Origin: Acidovorax facilis
GTDB lineage: Bacteria; Pseudomonadota; Gammaproteobacteria; Burkholderiales; Burkholderiaceae_C
Length of the DNA: 64,000 nt
NCBI RefSeq assembly: GCF_023913775.1
Contig: NZ_JAMXAX010000015.1
Location: forward strand, 1 to 64,000
Direction: 5' to 3'
Below are positions 1 through 64,000 of this stretch, one piece after another; the first letter of the stretch is position 1, and each line of letters starts with the position of its first letter. A program made the translations under genes and the position numbers. Under the pieces are notes generated by a model. It was not told where the DNA came from. It saw only the letters and a program-made list of their open reading frames with translations, and did no database searches.

Positions 1-114
1 TCCATAGAGCAGGTGGGCCAGCGCCTCGCGGTGCCGCTCGCTCATGAACAGGTAGCGGGGGTCGGGGGCGATGGAGAACGGCGGGTGCTGAAGGCCGAAG
101 AACGGGGCGTACAT
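1..114 (-). CDS. GspA/ExeA-like AAA ATPase, N-terminal fragment cut by the window edge
   Basis: Only the first 38 codons are inside the window, starting from the ATG at 114-112. The peptide begins MYAPFFGLQHPPFSIAPDPR and continues with a YLFMSERHREALAHL stretch. This is the typical N-terminus of the GspA/ExeA family of inner-membrane ATPases, which help assemble type II secretion or MSHA-type pilus structures; the Walker motifs would lie beyond the edge. The gene is divergent from the CoA ligase at 358, with 243 bases between them. The call rests on this short N-terminal match only. Confidence 0.6.
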   Translation of the reverse strand, partial: MYAPFFGLQHPPFSIAPDPRYLFMSERHREALAHLLYG

Positions 115-357
115 AGCCCGTGAGGATACCGCCCCCCTGTGAAGCGTTCCGCGATACCCCGTCCGCCACCCTCGCCAATCGGCCATTCGCAGTGCGTCAG
201 GGTTTTACCCGAGGAGTAGTTTCCCGTAAATTGTCGTCGGCAAGACAAGATGGCGTCAAAGTCAGTCCTAGCATCCATCCCATACACAGATACGCAGCCA
301 CAAGGCCGCGCTCCCGGCAGTCACCGGACGGACACCTCTTACTTTCAGGAACCTGCA

Positions 358-2304
358 ATGTTGACCACGTTCCCGCAATTGCTGCTCAAGCATGCCGCCG
401 AGCGCCCCACGGCCCCGGCCCTGCGCGAAAAAGAATATGGCATCTGGCAAACCCACAGCTGGGCTGACCTGGTGCGGCTGGTGGAGCAGGTGGCCGCCGG
501 CCTGCACCTGGCCGGGCTGCAGCGCCATGAACACATGGTGGTGATCGGCGCCAACCGCCCCCGCCTCTACGCCACCATGCTGGCCGCGCAGTCACTGGGC
601 GCGATTCCTGTTCCGCTGTACCAGGACGCCGTGGGGGCCGAATGCGTGTTCCCGCTCAACAACGCCGAAGTGCGCTTTTGCCTGGTGGAAGACCAGGAGC
701 AGGTGGACAAGCTGCTGGAGATCCGCGAGCAATGCCCCCAGATTTCGAACATCTACTTTGACGACCCGCGCGGCCTGCGCAACTACGAGGAACAGGGCCT
801 GGCGTCGCTGGACTCGCTGATCGAAGCAGGCAAGGCGCACGTCGCCAAGAACCCCCAGTGGTTCCAGAGCGAGGTCGCCAAGGCCCAGCCCGACGATGTG
901 GCGGCGATGTTCTTCACCTCGGGCACCACGGGCAACCCCAAGGGCGTGGTACACACCCACAGCACCCTGCTGGACCGCGCCAGCGCAGGTGCCGAGTTCG
1001 ACAAGCTCACCAGCAGCGAAGAAGTGCTGGCCTACCTGCCCCCGGCCTGGATCGGCCAGAACATCTTCAGCTACGCCCAGTGGCTGGCCTGCGGCTACGT
1101 GGTCAACTGCCCCGAGTCGGCCAGCACGGTGACCATCGACCTGAAGGAAGTCGGCCCCACCTACTACTTTGCGCCGCCGCGCATTTTTGAAGGCCTGCTG
1201 ACCAGCGTGATGATCCGCATGGAAGACGCAGGCACCATCAAGCGCGCCATGTTCCACGCCTGCATGAGCGTGGCCAAGCGGGTGGGCCCCGCCCTCATGG
1301 ACGGCGAACCCGTGGGCACCCTGGACCGCATCAAGTACGCGCTGGGCAACCTGCTGGTGTACGGCCCGCTGCGCAACAACCTGGGCTTTAGCCGCGTGCG
1401 CGTGGCGTACACGGCAGGCGAGGCCATTGGCCCGGATCTGTTCACGTTCTACCGCTCCATCGGCATCAACTTGAAGCAGCTGTATGGCTCCACTGAGACC
1501 GCCGTGTTCGTGTGCCTGCAGCCCGACAACCAGGCGCGCGCCGACACGGTGGGCGTGCCGATTCGCGGTGTGGAGATCAAGGTGGCCGACAACGGCGAGA
1601 TCCTCGTCAAGTCCGCCGGCCTGCTCAAGGAGTACTACAAGAACCCCAAGGCCACGGCCGAGGTGCTCACCGCCGATGGCTGGTACCACACCAGCGATGC
1701 AGGATTCCTCGACGCACACGGCCACCTCAAGATCATTGACCGCGTGAAGGACGTGGGCCGCATCAAGGGCGGCGCCAACGATGGCGCCATGTTTGCGCCC
1801 AAGTATGTGGAGAACAAGCTCAAGTTCTTCCCGCACATCAAGGAAGTGGTCGCGCTGGGCGACGGCCGCGAGAAGGTGTGTGTGATGGTCAACATCGATT
1901 TCGACGCCGTGGGCAACTGGGCAGAACGCCGCAACCTGCCCTACGCGGGCTACACCGACCTGGCACAAAAGCCCGAGGTGTACGAGCTGATCCGCGAGTG
2001 CATCGAAAAGGTCAACGCCGACCTCGCCACCGACACCATGCTGGCGGGCAGCCAGGTCAGCCGCTTCCTGGTGCTGCACAAGGAGCTGGACGCGGACGAC
2101 GGCGAACTCACGCGCACCAACAAGGTCCGCCGGGGATTCATTGCCGAAAAGTACGCGGTGCTGGTGGATGCGCTGTACGCAGGCCGCACCGAGCAGTACA
2201 TCGAGACCCAGGTCAAGTTCGAGGACGGCCGCACAGGCAGCGTAAGCGCCACCCTGAAGCTGTCGGACACAAAGACCTTCGCGCCCGTCAAGGCTGCAGC
2301 ATGA
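358..2304 (+). CDS. AMP-binding long-chain acyl/aryl-CoA ligase of the liv operon
   Basis: 648 aa adenylate-forming enzyme expected to activate a carboxylic acid with ATP and CoA. The AMP-binding P-loop motif FTSGTTGNPKG starts near residue 185, a YGSTE adenine-binding motif lies near 377, and a GWYHTSDAG hinge-region motif near 441. The reading frame is open from 250, but the ATG at 358 is preferred: it has AGGA seven bases upstream and gives the family N-terminus. The gene overlaps the next one in an ATGA stop/start and heads a transporter operon, so its substrate is probably what the transporter imports. The exact acid cannot be read from the sequence; long-chain or aromatic are both possible. 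Confidence 0.85.
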   Translation: MLTTFPQLLLKHAAERPTAPALREKEYGIWQTHSWADLVRLVEQVAAGLHLAGLQRHEHMVVIGANRPRLYATMLAAQSLGAIPVPLYQDAVGAECVFPLNNAEVRFCLVEDQEQVDKLLEIREQCPQISNIYFDDPRGLRNYEEQGLASLDSLIEAGKAHVAKNPQWFQSEVAKAQPDDVAAMFFTSGTTGNPKGVVHTHSTLLDRASAGAEFDKLTSSEEVLAYLPPAWIGQNIFSYAQWLACGYVVNCPESASTVTIDLKEVGPTYYFAPPRIFEGLLTSVMIRMEDAGTIKRAMFHACMSVAKRVGPALMDGEPVGTLDRIKYALGNLLVYGPLRNNLGFSRVRVAYTAGEAIGPDLFTFYRSIGINLKQLYGSTETAVFVCLQPDNQARADTVGVPIRGVEIKVADNGEILVKSAGLLKEYYKNPKATAEVLTADGWYHTSDAGFLDAHGHLKIIDRVKDVGRIKGGANDGAMFAPKYVENKLKFFPHIKEVVALGDGREKVCVMVNIDFDAVGNWAERRNLPYAGYTDLAQKPEVYELIRECIEKVNADLATDTMLAGSQVSRFLVLHKELDADDGELTRTNKVRRGFIAEKYAVLVDALYAGRTEQYIETQVKFEDGRTGSVSATLKLSDTKTFAPVKAAA

Positions 2305-3128
2305 AACCCGCTCTCTACCCGCCCGAGCAGCAACACCCCACCATGACCAAAAAGAAGATCGGCGACGTCATCCTGGACGTCAAGAACATCAGCCTGCGGT
2401 TTGGCGGCGTGAAGGCGCTGACCGACATCTCGTTCAACGTGAAAGAGCACGAGATCCGCGCCATCATCGGCCCCAACGGCGCGGGCAAAAGCTCCATGCT
2501 CAACTGCATCAACGGCGTGTACACGCCGCAGGACGGCTCGATCACCTTCCGGGGCAAGACGTTCTCGCACATGAACTCGCGCCAGGTGGCCGAGATGGGC
2601 GTGGCGCGCACATTCCAGAACCTGGCGCTGTTCAAGGGCATGAGCGTGATCGACAACATCATGACCGGCCGCAACCTCAAGATCAAAAGCAACCTGCTGA
2701 TGCAGGCGCTGCGTATCGGCCCGGCCGAGCGCGAGGAGATCCGCCACCGCGAGTACGTCGAGCACATCATCGACTTCCTGGAAATCCAGGCGTTTCGCAA
2801 GACGCCCGTGGGCCAGCTGCCCTATGGCCTGCAAAAGCGCGTGGACCTGGGCCGCGCCCTGGCCATGGAGCCGCAGGTGCTGCTGCTCGACGAGCCCATG
2901 GCCGGCATGAACGTGGAAGAAAAGCAGGACATGTGCCGCTTCATCCTCGATGTGAACGACGAGTTCGGCACCACCATCGTGCTCATCGAGCACGACATGG
3001 GCGTGGTGATGGACATCAGCGACCGCGTGGTGGTGCTCGACTACGGCAAGAAGATCGGCGACGGCAGCCCCGACGAAGTGCGCAACAACGAAGACGTGAT
3101 CAGTGCCTATCTGGGCACAAGCCACTGA
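2301..3128 (+). CDS. livG: Branched-chain amino acid-type ABC transporter ATP-binding protein LivG
   Basis: 275 aa cytoplasmic ATPase of a high-affinity amino acid/organic acid importer. Walker A (GPNGAGKS) lies near residue 57. The LPYGLQKRVDLGRAL signature region and the Walker B segment LLLDEPMAGM lie near 180-205, and the H-loop (IEHDMG) follows. The chosen ATG overlaps the ligase stop as ATGA, which suggests translational coupling. A second ATG at 2343 (MTKKKIGDV) gives a 261 aa protein closer to the usual family length and is a real alternative. It pairs with the LivF-like ATPase at 6782. Confidence 0.88.
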   Translation: MKPALYPPEQQHPTMTKKKIGDVILDVKNISLRFGGVKALTDISFNVKEHEIRAIIGPNGAGKSSMLNCINGVYTPQDGSITFRGKTFSHMNSRQVAEMGVARTFQNLALFKGMSVIDNIMTGRNLKIKSNLLMQALRIGPAEREEIRHREYVEHIIDFLEIQAFRKTPVGQLPYGLQKRVDLGRALAMEPQVLLLDEPMAGMNVEEKQDMCRFILDVNDEFGTTIVLIEHDMGVVMDISDRVVVLDYGKKIGDGSPDEVRNNEDVISAYLGTSH

Positions 3129-3143
3129 TCGGGAGAACAACTC

Positions 3144-4073
3144 ATGGCATTCTTTTTGGAAACCCTCATCGGCGGCCTCATGGCCGGCATGCTGTATTCG
3201 CTGGTGGCGCTGGGCTTTGTGCTGATCTACAAGGCTTCAGGCGTGTTCAACTTCGCGCAGGGCGCGATGGTGCTGTTTGCAGCGCTGGCCATGGCCCGCT
3301 TTGCCGAATGGATCCCCAAGTGGACCGGCATCGACAACCCCATCGTGGCCAACCTGGCCGCCTTCGTGATTGCGGGCGCCATCATGTTCGTGGTGGCCTG
3401 GCTGATTGAAAAGCTGGTGCTGCGCCACCTGGTCAACCAGGAAGGTGCCACGCTGCTGATGGCCACATTGGGCATCACGTACTTTCTTGAAGGCCTGGGC
3501 CAGACGCTGTTTGGTAGCGACATCTACAAAATCGACGTGGGCATGCCCAAGGAGCCCATTTTTGCGTTTGACACGGTGTTCCAGGGCGGCATCCTGATCA
3601 ACAAGGAAGACGTGATTGCTGCCGCCATTGCCGCTGCGCTGGTGGCCCTGCTGTCGGTGTTCTTTCAGAAAACCTCTACCGGCCGCGCACTGCGCGCCGT
3701 GGCCGACGACCACCAGGCGGCCCAATCCATCGGCATCCCTTTGAACCGCATCTGGGTGATCGTGTGGTGCGTGGCAGGTGTGGTGGCCCTGGTGGCCGGG
3801 ATGATCTGGGGCAGCAAGCTCGGGGTGCAGTTCTCGCTCACCACGGTGGCCCTGCGTGCGCTGCCGGTGGTGATCCTGGGCGGCCTGACTTCGGTGCCCG
3901 GCGCCATCATCGGCGGCCTGATCATCGGTGTGGGCGAAAAGCTCTCCGAGGTGTACCTGGGCCCCTTCGTGGGCGGGGGCATCGAGATCTGGTTTGCGTA
4001 TGTGCTGGCGCTGGTGTTTCTTCTGTTCAGACCGCAAGGTTTGTTCGGAGAGAAGATCATTGACCGCGTGTAA
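3144..4073 (+). CDS. livH: Branched-chain amino acid-type ABC transporter permease LivH
   Basis: 309 aa, strongly hydrophobic, with about eight membrane segments. It has the LivH-typical start (GLMAGMLYSLVALGFVLIYK) and the FNFAQGAMV motif shared by LivH permeases. The GRALRAVADD segment near residue 180 resembles the cytoplasmic loop that contacts the ATPase. A GGGAG-like ribosome site precedes the ATG. It lies 15 bases after livG and 29 before livM, so it is certainly co-transcribed. Substrate specificity is set by the binding protein, not visible here. Confidence 0.92.
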   Translation: MAFFLETLIGGLMAGMLYSLVALGFVLIYKASGVFNFAQGAMVLFAALAMARFAEWIPKWTGIDNPIVANLAAFVIAGAIMFVVAWLIEKLVLRHLVNQEGATLLMATLGITYFLEGLGQTLFGSDIYKIDVGMPKEPIFAFDTVFQGGILINKEDVIAAAIAAALVALLSVFFQKTSTGRALRAVADDHQAAQSIGIPLNRIWVIVWCVAGVVALVAGMIWGSKLGVQFSLTTVALRALPVVILGGLTSVPGAIIGGLIIGVGEKLSEVYLGPFVGGGIEIWFAYVLALVFLLFRPQGLFGEKIIDRV

Positions 4074-4102
4074 CCCATCACAAGAACAACAGGAGACACC
4101 CC

Positions 4103-5179
4103 ATGCTCTACCGCGAAAACGGCCAGTTCAAGACGAGCTACCGCGCTGACCAGCAGATCTTCCCGATCGCGCAGGACCGCATTGCCATCGGCATCATCCT
4201 GGCCATCGCCTTCATCGCCGTGCCCATGCTGGCCAGCGACTACATCTTCCGTGCCATCCTGATCCCCTTCGTCATCATGGCGCTGGCGGCCCTGGGGGTG
4301 AACATCCTGGTGGGCTACTGCGGCCAGATCTCGCTGGGCTCGGGCGCCTTCATGGCCGTGGGCGCCTACGGGGCCTACAACTTCTTCGTGCGTTTCCCCG
4401 GCATGCCGCTGATCCCGGCACTGATCCTGGGCGGGCTGTGCGCCACGTTCTTCGGCATCCTGTTCGGGCTGCCCAGCCTGCGCGTCAAGGGGCTGTACCT
4501 GGCCGTGGCGACGCTGGCCGCGCAGTTCTTCAGCGACTGGATGTTCCTGCGCATCAAGTGGTTCACCAACAACTCCGACTCGGGCTCGGTGTCGGTCACC
4601 AACCTGCAGGTGCTGGGCATGCCGATCGAAAGCGCCACCAGCAAGTACATCTTCTGCCTGGCCATCCTGGTGGTGGTGGCCCTGCTGGCCAAGAACCTGG
4701 TGCGCGGCGCCATCGGGCGTGAGTGGATGGCCATCCGTGACATGGACGTGGCTGCGGCCGTGATCGGCATCCGCCCCATGTACGCCAAGCTCAGCGCGTT
4801 TGCGGTCAGCTCGTTCATCGTGGGCATGGCCGGCGCGCTGTGGGCCTTTGTGCACCTGGGCGCGTGGGAGCCTGCGGCCTTCTCGGTGGAAATTTCGTTC
4901 CGCCTGCTGTTCATGGTGATCATCGGCGGTCTCGGCTCGATCATGGGTGGCTTCTTTGGTGCGGCCTTCATCGTGGTGCTGCCCATCGTGCTCAACCAGT
5001 TCCTGCCGGCCTTCATGGGGATCTTTGGCATCGAGGTGTCCACCGCCGGTGTCTCGCATGCCGAGCTGATGATCTTCGGCGCTCTGATCGTGTGGTTCCT
5101 CATCGTGGAGCCCCATGGTCTGGCCAAGCTGTGGTCCACCGCCAAACAAAAACTCCGCCTCTGGCCCTTCCCCCATTGA
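4103..5179 (+). CDS. livM: Branched-chain amino acid-type ABC transporter permease LivM
   Basis: 358 aa second permease, with a soluble N-terminal stretch of about 30 residues followed by some eight to ten hydrophobic segments. The YCGQISLGSGAFMAVGAYGA motif near residue 73 and the GREWMAIRDMDVAAAVIGI loop near 210 are LivM hallmarks, the latter being the ATPase-contact loop. AGGAG at 4091 supports the ATG at 4103. It would form a heterodimeric channel with LivH. Confidence 0.92.
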   Translation: MLYRENGQFKTSYRADQQIFPIAQDRIAIGIILAIAFIAVPMLASDYIFRAILIPFVIMALAALGVNILVGYCGQISLGSGAFMAVGAYGAYNFFVRFPGMPLIPALILGGLCATFFGILFGLPSLRVKGLYLAVATLAAQFFSDWMFLRIKWFTNNSDSGSVSVTNLQVLGMPIESATSKYIFCLAILVVVALLAKNLVRGAIGREWMAIRDMDVAAAVIGIRPMYAKLSAFAVSSFIVGMAGALWAFVHLGAWEPAAFSVEISFRLLFMVIIGGLGSIMGGFFGAAFIVVLPIVLNQFLPAFMGIFGIEVSTAGVSHAELMIFGALIVWFLIVEPHGLAKLWSTAKQKLRLWPFPH

Positions 5180-5231
5180 TCCCCTGCCAGTTTTCCCCGT
5201 GCTTCAACACATTCATCCAAAGGAGACATCC

Positions 5232-6560
5232 ATGAAGCTTTCGAAACTCGTGATCGCCGCTGCGGTGGTTGCTGCCGGTGCCTCGTCCGTTGCGACGAGC
5301 GCCCTCGCACAAGCCAAGGAGCAGTTCTTCCCGCTGCTGTCTTACCGCACAGGCCCCTACGCACCCAACGGTGTGCCATGGGCCAACGGCAAGCAGGACT
5401 ACATCAAGATGATCAACGCCCGCGACGGCGGCATCAACGGTGTGAAGCTGACCTTTGAAGAGTGCGAAACCGGCTATGCCACCGACCGTGGCGTCGAATG
5501 CTACGAACGCCTCAAGAGCCGCCCCGGCGTGTCGCTGTTTGACCCCCAGGCCACCGGCATCACGTTTGCACTGACCGAAAAAGCCCCTGTGGACAAGATT
5601 CCGCTGATGACGCTGGGCTACGGCCTGTCGGTGGCGCAGGACGGCCAGGCGTTCAAGTGGAACTTCCCGTTCATGGGCAGCTACTGGACCGGCGCCGACA
5701 TCCTGATCCAGCACATTGGCAAGGCCAACGGCGGTCTGGACAAGCTCAAGGGCAAGAAGATTGCGCTGGTGTACCACGACAGCCCGTTCGGCAAGGAGCC
5801 CATCCCGCTGCTGCAGGAGCGCGCCAAGATGCACGGCTTTGAGCTGCAGATGCTGCCCGTGACGGCCCCTGGCGTGGAGCAGAAGGCCACCTGGCTGCAA
5901 GTGCGCCAGAGCCGCCCTGACTACGTGCTGCTGTGGGGCTGGGGCGTGATGAACTCCACCGCCCTCAAGGAAGCCCAGGCCACGGGCTACCCCCGCGACA
6001 AGATGTATGGCGTGTGGTGGGCGGGTGCCGAGCCCGATGTGCGTGACGTGGGCGAAGGCGCCAAGGGCTACAACGCGCTGGCACTGAACACCTCGGGCCA
6101 GCAGCCCAAGGTGATCCAGGACATCCTGAAGAACGTGCACGACAAGGGCCAGGGCACGGGTCCCAAGGACGAAGTGGGCTCGGTGCTGTACACGCGCGGC
6201 GTGATCATCCAGATGCTGGCCGTCGAATCGGTGCGCCGCGCACAGGAGCGTTTTGGCAAGGGCAAGGTCATGACCGGCGAACAAGTGCGCTGGGGCATGG
6301 AAAACCTGGCCCTGGACCAGAAGAAGCTCGATGCGCTGGGCTTTGGCGGCGTGATGCGTCCGCTGTCCACCAGCTGCGCTGACCACATGGGATCCACCTG
6401 GGCGCGCGTCCACACCTGGGATGGCAGCAAGTGGAACTTCTCGTCCGACTGGTACCAGGCCGATGAGCAGATCTTGAAGCCCATGGTCAAGGCCGGTGCG
6501 GACAAGTACCTGGCCGACAAGAAGATGACGCGCCGCGACGCTGCGGACTGCCAGAGCTAA
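5232..6560 (+). CDS. Periplasmic ABC solute-binding protein of the liv operon
   Basis: 442 aa with a clear Sec signal peptide (hydrophobic residues 8-24, cleavage expected after TSALA). The mature part is a Peripla_BP_6/LivK-like type I fold protein beginning FFPLLSYRTGPYAPNG. It is longer than LivJ/LivK of enteric bacteria and resembles the subgroup found beside acyl/aryl-CoA ligases. AGGAG sits eight bases before the ATG at 5232. It determines the substrate of the LivGHMF transporter; aromatic or aliphatic acids are as likely as amino acids given the flanking ligases. Confidence 0.88.
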   Translation: MKLSKLVIAAAVVAAGASSVATSALAQAKEQFFPLLSYRTGPYAPNGVPWANGKQDYIKMINARDGGINGVKLTFEECETGYATDRGVECYERLKSRPGVSLFDPQATGITFALTEKAPVDKIPLMTLGYGLSVAQDGQAFKWNFPFMGSYWTGADILIQHIGKANGGLDKLKGKKIALVYHDSPFGKEPIPLLQERAKMHGFELQMLPVTAPGVEQKATWLQVRQSRPDYVLLWGWGVMNSTALKEAQATGYPRDKMYGVWWAGAEPDVRDVGEGAKGYNALALNTSGQQPKVIQDILKNVHDKGQGTGPKDEVGSVLYTRGVIIQMLAVESVRRAQERFGKGKVMTGEQVRWGMENLALDQKKLDALGFGGVMRPLSTSCADHMGSTWARVHTWDGSKWNFSSDWYQADEQILKPMVKAGADKYLADKKMTRRDAADCQS

Positions 6561-6565
6561 GCACA

Positions 6566-6684
6566 TCCCCCTGAGCGGCTTTGCCGCTTCCCCCTTCTCT
6601 CTTAGCGCTTCGCGCTGCGGGAAGGGGGACGCCACCAGCGCGGCGGGGCGGCACTTGCGCGGTGGCCCTGGCCTGGGCAGCGAC
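6566..6684. repeat. GC-rich intergenic repeat-like block
   Basis: The 221-base gap between the binding protein and livF contains CCCCCTGAGCGGCTTTGCCG, then an inverted AGCGCTTCGCGCT and GGGGGAC segments and a CCCTGGCCTGGGCAGCGAC end. Similar blocks recur at 7596-7695 and around 9199, suggesting a dispersed intergenic element able to fold into hairpins. It may lower expression of livF relative to upstream genes. No open frame of note is present. Confidence 0.45.
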
Positions 6685-6781
6685 CGTTTCAAGGGCCAGT
6701 GAAAAGCGGTTGCCTCTTTGGCAGCCGCCAATCCAAAGGGTTGTGCAACAGCTCTTTGGATTGGTACAGGAAGGCAACACC

Positions 6782-7594
6782 ATGGACTCCAACAGCAATA
6801 TCGTTCTCAACGTCAACGGCATCGAGGTCATCTACAACCACGTGATCCTGGTGCTCAAGGGCGTGTCACTGCAGGTGCCGCAGGGCTCCATCGTGGCCAT
6901 CCTGGGGGGGAACGGGGCGGGCAAGACGACCACGCTGCGCGCCATCTCCAACCTGCTGCAGGGCGAGCGGGGCGAGGTCACCAAGGGTTCCATCGAGCTG
7001 CGCGGCGAGCGCATCGAAAACCTCTCGCCCGCGGACCTGGTGCAGCGTGGCGTGGTGCAGGTGATGGAGGGGCGCCACTGTTTTGCCCACCTGACGATTG
7101 AAGAGAACCTGATGACGGGCAGCTACACCCGTACCAGCAAGGCCGAGATCGCAGCCAACCTGGAGAAGGTCTACAACTACTTTCCGCGCCTCAAGACGCG
7201 CCGCACCTCGCAGGCCGCCTACACCTCGGGTGGCGAGCAGCAGATGTGCGCCATCGGCCGCGCGCTCATGGCCAACCCCAGCATGGTGCTGCTGGACGAG
7301 CCCTCGATGGGCCTGGCGCCGCAGATCGTGGAGGAGGTGTTCAACATCGTGAAGGACCTGAACACCAAAGAAAAGGTCACCTTCCTGCTGGCCGAGCAGA
7401 ACACCAACATGGCGCTCAAGTATTCCGACTACGGCTACATCATGGAAAGCGGCCGCGTGGTGATGGACGGCGCAGCGAGCGACCTGGCCAACAACGAGGA
7501 CGTCAAGGAGTTCTACCTGGGCGTGGGCGGCGGCGAGCGCAAGAGTTTCAAGGATGTCAAAAGCTACAAGCGGCGCAAGCGCTGGCTTGCTTAG
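6782..7594 (+). CDS. livF: Branched-chain amino acid-type ABC transporter ATP-binding protein LivF
   Basis: 270 aa ATPase with Walker A GGNGAGKT near residue 42, the signature SGGEQQMCAIGRAL near 150 and Walker B MVLLDEPSMGLAP near 170, all in LivF form. The ATG at 6782 follows AGGAAGG with a spacing of about seven bases. It is separated from the binding-protein gene by a repeat-containing 221-base gap but lies in the same direction and completes the LivGHMKF set. The basic C-terminal tail (KSYKRRKRW) is slightly extended. Confidence 0.9.
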   Translation: MDSNSNIVLNVNGIEVIYNHVILVLKGVSLQVPQGSIVAILGGNGAGKTTTLRAISNLLQGERGEVTKGSIELRGERIENLSPADLVQRGVVQVMEGRHCFAHLTIEENLMTGSYTRTSKAEIAANLEKVYNYFPRLKTRRTSQAAYTSGGEQQMCAIGRALMANPSMVLLDEPSMGLAPQIVEEVFNIVKDLNTKEKVTFLLAEQNTNMALKYSDYGYIMESGRVVMDGAASDLANNEDVKEFYLGVGGGERKSFKDVKSYKRRKRWLA

Positions 7595-7595
7595 G

Positions 7596-7695
7596 GAGCC
7601 CCCTGAGGCGCTGACGCGCCATCCCCCTCAGGGGGACGCACCCGGTGGCCTGGCAAAGCCAGTTCCACGGGTGCGCTGGTGGGGCAGCGCGGGCG
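7596..7695. repeat. GC-rich intergenic repeat block, second copy
   Basis: Contains CCCCCTGAGGCGC, a TCCCCCTCAGGGGGA hairpin and, at 7647-7670, a segment beginning GGCCTGGCAAAGCC and ending TTCCACGG. The same 24-base segment recurs at 9199-9222 with 22 of 24 bases identical. It lies directly after the livF stop and may also act as a weak terminator or processing site. Confidence 0.5.
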
Positions 7696-7740
7696 GCCAG
7701 CGCAGTGCTCATTTTCGGACCTCGGACAAATTCACTCTCA

Positions 7741-7788
7741 ATTTCATAGCTGCTTGCGCTTTATGGATGAGCGCCAGAGGCCAATTTC
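7741..7788. repeat. Short palindromic dispersed repeat, copy 1
   Basis: Imperfect hairpin with ATAGCTGCTTGCGC on the left and GAGCGCCAGAGGCCAATTT on the right around a TTTATGGAT loop. It belongs to a family with at least eight copies in this window. It lies between livF and the phenylacetate-CoA ligase-like gene. Confidence 0.75.
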
Positions 7789-7819
7789 ACTTCAAACCAC
7801 CTCACAAGGAACCCCAGGC

Positions 7820-9067
7820 ATGAGCACGTTTTATGACGCCCTGGAAACGCGCAGCCCCGCAGAGCGCGAAGCGGCGCTGATGGCTGCGCTGCCGCAGCAG
7901 ATCGCCCATGCCCAGAAGGCATCGCCCGCATTTGCCGGCATCCTGGCGGGCGTGGATGCAACCACCATCACCGGCCGCGCAGCCCTGGCAAAGCTGCCCG
8001 TCACGCGCAAGTACGAGTTGCTGGAGCGCCAGCAGGCAGGCCGCGCCACCAACGTGTTTGGCGGCTTCAGCGCGCTGGGTTTTGGCGCGGCCATGCCACG
8101 TGTGTTTGCCAGCCCCGGCACCATCTACGAACCCGAAGGCACGCGGCGCGACTACTGGCGCATGGCGCGCGCCATCCACTCCGCGGGCTTTCGCAGTGGC
8201 GAGCTGATCCACAACAGTTTCAGCTACCACTTTGTGCCTGCGGGTTCGATGATGGAAACCGGCGCCCACGCGCTGGGCTGCACCGTGTTCCCCGGTGGCA
8301 CGGGCCAGACCGAGCAGCAGGTGCAAGCCATGGCCGAACTGCAACCTGCGGGCTACATCGGCACGCCCAGCTTTCTCAAGATCATTGTCGAAAAAGCCGC
8401 CGAGATAGGTGTAACGCTGCCCACGGTGACCAAGGCGCTGGTGTCGGGCGAGGCCTTTCCGCCCTCACTGCGCGAGTGGTTTGCCGAGCGCGGCATCGCG
8501 GGCTACCAGTGCTACGCCACGGCCGACCTGGGGCTGATTGCCTACGAAACCTCGGCCCGCGAAGGCCTGGTGCTCGATGAAGGCGTGATCGTCGAGATCG
8601 TGCGCCCCGGCACCGGCGACCCGGTGCCCGAGGGCGAGGTGGGCGAGCTGGTGGTGACCACGCTCAACCCCGACTACCCGCTGATCCGCTTTGGCACGGG
8701 CGATCTGTCGGCCGTGCTGCCAGGGCAGTGCCCCACGGGCCGCACCAACACCCGCATCAAGGGCTGGATGGGCCGGGCCGACCAGACCACCAAGGTCCGC
8801 GGCATGTTCGTGCACCCCGGCCAGGTGGCCACGATTGCACAGCGTTTTCCGCAGGTGCTGCGCGCACGCCTGGTGGTCAGCGGCGAGATGGCCAACGACC
8901 AGATGGTGCTGCAGGTGGAAACCGTGGAGACCGCCGAGGGCCTGGCACACCAGCTCTCGGACGCTATCCGCGAAGTGACCAAGCTGCGGGGCGACGTGCA
9001 GATGGTGGCCCCTGGCACGCTGCCCAACGATGGCAAGGTGATTGAAGACGCGCGGAGCTATAAGTAG
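7820..9067 (+). CDS. Phenylacetate-CoA ligase-like (PaaK family) adenylate-forming enzyme
   Basis: 415 aa, the size of PaaK-type aryl-CoA ligases and smaller than the usual acyl-CoA ligases. It has the YEPEGTRRDYWRMARA segment, the GTGQTEQQ loop region near residue 155, and the C-terminal RFGTGDLS and IKGWMGRADQTTKVRGMFVHP segments typical of the family. The ATG at 7820 follows AAGGA. It sits 225 bases after livF in the same direction and is expected to convert an imported (probably aromatic) acid to its CoA thioester in the cytoplasm. No paa pathway genes are adjacent, so phenylacetate itself is not demonstrated. Confidence 0.82.
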   Translation: MSTFYDALETRSPAEREAALMAALPQQIAHAQKASPAFAGILAGVDATTITGRAALAKLPVTRKYELLERQQAGRATNVFGGFSALGFGAAMPRVFASPGTIYEPEGTRRDYWRMARAIHSAGFRSGELIHNSFSYHFVPAGSMMETGAHALGCTVFPGGTGQTEQQVQAMAELQPAGYIGTPSFLKIIVEKAAEIGVTLPTVTKALVSGEAFPPSLREWFAERGIAGYQCYATADLGLIAYETSAREGLVLDEGVIVEIVRPGTGDPVPEGEVGELVVTTLNPDYPLIRFGTGDLSAVLPGQCPTGRTNTRIKGWMGRADQTTKVRGMFVHPGQVATIAQRFPQVLRARLVVSGEMANDQMVLQVETVETAEGLAHQLSDAIREVTKLRGDVQMVAPGTLPNDGKVIEDARSYK

Positions 9068-9198
9068 CCTCCGCCATGGCGCCCTGCGGCGCCTAGCCGC
9101 AGCTGCCTGGGGCGGCAGCTCCTCTTCGATGCACTCCAAGCCTGCGCAGGCAGGCTCGGAGCTGCCGCTCCTCTATCCCCAAAGGAAATGCCGCCCGC

Positions 9199-9222
9199 GG
9201 CCTGGCAAAGCCCGCTCCACGG
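9199..9222. repeat. GGCCTGGCAAAGCC intergenic repeat segment
   Basis: Matches 7647-7670 at 22 of 24 positions. It is part of the GC-rich intergenic element family seen after livK and livF. Confidence 0.5.
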
Positions 9223-9385
9223 TGACGCTGGCATCGGGTCGTGCCTGTCTCGGTGATGAGCGGCATGGGCGTGCTGTCAATGCGCAAACGTGAGCCCTTC
9301 CCGCTCCGCCCAAAGGTTTGCGTCAGCGCAAAAAGTGCCCGCTTTGGGCGGAGGCATGCCGCAGTGTTTACCCTAGCATTGCTCC

Positions 9386-9437
9386 TTATTTTGTAGCATT
9401 CAGCGCTTTATAGAAAAGCGCTACAGGCGTCTTTTTG
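9386..9437. repeat. Short palindromic dispersed repeat, degenerate copy 2
   Basis: The core GTAGCATTCAGCGCTTTATAG followed by AAAGCGCTACAGGCGTCTTTTTG keeps the AGCGCTTTAT...AAGCGCTA layout of the family but has lost part of the left arm. It is intergenic. Confidence 0.55.
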
Positions 9438-9530
9438 TTAAAGACCATGCCCCCTGTGTGCTACGTAATATCCGCAATGTTCCCGCAAACCCCCCTCGCT
9501 ATCATGGCCCGTCATTCACAGGAGAGACCC

Positions 9531-10517
9531 ATGAAAACAACGCTGAAACTTGCATTGATCGCTGCGGCCGCAGCCACCGCTTTTGGCGCCAGCGCCCAAG
9601 ACTATCCCGCCAAGGACAAGACCGTCACCATCGTGGTTCCCTTTGCTGCGGGCGGCCCTACCGACCGCGTGGCGCGCGACCTGGCCGAAGCACTGCGCAA
9701 GCCCCTGGGTGCTACTGTGGTGGTGGACAACACGGCCGGCGCCGGCAGCTCCATCGGTGCAGCCCGCGTAGCCCGCGCTGCACCGGACGGCTACACGCTG
9801 CTGCTCAACCACATTGGCATGTCCACCATGCCCGCGCTGTACCGCAAGCTGTCGTTCAGCGTGCCCAACGACTTTGAATACCTGGGCATGGTCAACGATG
9901 TGCCCATGACGCTGATCGCTCGGCCCACCATGCCCGCGAACAACTTCAAGGAGCTCACCGCCTGGATCCAGCAGAACAAGGGCAAGATCAACCTGGGCAA
10001 TGCCGGCCTGGGCGCTGCGTCGCACCTGTGTGGCCTGATGTTCCAGAGCGCCATGCAGGTGGACATGACCCCCGTGCCGTACAAGGGCACGGCCCCCGCC
10101 ATCACCGACCTGATTGGCGGCCAGATCGACCTGCTGTGCGACCAGACCACCAACACCACGCCACAGATCGAAGGCAAGAAGGTCAAGGCCTACGCCGTGA
10201 CCACGCCCAAGCGCCTGACCACCCCGGCTCTGAAGGACCTGCCCACCCTGGCGGAGTCGGGCCTGAAGGACTTCAACGTCAGCATCTGGCACGGCCTGTA
10301 CGCGCCCAAGGGCACGCCAGCTCCCGTCGTGACCAAGATCAACGAAGCCCTCAAGCTTGCACTGAAGGACCCCGAGTTCATCAAGAAACAAGAAGGCCTG
10401 GGCGCGGTGGTCGTCACCGACAAGCGCATGGAACCCGCCGAGCACAAGAAGTTTGTACAGGCCGAAATCGACAAGTGGGGCGCTGTGATCAAGGCTGCAG
10501 GCACCTACGCAGACTGA
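9531..10517 (+). CDS. Bug/TctC-family periplasmic solute-binding protein
   Basis: 328 aa with a Sec signal peptide (MKTTLKLALIAAAAATAFGA, cleavage expected after ASA). The mature protein carries the family motifs TIVVPFAAGGPTDRVARDLA, VVVDNTAGAGSSIGA and APDGYTLL. Bug proteins bind carboxylates in the periplasm, usually for tripartite tricarboxylate transporters, but most in beta-proteobacteria are orphans without TctAB, as here. AGGAGA precedes the ATG at 9531. A strong terminator follows at 10547. The ligand cannot be inferred. Confidence 0.9.
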   Translation: MKTTLKLALIAAAAATAFGASAQDYPAKDKTVTIVVPFAAGGPTDRVARDLAEALRKPLGATVVVDNTAGAGSSIGAARVARAAPDGYTLLLNHIGMSTMPALYRKLSFSVPNDFEYLGMVNDVPMTLIARPTMPANNFKELTAWIQQNKGKINLGNAGLGAASHLCGLMFQSAMQVDMTPVPYKGTAPAITDLIGGQIDLLCDQTTNTTPQIEGKKVKAYAVTTPKRLTTPALKDLPTLAESGLKDFNVSIWHGLYAPKGTPAPVVTKINEALKLALKDPEFIKKQEGLGAVVVTDKRMEPAEHKKFVQAEIDKWGAVIKAAGTYAD

Positions 10518-10546
10518 TCAGTTTATCCCTTCCAGCCATTGATGGA

Positions 10547-10582
10547 AAAGCCGCCTCGGCCTTGGCCGAGGCGGCTTTTTTG
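10547..10582 (+). terminator. Rho-independent terminator after the first Bug gene
   Basis: The stem AAGCCGCCTCGGCC / GGCCGAGGCGGCTT with a two-base TT loop is followed by a T run (TTTTTT). It lies 30 bases after the stop at 10517 and separates the two Bug genes into different transcripts. Confidence 0.9.
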
Positions 10583-10698
10583 TGCCTGCCATCGAACTCG
10601 GCACCACCACCTTGGGGTAATCCATCTGCACGGATCGCGCCGCGCCGCGTAAAAAGCTTTGCATGCATACGAAACACCTGCGAAAGGACGCCCCCGCC

Positions 10699-11727
10699 AT
10701 GACAACACGCCCCCATCCACGCCGCCGCACCGTTGCGGCACTGGCCTGCGTCGCCCTGGGTTGCGCTGCCCTGCTGCCTCTTGCGCACGGCCAACAACAA
10801 GCCAGCACCTGGCCCACCAAGCCCGTGCGCATCGTGGTGCCCTTTGCCCCCGGTGGCACCACCGACATCCTGGCGCGCGCCATGGCACCCGAACTCTCGC
10901 GCGCGTTTGGTCAGCAGTTCATTGTGGACAACCGCGCCGGTGCTGGCGGGAATGTGGGCGCCGACATCGTCGCCAAGTCACCGGGGGACGGCTACACGCT
11001 GCTGATGGGCACCGTGGGCACGCACGGCATCAACCGCGCGCTATACGCCAAGCTGCCCTACGACCCCATCAAGGACTTTGTCCCCGTCACGCTGGTGGCT
11101 GCGGTGCCCAATGTGATGGTGATGAATGCCGACAAGGCCAAGGCCCAGGGCATCGCCAACGTGCAGGATTTCATCCGCGTCGCCAAGGCCAGCCCCGGCA
11201 AGATGAACATGGCCTCCAGCGGCAACGGCACATCGATCCATCTGGCAGGCGAGCTGTTCAAGAGCATGACTGGCACCTTCATGCTGCACTTGCCCTATCG
11301 GGGTTCCGGCCCCGCGCTCATGGACATGGTGGCGGGCAACGCCGACGTGATGTTTGACAACCTGCCTTCGTCGATGGCGCAGATCAAAGCGGGCAAGCTC
11401 ACGGCCCTGGCCGTGACCAGTTCAGAGCGCTCCAGCGCCCTGCCCGACGTTCCCACAGTGGAGCAGGCCGGAGGCCCGACCCTCAAGGGCTACGAGGCCA
11501 GCTCCTGGTTCGGCCTGCTTGCCCCGGCGGGCACGCCCCAGGACATCGTGAACCGCATCCAGCAGGAAGTGGCCAAGTCACTGGCCACCCCGGCGATGAA
11601 AGAACGGCTGGTGGCGCAAGGCGCTATTCCGGGTGGCAATACACCCGCCGAGTTTGCCAAACACATCGACAACGAACACAAGAAGTGGGCTCAGGTGGTG
11701 AAGGCGTCGGGGGCGAAGGTGGACTGA
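10699..11727 (+). CDS. Bug/TctC-family periplasmic solute-binding protein, second gene
   Basis: 342 aa. The ATG at 10699 ([15 protein letters not shown]) is chosen because GAAAGGA precedes it; an in-frame ATG at 10663 would add 12 residues. The signal peptide has a twin-arginine-like RRRT n-region and hydrophobic core, with cleavage expected near AHGQQ. The family motifs [39 protein letters not shown] and GDGYTLLMG are all present. It is transcribed separately from the first Bug gene owing to the terminator at 10547. No cognate permease is nearby, so the ligand is unknown. Confidence 0.88.
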
Positions 11728-11755
11728 CCTCTTGCCGTGGTGACGGGCCTGCGGG

Positions 11756-12145
11756 TCAGCCCGTGATGGCTGCCTGCGCGGGCTGCAGGCGCTTTTCACC
11801 CGTGGCAAACGAGGCGCGCTCGATGCGCCCGTTCAAGACTTCATACACGCACAGCATCTCCAGCGTCCCCAGGCCCTCGGGAAAATTGCGCGTGATCAAT
11901 TCGCAGTCCACCACCACATTCGCCACCACCGTGCGCGACAGCAGCCGTGCATGCAGGTCGGGCTCGGCAAAGCGCGCCAGAAAGCGCGGGCGCATCTCGG
12001 CATGCCCTTGCGCAAGCCGTTCTCCGTGGAGGACAAACTGCTGCGCGTCTTCGGCGTAGGTCGCGAGCAGGGCGTCGATGTTCTTGGCGTTGTAGGCGTC
12101 CAGCTGCGCCTGGACGACGGCCAGCGGAGAAAGGTCGCGGGTCAT
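11756..12145 (-). CDS. SnoaL-like / NTF2-fold small protein
   Basis: 129 aa. The start MTRDLSPLAVVQAQLDAYNAK followed by DALLATYAEDAQQF is characteristic of SnoaL-like (nuclear transport factor 2 fold) proteins, a cone-shaped fold used by isomerases, cyclases and many proteins of unknown role. No catalytic residue set was recognised. It is convergent with the Bug gene (28 bases between stops) and upstream of the DUF1840 gene in the same direction, but separated from it by 99 bases. Confidence 0.65.
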   Translation of the reverse strand: MTRDLSPLAVVQAQLDAYNAKNIDALLATYAEDAQQFVLHGERLAQGHAEMRPRFLARFAEPDLHARLLSRTVVANVVVDCELITRNFPEGLGTLEMLCVYEVLNGRIERASFATGEKRLQPAQAAITG

Positions 12146-12244
12146 TGGAGGGTTGCACGAGAAAGAAGAAACCTGCAGGGGGCTGCCGTGAAGATGCGCC
12201 GCGAACGAAGCTGCCCGCCGCCCACTGGCTCAAAAGACGAGGCG

Positions 12245-12568
12245 CTACACGCCCCAGACCACGTCCACATCCGCCGCCGCACTGCGCTTGAGCATGTCGA
12301 TCAGCGGTGCCACCCGCTGCCGCAGGCGCACGGCCTCAGCGCGGTCTTCCGCACTGGCCTCGTCCTCTCCAACCGCGTCTGCGGACGCCTGCTGAGCCTC
12401 TTCGGACGCCACGGCGGACTCCAGCGCAGCGATGGCGGCAGGGATCTGGGCGGCCGTCACGATGCCGCTGGCACCGGGTGTCTTGCCCATGATGGTCACC
12501 ACCTGGCGGCCCTGCGGCTCCAGCATGATCAGATCGGCTGCGGCGCGGGATTTGAATTTGTAGAGCAT
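12245..12568 (-). CDS. DUF1840 domain protein
   Basis: 107 aa. The start MLYKFKSRAAADLIMLEPQG, then VTIMGKTPGASGIVTAAQIPAAIAALESA and a C-terminal RRQRVAPLIDMLKRSAAADVDVVWGV-type ending match DUF1840, a small cytoplasmic family of unknown function found mostly in beta-proteobacteria. A low-complexity acidic linker (residues 53-77) separates the two conserved ends. It follows the methyltransferase gene by 29 bases on the same strand and is probably co-transcribed with it. Confidence 0.75.
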   Translation of the reverse strand: MLYKFKSRAAADLIMLEPQGRQVVTIMGKTPGASGIVTAAQIPAAIAALESAVASEEAQQASADAVGEDEASAEDRAEAVRLRQRVAPLIDMLKRSAAADVDVVWGV

Positions 12569-12597
12569 GGAGAAGCGTTTTCGTGGAAGAAGCAGAC

Positions 12598-13866
12598 TCA
12601 GCTGCGGTAGATGTAATCGCGAATGAACGGATAGCCTGATTGTGCGCCGGGCATGGCCCCGGTGGCCACATCGCCGTCCGGCTTGATGGCCAGCATCTGG
12701 TGCAGTGCCATCCAGCCGCGCTCAAACCCCAGGGCACTGCCCGCAAGATACAGGCGGTATGCACGCAAGACCTTATCACCCTGCTGCGCCCCACCCTGTG
12801 CGGCCAGCACCTCACGGGCCGCAGGCAATTGGGCTTCGAGCCCGTCGGACCACGCCCACAGCGTACGCGCGTAGTGTGGGCGCAGGTTCTCGGTGTCCAC
12901 CATCTCCAGGCCTGCGCGGGCCATGTCGTGCAGCACCGTGCTCACATGCAACAGCTCGCCGCCCGGGAAGATGTACTGCTCGATAAAGTCACCCATGCCC
13001 GCGCCCAGTTGCGCGTTGTCTGCGCCCCCCGCTGTGATGCCGTGGTTCAGCACCAGCCCTCCGGGCCGCAGCAGGCCCGCCACCGTCTCAAAGTAGCGCT
13101 GCATCTGCGCGCGGCCCACATGCTCGAACATGCCCACCGAGGCGATCTTGTCGAAGGGCTGCGCCACCTGCAGCTCGCGGTAATCCACCAGTTGCATGCG
13201 CACGCGCCCCTGCAGCCCACGCTCTTCAATGCGCCGCTGTACATGGGCGTGCTGGTTGCGCGACAGCGTGATGCCTGTGGCATCCACGCCGTAGTGCTCG
13301 GCCGCCCACAGCAGCAGGCCACCCCAGCCCGCGCCAATGTCCAGAAACCGGTCCCCCGGTTGCAGCTGCAGCTTGCGGCAAATGTGGTCGAGCTTGGCCT
13401 CCTGCGCCTGGGCCAGCGTCAGGTCTGGGGACCGGTAGTACGCACACGAATACACGCGGCGCGGGTCCAGCCACAGCGCGTAGAAGTCGTCCGACAGGTC
13501 GTAATGGAACTGCACATGGCGCGCGTCATGCGCCAGCGTGTGCACCGCCATCGACCGCGCGCGTGCCAGCACCCGCTGCCACCAGCCGTGGTGCTGGTCG
13601 CGGGCCGGGTCGCGGGTCAACAGGCCCGCAGCGGCGGCCATCAGGTCGCGCATGCCGCCTTCCAGCGCCACGCGCCCCTCGACGATGGCAGCCCCCACAT
13701 TGCCGATCTCGCCCGTGGCCAGCGCCACCAGCGCCATGCGGTCACGAAAGCGCAGCGTTACAGCAGGCTCGGGCGCGCCCAGTTGCTGGCCCGCAGGCAA
13801 CTGGACGGCCATCGGCACCGGCAAGGCCGCGAGCCGCCCCTCCAAGGTGTGCAGCAAGTGCTTCAT
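12598..13866 (-). CDS. Cyclopropane-fatty-acyl-phospholipid synthase family methyltransferase
   Basis: 422 aa from the ATG at 13866 (MKHLLHTLEG); in-frame ATGs at 13875 and 13905 are possible. The N-terminal lipid-binding region is followed by HYDLSDDFYALWLD at 121-134 and the S-adenosylmethionine-binding loop LDIGAGWGG at 175-183. GMFEHVG and the C-terminal RAYRLYLAGSALGFERGWM segment fit CFA synthase-type enzymes, which methylenate unsaturated acyl chains of membrane phospholipids. Length is slightly above the 382 aa of E. coli Cfa. Its upstream region is shared with the divergent aromatic operon at 13980. Confidence 0.85.
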   Translation of the reverse strand: MKHLLHTLEGRLAALPVPMAVQLPAGQQLGAPEPAVTLRFRDRMALVALATGEIGNVGAAIVEGRVALEGGMRDLMAAAAGLLTRDPARDQHHGWWQRVLARARSMAVHTLAHDARHVQFHYDLSDDFYALWLDPRRVYSCAYYRSPDLTLAQAQEAKLDHICRKLQLQPGDRFLDIGAGWGGLLLWAAEHYGVDATGITLSRNQHAHVQRRIEERGLQGRVRMQLVDYRELQVAQPFDKIASVGMFEHVGRAQMQRYFETVAGLLRPGGLVLNHGITAGGADNAQLGAGMGDFIEQYIFPGGELLHVSTVLHDMARAGLEMVDTENLRPHYARTLWAWSDGLEAQLPAAREVLAAQGGAQQGDKVLRAYRLYLAGSALGFERGWMALHQMLAIKPDGDVATGAMPGAQSGYPFIRDYIYRS

Positions 13867-13943
13867 GCGGCGCATCTTGAGAAATTTGCTGCACTGCGTC
13901 AACACCCCGCGATGGCATCAGGGGTTTCGCCGGGAAGGCCCCA

Positions 13944-13971
13944 TTGACAGCATTTTGTTTAAGCCTAAACT
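13944..13971 (+). promoter_or_regulatory. Sigma-70-type promoter placed to give a leaderless transcript
   Basis: TTGACA at 13944-13949 and TAAACT at 13966-13971 are separated by 16 bases. Transcription would then start at about 13978-13980, at or next to the ATG at 13980, leaving no room for a ribosome-binding site. Confidence 0.6.
13957..13970. promoter_or_regulatory. GTTTA-N4-TAAAC operator candidate
   Basis: Perfect 5-base inverted repeat with a 4-base spacer lying between the -35 and -10 boxes and overlapping the -10. The operon encodes its own MarR regulator at 16343, which is the obvious candidate to bind here; a CoA thioester would be a plausible inducer. Confidence 0.5.
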
Positions 13972-13979
13972 ATTTTGGC

Positions 13980-16340
13980 ATGAACATCCTTTGCATTGGC
14001 GGTGGGCCCGCCGGTCTCTACTTCGCCCTGCTCATGAAGCAGCAAAACCCCACGCACCGCGTCACGGTGGTCGAACGCAACCGGCCGTTCGACACCTTCG
14101 GATGGGGGGTGGTGCTGTCGGACCAGACGCTGGCCAACCTGCAGGCGGCCGACGCGCCCACGGCCGCGCTCATCGGCGATGCGTTCAACCACTGGGACGA
14201 CATCGAGGTGTTTTTCAAGGGCCGCAGCGTGCGCTCCACGGGCCACGGCTTCTGTGGCATCGGCCGCAAGCGGCTGCTCAACATCCTGCAGGACCGGTGC
14301 CTGGCGGTGGGCGTGGAGTTGGTGTTCGAGACCGATGTGGCCGACGACCAGGCGCTGGCCGCCGAGTACAACGCCGACCTGGTGATCGCCAGCGACGGCC
14401 TCAACAGCCGCATCCGCACGCGCTACGCCACCACCTACCAGCCCGACATCGACCTGCGCGAATGCCGTTTCGTCTGGCTGGGCACTCACAAAAAACTCGA
14501 CGCTTTTACGTTTGCTTTCGAGCAAACGGAGCATGGCTGGTTCCAGGCGCATGCCTACCAGTTCGATGCCGATACCTCCACCTTCATCATCGAGACACCC
14601 GAAGCGGTGTGGAAGGCGCACGGTCTCGACCAGATGGAGCAGCCCGAGGCCATTGCATTCTGCGAAAAGCTGTTTGCCAAATACCTGGACGGCAACGCGC
14701 TCATCAGCAACGCCACGCACCTGCGCGGCTCGGCCAACTGGATCCGCTTCCCGCGCGTGATCTGCAACACCTGGGTGCACCGCGAGACCATCGGCGGGAA
14801 GCAGGTGCCCATCGTGCTGATGGGTGACGCGGCGCACACCGCACATTTCTCGATTGGCAGCGGCACCAAGCTCGCGCTCGAAGACGCCATTGACCTGGCC
14901 AACGAATTCGCTACGGGCTTGCCGATTGACGAGGTGCTGCAGCACTATGAAGCGCGCCGCAGCGTGGAGGTGCTGAAGATCCAGAACGCCGCGCGCAACA
15001 GCACCGAGTGGTTTGAGAACGTGGCGCGCTACGCCGGCATGCCCGTGGAGCAGTTCACGTACTCACTGCTCACGCGCAGCCAGCGCATCAGCCACGAGAA
15101 CCTGCGGCTGCGCGATGCCGCGTGGCTGGAGGGCTATGAGGCCTGGCTCGCGGGTGGCAAGGCCGCGATTCCGCCCATGCTCACGCCCTTCACGCTCAAA
15201 GGCCTCACACTCAAGAACCGCATCGTCGTCTCGCCCATGGCCACCTACAGCGCGGTCGAGGGCGTGCCGCAGGACTTCCACTTGGTGCACCTGGGCGCTA
15301 GGGCCCTGGGCGGCGCCGCGCTGGTGATGGTGGAGATGACCAGCCCCACGCCCGAGGGCCGCATCACCCCCGCCTGCCCCGGCCTGTGGAACGACGCACA
15401 GCAAGCCGCCTTTGCGCGCATCGTGAACTTTGTGCACGGCAGCAGCACAGCCAAGATCGGCCTGCAGCTGGGCCACAGCGGCCCCAAGGGCTCGACCCGC
15501 GTCGGCTGGGAAGGCACGGATGAACCGCTGGACGCGGGCAACTGGCCCCTGCTGGCCGCGAGCCCCCTCGCCTACGGCGCGCAGAACCAGACGCCTGCCG
15601 CCATGACCCGCGCCGACATGGACCGCGTGACCGCCGCGTTTGTGGACAGCGCCCGCCGCGCCGTGGCCTGCGGCTTTGACTGGCTGGAGCTGCACTGCGC
15701 ACACGGCTACCTGCTCGCCAGCTTCCTGAGCCCCGCCACCAACCAGCGTACCGATGCATACGGCGGCAGCCTGGAGAACCGCTGCCGCTACCCGCTGGAG
15801 GTGCTGACCGCGCTGCGCGCCGTGTGGCCGGCCGACAAGCCGCTCTCCGTGCGTATCTCGGCCCACGACTGGCTCCCCGACGGAAATACTGCCGACGACG
15901 CCATCGCCATTGCGCGCTTGTTCAAGGCGGCAGGCGCAGACCTGATCGACGTGTCCTCCGGCCAGACCACACGCGACTCGCGTCCGGTGTATGGCCGCAT
16001 GTACCAGACGCCGTTTGCCGACCGCATCCGCAACGAGGTGGGAATTGCCACCATGGCCGTGGGCGCGATCACCGAGGCCGACCACGCCAACAGCATCATC
16101 GCCGCCGGCCGTGCTGACCTGTGCGCCATCGCCCGCCCCCACCTGGCCGACCCGGCCTGGACGCTGCATGCCGCTGCGCAACTGAGCCCCGTGGCCGCAG
16201 CGCACACCGACTGGCCGGTGCAGTATCACAGCGGCCGCGACCAGATGCTGCGCGAAATTTCCAAGCAAAAACAGCTCCTTGCGCAGGTCAATCAAGCGCA
16301 AGCAGCTACTAAAAACAGAGCATCCGAGGAAGAAGGCTAG
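13980..16340 (+). CDS. abmA: Bifunctional anthraniloyl-CoA (or salicylyl-CoA) monooxygenase/reductase
   Basis: 786 aa fusion of two flavoenzymes. Residues 1-390 form an FAD aromatic hydroxylase: dinucleotide-binding GGGPAG at 7-12 directly after the start MNILCI, and the [14 protein letters not shown] motif near 282. From about residue 396 ([19 protein letters not shown]) an old-yellow-enzyme-like NADH:flavin oxidoreductase follows, with LHCAHGYL and the [14 protein letters not shown] segment near 570-590. This is the layout of 2-aminobenzoyl-CoA monooxygenase/reductase, which hydroxylates and dearomatises the CoA-bound ring; databases also use the name salicylyl-CoA 5-hydroxylase/oxidoreductase. 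The adjacent ligase, beta-oxidation enzymes and RidA favour anthranilate. The C-terminal tail is encoded by a dispersed repeat. Confidence 0.85.
16266..16317. repeat. Palindromic dispersed repeat forming the 3' end of a coding sequence, copy 3
   Basis: AAACAGCTCCTTGCGCAGG and CAAGCGCAAGCAGCTACT are the two arms. The copy lies in frame within the last 25 codons of the monooxygenase/reductase gene and encodes its [19 protein letters not shown] tail, which is not part of either catalytic domain. Confidence 0.65.
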
Positions 16341-16342
16341 CC

Positions 16343-16834
16343 ATGGACCTCGAAGCCCGCCTGCACGGCGCCGCTCCCAGTGAACACCCCGAGGCCCTGC
16401 GCCTGTGGCTGCGCCTGCTCACTTGCACGCAGCTCATCGAAAAACAGGTGCGCAGCCACCTGCGCGCGCAGTTCGACACCACCTTGCCACGCTTTGACCT
16501 GATGGCGCAGCTGGAGCGGGCGCCGGACGGCATGAAGATGAAGGAACTCTCGCGCCGCATGATGGTGACGAGCGGCAACATCACCGGCATCACCGACCAG
16601 CTCGTAGTCGAAGGCCTGGTGGAGCGCCTGGACGTGGAAGGCGACCGCCGCGCGTACCTGGTGCGCCTCACGCCGCAGGGCCGCGAGCAGTTCAACACCA
16701 TGGCGCGCCAGCACGAGCAATGGATCGTCGAAGCCTTCGCCTCGCTGGGCGAGCGCGACATCGCCACCTTGTACCGCCTGCTGGGCAAGGTGAAGGAACA
16801 CACACAAAACAATTCTTTGGAGACAGCCGAATGA
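16343..16834 (+). CDS. MarR-family transcriptional regulator of the aromatic operon
   Basis: 163 aa winged-helix regulator. The recognition region [20 protein letters not shown] and wing [26 protein letters not shown] (residues about 68-115) are typical MarR. It starts two bases after the preceding stop, is preceded by GAGGAAGAAGG, and overlaps the hydratase gene by ATGA. Location inside the operon suggests autoregulation, most likely repression at the 13957-13970 palindrome relieved by an aryl-CoA intermediate; this is inference. Confidence 0.88.
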
Positions 16835-17685
16835 AGCATTACATCGGGGCGAGCAACCCCATGCGCGAGCAGTTCAACCCGCAGGCCAGCTATGTGGCCG
16901 AGCACTTTGCCTGGAGCTTTACCGATGGTGTGGGCACTGTCACGCTCAACCGGCCCGACCGCAAGAACCCGCTCACCTTCCAGAGCTATGCGGAGCTGCG
17001 CGACTTCTTCTACGCGCTGCGCTTCGCCACCGATGTGAAAGCCATCGTGGTCACGGGTGCGGGCGGCAACTTCTGCTCGGGCGGCGACGTGCACGAGATC
17101 ATCGGCCCGCTGACCACCATGACCATGCCCGAACTGCTGGAGTTCACGCGCATGACAGGCGACCTGGTGAAAGCCATGCGCGCCTGCCCGCAGCCCGTGC
17201 TGGGCGCCATCGACGGCATCTGTGCCGGTGCGGGCGCCATGATGGCGCTGGCCTGCGACATGCGCTACGGCACCGAGGCCACCAAGACCGCGTTCTTGTT
17301 CACCCGCGTGGGCCTGGCCGGCGCCGACATGGGCGCCTGCGCGCTGCTGCCGCGCATGATCGGCCAGGGCCGCGCCAGCGAACTGCTGTTCACCGGCCGC
17401 GCGATGACGGCGCACGAAGGCCTGGCCTGGGGCTTCTTCAACGATTTGTATGAGAGCGCTGACCTGCTGGCCAACGTCCAGGCCACGGCGCGCGCGCTGG
17501 CCGATGGTCCCACCTTCGCCCACGGCATGACCAAGACCATGCTGAGCCAGGAGTGGAGCATGACCATCGAGCAGGCCATCGAAGCCGAAGCGCAGGCCCA
17601 GGCCATCTGCATGCAGACCGAAGACTTCCGCCGCGCCTACGAAGCGTTCGCCGCCAAGCAGAAGCCCGTTTTCCAAGGGGACTAA
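16831..17685 (+). CDS. Enoyl-CoA hydratase/isomerase family protein
   Basis: 284 aa crotonase-fold enzyme with [14 protein letters not shown] near residue 36, the oxyanion-hole segments [17 protein letters not shown] near 75-90 and [16 protein letters not shown] near 130-145. In a CoA-dependent aromatic pathway it would hydrate or cleave the ring-derived enoyl-CoA. The ATG overlaps the MarR stop (ATGA) and the stop is 4 bases before the acyl-CoA dehydrogenase. The 16 extra residues before the fold are common in the aromatic-pathway subgroup. Confidence 0.87.
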
Positions 17686-17689
17686 CAAC

Positions 17690-18907
17690 ATGCACGTAGC
17701 CACGCCACCCGCCCCTTGCCCACCTTCGACGGCGCACCTGGCCCTGCCGTTTTTCGACGATGCCCACCGCGCGCTGGCCGCAGGCCTGGTGCCCTGGGCG
17801 GCCGCGCAAGAAGTGGATGAAACCGACGACCGTGCTGCTTGCCGCGACTGGGTGCAGCGCCTGGGCGCGGGCGGCTGGCTGCGCTACTGCGTGCCCGCCT
17901 CGCACGGCGGCGCGCTGCCGGCACTCGACTCGCGCGCGCTGGTGCTGCTGCGTGAGACGCTGGCTTACCACTCGCCGCTGGCCGACTTTGCGTTTGCCAT
18001 GCAGGGGCTGGGCAGCGGCGCGATCACGCTGGCCGGCAGCCCCGCGCAGCAGGCGCACTATCTGCAGGGGGTGGCGCGCGGCGAGCTGATCGCTGCGTTT
18101 GCGCTCTCCGAACCTGAGGCGGGCTCGGATGTTGGCGCTATGAAAGCAATAGCTGAAAGCGCTTACCCATCAGGCGGTAACGGCCTAAAAGGCTCATATT
18201 TCTTGACCGGAACCAAAACCTGGATCAGCAATGGCGGCATTGCCGACTTCTACTGCGTGTTCGCAAAGACCGACCCGGCTGGGGGCACGCGCGGCATCAG
18301 CGCGTTCATCGTGGATGCGAACACGCCGGGGCTCGACACCTCGCGCCACATCCACGTGATGGCGCCACACCCGCTGGCCACGCTGCAGTTCGACCAATGC
18401 GCCGTGCCTGCCACGGCGCTGCTGGGCGAGGAGAACGGCGGCTTCAAGCTGGCCATGCGCACGCTGGACATTTTTCGTGCGTCGGTGGCCGCTGCCGCCC
18501 TCGGCATGGCCCGCCGCGCGCTGGCCGAGGCCGTGCACCACGCACGCCAGCGCCGCATGTTCGGCCAGACGCTCGCCGACTTCCAGCTCACGCAAGCCAA
18601 GATCGGCGAGATGGCTGCGCTGGTGGACAGCGCCGCGCTGCTCACCTACCGCGCGGCCTGGCTGCGCGATGAAGGCGAGAAGCGCGGCGGCACGCGCGTC
18701 ACGGCTGAAGCGGCCATGGCCAAGATGACCGCCACTGAAAACGCCCAGCGCGTCATCGACATGGCGCTGCAGCTGCACGGCGGGCGCGGCGTGGAAGTGG
18801 GCAGCAAGGTCGAATCGCTGTACCGCGACATCCGCTCGCTGCGCATTTACGAAGGCGCCACCGAAGTGCAGCAGCTCATCATCGGTAAGGCCGTTTTGCA
18901 GGAGTGA
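17690..18907 (+). CDS. Acyl-CoA dehydrogenase
   Basis: 405 aa flavoprotein. The FAD/substrate-binding segments [18 protein letters not shown] (near 138) and [13 protein letters not shown] (near 172), the family Arg/Gln motif [12 protein letters not shown] (near 287) and the C-terminal [21 protein letters not shown] with [10 protein letters not shown] are present. It would oxidise the ring-derived acyl-CoA. Residues about 151-170 contain an unusual insert ([16 protein letters not shown]) where relatives have a short linker; the DNA there is a copy of the dispersed palindromic repeat, so the insert looks like a tolerated in-frame insertion on a surface loop. Confidence 0.88.
18141..18193. repeat. 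Palindromic dispersed repeat inserted in frame in a dehydrogenase gene, copy 4
   Basis: GAAAGCAATAGCTGAAAGCG / CTTACCCATCAGGCGGTAAC / GGCCTAAAAGGC resembles the AATAGCTG...CATCAAGCGC...TAAAA pattern of the family, here degenerate. It adds about 16 codons between two conserved acyl-CoA dehydrogenase motifs without breaking the frame. Confidence 0.55.
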
Positions 18908-18911
18908 TGCC

Positions 18912-20576
18912 ATGAAAGCCTCTTCCAAACCTTCCGCCCAGCCCGACCATTTCGTGCACGACCGCCTGCCTGCACCCGAGGCCTGGCCCACACTGCGCTA
19001 CGACCTGCCCGAACTGCAGATCGCCAACCAAGCCAACCTGGTGCAGGCGCTGTTCGACCAGGCCGAACGTGCGGGCCACATCGACCGCCCTCTGTTGCGC
19101 GGCCCGCACCGAACATATACCTACCGCGACACCCGCACCGAGGCCGCGCGCATTGCCGAGGTACTGACACAGGACCACGGCCTCGTGCCCGGCAACCGCG
19201 TACTGCTGCGCGGCGGCAACACGGTGGAGATGGCGCTGGCCTGGCTGGGTACCGTTTATGCAGGTCTGATTGCGGTGGCGACCATGCCGCTGCTGCGCGC
19301 GGGCGAACTGGGCAGCATCATCGACCGCGCTCAGCCCACGCTGGCGCTGTGCGACGGTCGCCTGCTGGCAGAGCTGCAAACGGCCCAGACACAGCACCCG
19401 GTGCTGGCCACCATCGTGCCGTTTCACTCAGCGCCCGATGCTGCCGACCTGCTGCAGCGCTCGCAGGGCAAGCCCGGTACCACTGCCCCCTGCCCCACGT
19501 CGGCGGACGATATCGCGCTGATGGCTTTCACTTCAGGCACCACGGGCGCGCCAAAGGCCGCCGTACACACACACCGCGATGTGCTGGCCGCCTGCGAGGC
19601 CTGGCCGCGCCATGTACTCAAGGCCACGCCCGACGACATCGTGGCGGGTTCTCCTCCGCTGGCGTTCACCTTTGGCCTGGGCGGCTTGCTGGTGTTTCCG
19701 ATGTGGGCCGGGGCCAGCGTGTACTTTCCGGACCAGCCCTACACCCCCGAAACCATGGTGCGGCTGATGCGCGACGCGGACGTGACCATCTGCTACACCG
19801 CCCCCACCTTCTATCGGCAGATGGCACCGTTCGCCAAGCAGATCGGCCTGCCCCAGCTGCGCACCAGCGTGAGCGCGGGCGAAGGCCTGCCCGACGCCAC
19901 ACGCCAGTTGTGGAAGGAGGCGACTGGCCTCGACATGACGGACGGCATCGGCGCCACCGAGATATTCCACATCTTCATTTCCTCGCCCGGTGGAGAAAGC
20001 CGGCGCGGCGCCATCGGCAAGGTGGTACCCGGCTACACCGCGAAGGTGGTAGATGACAACGGCAACGAGCTGCCGCGCGGCACCGTGGGCAAGCTCGCGG
20101 TGATCGGCCCCACGGGCTGCAAGTACCTCGACGACCCGCGCCAGGCCAAGTACGTGAAGGATGGCTGGAACTACCCGGGCGATGCGTTCACGCAAGACGC
20201 TGACGGCTACTTTTTCTACCAGGCACGCGACGACGACATGATCATCACCGCCGGCTACAACGTGGGCGGCCCCGAGGTGGAAGACGCCCTGCTGCGCCAC
20301 CCGGCCGTGGCCGAGTGCGGCGTGATCGGCGTGCCGGATGAAGAACGCGGCATGGTGGTGAAGGCCATCTGCGTATTGAAGCCCGGCCACACGGGCGATG
20401 CCGCCATGGTCAAGACGCTGCAGGACCATGTGAAAGCCACCATCGCCCCGTTCAAATACCCGCGCGTGGTGGAGTTCGTCACGGCCCTGCCCCGCACCGA
20501 AACCGGCAAGCTGCAGCGCTTCAAGCTGCGCCAGGGCGCGGTGCCGGCACCTTCTTCTTCAACAAAAACAACATGA
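18912..20576 (+). CDS. abmG: 2-aminobenzoate/benzoate-CoA ligase family enzyme
   Basis: 554 aa adenylate-forming ligase. The P-loop MAFTSGTTGAPKAAVHTH lies near residue 204, GIGATEIFHIFIS near 344, and DGWNYPGDAFTQDADGYFFYQARDDDMI near 415; the C-terminal catalytic lysine motif TETGKLQRFKLR lies near 530. The sequence pattern (SAGEGLPDATRQLWKEATG, GATEIFHIF) is that of benzoate/2-aminobenzoate-CoA ligases. It would form anthraniloyl-CoA for the monooxygenase/reductase. The ATG at 18912 lies four bases after the dehydrogenase stop with GGAG upstream. Exact aryl substrate is inferred from context. Confidence 0.85.
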   Translation: MKASSKPSAQPDHFVHDRLPAPEAWPTLRYDLPELQIANQANLVQALFDQAERAGHIDRPLLRGPHRTYTYRDTRTEAARIAEVLTQDHGLVPGNRVLLRGGNTVEMALAWLGTVYAGLIAVATMPLLRAGELGSIIDRAQPTLALCDGRLLAELQTAQTQHPVLATIVPFHSAPDAADLLQRSQGKPGTTAPCPTSADDIALMAFTSGTTGAPKAAVHTHRDVLAACEAWPRHVLKATPDDIVAGSPPLAFTFGLGGLLVFPMWAGASVYFPDQPYTPETMVRLMRDADVTICYTAPTFYRQMAPFAKQIGLPQLRTSVSAGEGLPDATRQLWKEATGLDMTDGIGATEIFHIFISSPGGESRRGAIGKVVPGYTAKVVDDNGNELPRGTVGKLAVIGPTGCKYLDDPRQAKYVKDGWNYPGDAFTQDADGYFFYQARDDDMIITAGYNVGGPEVEDALLRHPAVAECGVIGVPDEERGMVVKAICVLKPGHTGDAAMVKTLQDHVKATIAPFKYPRVVEFVTALPRTETGKLQRFKLRQGAVPAPSSSTKTT

Positions 20577-20974
20577 TGAAAAACACCCTTTTGCAGCCCG
20601 AAGGCTGGGTCACCCCCAAGGGCTACGCCAACGGCGTGGCCGCACGCGGCACCATGGTCTTTACCGGAGGACAGATCGGCTGGAATGCGCAGCAGCAGTT
20701 TGAGAGCGACGACTTCATCGACCAGACGAGGCAGACGCTGCTGAACGTGCGGGCGGTGCTGGAGGCTGGCGGCGCAGGCCCCGAGCACCTGGTGCGGCTG
20801 ACCTGGTATGTGACCGACCGCAACGAATACAACAGCCGCTTGAAGGAGCTGGGTGCGGTCTACCGCGAGGTGCTGGGCAAGAACTTTCCGGCCATGGCCT
20901 GTGTGCAGGTGGCGGGACTCATGGAAGAGCGCGCGAAGATCGAGATTGAAGCAACCGCTGTAATCCCGGACTGA
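20573..20974 (+). CDS. RidA/YjgF-family enamine/imine deaminase
   Basis: 133 aa member of the Rid family (MVFTGGQIGWNAQ, then TRQTLLNVRAVLEAGGAGPEHLVRLTWYVTDRNEYN). Rid proteins hydrolyse reactive enamines and imines and release ammonia. Coupled by ATGA overlap to the ligase gene, it closes the operon. In an anthranilate pathway the monooxygenase/reductase product is an enamine, so a Rid enzyme could remove the amino group; this is a context inference. Its last 56 bases overlap the 3' end of the convergent EamA gene. Confidence 0.88.
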   Translation: MMKNTLLQPEGWVTPKGYANGVAARGTMVFTGGQIGWNAQQQFESDDFIDQTRQTLLNVRAVLEAGGAGPEHLVRLTWYVTDRNEYNSRLKELGAVYREVLGKNFPAMACVQVAGLMEERAKIEIEATAVIPD

Positions 20975-21896
20975 GCTTTTCAAGCCACCGCTGCAGCGCT
21001 TGACCGTAAAGAATGAACGCCAGCGCCGCCCCAATCAACGGCAGCGCGGCAAACACCCAGCCCGTGAGCAGCTCGCCCCCCAGCGCCACGCCCACCAGCA
21101 AAGCCACCGCAGGGTTCACAAACGAATAGCTGCCCGCCAGCGCGGCCGACGTGTTCTGCAGCAGCCACAGGTACGCATTGAGCGCCACCAAGGTACCAAA
21201 CACCAGCAGATAGACCCACGCCGCCCACGACTTGGCAGTGACCTGGCCCAGGGCGCTCAACGGCTCAAACCACAACGCCACGAGCAGCCCCATGGCGCCC
21301 CCCGCAAACCACTGCGCGGCCGATGCCATGGCGGGCGCAGGTAGCGACAGCTTGCGCGATGCATACGAGCCCATGCTCCAGCACAGCGGTGCACCAAAGG
21401 CCAGCAGCGCACCGAGCCAGGTGGCCGAGAAATCGCCCTCCAGCGCCAGCAGCAGTGCGCCCACCACGCCCAGCGCCAGACCGATCCAGCTGGTGAAGGG
21501 CACCCGCTCGCCGCCCCAGCGCGACCACAGCGCCAACCACATCGGCATGGTGGTGACCACCGTGGCCATCAGGCCCGAGCCAATGCCCAGCTTTTGCGCA
21601 AAACCCATCAGGTTCATGGCCAGAAACACCATGCAGCCGCCCACCACCGCCGAATTGCGCCATTGCACCCACGTGGGCAATGCATGGCCTTGCCACAGCG
21701 CAATCAGCAGCATCACCCCCCCTGCACACAGAAAGCGGATCGCATTCATCAGCAGCGGCGGCATGCTCTGCAGCGCAATACCAATGGCGAAATAGGTAGT
21801 GCCCCAGACGATGTAGACCAACAGCAGTGCCATGGCCACCGCCCCTTTGCGCTGTGCGCGGGCTTGCGCATTGAAAATTGCCGGCATATTCTTCAC
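20919..21896 (-). CDS. EamA/DMT-family exporter (YedA-like)
   Basis: 325 aa with ten predicted membrane segments arranged as two EamA repeats (first repeat from LLLVYIVWGTTYFAIGIAL, second from LLAFGAPLCWSMGSYASRKL). It probably exports an amino acid or small metabolite at the inner membrane. The start at 21896 is chosen, with MPAIFN at 21887 possible. The C-terminal 18 codons run antisense into the ridA-like gene. It is divergent from an Lrp regulator 61 bases away, a classic arrangement in which the regulator controls the exporter. Confidence 0.85.
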   Translation of the reverse strand: MKNMPAIFNAQARAQRKGAVAMALLLVYIVWGTTYFAIGIALQSMPPLLMNAIRFLCAGGVMLLIALWQGHALPTWVQWRNSAVVGGCMVFLAMNLMGFAQKLGIGSGLMATVVTTMPMWLALWSRWGGERVPFTSWIGLALGVVGALLLALEGDFSATWLGALLAFGAPLCWSMGSYASRKLSLPAPAMASAAQWFAGGAMGLLVALWFEPLSALGQVTAKSWAAWVYLLVFGTLVALNAYLWLLQNTSAALAGSYSFVNPAVALLVGVALGGELLTGWVFAALPLIGAALAFILYGQALQRWLEKLSPGLQRLLQSRSSRALP

Positions 21897-21906
21897 CTGA
21901 CCGAAT

Positions 21907-21938
21907 AATTTATGGAAACCGCAAGGTTTTCGGAATTT
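21907..21938. promoter_or_regulatory. Dyad-symmetric Lrp-type site between exporter and regulator
   Basis: AATTTATGGAAACC-GCAA-GGTTTTCGGAATTT forms an imperfect 14-base inverted repeat (10 of 14 matched, with a perfect AAACC/GGTTT core) in an AT-rich 61-base divergent intergenic region. It is a good candidate for binding by the adjacent Lrp protein. Confidence 0.5.
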
Positions 21939-21957
21939 TTACCAAAATCGAGCGTCT

Positions 21958-22446
21958 ATGCAAGCAAATATTCAGACAGATGACATGGACGCCAGAATTA
22001 TTTCGGCGCTAGGCGCCGATGGCCGACGTTCCTATGCCGATGTGGGGGCCGAAGTGGGACTGTCCACCGCCGCAGTGCACGAGCGCGTGAAGAAGCTGCT
22101 GGACAAGGGCGTGATTCGCCGGTTTTCGATCAGCGTGGACCCGGAACGCGTGGGGCTGAACTTCACCGCATTCGTGGCCATCCGCAACGATGGCGGCATC
22201 CACTGCCGCGACGTGGCACCCCGCCTGCGCGCCATGCCCCAAGTCGAAGAGCTGCACAGCGTGGCGGGTGAATACGACTTTCTGGCCAAGGTCCGCACCA
22301 CGCACGCCCGCGCGCTGGAAGACGTGATCTACGAGATCAAGGCCATCGCGGGCGTGGCCCGCACCACCAGCACGGTGGTACTGAACACTGAGTTCGAGGA
22401 CCGCCCGCTGGACCTGGGCTGGGTGAATGGCGACAAGGGAGGTTGA
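21958..22446 (+). CDS. Lrp/AsnC-family transcriptional regulator
   Basis: 162 aa. The N-terminal helix-turn-helix (DARIISALGADGRRSYADVGAEVGLSTAAVHERVKKL, residues about 11-48) is followed by an RAM ligand-binding domain with LHSVAGEYDFLAKV near 100. It is divergent from the EamA exporter and likely controls it in response to an amino acid. The stop lies just before a convergent terminator shared with the phosphonate HD gene. Confidence 0.9.
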   Translation: MQANIQTDDMDARIISALGADGRRSYADVGAEVGLSTAAVHERVKKLLDKGVIRRFSISVDPERVGLNFTAFVAIRNDGGIHCRDVAPRLRAMPQVEELHSVAGEYDFLAKVRTTHARALEDVIYEIKAIAGVARTTSTVVLNTEFEDRPLDLGWVNGDKGG

Positions 22447-22455
22447 CGCGCAGGG

Positions 22456-22484
22456 GCGGCCTCGGCTTGGCCGCGCGGCTTTTT
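22456..22484 (+). terminator. Terminator after the Lrp gene
   Basis: The hairpin GCGGCC-TCGGCTT-GGCCGC is followed by GCGGCTTTTT. It lies 9 bases after the Lrp stop and abuts the stop of the convergent HD gene. Confidence 0.6.
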
Positions 22485-23067
22485 ACGCTGCCACCGGGGC
22501 GAGTTCAGCCGCAGCGGCAACAGCTGCCGGAACTGGCACCAGACGCTGCACCAGCGCCATGTAGTAGCCCAGCGGGGGCGTGACCAACCCCGGCACCTTG
22601 GCATGGTCGTCATAGCGGCGCAGGCGGATGGCCTCCTGCGCAAAGGGCTGGGCCGCAAACTGCATCGCCTCTTTGGGCGTGAAGGGCCCGCCCTGCAGCA
22701 CCAGGCTGTGCTGCGATGCGGGCGACAGTGTCTCCCAGTACCCCGGCTCCATGGTGCACAGGTAGCGCTTGGCATCCACATGCAGGCGGATGGGCTCCAG
22801 CACCGCGTCGGGCAGCAGGCCCCGCAAGAACGGGATGGCCATGTACTGGTGCAGGTCGTCCTGCTCGGCCGTGTCGCCCCCGGGCGCCAGCAGGTGGCCC
22901 AGGTCGTGCAGCAGGGCAGCGACGACAGTGGCCGGGGTTTCACCCGATTTTTCGGCCCACTGCGCGCACTGCAGTGCGTGCTCGAGCTGGCTGACCGCCT
23001 CGCGGCCGTACTGGTTCACGCCCCGGGTAGCGAGCAGGTGGGCAATGTCTTCAAGGCTCAATGCCAT
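22483..23067 (-). CDS. Phosphonate-operon HD-domain protein (PhnZ-like mixed-valent diiron oxygenase family)
   Basis: 194 aa HD-domain protein of the family associated with phosphonate degradation operons. Metal-ligand candidates are visible: H30 (LEH), H54-D55 and H58 (LLHDLGH), H73 (DDLHQY), H96 (LHVDAKRYL) and D153/D154. Y20 in NQYGREAV resembles the gating tyrosine region of PhnZ, which oxidatively cleaves 2-amino-1-hydroxyethylphosphonate. No PhnY dioxygenase, the usual partner, is nearby. It is the last gene of the phnCDE transcription unit, separated from phnE by a 112-base repeat element. Confidence 0.8.
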   Translation of the reverse strand: MALSLEDIAHLLATRGVNQYGREAVSQLEHALQCAQWAEKSGETPATVVAALLHDLGHLLAPGGDTAEQDDLHQYMAIPFLRGLLPDAVLEPIRLHVDAKRYLCTMEPGYWETLSPASQHSLVLQGGPFTPKEAMQFAAQPFAQEAIRLRRYDDHAKVPGLVTPPLGYYMALVQRLVPVPAAVAAAAELAPVAA

Positions 23068-23087
23068 GGAATCTTCCTAAAAACTTG

Positions 23088-23199
23088 GAGCGGCTAACAG
23101 AACTCAGCGAAGCGGTTCTGGCTAGGCGCTGCGTCGCAGGCAGTACGAGTAGTACGACAAGACGCGACAACAACGCCAGAAGAGTTTTGTTCGCCGCTC
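23088..23199. repeat. 112-base element with terminal inverted repeats (MITE/REP-like)
   Basis: The ends GAGCGGCTAACAGAACT (23088-23104) and AGTTTTGTTCGCCGCTC (23183-23199) are inverted repeats matching at 15 of 17 positions. A nested TTCTGG...CCAGAA pair and smaller palindromes (TGCGTCGCA, GTACGAGTAGTAC) lie inside. It has no open frame. It fills the space between phnE and the HD gene and ends exactly at the phnE stop codon. Confidence 0.6.
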
Positions 23200-24006
23200 T
23201 CAGACCAAGGCCTTGCGGATGCGGGCCGACACCAGGTCGATGACACTCACCGTGACCACGATGATGAGCATGACCGCGCAGGTCTCGGCGTACTGGAAGC
23301 CCCGAATGATTTCCCACAGCACCACCCCAATGCCCCCGGCGCCCACCATGCCCACCACCGAGGCCGAACGCACGTTGGCCTCGAAGCGGTACAGCGTGTA
23401 CGAGATCCACAGCGGCATGACCTGCGGAATCACGCCATAGATGATTTCGTGCAGTGCGCTCGCACCGGTGGAGCGAATGCCTTCCACGGGCTGCGGGTCA
23501 ATCGCCTCCACGGCTTCGGAGAACAGCTTGGCCAGGGTGCCCGAGGTGTGGATCCACAGCGCCAGCACGCCCGCAAAAGGCCCCAGACCCACGGCCACCA
23601 CAAACAGCATGGCAAACACCATTTCGTTGATGGCGCGGAACGCGTCCAGCACGCGACGCACCGGCTGGTAGACCCACCAGGGCACGATGTTGGACGAGGC
23701 CAGCAGTGCCAGCGGCACGGCGGTGACCACCGCCAGCGCCGTGCCCCACAGCGCGATCTGCAGCGTGACCAGCATCTCCTGCACATAGATCTGCCACTGC
23801 GCAAAATTGGGCGGAAAGAACTCCGCCGCATAGCTGACCATGTTGCCCGAGTCGTTCCACAGATCGAGCGGGCGCATGTCGGCGCCCTTCCAGGACGCCG
23901 CCAGCAACACCAGCAGGATGCCCCACGACAGGTACCAGGCCAGGCTGCGCTTGGGCGACGAGGTGCTGGCCAGTGTGGCCAGCGAGGGATTCAAAGCAGA
24001 GGACAT
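23200..24006 (-). CDS. phnE: Phosphonate ABC transporter permease PhnE
   Basis: 268 aa permease with about six membrane segments. The EAA-loop motif [21 protein letters not shown] lies near residue 175 and contacts the ATPase Phn[17 protein letters not shown] near 220 is typical of PhnE. It works with PhnC and PhnD to import phosphonates. It follows phnD by 34 bases in the same direction. Its stop codon abuts the 112-base repeat element. Confidence 0.92.
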
Positions 24007-24040
24007 GGAGACACCCGGGCCGCAACAAGAAACCTACGAA

Positions 24041-24988
24041 TTACTTCAACGACGCCAGCTGCTGGTCGATCTCGGCCAGGCGGGTCTTCTTATCGGCATC
24101 GGCCAGCGTGGCGTCGGCCTCGATCTTGTTGCGCTTGCCGAAGAGGTCTAGCTGGCGGATGGGGGTGAGCTGGGCATTGGTCGATGGTTTGAAGCCCGAG
24201 AGCTTGGAGATCTTCATCACGATCTCCTTCTCGCGCGCATCGGTCTTGGCGTAGTTGTAGAAGAAGTCGCGGATCTTGGTCTTGGTGGCCTCGGGCAAGT
24301 CCTTGCGCATCACCAGCGGGTCCAGCGGAATCAGGGGCGAGGTCCAGACGATCTTGATGTCCTTGAACTTCTCGGGCTGGCGCTCCTTGATCTTTTCCAG
24401 GTTCTCGCTGTTGTTGGTGGCCACATCCACCTGCTTGTTGGCCACGGCCAGCGCGTTGGTCTCGTGGTTGGCACTGCGCGTGATCTTGAAGTGCGTCTTC
24501 GCGTCGATCTTGTTCTGTGCAAAGGCGTAGTAGCCGGGCACCAGGAAGCCCGAGGTGGAGTTGGGGTCGCCGTTGCCAAAGCTCAGCGACTTGCCGTTCT
24601 TGAGCACGTCATCCAGCGTGGCCAGGGGGCTGTCTTTGTGCACGATGAGGTGCGAGTAGTAGCCCTGCGTGCCGTCTGCGTTCACCATCTGCGCAAAGAC
24701 TTCGCCGTTGGCGCGGTCCACGGCTTCCATGGCCGACTTGTTGCCCAGCCAGGCCACCTGCATCTTGTTGAACCGCATGGCTTCGATGAGGCCTGCGTAG
24801 TCGGATGCAAAGAAGGCATTGATCTTCAGACCGGTCTGCTTGGCCATGTCGTCCAGCAGGGGCTGCCAGTCGGCCTTGAGGTTTTGCGAGGCCTCGGTCG
24901 AGATCATGCCGAAGTTGATGTCCTGGGCCAACGCGCCCGTGGTCAAACCCAGCCCGATCGTCAGGGCGGCACACAGTTTCTTGAACAT
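24041..24988 (-). CDS. phnD: Phosphonate-binding periplasmic protein PhnD
   Basis: 315 aa with a Sec signal peptide (MFKKLCAALTIGLGLTTGALA). The mature chain begins QDINFGMISTEASQNLKADWQPLL and contains the PhnD signatures FFASDYAGLIEAMRFNKMQVAW and GNGDPNSTSGFLVPGYY, whose serines and threonines hold the phosphonate group. It delivers ligand to PhnCE. GGAG lies upstream of the ATG; phnC ends 45 bases before. Confidence 0.92.
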   Translation of the reverse strand: MFKKLCAALTIGLGLTTGALAQDINFGMISTEASQNLKADWQPLLDDMAKQTGLKINAFFASDYAGLIEAMRFNKMQVAWLGNKSAMEAVDRANGEVFAQMVNADGTQGYYSHLIVHKDSPLATLDDVLKNGKSLSFGNGDPNSTSGFLVPGYYAFAQNKIDAKTHFKITRSANHETNALAVANKQVDVATNNSENLEKIKERQPEKFKDIKIVWTSPLIPLDPLVMRKDLPEATKTKIRDFFYNYAKTDAREKEIVMKISKLSGFKPSTNAQLTPIRQLDLFGKRNKIEADATLADADKKTRLAEIDQQLASLK

Positions 24989-25033
24989 GTTGAAAACTCC
25001 AGAGAAAGGAATTGAAAAGAAACAAAAGGCCGT

Positions 25034-25894
25034 TCAGGCGGCCTGGACCATGGCGGGCGCCCACTGCGGGACGGGTGTTGGGGCATGCACGGGTGCTGGT
25101 GGGGCACCCGCTGCATCCGACAGAATTTCGTCGGCGTGCACGCCATACAGGCTGCGCAGCAGTGCGGGCGTGAGGGCCGCCGAGGGGCCGTCGTACACCA
25201 CCTGGCCGTGGTGCAAGGCCACCACGCGGGGGCAGTATTTGATGGCCACATCCACCTGGTGCAGCGACACGATGACGGTGCAGCGGTCCTCGCGGTTGAT
25301 GCGGGCCAGGATGTCCATGACCTTGCGCGAGGACTCCGGGTCGAGCGAGGCGATGGGCTCGTCGGCCAGCACCACCTTGGCGCCCTGCACCAGCGTGCGG
25401 GCAATGGCCGCGCGCTGCTGCTGCCCGCCAGACAGGGTGGAAGCACGTTGTGCATGGCATTCGGCAATGCCCACGCGGTGGAGCGCTTCCAGCGCCAGTG
25501 CGCGCTCCTGCGGCTTGAACATGCGCAGCCAGCCGCGCCACCAGGGCGTGCGGTGCAGCAGGCCCACCAGCACGTTCATCAACACCGGCAAGCGGTCCAC
25601 CAGGTTGAACTGCTGAAACACAAAGCCCACCTGCGAACGCACCTTGCGGATGTCGCTGTGGATGCGTCCGCCCTGCTGCACGCAGCGGCCATCGACCTCG
25701 ATCAGCGAATCGCTGGCCGCATCGGCCACCACCAGACCCGCCACATGGCGCAGCAAGGTGGACTTGCCCGAGCCCGAAGCACCGATCAGCGCCACCATCT
25801 CGCCGCGCTGCACGGTGAGGTTGATGTCGCGCAGGGCATGTTTGCCGTTGGCGAAGTGCTTGTTCAGTTGGTGGATGTGCAGTGCGGCAGTCAT
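25034..25894 (-). CDS. phnC: Phosphonate ABC transporter ATP-binding protein PhnC
   Basis: 286 aa. Walker A GASGSGKS at 38-45, signature LSGGQQQR at 154-161 and Walker B VVLADEP at 174-180 are intact. The C-terminal 30 residues are a Pro/Ala-rich extension ([16 protein letters not shown]) absent from most PhnC proteins. It is the first gene of the phnCDE-HD unit; AGGAGG precedes the ATG and a PhnF-type operator lies 24 bases upstream of the start, so the uptake genes appear to have their own promoter. Confidence 0.93.
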
Positions 25895-25917
25895 GGCAGC
25901 CTCCTGAGGGGGTTAAG

Positions 25918-25929
25918 TCGTCTAGACAA
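25918..25929. promoter_or_regulatory. Second PhnF-type operator, upstream of phnC
   Basis: TCGTCTAGACAA matches the phnG/phnF intergenic operator TTGTATAGACAA at 10 of 12 positions and contains a perfect GTCTAGAC palindrome. It lies in the only sizeable gap (103 bases) of the phn gene run, just upstream of phnC. Confidence 0.7.
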
Positions 25930-25997
25930 CCGAAGTGTGGTTGCCACGCGTGACAGTGCTTTGACAGTTGGGAGAAGTTTGGATGTCAGAGAGCGGT

Positions 25998-27152
25998 CTA
26001 CAGCACCCGCTGCCCTTCGCGCCACACGCCACGCACCACGGCCTGGCGGCCCCCATCGGGCAGCTCGGCCATGTGCACCTGCACCAGGTCCGCACGCAGG
26101 CCCGGAGCCAGCGCGCCCCGGTCGGTCATGCCTGCCGCCTTGGCGGGGTTGCGGGTGACGGTAGCCACAGCCTGTGGCAGGGGCAGGATGTCGTCCTGCA
26201 CCAGCCGCATCACCGCGCTCAGCAGGCTGCCGGGCACATAGTCGGACGAGAGGATGTCCAGCAGCCCCCGTCGCGCCAGGTCGGCAGCCGCCACATTGCC
26301 CGAGTGCGATCCGCCACGCACCACGTTGGGCCCGCCCATCACCGTGAGCAGGCCCCGCTCGTGTGCCGCCTGGGCCGCAGCCAGCGTGGTGGGAAACTCC
26401 GACATCGCCGCCCCTTCGGCATGGGCCTGCTCCACATGGGCCACCGTGGTGTCGTCGTGGCTGGCCAGCGAGATGCCGTGCGTGCGGCAGTAATCTACAA
26501 AGTACGCACGGTGCGGCTCGGCGTACTGCGCCTGCAGCGTGGCCGCGTGCGCCACCTGGCGCTCGAACTTCTCGGCGCTCCAGCCCTTTTTACCGGTGTA
26601 GTAGGTGCGCGCCTGCTCGATGTTCTCCCACTGGCGCTGGCCAGGGGTGTGGTCCATCAGCGAGATCAGCGACAGGCGCGGGTGGCCGCGGAACGGCTCG
26701 AACAGGTCGATGGTGTTGGGTGCGGGCAGCTCGCAGCGCACATGCAGGTGGTGGTCGGCACGCAGCAGGTTGCGTTTGGTGCAGGTGTCGATGGTGTCGA
26801 GCACGCGGTTCCAGGCGCTGCCGCGCAGGCTGTCCACATCAGCCTCGCCCACACCCAGCGCATCCAGCACCGTGGTGATGCCTGCGGCGGCAATCTCGGC
26901 ATCGTGCGCCAGCAGTGCGGGCATCTCGGCCCATTGCACTTTGGGGCGAGGCATGAGGTGACGCTCGAAGTTGTCGGTGTGAATTTCGACCAGCCCGGGC
27001 AGCAGGTAGTCGCCCCCCAGGTCGATGCCTTGCAGGGCCGCAGTACCCCCACTATCCAGCGACGCAATGCGCCCGCCATCCACCTGCAAGCTGCCGTGCA
27101 CCACTTCGCCCGGTAGCACCATGCGAGCGTTCTTGAACACGGTCGCAGTCAT
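25998..27152 (-). CDS. phnM: Alpha-D-ribose 1-methylphosphonate 5-triphosphate diphosphatase PhnM
   Basis: 384 aa amidohydrolase-superfamily enzyme that removes diphosphate from the 5-triphosphate product of PhnGHL/PhnI before C-P cleavage. Metal-binding EIHTDNFERH lies near residue 58; ASHDDTTVAH near 240 and the LSSDYVPGSLLSAV segment near 308 are PhnM hallmarks. The ATG overlaps the phnL stop as ATGA. It is the last gene of the phnG-M run. Confidence 0.93.
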   Translation of the reverse strand: MTATVFKNARMVLPGEVVHGSLQVDGGRIASLDSGGTAALQGIDLGGDYLLPGLVEIHTDNFERHLMPRPKVQWAEMPALLAHDAEIAAAGITTVLDALGVGEADVDSLRGSAWNRVLDTIDTCTKRNLLRADHHLHVRCELPAPNTIDLFEPFRGHPRLSLISLMDHTPGQRQWENIEQARTYYTGKKGWSAEKFERQVAHAATLQAQYAEPHRAYFVDYCRTHGISLASHDDTTVAHVEQAHAEGAAMSEFPTTLAAAQAAHERGLLTVMGGPNVVRGGSHSGNVAAADLARRGLLDILSSDYVPGSLLSAVMRLVQDDILPLPQAVATVTRNPAKAAGMTDRGALAPGLRADLVQVHMAELPDGGRQAVVRGVWREGQRVL

Positions 27153-27880
27153 GCCGATGCTCCCCGGAAGTCACCCACGTTCACGCGGCGCGTGGCCACT
27201 GCCGCACCCACCTGCGCATCGTGAAAGATGCCCACCAGGGCGGCGCCGCGCGCCACGGCCTCGCGGATCATGGCAATCACGGTCTCGGTGTTGGCCGCGT
27301 CGAGCGATGCGGTGGGCTCGTCCAGCAGCAACAGCGGCTTGGGCTTGATCATGTTGCGGGCGATGTTGATGCGCTGCTGCTCTCCTCCGGAGAACGTGGC
27401 GGGTGGCAGATGCCACAGCCGCTCCGGGATGCGCAGACGGGTCAGCCACTGGCGGGCGGCCTCACGCGCTGCCTCGATGCCCGCAGGGTCGTCGCCCGCG
27501 TCTTCGGCCAGCGGCTCGGCCACCACATCCAGCGCCGACACGCGCGGGATGACCCGAAGGAACTGGCTCACATAACCCACGGTGTCGCGCCGCAGCTGCA
27601 CCAGCGCACGCGATGTGGCCTGCGTCACGTCCACCACGGCGCCGTCGGCCGAGCGCACGGTGATGCTGCCCGCGTTGGCGCGGTAGTTGGCGTAGATCAT
27701 CTTGAGCAGCGTGCTCTTGCCCATGCCCGAGGGGCCGTCGAGCACCACACATTCACCGGGCCGTACATCCAGGTTCACCTGGGCCAGCACGGGCAGTTCG
27801 ATGCCGTTCTGGTGGTGCAGGGTAAAGCGCTTGGCCACCCCTTGCATCTGGAGAATGGGCGCAATGGAAGGCTGGTTCAT
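27149..27880 (-). CDS. phnL: C-P lyase complex ABC-type protein PhnL
   Basis: 243 aa. Start MNQPSIAPILQMQGVAKRF at 27880; Walker A GPSGMGKS near 50, FSGGEQQRINIARNMIKPK near 155 and LLLDEPTASLD near 180. PhnL belongs to the C-P lyase machinery rather than to transport and is needed with PhnG, H and I for attachment of the phosphonate to ribose of ATP. Coupled by 4-base ATGA overlaps to phnK upstream and phnM downstream. Confidence 0.92.
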   Translation of the reverse strand: MNQPSIAPILQMQGVAKRFTLHHQNGIELPVLAQVNLDVRPGECVVLDGPSGMGKSTLLKMIYANYRANAGSITVRSADGAVVDVTQATSRALVQLRRDTVGYVSQFLRVIPRVSALDVVAEPLAEDAGDDPAGIEAAREAARQWLTRLRIPERLWHLPPATFSGGEQQRINIARNMIKPKPLLLLDEPTASLDAANTETVIAMIREAVARGAALVGIFHDAQVGAAVATRRVNVGDFRGASA

Positions 27881-28665
27881 GGCTGCAGTACCGAAGAAAC
27901 GAGGAGCTGGGTGTAGGGGTGTTGCGGGTCGTCGAGCACCTGGTCGGTCAGGCCCGCTTCGACCACGCGGCCGCGCTGCATGACCACCATGCGGTGCGCC
28001 AGCAAGCGCGCCACGGCCAGGTCGTGCGTGACGACAATGGCCGCCAACTGCATTTGCCGCGTGAGCTGCCGCAGCAGGTCCAGCAGGCGCGCCTGCACCG
28101 ATACATCGAGGCCCGAGGTGGGTTCGTCCATGAACACCAGGCGGGGCTGGGTGACGAGGTTGCGCGCAATCTGCAGGCGCTGACGCATGCCGCCCGAAAA
28201 CGTGCGCGGTGCATCGTCGATGCGCGCCGCGTCGATCTCCACACGCTGCAGCCATTCCGTGGCCGTGGCGCGCAGGCGGCCGTAGTGGCGCTCGCCCAGC
28301 CCCATCAGGCGCTCGCCCACGTTGGCACCGGCCGACACATCCATGCGCAGGCCGTCCGCCGCGTTCTGGTGCACAAAGCCCCAGTCGGTACGGGCCAGCA
28401 GGCGCTGCTGCGCTTCGGTCATGGCATAGATGTCCTGCAGCTCGCCGCTGCGCTGGCGGAACTGCACCGTGCCTTCGTCCGGGGCGCTGCGTGCTGCAAT
28501 GGCGTTGAGCAGCGTGGACTTGCCGGAGCCCGACTCGCCCACCACGGCCAGCACCTCGCCAGGCCACAGGTCAAAGGACGCGCCTTGCAGCGCCACACGG
28601 TCGCCATAGCGCTTGCTGACGTTGCGCACGCTCAGCAGCGGCGCAGAAGGTTCGGGGTGATTCAT
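27877..28665 (-). CDS. phnK: C-P lyase complex ABC-type protein PhnK
   Basis: 262 aa. Walker A GESGSGKS near 42, the signature FSGGMRQRLQIARNL near 153 and Walker B LVFMDEPTSGLD near 173 are intact. In E. coli PhnK docks on PhnJ of the PhnGHIJ core and couples ATP hydrolysis to the lyase reaction. Overlaps the GNAT gene upstream and phnL downstream by 4 bases each. Confidence 0.92.
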   Translation of the reverse strand: MNHPEPSAPLLSVRNVSKRYGDRVALQGASFDLWPGEVLAVVGESGSGKSTLLNAIAARSAPDEGTVQFRQRSGELQDIYAMTEAQQRLLARTDWGFVHQNAADGLRMDVSAGANVGERLMGLGERHYGRLRATATEWLQRVEIDAARIDDAPRTFSGGMRQRLQIARNLVTQPRLVFMDEPTSGLDVSVQARLLDLLRQLTRQMQLAAIVVTHDLAVARLLAHRMVVMQRGRVVEAGLTDQVLDDPQHPYTQLLVSSVLQP

Positions 28666-29123
28666 GTGAGGGTCTCGACAACAAAGCTCAGGCCATGCTG
28701 CGCAAAGCCCAGGGATTCATAGAAGGCATGCGCGCCCTTGCGGCGGGCGTTGGACGAGAGCGCGAGCTTGTAGCAGCCCGCGTCGCGCGCCTGCTGCATG
28801 GCGTGGGCCATCATCTGGCGGCCAATGCCTCGTCCCTGCTGGTCCTGTGCCACCACCACGTCTTCCACGATGGCCGAGGGCGTGCCCCGGTGCGCCAGGT
28901 TGTGCATGACGAGCAGCGCATAGGTGCCCACCACGGCGCCGTGCTGCGCGGGGTCGCAGGCCACCCACAGGCGATAGCTGGGGTAGCGGGCGAACTGGGT
29001 CCACACGGCCTGCGCTTCTTCCAGGGTCAGCACGTCGGCCGGACTGTTTTCAATGGCGGCATAAAGCGCCAGCACGCTCTCCAGGTCGGCCTGCCGGGCT
29101 TCGCGGATGTGCACAGTGCTCAT
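28662..29123 (-). CDS. GNAT-family acetyltransferase embedded in the C-P lyase operon (PhnO-like role)
   Basis: 153 aa from the ATG at 29123 (MSTVHIREARQADLESVLAL). The acetyl-CoA-binding loop QDQQGRGIGRQMMAHAM near residue 95 and the C-terminal KGAHAFYESLGF are typical GNAT. It sits between phnJ and phnK with ATGA overlaps on both sides, so it is translated with the lyase core. E. coli phnO, an aminoalkylphosphonate N-acetyltransferase that prepares or detoxifies substrates, has a different position, so orthology is not certain; a similar role is inferred. Confidence 0.78.
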   Translation of the reverse strand: MSTVHIREARQADLESVLALYAAIENSPADVLTLEEAQAVWTQFARYPSYRLWVACDPAQHGAVVGTYALLVMHNLAHRGTPSAIVEDVVVAQDQQGRGIGRQMMAHAMQQARDAGCYKLALSSNARRKGAHAFYESLGFAQHGLSFVVETLT

Positions 29124-30040
29124 GCGGCGCCGCCTTCCACCTGCGCAGTTTCGGCCTGCCGCGCCTGGCGCTCCTGGCAGTAATCCGAGTCCGAACACAC
29201 ATGCATGCGCCCGCCCTGGTCGTCGGTGATGACCTCGTCCAGAAAGCTGTCGGTGGCGCCACACAGCGCGCAAGCAGCATCCCAGCGCTGCACCTCGAAC
29301 GGGTGGTCCTCAAAACCCAGGCTCTCCACCGGCGTATAGGGCGGCACGGCATAGATGCGCTTTTCGCGGCCCGCGCCAAACAGCTGCAGCGCGGGGTTCA
29401 TGTGCATCTTGGGGTTGTCGAACTTGGGGATGGGCGACGGCGCCATCACATAGCGGCCGTTGACCAGCACGGGGTAGTCGTAGGTGGTGGCAATGTGGCC
29501 GTAGCGCGCGATGTCTTCGTAGAGCTTGACGTGCATGAGCCCGTACTCGGCCAGGCCATGCAGAGTGCGCGTTTCGGTCTCCCGCGGCTCCAGGCGCTGC
29601 ATGGGCTCGGGCACTGGCACTTGGTAGACGATGACCTGGCCTTCGGCCAGCGGTGTCTCGGGGATGCGGTGGCGCGTCTGGATCAGCGTGGCCTCGCGCG
29701 TGCGGGTGGTGGTCGCCACGGCCGTGGTGCGCTCGAAGAAGCGGCGGATGTTGACCGCGTTGACCGTGTCGTCCGATCCCTGGTCGATGACCTTGAGGCA
29801 GTCCTGCGGGCCGATGATGGAAGCGGTGACCTGGATGCCGCCCGTGCCCCAGCCATAGGGCAGCGGCATTTCGCGGGAGCCAAACGGCACCTGGTAGCCG
29901 GGGATGGCCACGGCCTTGAGGATGGCGCGGCGGATCATGCGCTTGGTGCGCTCGTCCAGGTAGGCAAAGTTGAAGTGGCCGTCCACCGGTGCGGCGTCGG
30001 CGGGCAAGCCCATCACGGCGGGTTCCATGGGCGCGTTCAT
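29120..30040 (-). CDS. phnJ: Alpha-D-ribose 1-methylphosphonate 5-phosphate C-P lyase PhnJ
   Basis: 306 aa radical SAM enzyme that breaks the carbon-phosphorus bond, giving alkane and ribose 1,2-cyclic phosphate 5-phosphate. The four conserved cysteines are C257, C260, C282 and C288, in the same spacing (3, 22, 6) as E. coli C241/244/266/272, with the last acting as thiyl-radical site. The GTGGIQVTASIIGPQDCLKV region is conserved. The extra length is an N-terminal extension of about 15 residues. Overlaps phnI and the GNAT gene by ATGA. Confidence 0.95.
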   Translation of the reverse strand: MNAPMEPAVMGLPADAAPVDGHFNFAYLDERTKRMIRRAILKAVAIPGYQVPFGSREMPLPYGWGTGGIQVTASIIGPQDCLKVIDQGSDDTVNAVNIRRFFERTTAVATTTRTREATLIQTRHRIPETPLAEGQVIVYQVPVPEPMQRLEPRETETRTLHGLAEYGLMHVKLYEDIARYGHIATTYDYPVLVNGRYVMAPSPIPKFDNPKMHMNPALQLFGAGREKRIYAVPPYTPVESLGFEDHPFEVQRWDAACALCGATDSFLDEVITDDQGGRMHVCSDSDYCQERQARQAETAQVEGGAA

Positions 30041-31140
30041 GCGGCATCCTTCTCGGCGGGGGGGGTGGGGTGGGCGGCAGCGGCGCGCATCTTGCGCACC
30101 AGCTCCAACTCGGACTGAAAGTCCACGTAGTGCGGCAACTTCAGGTGCTGCACGAAGCCAGACGCCTCCAGGCTGTCGCTGTGGCCCAGCACAAACTCCT
30201 GCATCTGCGCGGGCGACTCCACCGGTTCACCCAGCTCATCGGCACGCAGGGCTCGGTCCACCAGGCTCATCGCCATGGCCTTGCGCTCGCTGTGGCCAAA
30301 CGCCAGGCCGTAGCCGCGCGTGAACTGCGGGGGTTGGCTCTTGCTGCCTGCAAACTGGTTCACCATCTCGCACTCGGTGATTTCGATGTCGCCGATGTCG
30401 ATGGCAAAGCCCAGTTCTTCGGGCACGATCTCCACCGCCACTGTGCCCAGGCGCACCTCACCCACAAACGGGTGCGAGTGCGAGTAGCCGCGCTGCGTGG
30501 AATACGCCATGGCGAGCAGGAAGCCCTCGTCGCCACGTGCCAGGTTTTGCAGGCGTGTAGCGCGGTTGGCGGGGAAGCGCAGTGGCTCGCGGGTCAAGTC
30601 CGTGGGCGCAGGGTCGCCAGGGGGCACGGGGCGGGTCTCGATCAAGCCTTCCTGGTTGAGCAGGTCCACTACGCGCGGCGTGGGGCCGGGTGGCACCGCA
30701 GCTGCCGCAGCGGCAAGTGGCGTCACCGTGCCTTCGGCCAGCAGCTTGAAGTCGAGCAGGCGCTGCGTGTAGTCGTAGGTGGTGCCTAGCACCTGGCCGC
30801 CGGGCAGATCCTTGAAGGTGGCGGAGATGCGCCGGTCCAGTGCCATGCGGCTGGTGTCCAGCGGGCAGGTGGTGCCCAGGCGCGGCAGCGTGGCACGGTA
30901 GGCGCGCAGCAAAAAGATGGCTTCCACCAGGTCGCCCGCCGCCTGCTTAATGGCAAGGGCCGCAAGCTCGGGGTCGTACACCGATCCCTCGGTCATGACG
31001 CGGTCCACCGCCAGCTTGAGCTGCTGGCGGATCTGCGCTACCGAGAGTTCAGGCTGCGAGACATCGCCCCGGCGCTGGCGGGCCAACAACTGGTAGCTGT
31101 TGAGAATGGCGGCTTCTCCGCCTTTGACGGCTACGTACAT
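30037..31140 (-). CDS. phnI: C-P lyase core subunit PhnI (nucleosidase)
   Basis: 367 aa. The start MYVAVKGGEAAILNSYQLLA at 31140 is the conserved PhnI N-terminus and has AGGAGG eight bases upstream, so the longer open frame to 31269 is not used. PhnI acts with PhnG, PhnH and PhnL to exchange adenine of ATP for phosphonate at ribose C1. GYSHSHPFVGEVRLG near 245 and NQFAGSKSQPPQFTRGYGLAFGH near 295 are conserved. Two bases separate it from phnH; it overlaps phnJ by 4. Confidence 0.94.
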   Translation of the reverse strand: MYVAVKGGEAAILNSYQLLARQRRGDVSQPELSVAQIRQQLKLAVDRVMTEGSVYDPELAALAIKQAAGDLVEAIFLLRAYRATLPRLGTTCPLDTSRMALDRRISATFKDLPGGQVLGTTYDYTQRLLDFKLLAEGTVTPLAAAAAAVPPGPTPRVVDLLNQEGLIETRPVPPGDPAPTDLTREPLRFPANRATRLQNLARGDEGFLLAMAYSTQRGYSHSHPFVGEVRLGTVAVEIVPEELGFAIDIGDIEITECEMVNQFAGSKSQPPQFTRGYGLAFGHSERKAMAMSLVDRALRADELGEPVESPAQMQEFVLGHSDSLEASGFVQHLKLPHYVDFQSELELVRKMRAAAAHPTPPAEKDAA

Positions 31141-31142
31141 GC

Positions 31143-31784
31143 TCAGGCCTCCTGAAGGGCAGTGGCACCGCGCGTTGCCCGCGTGGTGCGTGGCAGACCC
31201 ACGATGTGGTCCGCAGTGGCCAGCAGCAGATCCACACCGCATGGAAACACCCCATGGTTGGCCGCCCACTGGGCCTCGAATTCGTCAGGCAGGCCATCCA
31301 CCTGCAAGGCCGCCACCTCCTGGATGCCGGGGCCGCGCAAGTGCCATGCATCACTCGCGTCCGCCGTGGTGGCGGCGGCACGCGATACATCGACCACGCA
31401 AGTCGCCGATTGATCGGGGTAGATGTCGGTTCCCTGGGCCAAGCTGCCCAGCGCGGGCAGTGCGTCGCCCTGCGCCACCCACACAAAACGGGCTTGAGCA
31501 GCGTCGACCACCACAGTGCAGCCCGTGTGAAAGCGCAACCAGGCACCGGCATCACTGGCTGCCAGCCTGGGCGAGAGCCACAGCGTGCAGTCACTGTCTA
31601 GCAGTGCCAGCAGCACGGCAGCCGATGCGGCATGCCCCACAGACGGAGCCTGCGCGTCATGTTCTACCGCCACCGTGCGGCCGGGGTGCGATAGCGCCTG
31701 CAGCACGGCGCGGAACACCGCCTGGCTGCCAAAGGCTTCGTTCGAGAATCCGGCACCCAGCGATGCCAAGGGGGTCGTGCTCAT
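31143..31784 (-). CDS. phnH: C-P lyase core subunit PhnH
   Basis: 213 aa subunit of the PhnGHIJ complex. GFSNEAFGSQAVFRAVLQALSHPGR at residues 12-36 is the family signature, and HLRGPGIQ near 147 and NHGVFPCGVDLLLA near 175 are conserved. It has no known catalytic residue set of its own. Overlaps phnG by ATGA. Confidence 0.93.
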   Translation of the reverse strand: MSTTPLASLGAGFSNEAFGSQAVFRAVLQALSHPGRTVAVEHDAQAPSVGHAASAAVLLALLDSDCTLWLSPRLAASDAGAWLRFHTGCTVVVDAAQARFVWVAQGDALPALGSLAQGTDIYPDQSATCVVDVSRAAATTADASDAWHLRGPGIQEVAALQVDGLPDEFEAQWAANHGVFPCGVDLLLATADHIVGLPRTTRATRGATALQEA

Positions 31785-32293
31785 TCGGTGTCCTCGTCGT
31801 TGTCGGAGCCGCTCTCGCGCGCCACGGTGAAAAAGTCCACCTTGGTGCTGGCGGCCCGCGCCTGGCGCTCGGCCTGCGTATTGCGCAGGTGGTTGCGGAT
31901 GGGTTCGAGCAGTTGTGCGTCCAGCACCGGTTGCTGAACAGGGTCTTGCAGCAGCGCATCGGCCAAGGCCGCCAGCTGCACCTGGCGGTGCGAACGGCCC
32001 AGCACGTAGGCCACGCCCACGGTGGCCTCAGAAGCGTCCGATGCGTCGGCCACGCGCAGCGCGCAGCGGGTGACGGTGACCTCACCCAGGTTGAAGCGCT
32101 CGCCCGTGCCACCGGCGCGGCCCTGCACCATCATCAGCCCGGTCTCTGGTGCACGCAGCCAGCGCGCGGGGCGCGTGGCGTGCTCGTGCAACGCAGATTC
32201 GAGCAGCCCCAGCGGCGCCCGGGCCAGCAGCGCCATCCACTGCGCGCGGCCCAGGGGGCGGCCCGGCCCCGGGTTGTCAAAGGCTTGAAACAT
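31781..32293 (-). CDS. phnG: C-P lyase core subunit PhnG
   Basis: 170 aa first gene of the C-P lyase operon. RAQWMALLARAPLGLLE near 16-32, PETGLMMVQGRAGGTGERFNLGEVTVTRC near 49-77 and AYVLGRSHRQVQLAALADAL near 95-114 are PhnG motifs. The start at 32293 lies 20 bases from the PhnF operator at 32313-32324. The acidic C-terminus (SGSDNDEDTE) is longer than usual. Confidence 0.93.
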   Translation of the reverse strand: MFQAFDNPGPGRPLGRAQWMALLARAPLGLLESALHEHATRPARWLRAPETGLMMVQGRAGGTGERFNLGEVTVTRCALRVADASDASEATVGVAYVLGRSHRQVQLAALADALLQDPVQQPVLDAQLLEPIRNHLRNTQAERQARAASTKVDFFTVARESGSDNDEDTE

Positions 32294-32312
32294 GGAAGTG
32301 GTACCCTGAAAG

Positions 32313-32324
32313 TTGTATAGACAA
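32313..32324. promoter_or_regulatory. PhnF-type GntR/HutC operator between phnG and phnF
   Basis: TTGTATAGACAA has the TTGT/ACAA arms and TATA-like core expected of HutC-subfamily operators. It lies in the 75-base divergent region; read on the minus strand it contains TATACA, which could be the -10 of the phnG promoter, so binding would block transcription. Confidence 0.75.
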
Positions 32325-32368
32325 ATTGAACAACTGGCGCCAGCTTAAAGAGCGCGCATGTAGGTTTC

Positions 32369-33151
32369 ATGACAGCCAGCACCACCTCTCTCACGACCCC
32401 GCTACAGGTCCCGCAAGCACCACCACTGCGCCCTGCGCGCGACAGCTTCTGGACGCGCATAGCCGCCGAGCTGGCCGAGGCCATCGGCAGCGGCGTTTAT
32501 CCGCCGGGCCAGCGACTGCCCTCGGAACACGCGCTGGCCGAGCAGTTCGGCGTGAACCGCCACACCATCCGCCGTTCGCTCGCCAGCCTGTGCAGCCAGG
32601 GGCTGGTGCGCATCACGCAGGGCAGCGGCACCTATGTTGAAGACTTTGCGGTGGATCTGGTGCTGGGCAAGCGCACGCGCCACCAGCAGGGCTTGGCACA
32701 GGCCGGTCTGCGCGGCAGCCTGTTGGTGCTGCAGGCCCAGACCACGCGCGCCACGGCGGCGCTGGCGAAGGCGCTGCAAGTGCCCGCGCGCAGCCCGCTG
32801 CTGGCGCTGCGCGTGCGGGGCGACGCCGAGGGCCAGCCCCTGCACATCAGCGAGCGCTACTTTCCCCTGCCCCGCTTCGAAAACCTCGCGGCTGTGGTGC
32901 GCGAAACGGGCTCCATCACCGCAGGCTTCACCGCCCACGGGGTGGCCGACTACACGCGCCGCGAAAGCCGCATCACCGCCGAGCTGCCGAGCGCCGAAGT
33001 GGCCGCCCAGTTGCGCCAGCCCACCTCACGCCCCGTGCTGCAGGTAGAGAGCCTGAACGTGGACCTGGCAGGCACGCCCATCGAATGGGCGCGCGCCTGG
33101 TTTGCGGGCGACCGCGTGAAACTGACCATTGACCACGATGAACACGCCTGA
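32369..33151 (+). CDS. phnF: Phosphonate operon GntR-family regulator PhnF
   Basis: 260 aa. The GntR winged helix spans about residues 28-90 (LAEAIGSGVYPPGQRLPSEHALAEQFGVNRHTIRR, then GSGTYVEDF), followed by a UTRA effector-binding domain (YFPLPRFENLAAVVRETGS). Divergent from the C-P lyase operon and likely to repress it until phosphonate or a derived sugar phosphate binds. It heads a plus-strand unit with DUF1045, phnN, arsC and an MFS gene. Overlaps the DUF1045 gene by 14 bases. Confidence 0.92.
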   Translation: MTASTTSLTTPLQVPQAPPLRPARDSFWTRIAAELAEAIGSGVYPPGQRLPSEHALAEQFGVNRHTIRRSLASLCSQGLVRITQGSGTYVEDFAVDLVLGKRTRHQQGLAQAGLRGSLLVLQAQTTRATAALAKALQVPARSPLLALRVRGDAEGQPLHISERYFPLPRFENLAAVVRETGSITAGFTAHGVADYTRRESRITAELPSAEVAAQLRQPTSRPVLQVESLNVDLAGTPIEWARAWFAGDRVKLTIDHDEHA

Positions 33152-33866
33152 AATGCCACCCACCCACCACCGCTATGCGGTCTATTTCGCACCCAACCCG
33201 GGCAGCCTGGGCTGGCTCGCCGGCAGCCACTGGCTGGGGCGCTGCGCCGCGCTGCTGCAGCCGCTGCAGCAGCTCGCCATCGACGGCGTGGCGGCGGACA
33301 ACCTGCACCGCCTGACCGCAGCACCCCGCCGCTACGGCTGGCACGCCACGCTCAAGGCGCCGTTTGCGCTGGCGCCCGGCACCGACTGGATCACGCTGCA
33401 CCAGGCCGTGCAGTCCGTGGCGCGCGGTCTGCAACCCTTTGTGCTGCCGCCCCTGCAGGTGCAGCGCATCGACGACTTTCTGGCGCTGGTGCCCCCGGCG
33501 TTGCACCCCGCCAATGCGCAGATCCAGGAGACCGCCGCCACCTGCGTGACGGCGCTGCAGCCTTTGGCCGCACCCTTGTCCGACGCCGACCTCGCCCGGC
33601 GCCGCTCGGCGGGGCTCACTGCCCGGCAGGATGCGCTGCTGCAGCAATGGGGCTACCCGTTTGTGTTGGACGAGTTCCGCTTTCACCTGTCGCTCACCGG
33701 CAGCTTGGCGCAGGTGGACCCGCCAACACAGGCCTTGGTGTTCGAGGCCGCGCAGGAGTTCTTCTCGGACCTGCCCATCCTGAAGTTCAACAGCCTGGCC
33801 TTGTTCGCAGAGCCCACACCCGGCGCCGACTTTGTGCTGCTGGATCACCTGGAGATGGGCGCATGA
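33138..33866 (+). CDS. DUF1045 / 2H-type phosphoesterase of phosphonate operons
   Basis: 242 aa protein of the family repeatedly found in phn clusters. Two H-x-T/S-x motifs are visible, HATLK at 69-73 and HLSLT at 183-187, as in 2H cyclic phosphodiesterases such as RNA ligase-like 2',3'-CPDases. The ATG at 33138 is chosen over the TTG at 33129. The cluster has no phnP, the enzyme that opens ribose 1,2-cyclic phosphate 5-phosphate; this protein could substitute, which is inference. ATGA overlap with phnN downstream. Confidence 0.82.
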   Translation: MNTPEMPPTHHRYAVYFAPNPGSLGWLAGSHWLGRCAALLQPLQQLAIDGVAADNLHRLTAAPRRYGWHATLKAPFALAPGTDWITLHQAVQSVARGLQPFVLPPLQVQRIDDFLALVPPALHPANAQIQETAATCVTALQPLAAPLSDADLARRRSAGLTARQDALLQQWGYPFVLDEFRFHLSLTGSLAQVDPPTQALVFEAAQEFFSDLPILKFNSLALFAEPTPGADFVLLDHLEMGA

Positions 33867-34477
33867 CCGCGGGCCGGCTGGTCTACTGCATGGGCCCCTC
33901 GGGCGCGGGCAAGGACAGCCTGCTGGACTGGCTGCGCGCCCACCTGCCCCAGCCCTGCCCCGTGCACTGGGCGCAGCGCACCATCAGCCGTGCCGCGACG
34001 TCTGCCGGCGAAGTGCATGAAAGCGTTTCGCCCCAAACGTTTGTTGCGCTGTGCAGCGACCACGCATTTGCCCTGCACTGGCAGGCCAACGGCCTGGGCT
34101 ACGGCGTGCGGCATGCGCAACTGGCGCCGCTGGCGCAGGGCCACTGGGTGCTGCTCAATGGCTCGCGCGCCTACCTGCCCGAGGCCCTGGCACGCTTCCC
34201 GGACCTGGTGGCTGTCCACATCACTGCCAGCCCGCAGGTGCTGCGCGAACGTCTGCTGGCGCGGGGCCGCGAGACGCGCGAAGAGGTGGAGGCCCGCGTG
34301 CAGCGCGCGCTGGCGTACAGCCCGCCGCCGGGCGCGGCCAGCCTGGAGGTGCACAACGACGGAGCGCTGGGCGATGCGGGCCTGCGGCTGCTGATTGCTT
34401 TGGAAAATTTACCGGGTTGGCCCCAGCGCAGTGGCAAACTTTCGCCCATTGTTTCCGTACTTTCCAGCACGCCATGA
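33863..34477 (+). CDS. phnN: Ribose 1,5-bisphosphokinase PhnN
   Basis: 204 aa kinase that phosphorylates ribose 1,5-bisphosphate to PRPP, returning the sugar of the C-P lyase pathway to metabolism. P-loop GPSGAGKDS at 11-19, RTISRAATSAGEVHESV near 39-55 (guanylate-kinase-like substrate region) and LLARGRETREEVEARVQRA near 130 are seen. The C-terminal tail (LENLPGWPQRSGKLSPIVS) is unusual and longer than in E. coli PhnN. It overlaps both neighbours by ATGA. Confidence 0.9.
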   Translation: MTAGRLVYCMGPSGAGKDSLLDWLRAHLPQPCPVHWAQRTISRAATSAGEVHESVSPQTFVALCSDHAFALHWQANGLGYGVRHAQLAPLAQGHWVLLNGSRAYLPEALARFPDLVAVHITASPQVLRERLLARGRETREEVEARVQRALAYSPPPGAASLEVHNDGALGDAGLRLLIALENLPGWPQRSGKLSPIVSVLSSTP

Positions 34478-34896
34478 CCACCATCACGATCTATCACAAC
34501 CCCAAGTGCGGCACGTCCCGCAACACCCTCGCCATGATCCGCAACAGCGGCTTGGAGCCCGAGGTCATCGAATACCTGAAAGCCCCGCCCGACCGTGCCA
34601 CGCTGGTGGCGCTGATTGCCGCCACGGGCGAGCCGGTGATCAACGCCGTGCGCACCAAGGAGGCGATCTTCTCCGAGCTGCAGCTGGACGCGCCGGGCGT
34701 CACCGACGCGCAGCTCATCGACGCGATGCTGCAGCACCCCATCCTCATCAACCGCCCCATCGTGGTCACGCCCCTGGGCACGCGGCTGTGCCGCCCGTCC
34801 GAGCAAGTGCTGGACATCCTGCCCGCGCCGCAGCGAGGCGCCTTCACCAAGGAGGATGGCGAGGTCGTCATCAACGCGCAGGGCCAGCGTGTCTGA
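34474..34896 (+). CDS. arsC: Glutaredoxin-coupled arsenate reductase ArsC
   Basis: 140 aa. The catalytic C12 in IYHNPKCGTSRN and arginines R60, R94 and R104/R107 match the positions in E. coli plasmid ArsC (C12, R60, R94, R107), so the enzyme looks active in reducing arsenate to arsenite with glutathione/glutaredoxin. The ATG overlaps the phnN stop, tying its translation to the phosphonate unit. No arsR, arsB or ACR3 is adjacent; the MFS gene 39 bases downstream may act as exporter. Confidence 0.93.
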   Translation: MTTITIYHNPKCGTSRNTLAMIRNSGLEPEVIEYLKAPPDRATLVALIAATGEPVINAVRTKEAIFSELQLDAPGVTDAQLIDAMLQHPILINRPIVVTPLGTRLCRPSEQVLDILPAPQRGAFTKEDGEVVINAQGQRV

Positions 34897-34935
34897 TGCC
34901 ACCTCGCTCGCCCCTGCCATAGCCCACCGCGCGGC

Positions 34936-36135
34936 ATGAACGCCGCCTCGCAACGCTGGACCGTGGCGCGCCTGGGCACGGCCCAGACGCTGGCCTGGGC
35001 CTCGTCCTACTACCTGCCCGCCATGCTGGCCGCGCCCATGGCGCGCGACCTGGGCGTGACCACACCCACCGTGTTCGCCGCGTTTTCGGTGGCGCTCATC
35101 GTGTCGGCGCTGCTCGGGCCTTTCGCGGGCCGGGGCATCGACCGCCATGGCGGCCGCCCGGTGCTGGTGGGCACCAATCTGTTGTTTGCCGCCAGTCTGG
35201 TCGGCATGGCGCTGGCGCAAGGCCCCGTGGGCCTGTTTGCCGCCTGGGTACTGATGGGCGTGGCCATGGGGTCCGGCCTGTACGAAGCCGCATTTGCCAC
35301 GCTGGTGCGGCTGTATGGCCAGGGCGCACGCGGCGCCATCACCGGCATCACGTTGATCGCGGGGTTTGCCAGCACCGTGGGCTGGCCGCTGTCGGCCTGG
35401 ATGGAGACGCAGTGGGGTTGGCGCGGAGCGTGCGCGGGCTGGGCCGCATTGCACTTGCTGGTGGGCGTTCCACTCAATGGCTGGCTGCCACGCGCCGACG
35501 CCGCAGACAAGGCCCCCGAACCATCGACGGACGCCATCGCAGCGCCCACCACAGAACCGGCCGTATCCGCCCCGCCCACTCCAGCCCACCCGCTGCGCAC
35601 CACCGTGCTGCTGTCCTTCGTGTTTGCGGTCACCTGGTTCACGAGCACCGCCATGGCAGCCCACCTGCCTCGCCTGCTGCAGGCCAGTGGCACATCGCTG
35701 CAGGCGGCAGTGGCCCTGGCGGCGCTAGTGGGCCCGGCACAGGTGGCGGCGCGCCTGCTGGAGTTTGGTTTTCTGCGCCGCCTGCACCCGCTGCTGTCGG
35801 CCCAGCTGGCTGCCGCCGCACACCCCGTGGGCGCGGGCCTGCTGATGGTGCTGGGCGGGCCTGCTGCCGCAGTATTTACCGTGCTGCACGGAGCAGGCAA
35901 CGGGATACTGACCATTGCCAAGGGCACGCTGCCACTGGTGCTGTTTGGGCCAGCAGGCTACGGCGCGCGCCAGGGCCTGATGATGGTGCCCGCCCGCGTG
36001 GCGCAGGCTTTTGCACCGGTGCTGTTTGGCATGCTGCTGGACAGCGCCGGGGCAGCTGCCCTGTGGCTCACCACACTGCTGGGCCTCGCCGCGTTGGGAG
36101 CGCTGTGGCTACTGCGTCCCGTGGCGCGGGTCTGA
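34936..36135 (+). CDS. MFS transporter downstream of arsC
   Basis: 399 aa with about twelve membrane segments split by a Pro/Ala-rich cytoplasmic linker (residues about 190-220). GRGIDRHGGRPVLVG near 62 is the MFS loop 2-3 motif. It lies 39 bases after arsC in the same direction and is probably in the same transcript. Substrate unknown: arsenite or an organic arsenical is suggested only by the neighbour. It is not ArsJ as far as can be judged, since no glyceraldehyde-3-phosphate dehydrogenase gene accompanies it. Confidence 0.8.
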   Translation: MNAASQRWTVARLGTAQTLAWASSYYLPAMLAAPMARDLGVTTPTVFAAFSVALIVSALLGPFAGRGIDRHGGRPVLVGTNLLFAASLVGMALAQGPVGLFAAWVLMGVAMGSGLYEAAFATLVRLYGQGARGAITGITLIAGFASTVGWPLSAWMETQWGWRGACAGWAALHLLVGVPLNGWLPRADAADKAPEPSTDAIAAPTTEPAVSAPPTPAHPLRTTVLLSFVFAVTWFTSTAMAAHLPRLLQASGTSLQAAVALAALVGPAQVAARLLEFGFLRRLHPLLSAQLAAAAHPVGAGLLMVLGGPAAAVFTVLHGAGNGILTIAKGTLPLVLFGPAGYGARQGLMMVPARVAQAFAPVLFGMLLDSAGAAALWLTTLLGLAALGALWLLRPVARV

Positions 36136-36139
36136 ACAA

Positions 36140-36796
36140 TCAACCGCGCGGCACCACAAACGCCTTGCGCGCAGCGAGCGCTGCGGGGCGCGAGTGACAG
36201 CCTTCCAGGTGGTCATTGACCAGCCCCATCGCCTGCATGAATGCGTACACCGTGGTGGGGCCCACAAAACTCCAGCCACGTTTCTTGAGGTCCTTGGACA
36301 TGGCAATCGACGCGGGCGACGTGGACAGGGTGCGCGCCACCTCGCGCGTGAGGCGCTCGGGCCGGTCGGTGGCAGCGGGCTCGTAGCGCCAGGCGTAGTG
36401 CGCGAGCGAACCAAACTCGCGCCGCAGCTCCAGCACGCGCCGCGCGTTGTTGATGGTGGACTCGATCTTGCCCCGGTGGCGCACGATGGCCGCATCCTGC
36501 ACCAGGCGCTCGACATCGGCAGGGCCGAAAGCCGCAACCTGCTCGGCATCGAAGTTCGCGAACGCGGCGCGAAAGCCCTCGCGCTTGTTCAGGATGGTGA
36601 GCCAGCTCAGACCCGACTGAAAACCCTCCAGACAGATCTTCTCGAACAGCCGCCGGTCGTCCGCCACGGGGAAACCCCACTCGTGGTCGTGGTAATAGCG
36701 ATAGAAAGGCGTGGCCTGGCACCAGCTGCAGCGTGGGCAATCGGCCTCGTCGGCAAACAGGCCAGCAGGCAGGTCAGGGGCGGATTCAGCGGTCAT
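36140..36796 (-). CDS. tag: DNA-3-methyladenine glycosylase I
   Basis: 218 aa base-excision repair enzyme removing 3-methyladenine. CSWCQATPFYRYYHDHEWGFP holds the N-terminal zinc cysteine and histidine, and VNDHLEGCHS the C-terminal pair. LSWLTILNKREGFRAAFANFD is the family core. The ATG at 36796 (MTAESAPD) is preferred to that at 36826; even so about 20 residues precede the usual start. Convergent with the MFS gene, only 4 bases between stops. Confidence 0.92.
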   Translation of the reverse strand: MTAESAPDLPAGLFADEADCPRCSWCQATPFYRYYHDHEWGFPVADDRRLFEKICLEGFQSGLSWLTILNKREGFRAAFANFDAEQVAAFGPADVERLVQDAAIVRHRGKIESTINNARRVLELRREFGSLAHYAWRYEPAATDRPERLTREVARTLSTSPASIAMSKDLKKRGWSFVGPTTVYAFMQAMGLVNDHLEGCHSRPAALAARKAFVVPRG

Positions 36797-36878
36797 GCGC
36801 TGCATTCTAGAAACTGCACCGGCCACACTGCTGACACCCCTTCAAACGCCCCGCGCGATCTGCCCATAAACTGCCCGC

Positions 36879-38051
36879 ATGCGCCAGTTCCCCCCCCATC
36901 TGCGAGCCGTATCTTTCCTCATGATCAGCCTTGTCTTGGCGGGCTGCGCCAGCACCACCGGCCCCACCAGCATGCTGGGCTACTACTGGCAGTCGGTGCA
37001 GGGGCACATGCAGATCATGCAGGCGGCCGAGCCCATCGACCGCTGGATCGCTCGCACCGACATCCAACCCGCCCTGCGCGAGCGGCTGCAACTGGCGCAG
37101 CGCGCCCGCGCCTTTGCCGTGGCCGAGCTGGGCCTGCCTGACAACGCCAGCTACCGCCGCTATGCGGACCTCAAACGCCCCGCCGCCGTCTGGAACGTGG
37201 TGGCCGCGCCGCCGTACTCCCTCACGCTGCACACCTGGTGCTTCCCGGTGACGGGTTGCATTGGCTACCGGGGCTACTTCACCGAGGCTGCCGCGCAAGC
37301 CGAGGCAGCGGAGCTGGCCGCCCAGGGGCTGGAAGTGGAGGTGTATGGCGTGCCCGCGTATTCCACGTTGGGCTATATGAACTGGGCGGGCGGCGACCCG
37401 TTGCTCTCCACCTTTGTCGCCTGGCCCGAGGGCGACTTTGTGCGCCTGCTGTTCCACGAGCTGGCGCACCAGGTGGTCTATGCCAAGAACGACACCTTGT
37501 TCAACGAGTCCTTTGCCACGGCGGTGGAGCGCATCGGCGTTGCACAGTGGCTGGCAACCCAGTCCACCCCCGAGGCCCGTACGGCCTTTGCCACCAGCGA
37601 GGCACGGCGCAGCGCCTTCCGCGCGCTGACCCGTGCCACCCGCGCTCGGCTGGCAGCCATTTATGAACAAAAAGAAGCTCTAGCGCTGGATGATCAAGCG
37701 CTAGCAGCTATGAAAAATGAAGCAATGGAGGCTTTTCGCACCGGTTATGCAGCCCTGCGCACGCAATGGCTGAACACATCCAGCGGGGGGGCACCCCAAG
37801 CCACCACCGCCCAGGTGGCGGGCTACGACCGCTGGGTGGCCAAGGCCAACAACGCCAGCTTTGCCGCCCAGGCTGCCTACGATGAACTGGTGCCCGCGTT
37901 CGAAGCCCTGTTCGAACGCGAGGGCCGCGACTGGCCCCGGTTTTATGATGCCGTACGGCAACTGACGCAACAGCCCCAGCCACAACGGCACGAGGCACTG
38001 CGCGCCCTTCTATCTGATACCCAACACCTCAAGGAGACACCCGGTGCCTGA
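36879..38051 (+). CDS. Putative zinc aminopeptidase lipoprotein (Aminopep family)
   Basis: 390 aa. A lipoprotein signal with lipobox LAGC (C23) indicates membrane anchoring in the periplasm. The zinc-protease motif HELAH (H193, E194, H197) and NESFATAVE near 210, supplying the third ligand E, match the predicted aminopeptidase family PF10023. Codons 262-280 (YEQKEALALDDQALAAMKNE) are encoded by a copy of the dispersed palindromic repeat inserted in frame between helical parts. The 3' end overlaps the next gene by 8 bases. Confidence 0.82.
   Translation: MRQFPPHLRAVSFLMISLVLAGCASTTGPTSMLGYYWQSVQGHMQIMQAAEPIDRWIARTDIQPALRERLQLAQRARAFAVAELGLPDNASYRRYADLKRPAAVWNVVAAPPYSLTLHTWCFPVTGCIGYRGYFTEAAAQAEAAELAAQGLEVEVYGVPAYSTLGYMNWAGGDPLLSTFVAWPEGDFVRLLFHELAHQVVYAKNDTLFNESFATAVERIGVAQWLATQSTPEARTAFATSEARRSAFRALTRATRARLAAIYEQKEALALDDQALAAMKNEAMEAFRTGYAALRTQWLNTSSGGAPQATTAQVAGYDRWVAKANNASFAAQAAYDELVPAFEALFEREGRDWPRFYDAVRQLTQQPQPQRHEALRALLSDTQHLKETPGA
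37663..37718. repeat. Palindromic dispersed repeat inserted in frame in the aminopeptidase gene, copy 5
   Basis: AAGAAGCTCTAGCGCTGGAT and GATCAAGCGCTAGCAGCTATG form the arms of the hairpin. This is one of the best-preserved copies and lies wholly inside the coding sequence, adding about 18 codons that read EQKEALALDDQALAAMKN. Confidence 0.75.
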
Positions 38052-38451
38052 CATCCATATCCACCGCGACCACCACCTGGGCTTCAAGGAGGCCCGCAAG
38101 GTCGCCTTCTCCTGGGCCGAAAAGGCCGAAGAAAAATTCGACATGGAGTGCACCTACGAAGAGGGCGAGACGGAAGACTTGCTGACATTCACCCGCTCGG
38201 GCGTCAAGGGCACGCTGCTCGTGGATGCCCACCAGTTCGAGATGAAGGCGCAGCTGGGCTTTTTGTTCGGCGCGTTCAAGGACCGCATCGAGGCCGAAAT
38301 TGGTGAGCAGCTCGACGCCCTGCTCAATGCGCCTCACCCCGGCGCCAAGAAGCCCGCTGTCGACAAGAAGAAGCACGCGGCTGAGGCAGGGGCATACAAG
38401 CCGGGTACCAAGGCAGCGGCCAAACCTGCCGCCAAAGCCAAGAAGGCATAG
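38044..38451 (+). CDS. Polyhydroxyalkanoic acid system family protein
   Basis: 135 aa starting at a GTG (38044) preceded by AAGGAG. MPDIHIHRDHHLGFKEARKVAFSWAEKAEEKF followed by GVKGTLLVDAHQFEMKAQLGFLFGAFKDRIEAEI matches the PHA_gran_rgn family, linked to storage-granule biology but without known activity. The last 45 residues are a Lys/Ala/Pro tail (KKPAVDKKKHA...AAKAKKA) like those of DNA- or granule-binding proteins. Translationally coupled to the aminopeptidase gene by an 8-base overlap. Confidence 0.8.
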   Translation: MPDIHIHRDHHLGFKEARKVAFSWAEKAEEKFDMECTYEEGETEDLLTFTRSGVKGTLLVDAHQFEMKAQLGFLFGAFKDRIEAEIGEQLDALLNAPHPGAKKPAVDKKKHAAEAGAYKPGTKAAAKPAAKAKKA

Positions 38452-38468
38452 CTACCGATGCCATCACC

Positions 38469-39173
38469 ATGACATCCACCGCCACGGACTCTGCCACCCA
38501 CAGCACGGCATTCGACACCCTCTCCACGCTGCTCCACACCCGCTACAGCTGCCGCGCGTTTCTGCCCGAACCCCTACCGCGCGCCACCATCGAAGCCATC
38601 CTGGTCACCGCGCAGCGCACGGCATCGTGGTGCAACGCGCAGCCCTGGCAGCTCACCATCGCCAGTGGCGCCACGCTGGAGCGCCTGCGCGTCGCGCTGC
38701 AATCGCACATGGCCACCGCAGCCCCGAACCCCGACCTGCCCTGGCCCCGCGAATACCGGGGCGTGTACCAGGAACGGCGGCGCGAATGTGGCTGGGGCCT
38801 GTACGAAGCCCTGGGCATTGCCAAGGGCGACCGCGAAGCCTCGGCCCGTCAGGCGGCGCAGAACTTCACCATGTTTGGTGCACCGCATGTGGCCATCATC
38901 AGCAGCGACGAGGCACTGGGCGTGTACGGCGCGGTGGACTGCGGCGCCTACGTGAACAACTTCATGCTGGCCACGCACAGCCTGGGCGTGGGCTCCATTG
39001 CACAGGCCGCGCTCGCGTCCTACCCCGGCGTGCTGCGCGAGGTGCTGGGCATTGGCGAGGACCGCAGCATCGTCTGCGGCATCTCGTTTGGCCTGGCAGA
39101 CACCGCCCACCCGGCCAACCATTTCCGCACCACACGCGCCGATCCGGCCAGCAGTGTGGTGTGGCGAGACTGA
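38469..39173 (+). CDS. Nitroreductase family FMN oxidoreductase
   Basis: 234 aa. RYSCRAFLPEPLPRATIEAIL near residue 24, AQRTASWCNAQPWQLTI near 47, and the C-terminal GSIAQAALASYPGVLREVLGI with GISFGLAD near 200 are nitroreductase signatures that bind FMN and NAD(P)H. The usual role is two-electron reduction of quinones, enones or nitro compounds; the physiological substrate is unknown. It starts 17 bases after the preceding gene and is convergent with the ornithine cyclodeaminase gene. Confidence 0.87.
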   Translation: MTSTATDSATHSTAFDTLSTLLHTRYSCRAFLPEPLPRATIEAILVTAQRTASWCNAQPWQLTIASGATLERLRVALQSHMATAAPNPDLPWPREYRGVYQERRRECGWGLYEALGIAKGDREASARQAAQNFTMFGAPHVAIISSDEALGVYGAVDCGAYVNNFMLATHSLGVGSIAQAALASYPGVLREVLGIGEDRSIVCGISFGLADTAHPANHFRTTRADPASSVVWRD

Positions 39174-39194
39174 AAGGGCGTGACCGGGCGGGCG

Positions 39195-40256
39195 TCAGGC
39201 CACAGCGCGCAGCAGGGGGTTGTGCGTGCGCAGCAGCCCAAACAGGTTCTTGGGGTCTGACAGCTGGGGGATGAGTTCGATGGGTTGGCCCATGCCCAGC
39301 TCGGTGGCCGCATCGCGCAAGAATCGCAGTGCAGAAAAGTCCTCCAGCGCAAAACCCACGGAGTCGAACACCGTCACCGCCGCATCGCTGGCCCGGCCGG
39401 TGTGCTGACCTGCCAGCACTTCCCACAGCTCGGTCACCACAAAGTCGGCAGGCAACTGCTGGATGTCGCCTTCGATGCGTGTCTGCGGGGTGTATTCCAC
39501 AAACACCTGGGCTTGGCGCAACACGTCGGCATGCAGCTCGGTCTTGCCGGGGCAGTCGCCGCCCACGGCGTTGATGTGCATGCCGGGCACCAGCATGCCG
39601 GGCGTGAGGATGGTGGCATTGGTCTTGTCGGCCGTCACCGTGGTGACGATGTCGGCACCGCGCACGGCCTCGGCCGTGCTGGTGCAGACCACGGTGCGCA
39701 GGCCCGTGCCTTGCAGGTTGGCCTGCAGCTTGGCGGTGGCGGCGGGGTCCGTATCAAACAGCCGCAGCGTGGTGACGCCCAGCAGGTGGTGGAAGGCCAG
39801 CGCCTGGAACTCGCTTTGGGCTCCGTTACCGATCAGCGCCATGGTGCGCGCACCGGGGCGTGCCAGGGCCCGGGCGGCCACGGCCGACATGGCGGCGGTG
39901 CGCAGGGCGGTGATGAGGGTGAGTTCGCTCAGCAGCAGCGGCGCGCCAGTGGCTACATCGGCCAGCACGCCAAACGCCATCACGGTCGGCAAGCCCCAGC
40001 GCGTGTTCTTGGGGTGGCCGTTAACGTACTTGAACGCATAGGTCTGGTCGTCGGCAATCGGCATGAGTTCGATCACGCCGTCGCGCGAGTGGCTGGCCAC
40101 ACGCGCGGATTTGTCGAACGAGCCCCAGCGCAGAAAGTCGGACTGGATGTAGTCGGCAATGCCGCGCAGGCAGGCCTCGACGCCTTTGCGCTGCACCAAC
40201 TCGATGACATCGGGCGCACTGAGGTAGAGGGTGGAAAAGTGGTTCTTGGAAGGCAT
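39195..40256 (-). CDS. Ornithine cyclodeaminase / mu-crystallin family enzyme
   Basis: 353 aa from the ATG at 40256, which has GGAG 9 bases upstream. KYVNGHPKNTRWGLPTVMA near residue 77, LTALRTAAMSAVAARALARPGARTMALIGNGAQSEFQ near 114-150 (NAD-binding GNGAQS) and INAVGGDCPGKTEL near 230 (catalytic Asp) are those of ornithine cyclodeaminase, which turns ornithine into proline and ammonia. It is close in length to the Pseudomonas enzyme. Divergent from the HMG-CoA lyase-like gene across a 211-base gap without other genes. Confidence 0.87.
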   Translation of the reverse strand: MPSKNHFSTLYLSAPDVIELVQRKGVEACLRGIADYIQSDFLRWGSFDKSARVASHSRDGVIELMPIADDQTYAFKYVNGHPKNTRWGLPTVMAFGVLADVATGAPLLLSELTLITALRTAAMSAVAARALARPGARTMALIGNGAQSEFQALAFHHLLGVTTLRLFDTDPAATAKLQANLQGTGLRTVVCTSTAEAVRGADIVTTVTADKTNATILTPGMLVPGMHINAVGGDCPGKTELHADVLRQAQVFVEYTPQTRIEGDIQQLPADFVVTELWEVLAGQHTGRASDAAVTVFDSVGFALEDFSALRFLRDAATELGMGQPIELIPQLSDPKNLFGLLRTHNPLLRAVA

Positions 40257-40467
40257 GGTGCTTGTCTCCGGGTGGGATACAAGCAGTGTCCCGGAGCAAC
40301 GCAGCAATGGGAATTGCCCAAACTGCCGCATGTTGCGGGGTGGTTTGCCGGTATGGCAGAACAAATTGCCACTTTGCACAATCGTCGGCCCCCGCGCCAT
40401 GGGGGCATGGGCGCGCTATCCTCCCGCATCCGGCACATTCCACCCACGTCCGACAACATTCCGCACC

Positions 40468-41388
40468 ATGACGCAACCCCAAGTCCTCATCAGTGAAGTC
40501 GGCCCGCGCGATGGCCTGCAGTCCGTCAAAGCCACCATGCCCACGGCCGACAAGCTGCGCTGGATCGACGCCCTGGTGGCCGCCGGGCTGCGCGAGATTG
40601 AAGTGGGCTCGTTCGTGCCTGCCCGCCTGCTGCCCCAGATGGCCGATGTGGCCGAGGTGGTGCGCCACGCGCTGACCCGCCCTGGCATCACTGTGATGGC
40701 GCTGGCCCCCAACCTGCGTGGCGCCGAGGCGGCCCTCGCGGCAGGTGTGCACAAGGTCACACTGCCGGTGTCGGCCAGCGCCGCCCATTCGCTGGCCAAT
40801 GTGCGCAAGACGCGCGAGGCCATGGTCGAGGAGGTGCGCGCCGTGGCCCACCTGCGCGACGCGCAGGCCCCCGGCATGCTGGTGGAGGTGGGGTTGTCCA
40901 CCGCCTTTGGTTGCACCCTGCAGGGCGAGGTGCCCGAGGACGACGTGATCTGGCTCGCGAGCCTGTGCGCAGAGGCCGGGGCCGACGAGGTGGGCCTGTC
41001 GGACACCACCGGCATGGCCAACCCGGCTCAGGTGCGCCGCCTCTTCATGCGCCTGCGCGCCGAGCTGGGCGCCAAGGCCGGGGCGGCCCACATGCACAAC
41101 ACCCGCGGCCTGGGCCTGGCCAATTGCCTGGCGGCCTACGACGTCGGCGTGCGCACGTTTGATGCGTCGCTGGGCGGCCTGGGCGGCTGCCCCTATGCGC
41201 CGGGCGCGTCGGGCAACGTGGTGACGGAAGACCTGGTGTTCATGTTCGAAGCCATGGGCATTGACACGGGGGTGGATCTGGAGCGCCTGATGGCAGCACG
41301 CGCGCCGCTGCAGGTGGGGCTGCCGGGAGAGCCGGTCTACGGCATGACGCCGGAAGCGGGACTGCCCAAGGGGTGGGTCCAGCGTTAG
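40468..41388 (+). CDS. Hydroxymethylglutaryl-CoA lyase family protein
   Basis: 306 aa TIM-barrel lyase. EVGPRDGLQ at 10-18 supplies the catalytic Arg and metal-binding Asp, HMHNTRGLGLAN near 209 the metal His pair, and GGLGGCPYAPGASGNVVTED near 237-256 contains the catalytic Cys of the G-loop. It would cleave HMG-CoA or a related 3-hydroxyacyl-CoA to acetyl-CoA and a keto acid. No leucine-catabolic (liu) genes flank it. It ends at a strong bidirectional terminator. Confidence 0.87.
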   Translation: MTQPQVLISEVGPRDGLQSVKATMPTADKLRWIDALVAAGLREIEVGSFVPARLLPQMADVAEVVRHALTRPGITVMALAPNLRGAEAALAAGVHKVTLPVSASAAHSLANVRKTREAMVEEVRAVAHLRDAQAPGMLVEVGLSTAFGCTLQGEVPEDDVIWLASLCAEAGADEVGLSDTTGMANPAQVRRLFMRLRAELGAKAGAAHMHNTRGLGLANCLAAYDVGVRTFDASLGGLGGCPYAPGASGNVVTEDLVFMFEAMGIDTGVDLERLMAARAPLQVGLPGEPVYGMTPEAGLPKGWVQR

Positions 41389-41398
41389 GCACCTTTGC

Positions 41399-41440
41399 CC
41401 CCAAAGCAAAAGGCGACCGAAGTCGCCTTTTGCTTTGGGG
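41399..41440. terminator. Strong bidirectional terminator
   Basis: A 19-base perfect stem runs from CCCCAAAGCAAAAGGCGAC to GTCGCCTTTTGCTTTGGGG around a CGAA tetraloop. It lies between the convergent HMG-CoA lyase-like gene (stop 41388) and the acyl-CoA-binding protein gene (stop 41451). The internal TTTTGCTTT arms provide U-rich 3' sides in both directions. Confidence 0.9.
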
Positions 41441-41450
41441 TACCGCCGTA

Positions 41451-41705
41451 TCAGCTCAGCGAGGTGATCAGGTCCACATACTGTTGCTTGGCCTCGTCGG
41501 CACCCGTGCCCTTGAGCTTTTCCCAGGCGTCCCACTTGGCACGGCCCACCATGTCGGAGAAGCTGGGCTTCTTCTCGGTGTTGTCGCCGGCGGTGGCTTG
41601 CTTGTACAGCGCGTAGATCTTGAGCAGCGTGGCGTTGTCGGGACGCTCGCTCAGGTTCTTGGAATTGGCCACGGCGGCTTCGAAGGTGGCGTTGAGGTCG
41701 GCCAT
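41451..41705 (-). CDS. Acyl-CoA-binding protein
   Basis: 84 aa from the ATG at 41705 (MADLNATFEAAVANSKNL), with AAGGAG upstream; the frame is open further but the family starts here. LLKIYALYKQATAGDN, then KPSFSDMVGRAKWDAWEKLKG match the ACBP four-helix bundle, including the Tyr and Lys residues that bind the CoA 3'-phosphate. It would buffer cytoplasmic acyl-CoA. Divergent from a wax ester synthase/DGAT gene that consumes acyl-CoA. Confidence 0.93.
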   Translation of the reverse strand: MADLNATFEAAVANSKNLSERPDNATLLKIYALYKQATAGDNTEKKPSFSDMVGRAKWDAWEKLKGTGADEAKQQYVDLITSLS

Positions 41706-41853
41706 GTCGGTGTGCTCCTTGAGATCTTTGGGGGAGGGAAAGAACGGTGTCGGCAAGGGTTTGCTGCGTTGTATCTTACGGGCTGAGCACAGTCTGGGAC
41801 CGCTCAATCCATAGAGGCAAGTCCCCAAAAATCAAACAACAGGTGTACATCCG

Positions 41854-43488
41854 ATGGTGACCCGCATTCCAGCCCCCAGCAAAGCCACTCCGGGCAAAGG
41901 CTCCAGCCCCCTGCGCACGATGCGCAACCAGGCCCCCGAGGTGGCGCGCAAGGCCGCCCAGGCCCTGCCCCCAGCCGCCCGCAAGGCCGCCACCGTGGTG
42001 CAGAAGAACGTGCGCCGCGCTGCCACCGGCATGCTGGGCCTGTCGGGCGAACGCATGACCAAGGTCGACACCGCCTGGCTGCGCATGGATTCGCACAGCA
42101 ACCTGATGATGATCAACGGCGTGTGGACCTTGTCGCCCGGCATCACCTGGGACGCCCTGTGTGAGCGCGTTCAGCAGCGCCTGCTGCAGTACCCGCGCTT
42201 TCGCCAGCGCGTGGTGGAAGATGCAGCGGGAGCCACCTGGGTGGAGGACCGCAACTTCGACATCGCCGCGCATGTGCTGCGCGAGAAGCTGCCCCACCGA
42301 CAAGGCCACAGCATGCAGCGCGCCCTGCAAGACCGTGTGGGTGAACTCGCCATGCAGCCGCTCGATACCCGGCGGCCGCTGTGGCAAATGCACCTGATCG
42401 AAGATTTTGTGGGTGACGACGGCCAGCCCGGCAGCGCGCTCATCGTGCGCATCCACCACTGCATTGCGGACGGCATTGCGCTGATCTCGGTGACCATGTC
42501 CATCGTGGACGGCGGCGCCGAACCGCCCAAGCGCACCCGCAAAGAGCGCGAGCAGGCCGCCACGGCCGAGGACTGGATTGCGGACGCGCTCATCAAGCCC
42601 TTTACGGACATGACGGTGAAGGCGCTGGATCTGGCCGGTGACGGCGCAGCCAAGTCGTTCAAGATGCTGAGCGACCCCGAGAAGACCATGCACCATGGGC
42701 TGGCTGGCACCATGGACATGGCACGCGTGGCCTACCAGTTGGTGAGCGATGCCGCTGCCCTGGCGCTGATGCCCGACGACTCCCCCACGCGCCTGAAGGG
42801 CCAGCCCGGCAGTGCCAAGCGCGTGGCTTGGTGCCCGCCCATCCCGCTGGAAGAAGTCAAGGCCATCGGCAAGGCGCTCAACTGCTCCATCAACGATGTG
42901 CTGCTGTCGTGCGTGGCGGGCGCCATCGGCGGCTACCTGCGCAGCCAGGGCGACGACCCCACGGGGCAGGAGATCCGCGCCATGATCCCGGTCAACCTGC
43001 GCCCCATGGAAGAGGCGTGGAAGCTGGGCAACCGCTTTGGGCTGGTGCCGCTGGTGCTGCCGATTGGCGTGGCCAACCCCGTCGAGCGCGTATACGAGGT
43101 GCGCAAGCGCATGAACGCGCTCAAGGGCAGCACCCAGCCCATCCTGGCGTTTGCGATGCTGGCCGTGGCAGGACTGATGATCAAACCCGCGCAGGACGCG
43201 CTGCTCAATCTTTTCGGCCGCAAGACCACGGCCGTGATGACCAATGTGCCTGGGCCCAAGGAGCAGCTGACACTGTGCGGCTCACGCGTCACCCAGTGCA
43301 TGTTTTGGGTGCCGCAGTCGGGCGACATCGGCCTCGGTGTCTCCATCCTGAGCTACGGTGGCGGTGTGCAGTTTGGCGTGATCACCGACACCACGCTCTG
43401 CCCCGAGCCACAGCAGATCATCGACGCGTTTGCGCCCGAGTTTGACCAGCTGTCGCTGCTCACGCTGATGCTGCCCTGGGGCGAGTGA
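41854..43488 (+). CDS. Wax ester synthase/diacylglycerol acyltransferase (WS/DGAT)
   Basis: 544 aa. The catalytic HHxxxDG motif is H201-H202-CIA-D206-G207. A C-terminal PLVLPIGVANPVERVYEVRKRM and the NVPGPKEQLTLCGSR segment near 465 match the family. An unusual N-terminal extension of about 60 residues rich in Ala/Pro/Lys/Arg precedes the catalytic domain (MVTRIPAPSKATPGKGS). The enzyme esterifies acyl-CoA to fatty alcohols or diacylglycerol. Overlaps the next gene by GTGA. Confidence 0.9.
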   Translation: MVTRIPAPSKATPGKGSSPLRTMRNQAPEVARKAAQALPPAARKAATVVQKNVRRAATGMLGLSGERMTKVDTAWLRMDSHSNLMMINGVWTLSPGITWDALCERVQQRLLQYPRFRQRVVEDAAGATWVEDRNFDIAAHVLREKLPHRQGHSMQRALQDRVGELAMQPLDTRRPLWQMHLIEDFVGDDGQPGSALIVRIHHCIADGIALISVTMSIVDGGAEPPKRTRKEREQAATAEDWIADALIKPFTDMTVKALDLAGDGAAKSFKMLSDPEKTMHHGLAGTMDMARVAYQLVSDAAALALMPDDSPTRLKGQPGSAKRVAWCPPIPLEEVKAIGKALNCSINDVLLSCVAGAIGGYLRSQGDDPTGQEIRAMIPVNLRPMEEAWKLGNRFGLVPLVLPIGVANPVERVYEVRKRMNALKGSTQPILAFAMLAVAGLMIKPAQDALLNLFGRKTTAVMTNVPGPKEQLTLCGSRVTQCMFWVPQSGDIGLGVSILSYGGGVQFGVITDTTLCPEPQQIIDAFAPEFDQLSLLTLMLPWGE

Positions 43489-44081
43489 ACCGGGGAGCCT
43501 CGGTGGTGCTGAGGGCGCGCTTGGTGGACCTTGCCGGGGTGCTGGTGGCCCTGGTCTGCGCGGGCGCCGCCCATGCCGCCGTCACGGAAGAACATATCCA
43601 GCAGCCCTACCCCGTGCGCGCCCAGCCCGGCGAGACCCTGCGGAAAGCGCTGAACGCTGCCACGCCCATCACCGTCGACGGCCAGCGCTTTCACGGCTAC
43701 ACCCGCTGGAAGGTGCGCTGGACCTTTCGCTGGTGGCGCGAGGCATCGGGCCGCTGCACCATCACCGAGGTCACCACCCGGCTGCGCACCCAGGTGCAAT
43801 TGCCCGAACTGCACAGCGCCACACCCGCCCAGCAGGCGGTGTTCGACCGGTACCTGAGCGCCTTGTCCCGCCACGAACAGGGCCATGTCCAGTTCGGGCG
43901 CGATGCGGCGCAGGCCATTGACGAGGGCATTGCCGCACTGCCTGCTGCCCCCGACTGCGCGGCGCTGGAGCGCCAGGCCAACACGCTGGGCCACCGCCTG
44001 CTGCGCGAACACGCGGAGCGCGAGAAGCAGTACGACCGCGACACGCGGCACGGCGCATCGCAAGGCGCCAGGCTGGAGTGA
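43485..44081 (+). CDS. DUF922 secreted Zn-dependent protease-like protein
   Basis: 198 aa starting at GTG 43485, which overlaps the WS/DGAT stop as GTGA. A signal peptide (hydrophobic 14-30, cleavage after AHA) suggests a periplasmic protein. The HEQGH motif (H130, E131, H134) and the WRFHGYTRWKVRWTFRWW-like core near 70-90 match DUF922, a family predicted to be metalloproteases. Substrate unknown. Confidence 0.78.
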   Translation: MNRGASVVLRARLVDLAGVLVALVCAGAAHAAVTEEHIQQPYPVRAQPGETLRKALNAATPITVDGQRFHGYTRWKVRWTFRWWREASGRCTITEVTTRLRTQVQLPELHSATPAQQAVFDRYLSALSRHEQGHVQFGRDAAQAIDEGIAALPAAPDCAALERQANTLGHRLLREHAEREKQYDRDTRHGASQGARLE

Positions 44082-44117
44082 AAGGCCGGTCCATCAACAA
44101 GGGTACAGGCTTGTGAG

Positions 44118-44975
44118 CTATCCCCGCACCGCGCTGCGAAAGGCCGCCGACAACGCTGTCAGCGCATCGCGCGGACGGCCGTCTTGGGTGCGTGTGTGCA
44201 GCAGCACCGGCAGGCGCGGCAGCGCAGGCAGCCCCAGGCGGGCACCCACATCCACCGCCCCCAGCGGCAGCATGCGCGGTGCCAGCGCCGCCACACCCAA
44301 CCCGGCCATCACGGCCGCCGCCACGGCAGCAACGCCTCCACCCACAAACACCTCGGCCCAGGCGATGCCCGCAGCGTCCAGCGCCTGCCCCGCCATCGCC
44401 CGCACACCGCAGGGCTCGGCCAGCGTGGCCAGGGGCAAGGGCTCGCCCGCACGGTGCTGCCAGCCGGGGGCGGCGAACCAGCCGAAGGGCTCTTCGGCCA
44501 GCAGCTCGCCATCGCTGCGGCCCACGTGCATGCGGGCCAGCACGACATCCAGCTCACGCCGGTCGTAGCTTTGCAGCAGGTCGCCCGACGAGCCGATGCG
44601 GATCTCGATGAGCAGCTGTGGGTCTTGCTGGTTCATGCGGGCGATCAGCGCGGGCAGCTCCGGCCCGGCCACATGGTCGCTGATGCCGATGGTCAGGCGC
44701 TGGCGGGCCTGGGCGAACGTGGCAAGGGCGCGATCGTGCGCGGCCAGCAGTTCACGCGCATGCTCCAGAAATGCCGCGCCCCGGGCCGACAGCTGCACGT
44801 GGCGCGGCGTGCGCTCGATGAGGCGGCAGCCCAGCCGGTCCTCAAGCCGCTTGAGCTTCAGGCTTATCGCGCCCTGCGCCGTGCCCATGGCTTCGGCTGC
44901 GCGCGTGAAGCTGCCCAGCTCGGCAATGCGCACAAAGGCTTCGACGGCATCCAGATCCAGGGATCGCTCAACCAT
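44118..44975 (-). CDS. LysR-family transcriptional regulator
   Basis: 285 aa. The N-terminal helix-turn-helix DLDAVEAFVRIAELGSFTRAAEAMGTAQGAISLKLKRLEDRLG spans residues 6-48, followed by a periplasmic-binding-like effector domain. Divergent from the tautomerase gene; the shared 87-base region has a perfect inverted repeat at 45001-45025, so the regulator probably controls the tautomerase. Confidence 0.9.
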   Translation of the reverse strand: MVERSLDLDAVEAFVRIAELGSFTRAAEAMGTAQGAISLKLKRLEDRLGCRLIERTPRHVQLSARGAAFLEHARELLAAHDRALATFAQARQRLTIGISDHVAGPELPALIARMNQQDPQLLIEIRIGSSGDLLQSYDRRELDVVLARMHVGRSDGELLAEEPFGWFAAPGWQHRAGEPLPLATLAEPCGVRAMAGQALDAAGIAWAEVFVGGGVAAVAAAVMAGLGVAALAPRMLPLGAVDVGARLGLPALPRLPVLLHTRTQDGRPRDALTALSAAFRSAVRG

Positions 44976-45000
44976 TTGAATTTGATATTTCTGAAATAGA

Positions 45001-45025
45001 TATCCATAGCATATTCATATGGATA
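45001..45025. promoter_or_regulatory. LysR-type dyad site between regulator and tautomerase
   Basis: TATCCATA and TATGGATA form a perfect 8-base inverted repeat with a 9-base spacer, in AT-rich DNA unlike the surroundings. The layout fits the T-N11-A pattern of LysR recognition sites. Confidence 0.6.
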
Positions 45026-45062
45026 GGATTTCGCCAGCATCTTGTTCAGAAAGGATCTTGCG

Positions 45063-45443
45063 ATGCCCCTCATCCACATTGCCATGCGCGCCGGCAAGCC
45101 TGCGGCCTACCGGCAGGCGATCTTTGACACGCTGTACCGCGCCTTGCGCGAGACCTTCAACGTGCCCGAGGACGACCAGTTCATGACCATCACCGAGCAC
45201 GACGCCGCCAACTTCCGCTACAGCCCCACGTACCTGGGCGTGGCCCGCAGCGACGACGTGGTGTTCATCCAGATCACCGCCAACAACACGCGCGGCCTGG
45301 AGCAGAAAAAGGCGCTGTTTTCGCGCACCGCGCAGCTGCTGGGTGAGAGCCCAGGCCTGCGGCCCGAGGACGTGTTCATCAACATTGTCGAGGTGGCTAA
45401 GGAGAACTGGTCCTTCGGCCACGGCCTGGCGCAGTACGCGTGA
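45063..45443 (+). CDS. Tautomerase family protein
   Basis: 126 aa. After removal of the initiator Met the N-terminal Pro of MPLIHIAMRAGKP is the catalytic base of the 4-oxalocrotonate tautomerase superfamily. The single chain carries two beta-alpha-beta units, as in the malonate semialdehyde decarboxylase/cis-CaaD-like branch. AAGGA lies upstream of the ATG. Controlled presumably by the divergent LysR gene. Substrate unknown. Confidence 0.88.
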   Translation: MPLIHIAMRAGKPAAYRQAIFDTLYRALRETFNVPEDDQFMTITEHDAANFRYSPTYLGVARSDDVVFIQITANNTRGLEQKKALFSRTAQLLGESPGLRPEDVFINIVEVAKENWSFGHGLAQYA

Positions 45444-45465
45444 GGTGATGCGCGGCACCGGGACA

Positions 45466-46050
45466 CTAGGGGGCAAGGCCCGCCAGCAGGCGCTCCACGC
45501 TGCCCAGCACCGCCTTGACAGGCTCGCCCATCTGCACACGCACGATGGCGCCCTCCACCACCAACGTCACGGCCTGCGCGTCGCGCACCCTCTGTGCGCC
45601 AGGGGGCAGCAGGGTGGCCAGAAGGTCCGTCATCTCATGCTTGTGGCGCTGTGCAATCTCCATCACCTCCGGCACCGTGCCGCCCAGCTCGCCCACGCTG
45701 TTGATGAAAGCGCAGCCCCGGAAGTCGCCGCGGCCAAACCATTCGGCCAGCGTGGCCAACAGCGCATTCAGGCCGGACGCACCACCACGCTTTGCATTCC
45801 CATGGCGCTCCAGGGCCGCAGCAAACCATGCAATCCAGCCTGCATGGCGGTATTCAAGATAGGCGCAGATGAGATCGTTTTTGCTGGGGAAATGCCGGTA
45901 GAACGTGACCTTGGTGACCCCCGACTCGGCGATCACTCGGTCGATGCCCGTGGCACGGATACCGTCGCGGTAAAACAGCGCGTGCGCGGTCTGCAGCAGG
46001 CGGTCGCGGGCAGGCAGGTCTTTCCAGTCGGAAGGCGGCAGGGGAATCAT
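45466..46050 (-). CDS. TetR-family transcriptional regulator
   Basis: 194 aa. ARDRLLQTAHALFYRDGIRATGIDRVIAESGVTKVTFYRHFPSKNDL (residues 14-59) is a canonical TetR N-terminal DNA-binding domain. The C-terminal domain resembles the YxaF/LmrA-type group (GCAFINSVGELGG). It is divergent from the DUF1348 gene, with two exactly mirrored 20-base palindromes between them, and most likely represses both genes. Confidence 0.9.
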   Translation of the reverse strand: MIPLPPSDWKDLPARDRLLQTAHALFYRDGIRATGIDRVIAESGVTKVTFYRHFPSKNDLICAYLEYRHAGWIAWFAAALERHGNAKRGGASGLNALLATLAEWFGRGDFRGCAFINSVGELGGTVPEVMEIAQRHKHEMTDLLATLLPPGAQRVRDAQAVTLVVEGAIVRVQMGEPVKAVLGSVERLLAGLAP

Positions 46051-46058
46051 GTGGGCAT

Positions 46059-46078
46059 TGTAGACAAGTCTGTCTACA
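46059..46078. promoter_or_regulatory. TetR operator, left copy
   Basis: TGTAGACAAGTCTGTCTACA is a near-perfect palindrome (TGTAGACA/TGTCTACA arms around AGTC). It begins 9 bases upstream of the tetR start codon at 46050. Confidence 0.82.
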
Positions 46079-46094
46079 TTTCGTTATGATGCGA

Positions 46095-46114
46095 TGTAGA
46101 CAGACTTGTCTACA
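46095..46114. promoter_or_regulatory. TetR operator, right copy
   Basis: TGTAGACAGACTTGTCTACA is exactly the reverse complement of the left copy. The centres are 36 bases apart, about 3.5 helical turns. Confidence 0.82.
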
Positions 46115-46153
46115 TCCTCAACCCTCTTGACCCACAACCCCAAGGTGCTGCCC

Positions 46154-46621
46154 ATGGAAACCCGCCCGCCTCTTCCGCCCTTCTCCCTGCAAACCGCCAT
46201 CCAGAAAGTGCGCCTGGCCGAAGACGGCTGGAACTCGCGCGACCCGGCGCGTGTGGCCCTGGCTTACACCGAGGACACCCGCTGGCGCAACCGGGCTGAG
46301 TTTCCCGTGGGCCGCGAGGCCGCCCGGCAGCTGCTGGAGCGCAAGTGGGCGCGCGAGCTGGACTACCGCCTCATCAAAGAGCTCTGGGCGTTCAGCGGCC
46401 ACCGCATCGCCGTGCGGTTCGCCTACGAATGGCATGACGACGCAGGCCAGTGGTACCGCAGCTATGGCAACGAGAACTGGGAGTTCAACGATGCGGGCCT
46501 GATGGCCGTGCGCCACGCGAGCATCAACGACCGGCCCATCCAGGCCGCAGACCGGCTATTCTTCTGGCCCCTGGGGCGCCGGCCGGACGACCATCCGGGG
46601 TTGAGCGACTTGGGGCTGTGA
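46154..46621 (+). CDS. DUF1348 / NTF2-like protein under TetR control
   Basis: 155 aa. The ATG at 46154 ([27 protein letters not shown]) is chosen; in-frame ATGs at 46106 lie inside the operator region. [14 protein letters not shown] and [26 protein letters not shown] are conserved features of DUF1348, a SnoaL-like family of unknown activity often regulated by TetR proteins. It is separated from the tannase-family gene by a terminator. Confidence 0.8.
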
Positions 46622-46648
46622 AACCGCAAAGGCCCCATGCCGTGGTCA

Positions 46649-46677
46649 AAGGGCACGCCCGGGCAGGGCGTGCCCTT
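46649..46677. terminator. Convergent terminator hairpin
   Basis: AAGGGCACGCCC and GGGCGTGCCCTT form a perfect 12-base stem around GGGCA. It lies between the stops of the DUF1348 gene and the convergent tannase-family gene. There is only a short T run on either side, so efficiency is uncertain. Confidence 0.65.
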
Positions 46678-46693
46678 GCTCCACCCACCGCGC

Positions 46694-48340
46694 TCAGGTC
46701 GCCGAGCAGGTGAAGCTCTCGGCCTTGGCCGGGTCACCCGTGCCGTTGTAGCGCGGGAACTTCGGGTACTCGCACACCGGGCGCTGGGCCACGGGGGTGG
46801 TGGTGCCGGGCGCGAACTTCGTGGCCACCAGTTTGTCGGGCGCCGTGCCCTTTTCCACCCATGCGTCCATGGCGGCCAGCAGGTCGATGGAGCGGGGCTC
46901 GGTGCCCACGCCGTCCAAGTCGTGCCCGTTGGAAGGCGAGGTGACCATGCGCGCGAAGCTCTGCACCTTGCTGGCGCCCAGGCGCTGCTTCACCGTGTCG
47001 AGGTACTCCACCGTGCGGTACATCGACACGCAGGTGTCGCCCGCGCCGTACCAGATCAGCAGCTTGCCGCCGTTGTCGGCAAAGGCAGCAATGTCCGGGT
47101 CGGTGCCGTCGATCATCTCGGCCAGGCGGCTGTACTGCGCCTGGTACTGCGTGGGGTCGTGGCTCAGGATGTTGGCGTTGGGGTTGCCCTCCACCAGGCG
47201 CGCAGCCGCCGTCACGGCCATGTGGTTGAACGAATCGGGGGCATCGAAGCTGGTGCCGAACATGTACGACTGCCAATCGGACGTGGACGCGCCGCCCCGG
47301 CCAAAGCGCGGGTAGCCCACTGCGCCGCGCGACAGGGTCACGGGCGTCTTGTGGTCGCTGTAGATGAGGCGGATGGATTCGATCTGACCGGCCGTGAGGC
47401 AGCTGTCGCTGTCCGCGCCCTGGCACAGCAGCTCGGTGGGCACGTAGTTGCAGGCCTCGACGTTGCCGATGATGCCGTCCTTCAGACCGTCCAGCCCGTC
47501 GCACGCGGCCGTCTCGGCCTTGGCGTAGAGCGCGATCTTGGCGGGGCTCATCCAGTTCTCGCGGCTCTTGAAGATGTGGCGCAGCACCGTGGGGCCCAGG
47601 TTGACCTGGTGCGCCTGCTGGGCGATGGCGGGCTCCATGGCCACCACGCCGTCGTAGTCCTTGGGGTACTTCTGCGTGGAGATCAGACCTGAGCGCCCGC
47701 CGTTGGAATGGCCCATGTGGTAGCGCCGCACGGGACGCTTGCCATAGAACTCGGTGGCGATGGCGGTGCCCACCTCCAGCACAAAATGGTTGGCGTCGAA
47801 CGCATGGTTGCGCAGCGCCACATCGCTCTTGCCCCAGGCAAAACCCTGGATCTGGTGGCCGGAGTCGGAGCTGATCTTCACATACGGATTGGCCGATGGG
47901 CCCACCAGCTGCTGGTACCACGGATCGTCGGTGGGGATAAATCCGTCGAAGCCGCCACCGCCGATGGTCAGCGTCTTGCTGTTCCATTGCGCCAGCGTGG
48001 GCAGTTCCACCGCCCAGTTGATGGTGGAGTCGGGCGAGGACACGATCTGCCCGCGCACGATGCACACGTCGGGCAACGTGCCCTCGGCCTTGCGCAGCTC
48101 GGTGCGCGTGAGCTTGGCGCCATGGGGCAAGGTGGTTGACGTGTAGGCAGCGCAAGCTTCTGCCAGGGGCTTGCTGGCCAGCGGCGCAGGGGCATCGCTG
48201 CCACCGCCGCAGGCCGTCAGCGCCAGGGTGGCTGCGGCGCCCAGGCCGCTCAGCGCACGCGCGGGCCATCGGCCCAAGGGTGCCGCGAGTGCGATGCGAC
48301 GGGGTTGCGCCACGGCGGCGCGGGTGGGGTTCGGGAACAT
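46694..48340 (-). CDS. Tannase/feruloyl esterase family lipoprotein
   Basis: 548 aa from the ATG at 48340, preceded by AGGAGA. The N-terminus has an arginine-containing n-region and an LTAC lipobox (C44), so the protein is probably anchored in the outer membrane or exported. The nucleophile elbow GHSNGGR puts the serine at 212; GGKLLIWYGAGDTCVSMY near 430 contains the catalytic Asp, and NGHDLDGVG near 487 the His, as in the tannase superfamily. Such enzymes hydrolyse esters of gallic, ferulic or similar aromatic acids; the substrate here is not known. A LuxR regulator lies immediately upstream. Confidence 0.82.
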   Translation of the reverse strand: MFPNPTRAAVAQPRRIALAAPLGRWPARALSGLGAAATLALTACGGGSDAPAPLASKPLAEACAAYTSTTLPHGAKLTRTELRKAEGTLPDVCIVRGQIVSSPDSTINWAVELPTLAQWNSKTLTIGGGGFDGFIPTDDPWYQQLVGPSANPYVKISSDSGHQIQGFAWGKSDVALRNHAFDANHFVLEVGTAIATEFYGKRPVRRYHMGHSNGGRSGLISTQKYPKDYDGVVAMEPAIAQQAHQVNLGPTVLRHIFKSRENWMSPAKIALYAKAETAACDGLDGLKDGIIGNVEACNYVPTELLCQGADSDSCLTAGQIESIRLIYSDHKTPVTLSRGAVGYPRFGRGGASTSDWQSYMFGTSFDAPDSFNHMAVTAAARLVEGNPNANILSHDPTQYQAQYSRLAEMIDGTDPDIAAFADNGGKLLIWYGAGDTCVSMYRTVEYLDTVKQRLGASKVQSFARMVTSPSNGHDLDGVGTEPRSIDLLAAMDAWVEKGTAPDKLVATKFAPGTTTPVAQRPVCEYPKFPRYNGTGDPAKAESFTCSAT

Positions 48341-48512
48341 GCGGAAAGTCTCCTGTGGTGTGTTTTTCTCAGGAGCCCAGCTTGCGGCGGCAGCGCCACC
48401 GCAGTCTCTGGGACTCCGGTGCGGACGATAGAAAAAGAAGCTGCCGCTGCGGCCTCTGCAAATGCAGAGGGAGCGGGAAACTACCGAGCCCGCACAGCGG
48501 CGGGCCACCGCC

Positions 48513-49553
48513 CTACGCGTTGCGCAGCGCCGCCACCAGTTCCAGCTTGTTGCGCACACCCAGCGCTGCGTAGGCAGTGCGCAGGTAAGTTCGCACCGTG
48601 GCGGGCGTGAGGCCTAGCGTGGCCGCAATGTCTTTGTGCGACTGCCCCTGGGCGTAGAGCATGGCCACGCTCAGCTCACGCGGGGCCAGCGCCTGCTTGT
48701 GCTGGCGCGATGCGATGCTGAGCGCCACCAGCGGGCCGCACCGCTCCAGCCGCAGGCGGCAGGCCTTGCCCAGCGCCAGGTTGCAGGGCGCGCCGGGCAG
48801 CGCCTGCACCACGGCCGGTGGCAGGCGGGTGCCCGCCCACTCCGGGTAGGCCGCGCGCAAGGCCTGGCTGATGCGCAGGCCCGCAAACAGCAGCTCGCCC
48901 GTGGGCTGTGCCAGCGCAAAGCTGTCCCACGGGCGGCGTGGAGAATCGCTTTGCAACCGCTGCAGCCGGTAGTGCCAGTGCTGCAGCAGGTGCAGCACAA
49001 ACTCGCCAAACAGCACGGTTTCGGCGTCGGTGAATTCACTGCATTTGGGCGTCCGGTAGACCGAGACAAAAAACAGCAGCCCGCTGTGCGGCAGCTCGGC
49101 CGTGAGGGCCATGCAGTGGTACAGGCCATGCCGCTCTGCGAAGGCCATCACCTGCGGGTCTTCGGGTGGCGCGCCGACCAGGTCGCGCTCGCGGATCACC
49201 TCGCCCAGGTGTCGCATGGAATGCTGCGCAAAATCGTCCGCAGCGGCCAGGGCGTTCCACTCGTCGGCAAAGCCCCGGGCCAGGCCGATGCTGCCGTGCA
49301 GCCAGTTGCGCGGCGCGGCCTGCACATCCTGCGCGCCGCCCCCTGCGCCAGACTCGCCTGCCGACACCTCGCCCCACCACGCCGAATCAAAAGGCACCAG
49401 CCCGCGCAGCGTCTGCAGCGCCTGGTGCAGCAGGTCCTGCGGCGGCGCGTGCTGGGCCTGTTCAGCCAGCTGGAGCAGGCTGCGGCTGAGCGCGCGCAGG
49501 GGATCTGCTTGCTGCGCTTGCGCTGCCACGTGTGCCACGCTGGGCGGCCTCAT
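48513..49553 (-). CDS. LuxR-type transcriptional regulator
   Basis: 346 aa with the ATG at 49553 chosen (MRPPSVAHVAAQAQQAD); the frame continues upstream to 49682. The C-terminal helix-turn-helix LAPRELSVAMLYAQGQSHKDIAATLGLTPATVRTYLRTAYAALGVRNKLEL (last 55 residues) is the LuxR/GerE domain. The N-terminal 280 residues resemble a GAF-like sensory region but were not assigned. It lies 172 bases upstream of the tannase-family gene in the same direction and may control it. Confidence 0.8.
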   Translation of the reverse strand: MRPPSVAHVAAQAQQADPLRALSRSLLQLAEQAQHAPPQDLLHQALQTLRGLVPFDSAWWGEVSAGESGAGGGAQDVQAAPRNWLHGSIGLARGFADEWNALAAADDFAQHSMRHLGEVIRERDLVGAPPEDPQVMAFAERHGLYHCMALTAELPHSGLLFFVSVYRTPKCSEFTDAETVLFGEFVLHLLQHWHYRLQRLQSDSPRRPWDSFALAQPTGELLFAGLRISQALRAAYPEWAGTRLPPAVVQALPGAPCNLALGKACRLRLERCGPLVALSIASRQHKQALAPRELSVAMLYAQGQSHKDIAATLGLTPATVRTYLRTAYAALGVRNKLELVAALRNA

Positions 49554-49692
49554 GGGCCAGCGTGTTCTGCTGCGTGCGGGATGGGGGGTGTGCGGGGGCG
49601 TGGCGCCATGGGGTCTCCTGGTTTTTGGGAACGATGGTAGCCGCCATGCGCCAGCGGCTCCCTCGTAAAAACCAGGCCCCATGGACCTGAAA

Positions 49693-49747
49693 TACTATAT
49701 TTTTTATAGCTACTTGCGCTTGCTGGATAAGCGCCAGGTGCATTTTT
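49693..49747. repeat. Palindromic dispersed repeat, copy 6
   Basis: ATTTTTTATAGCTACTTGCG and TGGATAAGCGCCAGGTGCAT arms. Located between the LuxR gene and the stop of the DUF2817 gene. Confidence 0.7.
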
Positions 49748-49757
49748 CACCAAGTAT

Positions 49758-50855
49758 TCAAGAAACCAGCCCCTCCACCGCCTGGAACATCGACTGCCGC
49801 GCCTGGCTGATGATCTGCCCCTTCCAGGCATCGGTGTCGGTGTAGAAGGCCGCCAGCATTTGTGCCTTGATCTGGGCGGCCTTGTCGGCGGGCGTGTCGG
49901 GGTGCAGGTTGAGCCACTGCTCGGCACGGATGGCGTTCATCACGTCGAGCACGGGCACCGTGCCGTACTCCATGGCGATGCCGGTGTACTCTGCATGCGG
50001 GCATTCGTCGTAGATCGAGGTCCACATGAGGCCGGTGAGGAAGGCCGAGGTGGACGAGCCGTCGTAGATGGACGTGACCGGCGTGGCGCCACCGCCGCCC
50101 CACCAGGCGCGCGCACGGGCCACGGCCACATCGTCATCATTGCCTGCGTAGATGCGCTCGCCATGGCCGCTGGGGCCCAGGCCGGTGTGCAGGTCAATCC
50201 AGGCGATGTTCGAAGCGCTGGCGCCGTGCTGGCGCAGCACCTGGCGCAGCGTGCGGTTGCTCCAGGTGGGCTCGGTGCCACCAAAGAACACGCCCTGTGG
50301 AAACTCGTGCTGGCCCTGCGAGATGGCCGCCTGCCACGCGGCCTCGCCCTTGGTGGCGATGTACTGCTGCACGGCGGCCAGGTTCTCGGGGCCGGGCGGC
50401 CACTGCTCGGGCAGCAGCAGGGGCTGCACCTCGCGGTAGGCGGTGTTCACGGGCAGGGGCTTGCTGAAGTCCTGGAAGTTGCGGTTCAGGTCCACGTTCT
50501 CGTGCGTGAAGCGGCGCACATGCGAGAAGCCATACGGGTTCAGCGCATGGATGTAGAGCGTGGCCACACCGGCATCGCGCGCCTTGGCCCGCCACTCGGC
50601 GTCGTGCAGCGCAAACACCTGCACGCCGCTGCCGCAATAGCCTTCGACGCCATGGCAGGCGCTGCTCACGATGAGCAGCTTCTTCGCGTCCGCCGGGCCG
50701 TCACGCACCACGTCCATGGCCAGGTCCTCGCCGTCGCGGCCCTTGAGCGGATGGGCGTGCGATTCGATGGGCAGGCCGGCTGTTGCGGCGGCCTCCAGAA
50801 ACTTCTTTCGCGCCTGCGCGTAGCTGGGCGAGAAGGCTTCAACGATTCCGGTCAT
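49758..50855 (-). CDS. DUF2817 (M14-like) zinc carboxypeptidase-family protein
   Basis: 365 aa. CHGVEGYCGSG near residue 68 supplies the His/Glu zinc pair, FTHENVDLNRNFQDF near 115 the substrate-binding Asn-Arg, DLHTGLGPSG near 222 the third zinc His, and EYGTVPVLD near 300 the catalytic Glu, as in M14 carboxypeptidases. No signal peptide, so it acts in the cytoplasm. Cleaved bond unknown. It is separated from the upstream M20 gene by a terminator. Confidence 0.83.
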   Translation of the reverse strand: MTGIVEAFSPSYAQARKKFLEAAATAGLPIESHAHPLKGRDGEDLAMDVVRDGPADAKKLLIVSSACHGVEGYCGSGVQVFALHDAEWRAKARDAGVATLYIHALNPYGFSHVRRFTHENVDLNRNFQDFSKPLPVNTAYREVQPLLLPEQWPPGPENLAAVQQYIATKGEAAWQAAISQGQHEFPQGVFFGGTEPTWSNRTLRQVLRQHGASASNIAWIDLHTGLGPSGHGERIYAGNDDDVAVARARAWWGGGGATPVTSIYDGSSTSAFLTGLMWTSIYDECPHAEYTGIAMEYGTVPVLDVMNAIRAEQWLNLHPDTPADKAAQIKAQMLAAFYTDTDAWKGQIISQARQSMFQAVEGLVS

Positions 50856-50885
50856 GGGCGGGGCTTTCAGGAGTCAGTGTGGGAG

Positions 50886-50927
50886 GAAAAAGAAAACCCG
50901 GGCACGCGCGCTGCGTGCGCCCGGGGT
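50886..50927 (-). terminator. Terminator of the M20 amidohydrolase gene
   Basis: On the minus strand, CCCCGGGCGCACGC and GCGTGCCCGGG form a GC-rich stem (with a two-base bulge), followed by TTTTCTTTTT. It lies 20 bases after the stop at 50948. Confidence 0.85.
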
Positions 50928-50947
50928 AAAGGTAGTTCAACGGCGCT

Positions 50948-52159
50948 TCAGGCCACGCTGGTGGGCTGAGCCAGCCACTCTTCAGCCAGCTTGACCCAGT
51001 AGGTCGCCCCCAGCGGGATCAGGTCGTCATTGAAGTCGTAGCTGGGGTTGTGCAACATGCAGGGGCCGCCGCCATGGCCCATTTCGCGGTGCGTGCCGTC
51101 ACCGTTGGCGATGAAGCAGTACGCGCCGGGCTTGGCCTGCAGCATGTAGGCGAAGTCTTCGGCGCCCATGGTGGGCTCTTGCGCCAGCACACGCTCTTCA
51201 CCCACGATGGTGGTCATGACCTTGCGAGCAAACTCGGCCTCGGCGGGCGAGTTGATGGTGGGCGGGTAGTTGCGCACAAACTCGAACTCGCAGGTGGCGT
51301 CGTGTGCGGCGCAGGTGTGCTCGGCAATCTGGCGCATGCGCTTTTCGATCAGGTCCAGCACTTCCACGGTGAAGGTGCGCACCGTGCCCTGCAGTTCGAC
51401 GCTGTCGGGCACCACATTGGTGGCCTCGCCCGCATGGATCATGGTGACCGAGATCACGCCCGCGTCCACCGGCTTCTTGTTGCGGCTGATGATGGTCTGG
51501 AAGGTCTGCACCATGCCGCAGGCGATCGGCACCGGGTCGATGCCTGTGTGCGGCAGGGCCGCATGGCCGCCTTTGCCGCGCAGGGTGATCTTGAATTCGC
51601 TGGTCGATGCCATGACCGGGCCGGGGCTGACGGCAAAAGTGCCCACGGGCATGCCGGGCCAGTTGTGCATGCCGTACACGGCCTGCATGGGGAACTGCTC
51701 GAACAGGCCGTCTTCGATCATCACGCGGGCGCCGCCGCCGCCTTCTTCGGCGGGCTGAAAGATCAGGTACACAGTGCCGTCAAAGTTGCGGTGCCTGGCA
51801 AAGTGCTGGGCCGCCGCCAGCAGCATGGCCACGTGGCCGTCGTGGCCGCAGGCGTGCATCTTGCCCTGGTGTTTGCTGGCGTGGGCGAAGGTGTTGAACT
51901 CCTGCATGGGCAGGGCGTCCATGTCGGCGCGCAGGCCAATCGCCCGGCCACTGGCGCCACCGTCGCGCCCCTTGACGATGCCCACCACGCCCGTCTTGCC
52001 CAGCCCCCGGTGGATGGGAATGCCCCATTCGGTGAGCTTTTGGGCCACCACGTCGGCGGTGCGCACCTCTTCAAAGCACAGCTCGGGGTGGGCGTGAATG
52101 TCCCGGCGCACCGCTGCAATACTGGCCGCCTGGGTGACGATGGAGTCAATAACGTTCAT
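50948..52159 (-). CDS. M20 family amidohydrolase (hippurate hydrolase-like)
   Basis: 403 aa from the ATG at 52159 (MNVIDSIVTQAASIAAVRRDIHAHPEL). RRDIHAHPELCFEE, LRADMDALPMQE, HACGHDGHVAML (metal His/Asp) and FQPAEEGGGGA (metal Glu) are the M20D signatures of hippurate/N-acyl amino acid hydrolases, and HTGIDPVPIACGMVQ is typical of the dimerisation domain. It removes acyl groups from amino acids. Divergent from argE-like at 52237. Confidence 0.9.
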   Translation of the reverse strand: MNVIDSIVTQAASIAAVRRDIHAHPELCFEEVRTADVVAQKLTEWGIPIHRGLGKTGVVGIVKGRDGGASGRAIGLRADMDALPMQEFNTFAHASKHQGKMHACGHDGHVAMLLAAAQHFARHRNFDGTVYLIFQPAEEGGGGARVMIEDGLFEQFPMQAVYGMHNWPGMPVGTFAVSPGPVMASTSEFKITLRGKGGHAALPHTGIDPVPIACGMVQTFQTIISRNKKPVDAGVISVTMIHAGEATNVVPDSVELQGTVRTFTVEVLDLIEKRMRQIAEHTCAAHDATCEFEFVRNYPPTINSPAEAEFARKVMTTIVGEERVLAQEPTMGAEDFAYMLQAKPGAYCFIANGDGTHREMGHGGGPCMLHNPSYDFNDDLIPLGATYWVKLAEEWLAQPTSVA

Positions 52160-52236
52160 GATATGTGTCCTTACGATCTCACAGTCTAGCCCGCTGGCCG
52201 CCCCTTGCGCCACCCCGGGTTTATTTGCACTGCAAC

Positions 52237-53397
52237 ATGACACTCTCCCCCCACGCCCTCGAACTTGCGCAAACCCTGGTGCGCATGAACACCGTCAGCC
52301 ACCACTCCAACCTGGAACTGATCCATTTCATCCGCGACCACCTGGCCAAGCTGGGCGTGAAAAGCCGACTGACCTTCAACGACGACAAGACCAAGGCCAA
52401 TCTGTTCGCCACGCTGGGCGAGGGCAAACCCGCTGGCGTGATCCTCTCGGGCCACACCGACACGGTGCCGTGGGACGGGCAGGACTGGACCATGGACCCA
52501 CTGAGCGCTCTGGTCAAGGACGGCAATCTGTACGGGCGCGGCAGTGCCGACATGAAGGCCTTCATTGGCATTGCGGTCTCGCACGCCGAGCAATTCCTGA
52601 ACAGCGACGCGCCCTTCGCCATCCACCTGGCCTTCAGTTATGAGGAAGAGATCGGCTGCTTTGGCGTAAAAGAGCTCATCGCCGACCTGCGCGATGCCAA
52701 CATCAAGCCCCTGGCCTGCATCGTGGGCGAGCCCACCAGCATGGTGCCCGCCATCGCACACAAGGGCGTGTACCGCTACAAGTGCTGCGTGCGCGGCAAG
52801 GAGGCGCATTCCTCCCTCACGCCGCATTCGGTCAACGCCATCGAGATGGCCGCCCGCGTGGTGGGCCGGGTGCGCGACATGGCGGAAGACTTTGAAAAGA
52901 ATGAGCCCCGCTTTGAGGGCTTCGACGTGCCGTTTTCGACCACCAGCGTGGGCCAGTTCCACGGCGGCATTGCCGACAACGTGGTGCCGCGCGACGCCGA
53001 GTTCCGCTACGAGTTCCGCGACCTGCCCACGGCCAATGCGGCGCAGATGCAGTCCGAGGTGGTGGCCTATGCCAAGTCGCTGGAGCCTGCGATGAAGAAG
53101 GTGGCGCCCGCAGCAGGCTTTGAATTCGAGACCATCTGCGAGATTCCGAGTTTTCTGGGCAGCAAGGATGACCCGGTGACACGCCTGGCGCAGGAGCTGA
53201 GCGGCGAAAAGAACACCACGCTGGTGGCCTTTGGCACCGAGGCGGGCCTGTTCAAGAACGCGGGCATCTCCACCGTGGTGTGTGGCCCCGGCAGCATCCA
53301 GCAGGCCCACCAGCCCGACGAATACGTGAGCCTGGAGCAGCTGGCGCGCTGCGAGGCCTTCATGCAAGGACTGGTGCGCACACGCACACTGGGCTGA
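52237..53397 (+). CDS. argE: Acetylornithine deacetylase (M20A)
   Basis: 386 aa. SGHTDTVPWDGQDW near residue 70 and YGRGSADMKAFI near 102 carry metal ligands and the bridging Asp; FSYEEEIGCFGVKELI near 136 has the catalytic Glu-Glu. EPTSMVPAIAHKGVYRY and the dimerisation part AHSSLTPHSVNAIEMA are characteristic of ArgE. It deacetylates N-acetylornithine in arginine biosynthesis. Divergently arranged with another deacylase gene 77 bases away. Confidence 0.88.
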   Translation: MTLSPHALELAQTLVRMNTVSHHSNLELIHFIRDHLAKLGVKSRLTFNDDKTKANLFATLGEGKPAGVILSGHTDTVPWDGQDWTMDPLSALVKDGNLYGRGSADMKAFIGIAVSHAEQFLNSDAPFAIHLAFSYEEEIGCFGVKELIADLRDANIKPLACIVGEPTSMVPAIAHKGVYRYKCCVRGKEAHSSLTPHSVNAIEMAARVVGRVRDMAEDFEKNEPRFEGFDVPFSTTSVGQFHGGIADNVVPRDAEFRYEFRDLPTANAAQMQSEVVAYAKSLEPAMKKVAPAAGFEFETICEIPSFLGSKDDPVTRLAQELSGEKNTTLVAFGTEAGLFKNAGISTVVCGPGSIQQAHQPDEYVSLEQLARCEAFMQGLVRTRTLG

Positions 53398-53451
53398 TCG
53401 CCTTGCAGATAGATGCCGCAGAGCCCTCCGCCGGGGCCTGCGGCGCTGCAG

Positions 53452-54600
53452 TCAGGTCCTCACACGGCCGTCGCCCGTCAGCATGGACATCTCGACAAAC
53501 TTCGATGCCGCATGGCTCGTAGCGCTGTAGGTGACCGGAAAGCCCGAAATCACCTGGCTGCCCAGCGACTCAATGCCGGTGATCAGGCTCTCGCGGGTGG
53601 GCCTTCCGCTGCCCTGGGCCTGGCGCAGGCCTTCAGTGAAGATGCGGGCGGCCAGAAAACCCTCCATGCTGGAGTAGTTGGCCTGCACCTTGTCGCCGCC
53701 CTTCTTGATGGCTTCCAGAAACTCGCGGGTAATCTGGCGCGACGGCTGATAGGGCGAAGGTACGACCTGCGACACCACCACACCGGCGCCATCCTTGCCC
53801 AGCTCGTCGGCCAGCGCCTGCGTGCCCACGAAAGACACGTTGTAGAACGTGCCGCCAAAGCCCGCCTTGCGCGCTGCGCGCACAAAGGATGCGGCCGAGG
53901 CATAGGCAGTGATCTGCACCACGGCATCCGGCTTGGCCGGCACCAGCTTGTCCACAGCCGCTTTCACGTCGGTGGAATTGCGCTCCACCGTGGCAGTGGC
54001 CACAGGCGCGAGCTTGAGTTCGGTCAGCGCCTTTGTCACGCCATCAAGTCCCGCCTTGCCGTAGGCGTCGTTCTGGTAGAACACCGCAATCTTCTTGAGG
54101 CCCAGGTTGGTGAGCTGGCGCACGATGAGTGCGGTTTCGTCGTAGTACGAGGCGCGCACATGGAAGATCAGCCGGTTGAACGGCTGGCGCAGCGCCTCGG
54201 CCCCCGTGAAGGGGCCAAAGAATGGCACTTTTTCCTTGGTGAAGATGGGCATCGCCGCCAGGCTGGTGGGCGTGCCGATGTAACCAAACAGGGCGAACAC
54301 GTCTTCGGCAATGAGCTTCTTGGTGTTCTCGGCGCAGCGGTCGGGCTCGTAGCCATCGTCCATCGTGCGGATTTCCACCGTGCGCTTGCCCACGCCACCC
54401 TGCGCATTGAGCTGGTCGAAAAAGAGCTTGGCACCCAGGTTGAACTGCACGCCCAGCTGCGCGGCGGGGCCCGTGAAGGCAGCAGACTGGCCCAGCACAA
54501 TCCGGCCTTCACTTTGCGCGTGTGCCAGCTGGAAGCCCCCCAGCGCTGCAGCGCCCAGGCCCACGGAAAACTGTCTACGACCCAATACCGGTTGGTTCAT
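53452..54600 (-). CDS. Liv-type ABC solute-binding protein with a Tat signal, orphan
   Basis: 382 aa. The signal LGRRQFSVGLG (RRxF) indicates export by the Tat system, unlike the Sec-exported binding protein at 5232. The mature part (IVLGQSAAFTGPAAQLGVQFNLGAKLFFDQLNAQGG) is a Peripla_BP_6 fold as in branched-chain amino acid or aromatic acid binding proteins. No permease or ATPase is adjacent, so it may serve a transporter elsewhere. It is divergent from the molybdopterin oxidoreductase. Confidence 0.87.
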   Translation of the reverse strand: MNQPVLGRRQFSVGLGAAALGGFQLAHAQSEGRIVLGQSAAFTGPAAQLGVQFNLGAKLFFDQLNAQGGVGKRTVEIRTMDDGYEPDRCAENTKKLIAEDVFALFGYIGTPTSLAAMPIFTKEKVPFFGPFTGAEALRQPFNRLIFHVRASYYDETALIVRQLTNLGLKKIAVFYQNDAYGKAGLDGVTKALTELKLAPVATATVERNSTDVKAAVDKLVPAKPDAVVQITAYASAASFVRAARKAGFGGTFYNVSFVGTQALADELGKDGAGVVVSQVVPSPYQPSRQITREFLEAIKKGGDKVQANYSSMEGFLAARIFTEGLRQAQGSGRPTRESLITGIESLGSQVISGFPVTYSATSHAASKFVEMSMLTGDGRVRT

Positions 54601-54730
54601 GGTGAAATCTCTGCTCTTGTGAATCGAGGGCGATCCCTCTGCGCTGCCGGTAGGCAGCCTCCTTGGAAGGGTGGCTAGATATGCACAACCGTTCCAACCC
54701 TGATTGCCAGTTTAACGATCAACCTACCAA

Positions 54731-56833
54731 ATGCCCACGTCTTCTGCTGCAAATCCCCCTCTATCTGTACCGACTCAGGTGCGCGGCGCCTGCCCCCACG
54801 ACTGCCCGGACACCTGCGCCCTGTTGACGACCGTAGAGAACGGCGTGGCCACCCGCGTACAGGGCAACCCCGCGCACCCACACACCGACGGCGTGCTGTG
54901 CGCCAAGGTGAGCAAGTACACCGAGCGCAGCTACCACCCCGAGCGCGTGCTCACGCCGCTCAAGCGCACGGGCGCCAAGGGGGCCGGCCAGTTCGTGCCT
55001 GTGACCTGGGATGAGGCTCTGGCCGACATCGCCCAGCGCCTGCAGTCCATCGCCGCACGTGCGCCCGAAGCCATCCTGCCCTACAGCTACGCGGGCACCA
55101 TGGGCATGGTGCAGGGCGAGAGCATGGACCGCCGCTTCTTCCACAAGCTGGGTGCCTCGCAGCTGGACCGCACCATCTGCGCATCGGCCGGGGCCGAGGC
55201 CCTGGTGCAGACCCTGGGCGGCAAGGTGGGCATGAAGGTGGAGTTTTTTGCCGAGTCGCAGCTCATCCTGATCTGGGGCAGCAACTCCATCGGCAGCAAC
55301 CTGCACTTCTGGCGCTACGCACAGCAGGCCAAGCGCAATGGCGCCAAGCTGGTGTGCATTGACCCCCGCAAGAGCGAGACGGCCGACAAATGCCACGAGC
55401 ACATCGCCCTGCGCCCCGGCACCGACGCCGCGCTGGCCCTGGCGCTGATGCACGAGCTGATCGTGAACGACTGGCTGGACCACGACTACATCGAGCGCCA
55501 CACGCTGGGCTGGGAGCCATTGCGCGAGCGCGCCCTGCAATGGCCGCCCGAGCGCGCGGCCGAGGTGTGCGGTATTCCGGCGGAACAGATCCGCCAGCTG
55601 GCCAAGGACTACGGCACGACGAAGCCCGCCGCCATCCGCCTGAACTACGGCATGCAGCGCGTGCGTGGAGGCGGCAATGCGGTGCGCGCCGTGGCCTGCC
55701 TGCCTGCGCTCACGGGCGCCTGGCGCCACCGCGCGGGCGGCGTGCTGCTGTCCAGCTCGGGGCAGTTTCCGGCGCAGCGCGCCGTGTTGCAGCGTCCTGA
55801 CCTGATGCCCGCCAGGACACCGCGCACCATCAACATGTCCACCATCGGCGACGACCTGCTGCGCGAGGCCTCGCCCGCGTTCGGCCCGAAGGTGGAGGCC
55901 GTCGTGGTCTACAACAGCAATCCCGTGGCCGTGGCCCCCGACTCGGGCAAGGTGGTGCAAGGCTTTGCACGCGAAGATCTATTCACGGTGGTGCTGGAGC
56001 ACTTTCAGACCGATACCGCCGACTACGCCGACTACATCCTGCCCGCCACCACGCAATTGGAAAACTGGGACGTACACCTCTCCTACGGCCACACCGACGT
56101 GCTGCTCAACCGCCCCGCTATTGCGCCGCTGGGCGAGGCCCGCAGCAACGCCCAGATCTTCCGCGACCTGGCGACGCGCATGGGCTTTGCCGAGCCCTGT
56201 TTTGCCGAGAGCGACGAGGCCCTGTGCCGCCAGGCGTTTGGCGACGCAGTGGACTACGCACTGCTCGAAAGCCAAGGCTTTGCCACGCTGGCGCTGCCCG
56301 ATGCGCCGTTCGCCGAAGGCAACTTCCCATCACCCTCTGGAAAGTGCGAGTTCTACAGCGCCCGCCTGGCCGCCCAGGGCCTGGACGGCCTGCCCGACCA
56401 CCTGCCCAACTACGAGCTGCAGGGCACGGACGCCCGCTACCCGCTGGCCATGATCTCCCCGCCCGCGCGCAACTTCTTGAACTCCACCTTCGTGAATGTG
56501 CAGAGCCTGCGCAACATCGAAGGCCGCCCGGTGCTGGAGATCCACCCCGACGATGCCGAAGCACGTGGCATTGCCAACGACGCCGTGGTGCGCGTGTTCA
56601 ACGACCGGGGCAGCTACCTGTGCCACGCCACCGTGTCGCGCCGCGCACGGCCCGGGGTTGTGAATGGCCTGGGCATCTGGTGGCGCAAGTTGGGGCTCAA
56701 TGGAACCAACGTGAACGAGGTGACCAGCCAGGCGCTGACGGACCTGGGGCGTGCGCCCACGTTTTATGACTGTTTGGTGGAGGTGGAGGCGTGCAACACA
56801 CCTGAGGCTGCGGCTGCAGAAGTCACAACCTGA
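54731..56833 (+). CDS. Molybdopterin oxidoreductase family protein
   Basis: 700 aa. An N-terminal [4Fe-4S] site is formed by C21, C25, C29 (CPHDCPDTC) and C57. The DWDEALADIAQRL-like and WGSNSIGSNLHFWRYAQQAKRNGAKLVCIDPRKSETAD segments belong to the molybdopterin-binding domain, and the C-terminal half to the dinucleotide-binding domain (PLAMISPPARNFLNSTFVN). It has no Tat signal, so it is cytoplasmic. Substrate unknown (formate, nitrate and other oxyanions are all family options). A remnant of a relative of its C-terminus lies at 59943, beyond the defence island. Confidence 0.87.
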   Translation: MPTSSAANPPLSVPTQVRGACPHDCPDTCALLTTVENGVATRVQGNPAHPHTDGVLCAKVSKYTERSYHPERVLTPLKRTGAKGAGQFVPVTWDEALADIAQRLQSIAARAPEAILPYSYAGTMGMVQGESMDRRFFHKLGASQLDRTICASAGAEALVQTLGGKVGMKVEFFAESQLILIWGSNSIGSNLHFWRYAQQAKRNGAKLVCIDPRKSETADKCHEHIALRPGTDAALALALMHELIVNDWLDHDYIERHTLGWEPLRERALQWPPERAAEVCGIPAEQIRQLAKDYGTTKPAAIRLNYGMQRVRGGGNAVRAVACLPALTGAWRHRAGGVLLSSSGQFPAQRAVLQRPDLMPARTPRTINMSTIGDDLLREASPAFGPKVEAVVVYNSNPVAVAPDSGKVVQGFAREDLFTVVLEHFQTDTADYADYILPATTQLENWDVHLSYGHTDVLLNRPAIAPLGEARSNAQIFRDLATRMGFAEPCFAESDEALCRQAFGDAVDYALLESQGFATLALPDAPFAEGNFPSPSGKCEFYSARLAAQGLDGLPDHLPNYELQGTDARYPLAMISPPARNFLNSTFVNVQSLRNIEGRPVLEIHPDDAEARGIANDAVVRVFNDRGSYLCHATVSRRARPGVVNGLGIWWRKLGLNGTNVNEVTSQALTDLGRAPTFYDCLVEVEACNTPEAAAAEVTT

Positions 56834-56863
56834 TATCCATCACCGTTAAACCGGCAGATACCG

Positions 56864-56917
56864 CTACTAAAACAATAGCTGCTTGCGCTTTATCTACAAG
56901 CGCTAGCAGCCATTTTC
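56864..56917. repeat. Palindromic dispersed repeat, copy 7
   Basis: ACTAAAACAATAGCTGCTTG...CTACAAGCGCTAGCAGCCAT, one of the best-preserved copies, 30 bases after the stop of the molybdopterin oxidoreductase. A related copy (60101) follows the remnant of the second oxidoreductase at a similar distance. Confidence 0.75.
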
Positions 56918-56950
56918 CTCAGAACCACGCCGTCCACCATCCCGACGGAC

Positions 56951-57057
56951 TCAGCCGCACACCCCCTCAAAACGCAAAAAGTCGTTCAGTGTCTTGTCTT
57001 CTGTGACCTGCTCATGGGACACCAGCATGTACTTCCAGGGCTTGGCTCGCCTCTTTC
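56951..57057 (-). pseudogene. C-terminal stump of a type III restriction enzyme (Res)-like protein
   Basis: On the minus strand, after a stop codon at about 57058-57060, an in-frame run KRRAKPWKYMLVSHEQVTED then KTLNDFLRFEGVCG ends at the TGA 56953-56951. The AKPWKYMLV(S/P)H segment is the characteristic end of type III Res proteins (usual form KPWKYLLIPHD). Only about 34 of an expected 900-1000 residues remain. It lies on the same strand as the defence genes and overlaps the end of the Mod-like fragment in a different frame. Confidence 0.6.
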
Positions 57058-57305
57058 AACAGAGTGCGGCAATGCGTCCATGACAAGCTGGGGTTGAGCA
57101 CGCCCGGCCGCACATCACGGCCCAGAGGAGTTTCGCCACGCACTGCGTGTTGAATCTGCTGCGCATCCAAAACAACACGCATCGCGTGTTGTTTTGCCAG
57201 AAGCTGCGGGTGGCTGCGGGCCGGGTCCTCCAGCAAAATGCGCGGCTCCAGCCGGGGGCGTTGGTCTTTGCCGATCCAGGTGACTTCTGGTTTTTGGCGT
57301 GCCAT
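57012..57305 (-). pseudogene. N-terminal stump of a type III/Mod-like DNA methyltransferase
   Basis: 97 codons starting at the ATG 57305. The first 32 residues, MARQKPEVTWIGKDQRPRLE plus PRILLEDPARSH, are the well-known N-terminus of Mod-type site-specific DNA methyltransferases. The remainder (QLLAKQHAMRVVLDAQQIQH...) is not recognised, and none of the methyltransferase catalytic motifs (DPPY, FxGxG) follow. It begins 9 bases after the DUF4276 stop, so it was probably co-transcribed. The DNA between it and the Res stump appears to have been deleted. Confidence 0.65.
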
Positions 57306-57314
57306 AGGGGGGGG

Positions 57315-57968
57315 TCAGGGAAGGGCCTCCACGGCCAGCAGCCAGGCATGGAAATGCGGGCAGGCCTGGCGCAGGGCGTCCAGCCCAATGTCGCAGGCGA
57401 TCAGCGGGCCGTGAAAGGTTTTCTGGTATTCAGGCATCACCGCCAGGATGCGTTTGGAAGGGGCAGTATGCGGGCTGTCGTTCACATCCTCGGGCGAGCC
57501 TGCTTGTGCCACGGCCTGGGCCAGGGTGGCGGGCACTTTGGCATTGCTCGTCCATTGCTCAAATTGTGCAGGCTGGGTCAATAGCAGCGCCTCGTACTCG
57601 TGCACCAGCAGGTTGGGCAGAAAGTTGGGCTCGGCGATGTCTTGCAGAAGCTGCGCCTCCAGGTATTGCGCCTTGGTGCTGCCGCTGGCCTGGGCGGGGT
57701 ATGCGGGTGCCGCCTTGCCCGGAAAGTCGGTCGGCAGCGCATACAGGTCGAACAGGGTCGTAACCCAGGCTTCTGCGTCTTGCCTGCACAGCCGCACGAT
57801 TTGCGGCTTGACCTTGGCGTAACTCACCACACCGCCTTTGTAGCCGGGGCTGGTACTGACGATGATGGGGGTGAGATACCGGCCCAGGCGGGCGTAATGC
57901 GGCACCAGCAATTCACGCACGAAGGCCTCTTCGGTCTGGCCTTCCACAACCACATAGAGGCGGCTCAT
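57315..57968 (-). CDS. DUF4276 family protein (Toprim-like), partner of the AAA ATPase
   Basis: 217 aa from the ATG at 57968 (MSRLYVVVEGQTEEAF), which overlaps the ATPase stop as ATGA. The conserved acidic E9 and E13 in EGQTEE, the TTLFDLYALPTDFPG segment with D74, HEYEALLL at 123-130 and a late NDSPHTAPSKRI are the hallmarks of DUF4276. The fold is predicted to be Toprim-like, as in OLD-family nucleases. Paired with an SMC-like ATPase, it is the likely effector of a two-gene defence module; this is inference from family and context. Length is full and no frame break is seen. Confidence 0.82.
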   Translation of the reverse strand: MSRLYVVVEGQTEEAFVRELLVPHYARLGRYLTPIIVSTSPGYKGGVVSYAKVKPQIVRLCRQDAEAWVTTLFDLYALPTDFPGKAAPAYPAQASGSTKAQYLEAQLLQDIAEPNFLPNLLVHEYEALLLTQPAQFEQWTSNAKVPATLAQAVAQAGSPEDVNDSPHTAPSKRILAVMPEYQKTFHGPLIACDIGLDALRQACPHFHAWLLAVEALP

Positions 57969-59068
57969 CGCTGCGGCCTTCCGCCCAGGATGTTTTTCTT
58001 CCACAGCTCGCCCAGGGTGTAATCCTGCAGCCATTCGCCCAGCGATTCGGCGCTGGGCCGGGAGAAGGTGGATGCACCACCTTTTTTGTCCACCACGATC
58101 AAATCTTCGGCATCAAACTCGTTGACCAGCTCCACTGACTGGGTGGAGACGATGATCTGGTGCTGCTGCGCGGTGGACTTCATCATCGCCCCGAGCATGG
58201 TGATGGCAAAGGGGTGCAGGCCCAGTTCGGGCTCGTCAATCAGGATGGTGGCGGGCATGAACGCTTCGGGCTGCAGCAGCACGGTGGCCAGGCAGATAAA
58301 GCGCAGTGTGCCGTCGGACAGGGCGCTGGCGGTAAACGGTACGTCCTGCCCGGCCTCGGTCCATTCGAGCTGGATTTTTTCGGGGTTGCTCGCATAGGGG
58401 CGAAAGAGAAAATCGCCAAAAAACGGCGCCACCATCTGGATGGACTTGACGATGCGCTGGTAGTGGCTGTTGTGCTGGTCCTTTAGATGCTGGAGGAAGG
58501 CCGCCAAGTTGCGGGCGTCTTCGCGCAGATACTGGTAGTCGCCGACGCCATGCACTTGCTTGACCATGGCGCTGGTGCTCGTGTCATGGAAGTGATACAC
58601 GCGCCAACTGCGCATGGCGGGGACAGTGTGGCTCCATATCAGCCCGTGGTGTTGTCGTTCCTTGAAGCGCGTTTCGAAGTGGCCACCTTCAGGATGCCAT
58701 TCACCGCGCACGTTCCACCACAGCGCCTCATGGGCAAACATCATGCGGTTGTCTTGGGTGGGTTTGAGCTGGAAGCGATAGCCGTTGTTGCCGAAGTACA
58801 GCTCTGCACTCAGCACCTCGGTGGTCTTGCGACCAAAGTGCAACATCGCATCAGGCCCCCCCGCGTCACCCACAAACACTTGGAGCTGCTGGTCCAGAAT
58901 GCGCCCAATGAGTTTGAAAAACCCGATGAAGTTGGACTTGCCTGCGCCGTTGGCCCCGATCAGTACATTGATAGGCCCCAAGGCCAGATCGCACTCGGCA
59001 ATCGACTTGTAGCCGTTCAAAACCAGCCTGGAGAGCTGGTTGGGGTTAGTAACTTGTTTCGCCATCAT
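57965..59068 (-). CDS. AAA ATPase (AAA_21/COG4637-like, SMC/OLD-related)
   Basis: 367 aa; the ATG at 59068 is chosen over 59065 and 59113. ABC-type ATPase motifs are all intact: Walker A GANGAGKS at 38-45, signature SDGTLR at 251-256, Walker B ILIDEPELGLHP at 275-286 and the H-switch region VSTQS at 307-311. RLVLNGYKSIAECDLALGPIN is the typical N-terminus of SMC-like ATPases of the OLD/AAA_21 group. It is translationally coupled to the DUF4276 gene, an arrangement like that of two-gene ATPase-Toprim defence systems such as PARIS, though with a different effector family. It starts 29 bases after the degraded helicase gene. Confidence 0.85.
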   Translation of the reverse strand: MMAKQVTNPNQLSRLVLNGYKSIAECDLALGPINVLIGANGAGKSNFIGFFKLIGRILDQQLQVFVGDAGGPDAMLHFGRKTTEVLSAELYFGNNGYRFQLKPTQDNRMMFAHEALWWNVRGEWHPEGGHFETRFKERQHHGLIWSHTVPAMRSWRVYHFHDTSTSAMVKQVHGVGDYQYLREDARNLAAFLQHLKDQHNSHYQRIVKSIQMVAPFFGDFLFRPYASNPEKIQLEWTEAGQDVPFTASALSDGTLRFICLATVLLQPEAFMPATILIDEPELGLHPFAITMLGAMMKSTAQQHQIIVSTQSVELVNEFDAEDLIVVDKKGGASTFSRPSAESLGEWLQDYTLGELWKKNILGGRPQR

Positions 59069-59097
59069 CAAAATCTCATGGTTCTTTGTGGACGGGC

Positions 59098-59859
59098 CTA
59101 CGCCAGCGCCCACTGGATGGCAAATATCTTACGGACGCTGGCGTGCACTGACAGGCGTTCTTCCACAGCGGCAATCAGGCTGCTGCGCTGCGCATCAATT
59201 TCATCCTGCCGATCAAAAATCCTGCGCCGCAGCTGGTTGCGTTTGTCCTCCAGCTCGCGCTGGCGTTTTTGCCAGTGCAGTTTTTCTTCCAGCGTAGCGG
59301 CCACAGTGGCGGTGCGGCGCACGTCTTTGATCTCACGGTCCAGCTCTTTGACTTCGTTTTCCAGGCCCACCTTCAGGTCGTCGGCCCAAGCATCGAGCTT
59401 TTGCACTTCGGCATCGAAGTAGCCCAGGTTGCGGGTGTTGACGGCCAGAATCTGTGCGCGCTCCAGCCGCTCCACGTCTTCGGCCAACGCGGCTGGGGGC
59501 TCCATGAACAGGCTAGCCTCCAGCACCTGGGCGGGCAGGCGGAGCAGTTTGTGTACGTCTTCTTCGTGCAGGGGCTGGCCTGTGTCGGTAACGCCTGCCA
59601 CCAGCGGGCAGTCTTCTTGCACGCCCACCAAGCTCGCCTCAACAGTGTTGCCCAGGCCCACCTCTTCCGCCAGGATGGCGCCCTGGGATAGCGGGCTGCG
59701 GAATGCAAAGAGGGCCGCCTCGACCTGATGGGGGTTGAGATCGACCCGCGCATCGACCAGGGTGGAGGCCAGGAGGTCCAGGGAGTCACGCCCAATCTGC
59801 CGGGATAGCACCCAAGCAAGATACTGAGTCTGGTAGGGAGTAATGCGGTAGTCAGGCAA
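59098..59859 (-). pseudogene. Internally deleted SNF2/DEAD-type helicase
   Basis: The frame is still open (253 codons from a TTG at 59859) but has lost the motor. Residues about 45-77 (DLNPHQVEAALFAFRSPLSQ, then GAILAEEVGLGNTVEA) are the N-terminus of a SNF2-like defence helicase; the Walker A consensus GLGKT reads GLGNT, so the nucleotide-binding lysine is gone. It then jumps to the C-terminal coiled region (LHWQKRQRELEDKRNQLRRR, IFDRQDEIDAQRSSLIAAVE). Relatives are usually 900 or more residues, so roughly 600 are missing. First gene of the minus-strand island. Confidence 0.75.
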
Positions 59860-59942
59860 AGTGGGTCTCGTAGCGGCCTACTGATGATTATGAAACGGCC
59901 CTGCGAGAATCCTTTAGCCTGTTGGTTCAACCTCAAAAGCGC

Positions 59943-60083
59943 AACTTCAACGAGGCGACCAGCCAAACTATTACCGACATCGGGCAAATGGCCACGTTTG
60001 ATGAATGCTTGGTGCAGATGGAGACCGCAGGCACCGCCGGTGCCAACATGAATACCTTGCCCCGCGCCACCGCCACGGACTGA
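59943..60083 (+). pseudogene. C-terminal remnant of a second molybdopterin oxidoreductase
   Basis: An in-frame run NFNEATSQTITDIGQMATFD then ECLVQMETAG ends with a TGA at 60081-60083. It aligns with the C-terminus of the intact oxidoreductase (NVNEVTSQALTDLGRAPTFY...) at about 15 of 28 identical positions, so it is a diverged paralogue and not a recent duplicate. The upstream 650 or so codons are absent; the defence island occupies that side. Confidence 0.7.
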
Positions 60084-60100
60084 CCGCAGCGCGGCAAGGT

Positions 60101-60159
60101 CATTTTGCTACTTATTCGATAGGTGCTTGCACAATATTCACTAGCGCCTGCAACCATTT
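60101..60159. repeat. Palindromic dispersed repeat, degenerate copy 8
   Basis: TTTTGCTACTTATTCGATAG / GTGCTTGCACAATATTCACT / AGCGCCTGCAACCATTT. It lies 18 bases after the stop of the oxidoreductase remnant. Confidence 0.6.
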
Positions 60160-60228
60160 CACCCTCAACCTGCGCAGACACACGTTCTGCGCAGGCTCCG
60201 CCGGTGTGCGGGGTTCCTGCTCGGTCCA

Positions 60229-60909
60229 TCACCCCAACAGCAGGAGCAAGGCATGGGCGCCCTGCTCGGACGATGCGGGATTCTGCCCAGTGATCAGCGT
60301 GCCATCGGTCTGCACATAGGGCGCCCAGTCAGAACCTTTGGAATACACCCCGCCGTTGGCCTTGAGCATGTCCTCCACCAGGAACGGCACGATCTGGGTC
60401 AACTGCACGGCGTCTTCTTCGGTGTTGGTAAATCCCGTGACCTTTTTTCCCTTGACCAGGGGCGTCCCATCAGGCGCCTTGGTGTGGCGCAACACGCCGG
60501 GTGCGTGGCACACCAGCGCCAGCGGCTTGCCGGCCGCAAAGGTCTTTTCGATGAGTGCGATGGACTGCGCGTCTTCGGCCAGGTCCCACAGGGGGCCGTG
60601 GCCGCCGGGGTAGAACACGGCGTCAAAGTCCTCGGCCTTTACGCTGGACAGGGGCACGGTGCTGGCCAGTTGCTGCTTCGCTGAAGCATCGGCCTTGAAG
60701 CGGCGCGTGGCATCGGTCTGGGCGTTTTCGTCGTCGCTTTTGGGATCCAGGGGCGGCTGGCCGCCGTGGGGCGATGCGAGGGTGATCTGCGCGCCTGCAT
60801 CCTTAAATACGTAATACGGTGCCGCAAACTCTTCCAGCCAGAAGCCCGTCTTTTTGCCGGTGTCGCCCAGTTGGTCGTGGGACGTCAGAACCATGAGGAT
60901 GTGTGCCAT
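60229..60909 (-). CDS. DJ-1/PfpI superfamily protein (type 1 glutamine amidotransferase-like, Hsp31-type)
   Basis: 226 aa from the ATG at 60909. The nucleophile elbow LVCHAPGVL places Cys134 next to His135, and E27 in WLEEFAAPYYVF is positioned as in DJ-1/YajL/Hsp31 glyoxalase III-type enzymes; DFDAVFYPGGHGPLWDL near 94-110 is conserved. Likely function is glyoxalase or deglycase/chaperone activity. AGGTCGC-type sequence, not a strong ribosome site, precedes the ATG. It is the first intact gene beyond the oxidoreductase remnant. Confidence 0.87.
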   Translation of the reverse strand: MAHILMVLTSHDQLGDTGKKTGFWLEEFAAPYYVFKDAGAQITLASPHGGQPPLDPKSDDENAQTDATRRFKADASAKQQLASTVPLSSVKAEDFDAVFYPGGHGPLWDLAEDAQSIALIEKTFAAGKPLALVCHAPGVLRHTKAPDGTPLVKGKKVTGFTNTEEDAVQLTQIVPFLVEDMLKANGGVYSKGSDWAPYVQTDGTLITGQNPASSEQGAHALLLLLG

Positions 60910-61051
60910 GGAGGTCGCTTTCGTTGTGGGGGTTGTTCGGAAAACCAAACCACCACCGTATCAGCCATCGGTCCCGTTGTCCCGCGATGCAGGCAGGTTT
61001 GCGGCATTGGCTTACAGGACGGTACTACCGCGCTGTAAGCCCCCCAGCATC

Positions 61052-62143
61052 TCAGCGCAGCTGCCTGGCCAGGAACTCCGCCACCTCGCTCTCCAGCGTG
61101 GCGTGGTAAGCCACGCGGTCAAAGCCTTCGGGGTTGGCTGCGGCGTCTCCCGCCTCAGACGCCAGCGGCCAGACAGACTGGGCCATGAAGGCGAAGTGGC
61201 CTGCACCCGGCACGGTGTTGGCCTGTGCAGACGGCAAATTCGCCGCCACATAGCCGCCGTGGTATTTACCCGTGAGCACGGCATCGCGCTCGGCCACCAT
61301 CAGTCGCACGGGCACGCTGATGGCCTTCAGGCTGTCGGGCGTGAACACCACCGCCATGGGCGCCATGGCCACCACGGCGCGGATGCGGGGGTCTGCCACC
61401 GAGACCAGCGGACCATCGAGCGCGGGGGCGCCGGCCTGTGTGGATGCCGCGGTGGCTGCCGCAGGTGCCTCCTTGGTAGTCTGGGCGGTCTGGCCACGGG
61501 CGGGCAGCTTGCCCAGGCTGCAAAAGCCGGGGTCGTCCGACACGCTGCGGCAGTGCTGTGCCGCACGGGCCGGTTCGGCCTGCGCACCGGCCAGGGCCAG
61601 CACGGTGTAGCCGCCTGCCGAATGCCCCACGGCGCCAATGCGTCCGGCCGGAATGCGGGGGCCCCATTCGGGGCTGGCCAGCAGCGCATCCAGCACGCGG
61701 CTCACCTGGCGGGGGCGCTCGCTGAAGTAGCGGCCTGAGGTGATCATCGACCGGTCCTCCCAGTTGTCGCCCGGGTGGCGCAGCGCGGCCACCAGATAGC
61801 CGTCGGCAGTCAGGCGCGTGGCCAGGTTGTGGTGGCCCAGCTCATGTCCGCCCGTGCCGTGCGAGATAAGGATCAGGCCCTTGAGGGGCTCGGCCGCCAC
61901 CGGGGCGCCCGGCGTGACCACGGGCCGCCAGGGGCCCATGGGCAGGGTGCGAGCCACGGCGGGCGTGGGGTAGTACAACGCCACGGTCACGGGCTCTGAG
62001 CCAGGGACGACCAGGGTGCGCAGGCCCGCGTACTGCGCCGATGCGGGGCTTGCCCAGGCCAGAAGTGCCATGAGAGCTGCCAGCAGCGGAGCACGGGCGT
62101 TGCGCCACGCGGAGCGGAGGGCCAGGATGAGGATGAAGATCAC
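61052..62143 (-). CDS. Secreted alpha/beta hydrolase (dienelactone hydrolase-like)
   Basis: 363 aa with a signal peptide (hydrophobic 18-33, cleavage after ASPASA). The catalytic serine is S175 in AVGHSAGGYT; ISHGTGGHELGHHNLA near 94 is the oxyanion-hole region, and NTVPGAGHFAFM near 325 carries the catalytic His. The family includes platelet-activating factor acetylhydrolase-like and polyester-degrading hydrolases; substrate unknown. A low-complexity Ala/Thr linker at 222-243 is a probable surface loop. Confidence 0.85.
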   Translation of the reverse strand: MIFILILALRSAWRNARAPLLAALMALLAWASPASAQYAGLRTLVVPGSEPVTVALYYPTPAVARTLPMGPWRPVVTPGAPVAAEPLKGLILISHGTGGHELGHHNLATRLTADGYLVAALRHPGDNWEDRSMITSGRYFSERPRQVSRVLDALLASPEWGPRIPAGRIGAVGHSAGGYTVLALAGAQAEPARAAQHCRSVSDDPGFCSLGKLPARGQTAQTTKEAPAAATAASTQAGAPALDGPLVSVADPRIRAVVAMAPMAVVFTPDSLKAISVPVRLMVAERDAVLTGKYHGGYVAANLPSAQANTVPGAGHFAFMAQSVWPLASEAGDAAANPEGFDRVAYHATLESEVAEFLARQLR

Positions 62144-62303
62144 GGTGCGCCTTTCGTCAAATGCCGCCCGGGGTGGCGGCTTGACGGCACTGTAGGCAGC
62201 ACCCGCAGCGGGCTCCAGCGCCCTGCGACGAAACGCCGCTGTGCGGCGCGAAATGCACCACGGGAGGCGCGAGCGTTTGCCCGCTCTCCCGCTCGGCGGC
62301 GGC

Positions 62304-63467
62304 TTACAGCGCGGCTTCGAGGATGCGGCGGCTCACGGCGGGCGTGATCTCGCGCTGTTCGCCCAGGGTCACCATGCCATGCGCTTCGAGCTGCGCCACC
62401 ACGGCGCCCACGGTGTCGCCGCCCAGGCCGTAGCCCGACAGGCGCGTGGCGATGCCCATGCTTTCAAAGAATTCGCGCGTGCGCTCGATGGCGGCGGTAA
62501 TGCGCTCGTCGTCGGTGCCGGTGGTGATGCCCCACACGCGCTCGCCGTACTGCAGCAGCTTGGCGCGCTTGGCCACCCGGCGCTCGTTCAGCAGCGCGGG
62601 CAGCACGATGGCCAGCGTGCGCGCGTGGTCGATGCCGTGCAGCGCGGTCAGCTCGTGGCCGATCATGTGTGTGGCCCAGTCCTGCGGCACGCCCGCGCCG
62701 ATCAGGCCGTTGAGCGCCATGGTGGCGGCCCACATCAGGTTGGCGCGGTCTTCGTACACGGGCTCCGGGGCGGTCAGCAAGCGCGGGCCGATCTCAATCA
62801 GCGTCTGCAGAATGCCTTCGGCAAAACGGTCCTGCACGGGCGCATTGACCGGGTAGGTCAGGTACTGCTCCACCGTGTGCACGAAGGCATCGACCACGCC
62901 ATTGGCCAGCTGCTGGGGCGGCAGGGTGTAGGTCTTGGTGGGGTCGAGCACCGAAAACACCGGGTAGGTGTGCACGCTGCCAAAGGCCAGCTTGGCGCCC
63001 TTGGCGCGGTGGGTGATGACGCCGCCGTTGTTCATTTCAGAACCCGTGGCGGGCAGCGTGAGCACGGCGCCAAACGGCAGGGCGCCCTTCACGTTGCGGC
63101 CATGTTTTTCGAGGATCGCCCAGGGGTCATCGCCCTCGAAGCGCACGGCGGCGGCGATGAACTTGACGGCATCGATCACCGAGCCACCACCCACGGCCAG
63201 CAGGAAGTCAAACCCGCCTTCGCGGATCTGCGCCACCGCCTTCATGGAGGTCTCGTAGCTCGGGTTGGGCTCGATGCCGCTGAAGGTGGCGTGCTGGCGC
63301 TCGCCCAGCGCGGCGCGCACCTCGGCCAAGGTGCCGGTCTTCTCGGCGCTGGCGCCGCCCACCAGGATCAGCACCTTGGCTGCGGCAGGCACGAGCTTGT
63401 CCAGGTCGGCAATGCGGCCCTGGCCGAAGGCGATGTGGGTGGGGTTGTGGAAGTCGAAATTCAGCAT
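62304..63467 (-). CDS. Iron-containing alcohol dehydrogenase, YqhD type
   Basis: 387 aa from the ATG at 63467 (MLNFDFHNPTHIAFGQG). The GGGSVID cofactor motif lies at 93-99. Metal ligands D193, H197, H267 and H281 match the E. coli YqhD positions (194, 198, 267, 281) within one residue. YqhD-type enzymes reduce aldehydes with NADPH, protecting against lipid peroxidation products. GAAAGACCC-type sequence upstream, no strong ribosome site. Confidence 0.92.
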   Translation of the reverse strand: MLNFDFHNPTHIAFGQGRIADLDKLVPAAAKVLILVGGASAEKTGTLAEVRAALGERQHATFSGIEPNPSYETSMKAVAQIREGGFDFLLAVGGGSVIDAVKFIAAAVRFEGDDPWAILEKHGRNVKGALPFGAVLTLPATGSEMNNGGVITHRAKGAKLAFGSVHTYPVFSVLDPTKTYTLPPQQLANGVVDAFVHTVEQYLTYPVNAPVQDRFAEGILQTLIEIGPRLLTAPEPVYEDRANLMWAATMALNGLIGAGVPQDWATHMIGHELTALHGIDHARTLAIVLPALLNERRVAKRAKLLQYGERVWGITTGTDDERITAAIERTREFFESMGIATRLSGYGLGGDTVGAVVAQLEAHGMVTLGEQREITPAVSRRILEAAL

Positions 63468-63589
63468 GGGGGTCTTTCTGGGCGAGGCCGGCGCATGCGC
63501 CGTTGGGGGTCGCATTGTGCGGCGCACCCGCGCCCCGGCGGCGTCGCGTGGGCGATAGCCCTCCGGCCGCCGCGCTCATCCCGGACCCG

Positions 63590-64000
63590 TCAGCGGAAAC
63601 CGGCAATCTGGTGCACGGTGTCCGCCAGCCGCTGGGGTTGCGAGAAATACGCAGAGTGGCTCGCCTCGATGGATGACACCGTGGCGCAAGGCGAGGCCGC
63701 GATCATCTTGCGCTGCAGCTCGATGGTCACGGCCCGGTCCTGCGTCAGCTCGATGTAGTGCCGGGGCACGCTGCCGTAGCGCGGCGCCGTCAGCGCAAGC
63801 CGGGTGAGTGCGGGCAACGAGGGCTCGGGCGTGAGCAGCGCCTGGGCCAGCGCCACGTCGGCGTCCGAGCAGTCGGCGTAAAGCGCGGGGCGGTAGGCCT
63901 CGGGCGCCAGGTGGTCGGTCAAGGTGCTGCGGCTGACATGGATGTGGCGCGCCACCAGCGAGGCCTTGTCCTGGCGGAAGAAGTCGGTCACCCGCTCGCC
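63590..64000 (-). CDS. Alpha/beta fold hydrolase, C-terminal part cut by the window edge
   Basis: The visible 136 codons begin GERVTDFFRQDKASL at the window edge and end at the stop 63590. YGSVPRHYIELTQDRAV and the C-terminal SIEASHSAYFSQPQRLADTV, where the histidine is probably the catalytic His, are typical of the hydroxynitrile lyase/methyl esterase type of alpha/beta hydrolases. The serine nucleophile lies outside the window. Confidence 0.72.
   Translation of the reverse strand, partial: GERVTDFFRQDKASLVARHIHVSRSTLTDHLAPEAYRPALYADCSDADVALAQALLTPEPSLPALTRLALTAPRYGSVPRHYIELTQDRAVTIELQRKMIAASPCATVSSIEASHSAYFSQPQRLADTVHQIAGFR

Follow-up and report, generated by a model that had tools for sequence, protein, structure and literature searches.

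The phosphonate (phn) cluster of Acidovorax facilis raises the question of whether the uptake gene phnC has a PhnF-controlled promoter of its own, and whether the regulon is thereby divided into a C-P lyase unit and an uptake unit. The window analysed here is a stretch of 64,000 nucleotides, positions 1 to 64,000 of the forward strand of contig NZ_JAMXAX010000015.1 (assembly GCF_023913775.1; genome 6.42 Mb). A. facilis is a soil and water bacterium.

The phn cluster and its two candidate operators

Open reading frames and family models place phnG through phnM, a full C-P lyase set, ahead of phnC-D-E on one strand, with phnF divergent (Table 1). An earlier note on this DNA had described the uptake genes as lying 3' of the lyase genes, the reverse of E. 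coli, and this order is borne out. The arrangement is not that of an E. coli-type single operon, as phnC-E follow phnG-M and a further promoter-like region is present ahead of phnC. The divergent gene encodes a member of the PhnF family with GntR (PF00392) and UTRA (PF07702) domains, both above cut-off.

Table 1. Genes, predicted operators and predicted promoter elements of the A. facilis phn cluster
Feature	Position	Strand	Basis or sequence
phnN	33863-34477	+	TIGR02322
DUF1045 phosphonate-associated gene, 3' of phnF	33129-33866	+	TIGR03223 below cut-off; PF06299
phnF, GntR/HutC-family regulator, divergent from phnG	32369-33151	+	TIGR02325 205.1 bits, cut-off 156.8
Degenerate Pho box, phnG promoter	32358-32375	-	CTGTCATGAAACCTACAT, 9/12; overlaps phnF start codon
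Predicted -10 of phnG	32342-32347	-	TAAGCT (TAN3T), exactly 10 bp past Pho box
Predicted PhnF operator O1, phnG/phnF gap	32310-32324	-	TTGTCTATACAACTT, minus strand; core GTCTATAC at 32315-32322
phnG, first gene of lyase unit	31781-32293	-	TIGR03293
phnH	31143-31784	-	TIGR03292
phnI	30037-31149	-	PF05861
phnJ, C-P lyase	29120-30040	-	PF06007
GNAT acetyltransferase between phnJ and phnK, weak PhnO match	28662-29123	-	NF007530 52 bits, cut-off 142
phnK	27877-28665	-	TIGR02323
phnL	27149-27880	-	TIGR02324
phnM, final gene of lyase unit	25998-27152	-	NF011984, TIGR02318
Pho box, phnC promoter	25950-25967	-	CTGTCAAAGCACTGTCAC, 12/12 to CTGTCA-N5-CTGTCA
Predicted -10 of phnC	25934-25939	-	CACACT (NAN3T, not TAN3T), 10 bp past Pho box; inferred from conserved spacing
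Predicted PhnF operator O2, upstream of phnC	25915-25929	-	TTGTCTAGACGACTT, minus strand; core GTCTAGAC at 25920-25927
phnC, first gene of uptake unit	25034-25894	-	TIGR02315 302.2 bits, cut-off 266.1
phnD	24041-24988	-	TIGR03431
phnE	23200-24006	-	TIGR01097
Phn-HD oxygenase gene, 3' of phnE	22483-23067	-	TIGR03276

The earlier note had drawn attention to two 12-mers that agree at 10 of 12 positions, TTGTATAGACAA (32313-32324) inside the 75-bp phnG/phnF gap and TCGTCTAGACAA (25918-25929) inside the 103-bp phnM/phnC gap. Coordinates and identity were confirmed exactly. The likeness itself, on which the note had leaned as evidence for matching operators, is within chance: the best ungapped 12-mer match between shuffled gap pairs was at least 10 in 71 of 300 trials, and the agreement between the two sites is therefore no evidence by itself. 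Nor are these the only two gaps able to hold a promoter, as had been claimed, the phnE/Phn-HD gap being 132 bp long (it lacks the GTMTAKAC core described next).

The core common to both sites is GTMTAKAC, which is its own reverse complement and is the general operator consensus of the HutC subfamily (PMC4494728); both cores fit that consensus. It occurs in the 64-kb window at O1 and O2 only, and was present in both shuffled gaps in none of 20000 trials. Genome-wide, the patterns TYGTVTAGACAA and TTGTMTAKACRACTT, composed after the sites were known, have two perfect matches each, all at O1 and O2; the 15-mer operator form has two perfect copies, both at these sites. Pattern hits in the genome with one or two mismatches were not in excess over a backward control.

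Operator conservation and the probable regulator

Scanning related genomes for the motif before phnC had been suggested as a check, and was carried out on 80 named loci plus the window (81 in all). Pieces of phnC below 200 bits were excluded, which left 15 of the 81 loci without such a phnC (some of them cut at contig ends), and one locus has no phnG. With the window included, the core before phnG has no mismatch in 75 of 80 loci and one in the other five, and the core before phnC has none in 60 of 66, one in four, two in one and three in one, so that 64 of 66 have at most one. The exceptions are L120, in which PhnF is present and the phnC operator is not recognisable, and L156, in which Phn-HD precedes phnC and the core there has two mismatches. 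Sites near 443 in L118, inside an open reading frame that looks SMP-30-like by eye, and near 494 in L119 were considered as targets and rejected.

Among 47 genomes of the genus, the 15-mer is found in 35, exactly those with PhnF (E<=1e-45), and is absent from all 12 without it, a co-occurrence that is partly trivial since only 3 of these 12 have any phnC match (E<=1e-40), two of which are 43-45% paralogues. No genome has more than two copies, and the backward control gave 0 of 47.

PhnF clades were drawn from a protein tree alone, with the operators disregarded. The tree included 16 of the 81 loci (the window among them), L032-L048 and L265-L290; L276, L280 and L286, which lack phnF, are therefore outside it. 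A second PhnF clade of 14 members (support 1.0) has the palindrome GTCRTCTAGAYGAC at phnG with 0-1 mismatch in all 14 loci, and this palindrome has at least three mismatches in all 40 other tree members with a scanned phnG region. Because GTMTAKAC with 0-1 mismatch also fits 10 of the 14, the short core alone cannot separate the clades. In three members (L040, L041, L046), phnC is too close to the end of the stretch for judgement. Neither palindrome fits a third group of eight (L042, L044, L045, L277-L279, L281, L282).

The comparison with a phnF-less cluster comes from a single genome of the window's genus, G595 (L264), in which no phnF was seen, the phn cluster is kept and both operators have decayed (phnC core 6/8, best phnG match 5/8). 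Its phnC Pho box is retained at 11/12, as are the phnG box, the 10-bp spacing and TAAGCT.

These comparisons bear on whether a GntR/HutC regulator other than PhnF might bind O1 and O2. Further GntR-type proteins are encoded, three of them at E<1e-11, and a core that equals the general HutC consensus (PMC4494728) could suit a relative. The closest relative of PhnF in the genome, however, is just 28% identical, the 15-mer tracks PhnF over the 47 genomes, the type of operator tracks the PhnF clade, and both operators have decayed where phnF is missing. We consider it extremely improbable that the regulator is a protein other than PhnF.

Predicted promoters of phnG and phnC

A sigma-70 promoter scan of both gaps found none, which is expected for activator-dependent promoters and counts as no support. 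Each operator lies 3' of a Pho-type promoter, in which a Pho box with 11-bp spacing is followed, after exactly 10 bp, by a predicted -10. The letters of the E. coli Pho box are CTGTCAT. PMC1906773 prints CTGTACTA and places PhoB repeats 10 bp ahead of a -10 of the form TAN3T/A. The phnC box is the sole perfect match to CTGTCA-N5-CTGTCA in the A. facilis genome. The O2 core begins 6 bases past the predicted phnC -10, at the predicted transcription start, and the O1 core 19 bases past that of phnG. Boxes of at least 9/12 followed by 10 bp and a NAN3T -10 occur in the window at the phnC and phnG promoters only.

At its fixed offset from the phnC operator, the Pho box averages 7.7/12 over 68 loci, compared with an all-offset mean of 3.05, and the averaged scan has weaker side peaks in 11-bp steps; the offset and -10 spacing scans omit L037-L048 and, for phnC, L120 and L156. 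Two loci, L034 and L141, have no phnC box at the usual offset and an 11/12 box farther upstream. PhoB was found in the genome (TIGR02154 329.3 bits, cut-off 296.2), as were Pho-like boxes upstream of pstS (10/12, at 58 nt) and of ppk (11/12, at 51 nt), and boxes with at most one mismatch number 19 genome-wide versus 7 in the backward control.

The view that a Pho box occurs only at phnC was rejected, because the phnG box straddles the phnF start and is missed when a scan ends there. PhnF could still act at both units and PhoB at phnC only, the phnG element being the ribosome-binding and start region of phnF; the box matches at only 9/12, goes unseen in a scan ending at the phnF start codon, and overlaps that codon, so its conservation could partly reflect coding or ribosome binding. 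Yet a box of at least 7/12, the exact 10-bp spacing and TAN3T occur together in 81 of 85 loci (L130, L151, L162 and L169 being the four that miss this grammar), compared with 7 of 4250 shuffles, which ignore relatedness. TGTCAT is kept at the phnG box in 81 of 85 loci even though, among the 214 Thr codons of the phn genes in the window, just 11 are ACA. Relatives with a distant PhnF have best pre-phnG matches of 9-11/12, and the box of L285 overlaps the palindrome itself. Action of PhoB at phnC only thus seems unlikely to us, and we prefer a Pho-type promoter at both genes.

An intrinsic terminator scan of the phnM/phnC gap found none, so phnC could be reached by read-through from phnG. If O1 alone worked, with phnC-D-E transcribed in this way from the phnG promoter, O2 would be a relic or an accident; the negative terminator scan, a gap of just 103 bp, and L120, which has PhnF and lacks a phnC operator, all fit such an arrangement. 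It fits poorly with the retention of O2 at one core mismatch or fewer in 64 of 66 loci, in most cases with constant spacing to the Pho box and -10, with its decay in the phnF-less genome, and with its accompanying phnC across intervening sequence. In seven loci (L033, L124, L135, L152, L153, L160, L162), phnM and phnC are 0.7-1.6 kb apart and the operator is still beside phnC, those of L160 and L162 with one core mismatch each. In L284 and L289, where phnC is separate from the lyase genes, it nevertheless has its clade's own palindrome at one mismatch. We therefore think it very improbable that O1 alone works and phnC-D-E are expressed by read-through.

Sequence comparison points to the two sites serving as PhnF operators and to a separate PhnF-controlled promoter for phnC. 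The earlier note's proposal of such a promoter is thus favoured by co-occurrence, by an operator that stays with phnC, by decay in the phnF-less genome and by the clade-specific operator. Its proposal of a regulon split into lyase and uptake units is incomplete, as it overlooked the Pho-type promoter before each operator; both units have the same two predicted inputs and so are not divided by regulator.

Proposed regulation and relation to known systems

We propose that the phn cluster is probably driven by two promoters with a common layout, at phnG and phnC, each activated by PhoB and repressed by PhnF; the inferred parts of this model are the binding of PhnF and PhoB, the transcription starts, the ligand, and the regulatory logic. 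The Pho box bound by PhoB would stand in for the -35 at the promoters of both units, and the GntR/HutC repressor PhnF would bind the palindromic operator 3' of each -10. Since the O2 core covers the predicted phnC start, PhnF there would keep RNA polymerase from binding or initiating. O1 is centred about 17 bp past the predicted phnG start, where PhnF would act as a roadblock, and its location within the phnG/phnF gap means that PhnF may also autoregulate phnF. Full expression of both units would require scarce phosphate, with PhoB active, and release of PhnF by a phosphonate or a derivative. Given a near-perfect Pho box at phnC and a degenerate one at phnG, a stronger starvation response is predicted for uptake. 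PhoB at the phnG box could conceivably also obstruct phnF transcription while activating phnG, a feed-forward switch in the divergent promoter by which starvation would lower the repressor just as both units are activated, but we regard this elaboration as quite doubtful.

The E. coli phnC-P operon, part of the Pho regulon, similarly holds uptake and C-P lyase genes and has a Pho box before phnC (PMC7866108, PMC10574752). It has one promoter, with the uptake genes first, whereas the A. facilis cluster has the lyase genes first, a divergent phnF, and two Pho-type promoters, each with a predicted PhnF operator. In Mycobacterium smegmatis, a GntR-family PhnF is also divergent from its target, phnDCE, and binds two sequences (PMC7866108). 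Both lie in one bidirectional promoter region controlling a phosphate transporter (PMC7866108), while in A. facilis 6.4 kb separates the two sites, each of which belongs to a different unit of a C-P lyase cluster.

The bipartite phn cluster of Nodularia spumigena resembles the arrangement proposed for A. facilis in that its uptake and lyase parts act as separate units; its phnJ requires phosphonate, its phnD is upregulated without phosphate, and operators are undefined in the available text of the published account (PMC5955973). The Pho boxes of cyanobacteria have a different sequence (PMC1906773). Variovorax, a genus common to several of the relatives used here, offers a further comparison: in V. 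xiamenensis on methylphosphonate, phnC-E are highly upregulated and phnG-M upregulated too, and phnJ goes down once phosphate is added (PMC12226003). The available text of that account of phosphate regulation contains no promoter or operator analysis (PMC12226003). At the dre sites of Bacillus subtilis, the HutC repressor NagR recognises a GntR-type palindrome and blocks uptake and breakdown genes, although the flanks and effectors (amino sugar phosphates) differ from those of the PhnF operators here (PMC4333415). Literature titles and abstract openings gave no account of these operators; PhnF sites may be listed in RegPrecise and in the PMC4494728 supplements.

The comparison yields candidate operators for each of two PhnF clades, together with one genome that lacks the repressor gene and has decayed operators at both positions. 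It also provides a testable rule, in which two inputs would each act at both units, for phosphonate use, and hence for methane release from methylphosphonate, in common freshwater and soil bacteria. The same rule could explain why the lyase responds to both phosphate and substrate in other bacteria (PMC12226003, PMC5955973).

The phn cluster and its proposed operator pair

Family models place phnG, H, I, J, a GNAT gene, phnK, L, M, phnC, D, E and Phn-HD, in that order, on the minus strand, with the uptake genes phnC, D and E downstream of the lyase genes phnG-M as the earlier note had described, and phnF, a DUF1045 gene and phnN on the plus strand. The PhnF of the window scored 205.1 bits against a family cut-off of 156.8, and its closest named relatives, when compared by PhnF, are Acidovorax. 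Short repeats occur in the phnE/Phn-HD gap, which is longer than that between phnM and phnC; the PhnF core (described below) was not found in it.

Both 12-mers proposed as PhnF operators are present at the coordinates given in the earlier note, and they are identical at 10 of 12 positions. Taken alone, this likeness is not beyond chance, since a best 12-mer match of at least 10 was reached in 71 of 300 trials with shuffled gaps. Each site contains the core GTMTAKAC, which PMC4494728 gives as the consensus of HutC regulators. Within the 64-kb window this core occurs only at the two 12-mer sites, and it arose in both shuffled gaps at once in 0 of 20000 trials. The 15-mer TTGTMTAKACRACTT, a pattern composed after inspection of both sites, has two perfect matches in the 6.42-Mb genome, both at these sites; with up to two mismatches, it has 8 matches genome-wide versus 11 for the backward control.

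Positions of the features discussed
Feature	Source	Coordinates	Strand	Remark
Predicted PhnF operator, phnG/phnF gap	window	32313-32324		12-mer
Predicted PhnF operator, phnM/phnC gap	window	25918-25929		12-mer
phnE/Phn-HD gap	window	23068-23199		132 bp
DUF1045 reading frame	L264	280-1047	minus	starts in apparent former phnF start region
Second phosphonate-type transporter set	L149	13942-17121		divergent from amidohydrolase; core PhnF site and 10/12 Pho-like box near start

Operators in relatives and the probable phnC promoter

PhnF (E<=1e-45) was found in 35 of 47 genomes of the genus; the perfect 15-mer occurs in those same 35 and was not found in the 12 without PhnF, and its backward pattern occurs in none of the 47. 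The co-occurrence is partly expected, because among the 12 PhnF-less genomes only G595 has an orthologous phnC (88% identity). Two others carry phnC paralogues only, at 43-45%, and no phnC match at E<=1e-40 was found in nine.

Core mismatches, out of 8, were counted for the window together with 80 named loci. At phnG they number zero in 75 and one in 5 of the 80 loci with phnG. The scan before phnC that the earlier note had suggested covered 66 loci, the window among them, with no mismatch in 60, one in four, two in L156 and three in L120. The last of these loci, from Xenophilus sp. L33, retains phnF and the phnG operator, and its phnC operator is unrecognisable.

In seven loci phnM and phnC lie 0.7-1.6 kb apart and the operator still adjoins phnC; two of the seven show a single core mismatch. 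In L284 and L289, phnC lies away from the lyase genes, yet has the palindrome of its own PhnF clade. Locus L149 has no phnC after phnM. One core match in this locus sits in the start region from which an amidohydrolase and a second phnD-phnC set, also of phosphonate type, diverge. A terminator scan of the window's phnM/phnC gap came up empty, so phnC may also be reached by read-through from phnM. In some Acidovorax (L095 and L097) an inverted-repeat element of about 105 nt, which looks like a small mobile element, lies between the PhnF operator and the phnC start; the operator-phnC distance is also longer in L236, L238 and L239.

Other PhnF clades

A tree of 56 PhnF proteins, built regardless of operators, contained a clade of 14 (support 1.0) with 38-43% identity to the PhnF of the window. 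Its recognition helix reads HTLRQ, where the window's clade has mostly HTIRR. All 14 members have GTCRTCTAGAYGAC at phnG with 0-1 mismatch, and the 40 other tree members with a scanned phnG region show at least three mismatches to it. Three loci of this clade have a judgeable phnC, where the palindrome has one mismatch in L284, one in L289 and three in L039. The clade palindrome was not found in L286, which has no phnF and whose genome, G199, was absent from the 18 matches at E<=1e-30. Two loci of the clade, L043 and L289, have a perfect GTCTATAC core in addition to their own palindrome, 19 and 32 nt before phnG. Neither palindrome fits a third PhnF group of eight; four of its loci (L042, L277, L279 and L282) have GATTTAGACATC in common, at or just inside phnG.

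Predicted Pho-type promoters and a possible double control

The phnC operator is preceded by CTGTCAAAGCACTGTCAC, the sole perfect CTGTCA-N5-CTGTCA in the genome; allowing one mismatch, the pattern has 19 matches genome-wide versus 7 for the backward control. Across 68 loci the mean Pho-box match is highest at one set distance from the phnC operator (7.7/12, against a mean of 3.05 over offsets), with side peaks at 11-bp steps, and no box was found at the usual offset in L034 and L141. CACACT follows 10 bp beyond the phnC box; its conservation is concentrated at positions 2, 4 and 6. The phnG region has CTGTCATGAAACCTACAT, then 10 bp, then TAAGCT. With any spacing from 7 to 13 allowed, a phnG box of at least 7/12 with a TAN3T -10 was found in 81 of 85 loci, and in every one the spacing is 10; shuffles gave 30 successes in 4250, seven of these at spacing 10. 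In the whole window, a box of at least 9/12 followed by 10 bp and NAN3T occurs at the phnC and phnG promoters only. The genome has PhoB, and boxes of 10/12 and 11/12 lie 58 nt upstream of pstS and 51 nt upstream of ppk, respectively. No box of at least 10/12 was found in the 3.9-kb locus of a second PstS-like gene, and several further 11/12 matches have no evident phosphate gene nearby.

The loss of phnF can be followed in a single genome, as a single event. Neither PhnF (E<=1e-45) nor the 15-mer was found in G595, whose cluster (L264) runs DUF1045, phnG-phnM, phnC, D, E. In front of its phnC an 11/12 Pho box survives at unchanged spacing, but the operator core is down to a fit of 6/8; before its phnG, TAAGCT can be seen 10 bp from a Pho-like element, but the core reaches 5/8 at best.

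Judging from the operators in relatives and the phnC operator kept despite inserts, the window sites are probably PhnF operators and phnC probably has a separate promoter, as the earlier note proposed; what that account overlooked is Pho control, which appears common to the phnG and phnC promoters. At phnC the operator core starts 6 bases past the -10 and would hence cover the predicted transcription start, and at phnG it starts 19 bases past the -10, where bound PhnF would act as a roadblock. The available parts of PMC5955973 and PMC12226003 contain no tests of such operator or Pho sites that we could find. They report that phnJ requires a substrate in Nodularia (PMC5955973), and that in Variovorax xiamenensis phnC-E and phnG-M are up on methylphosphonate and phnJ is down once phosphate is added (PMC12226003). 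The expectation that the lyase and uptake units would both require phosphate starvation and release of PhnF agrees with these reports.
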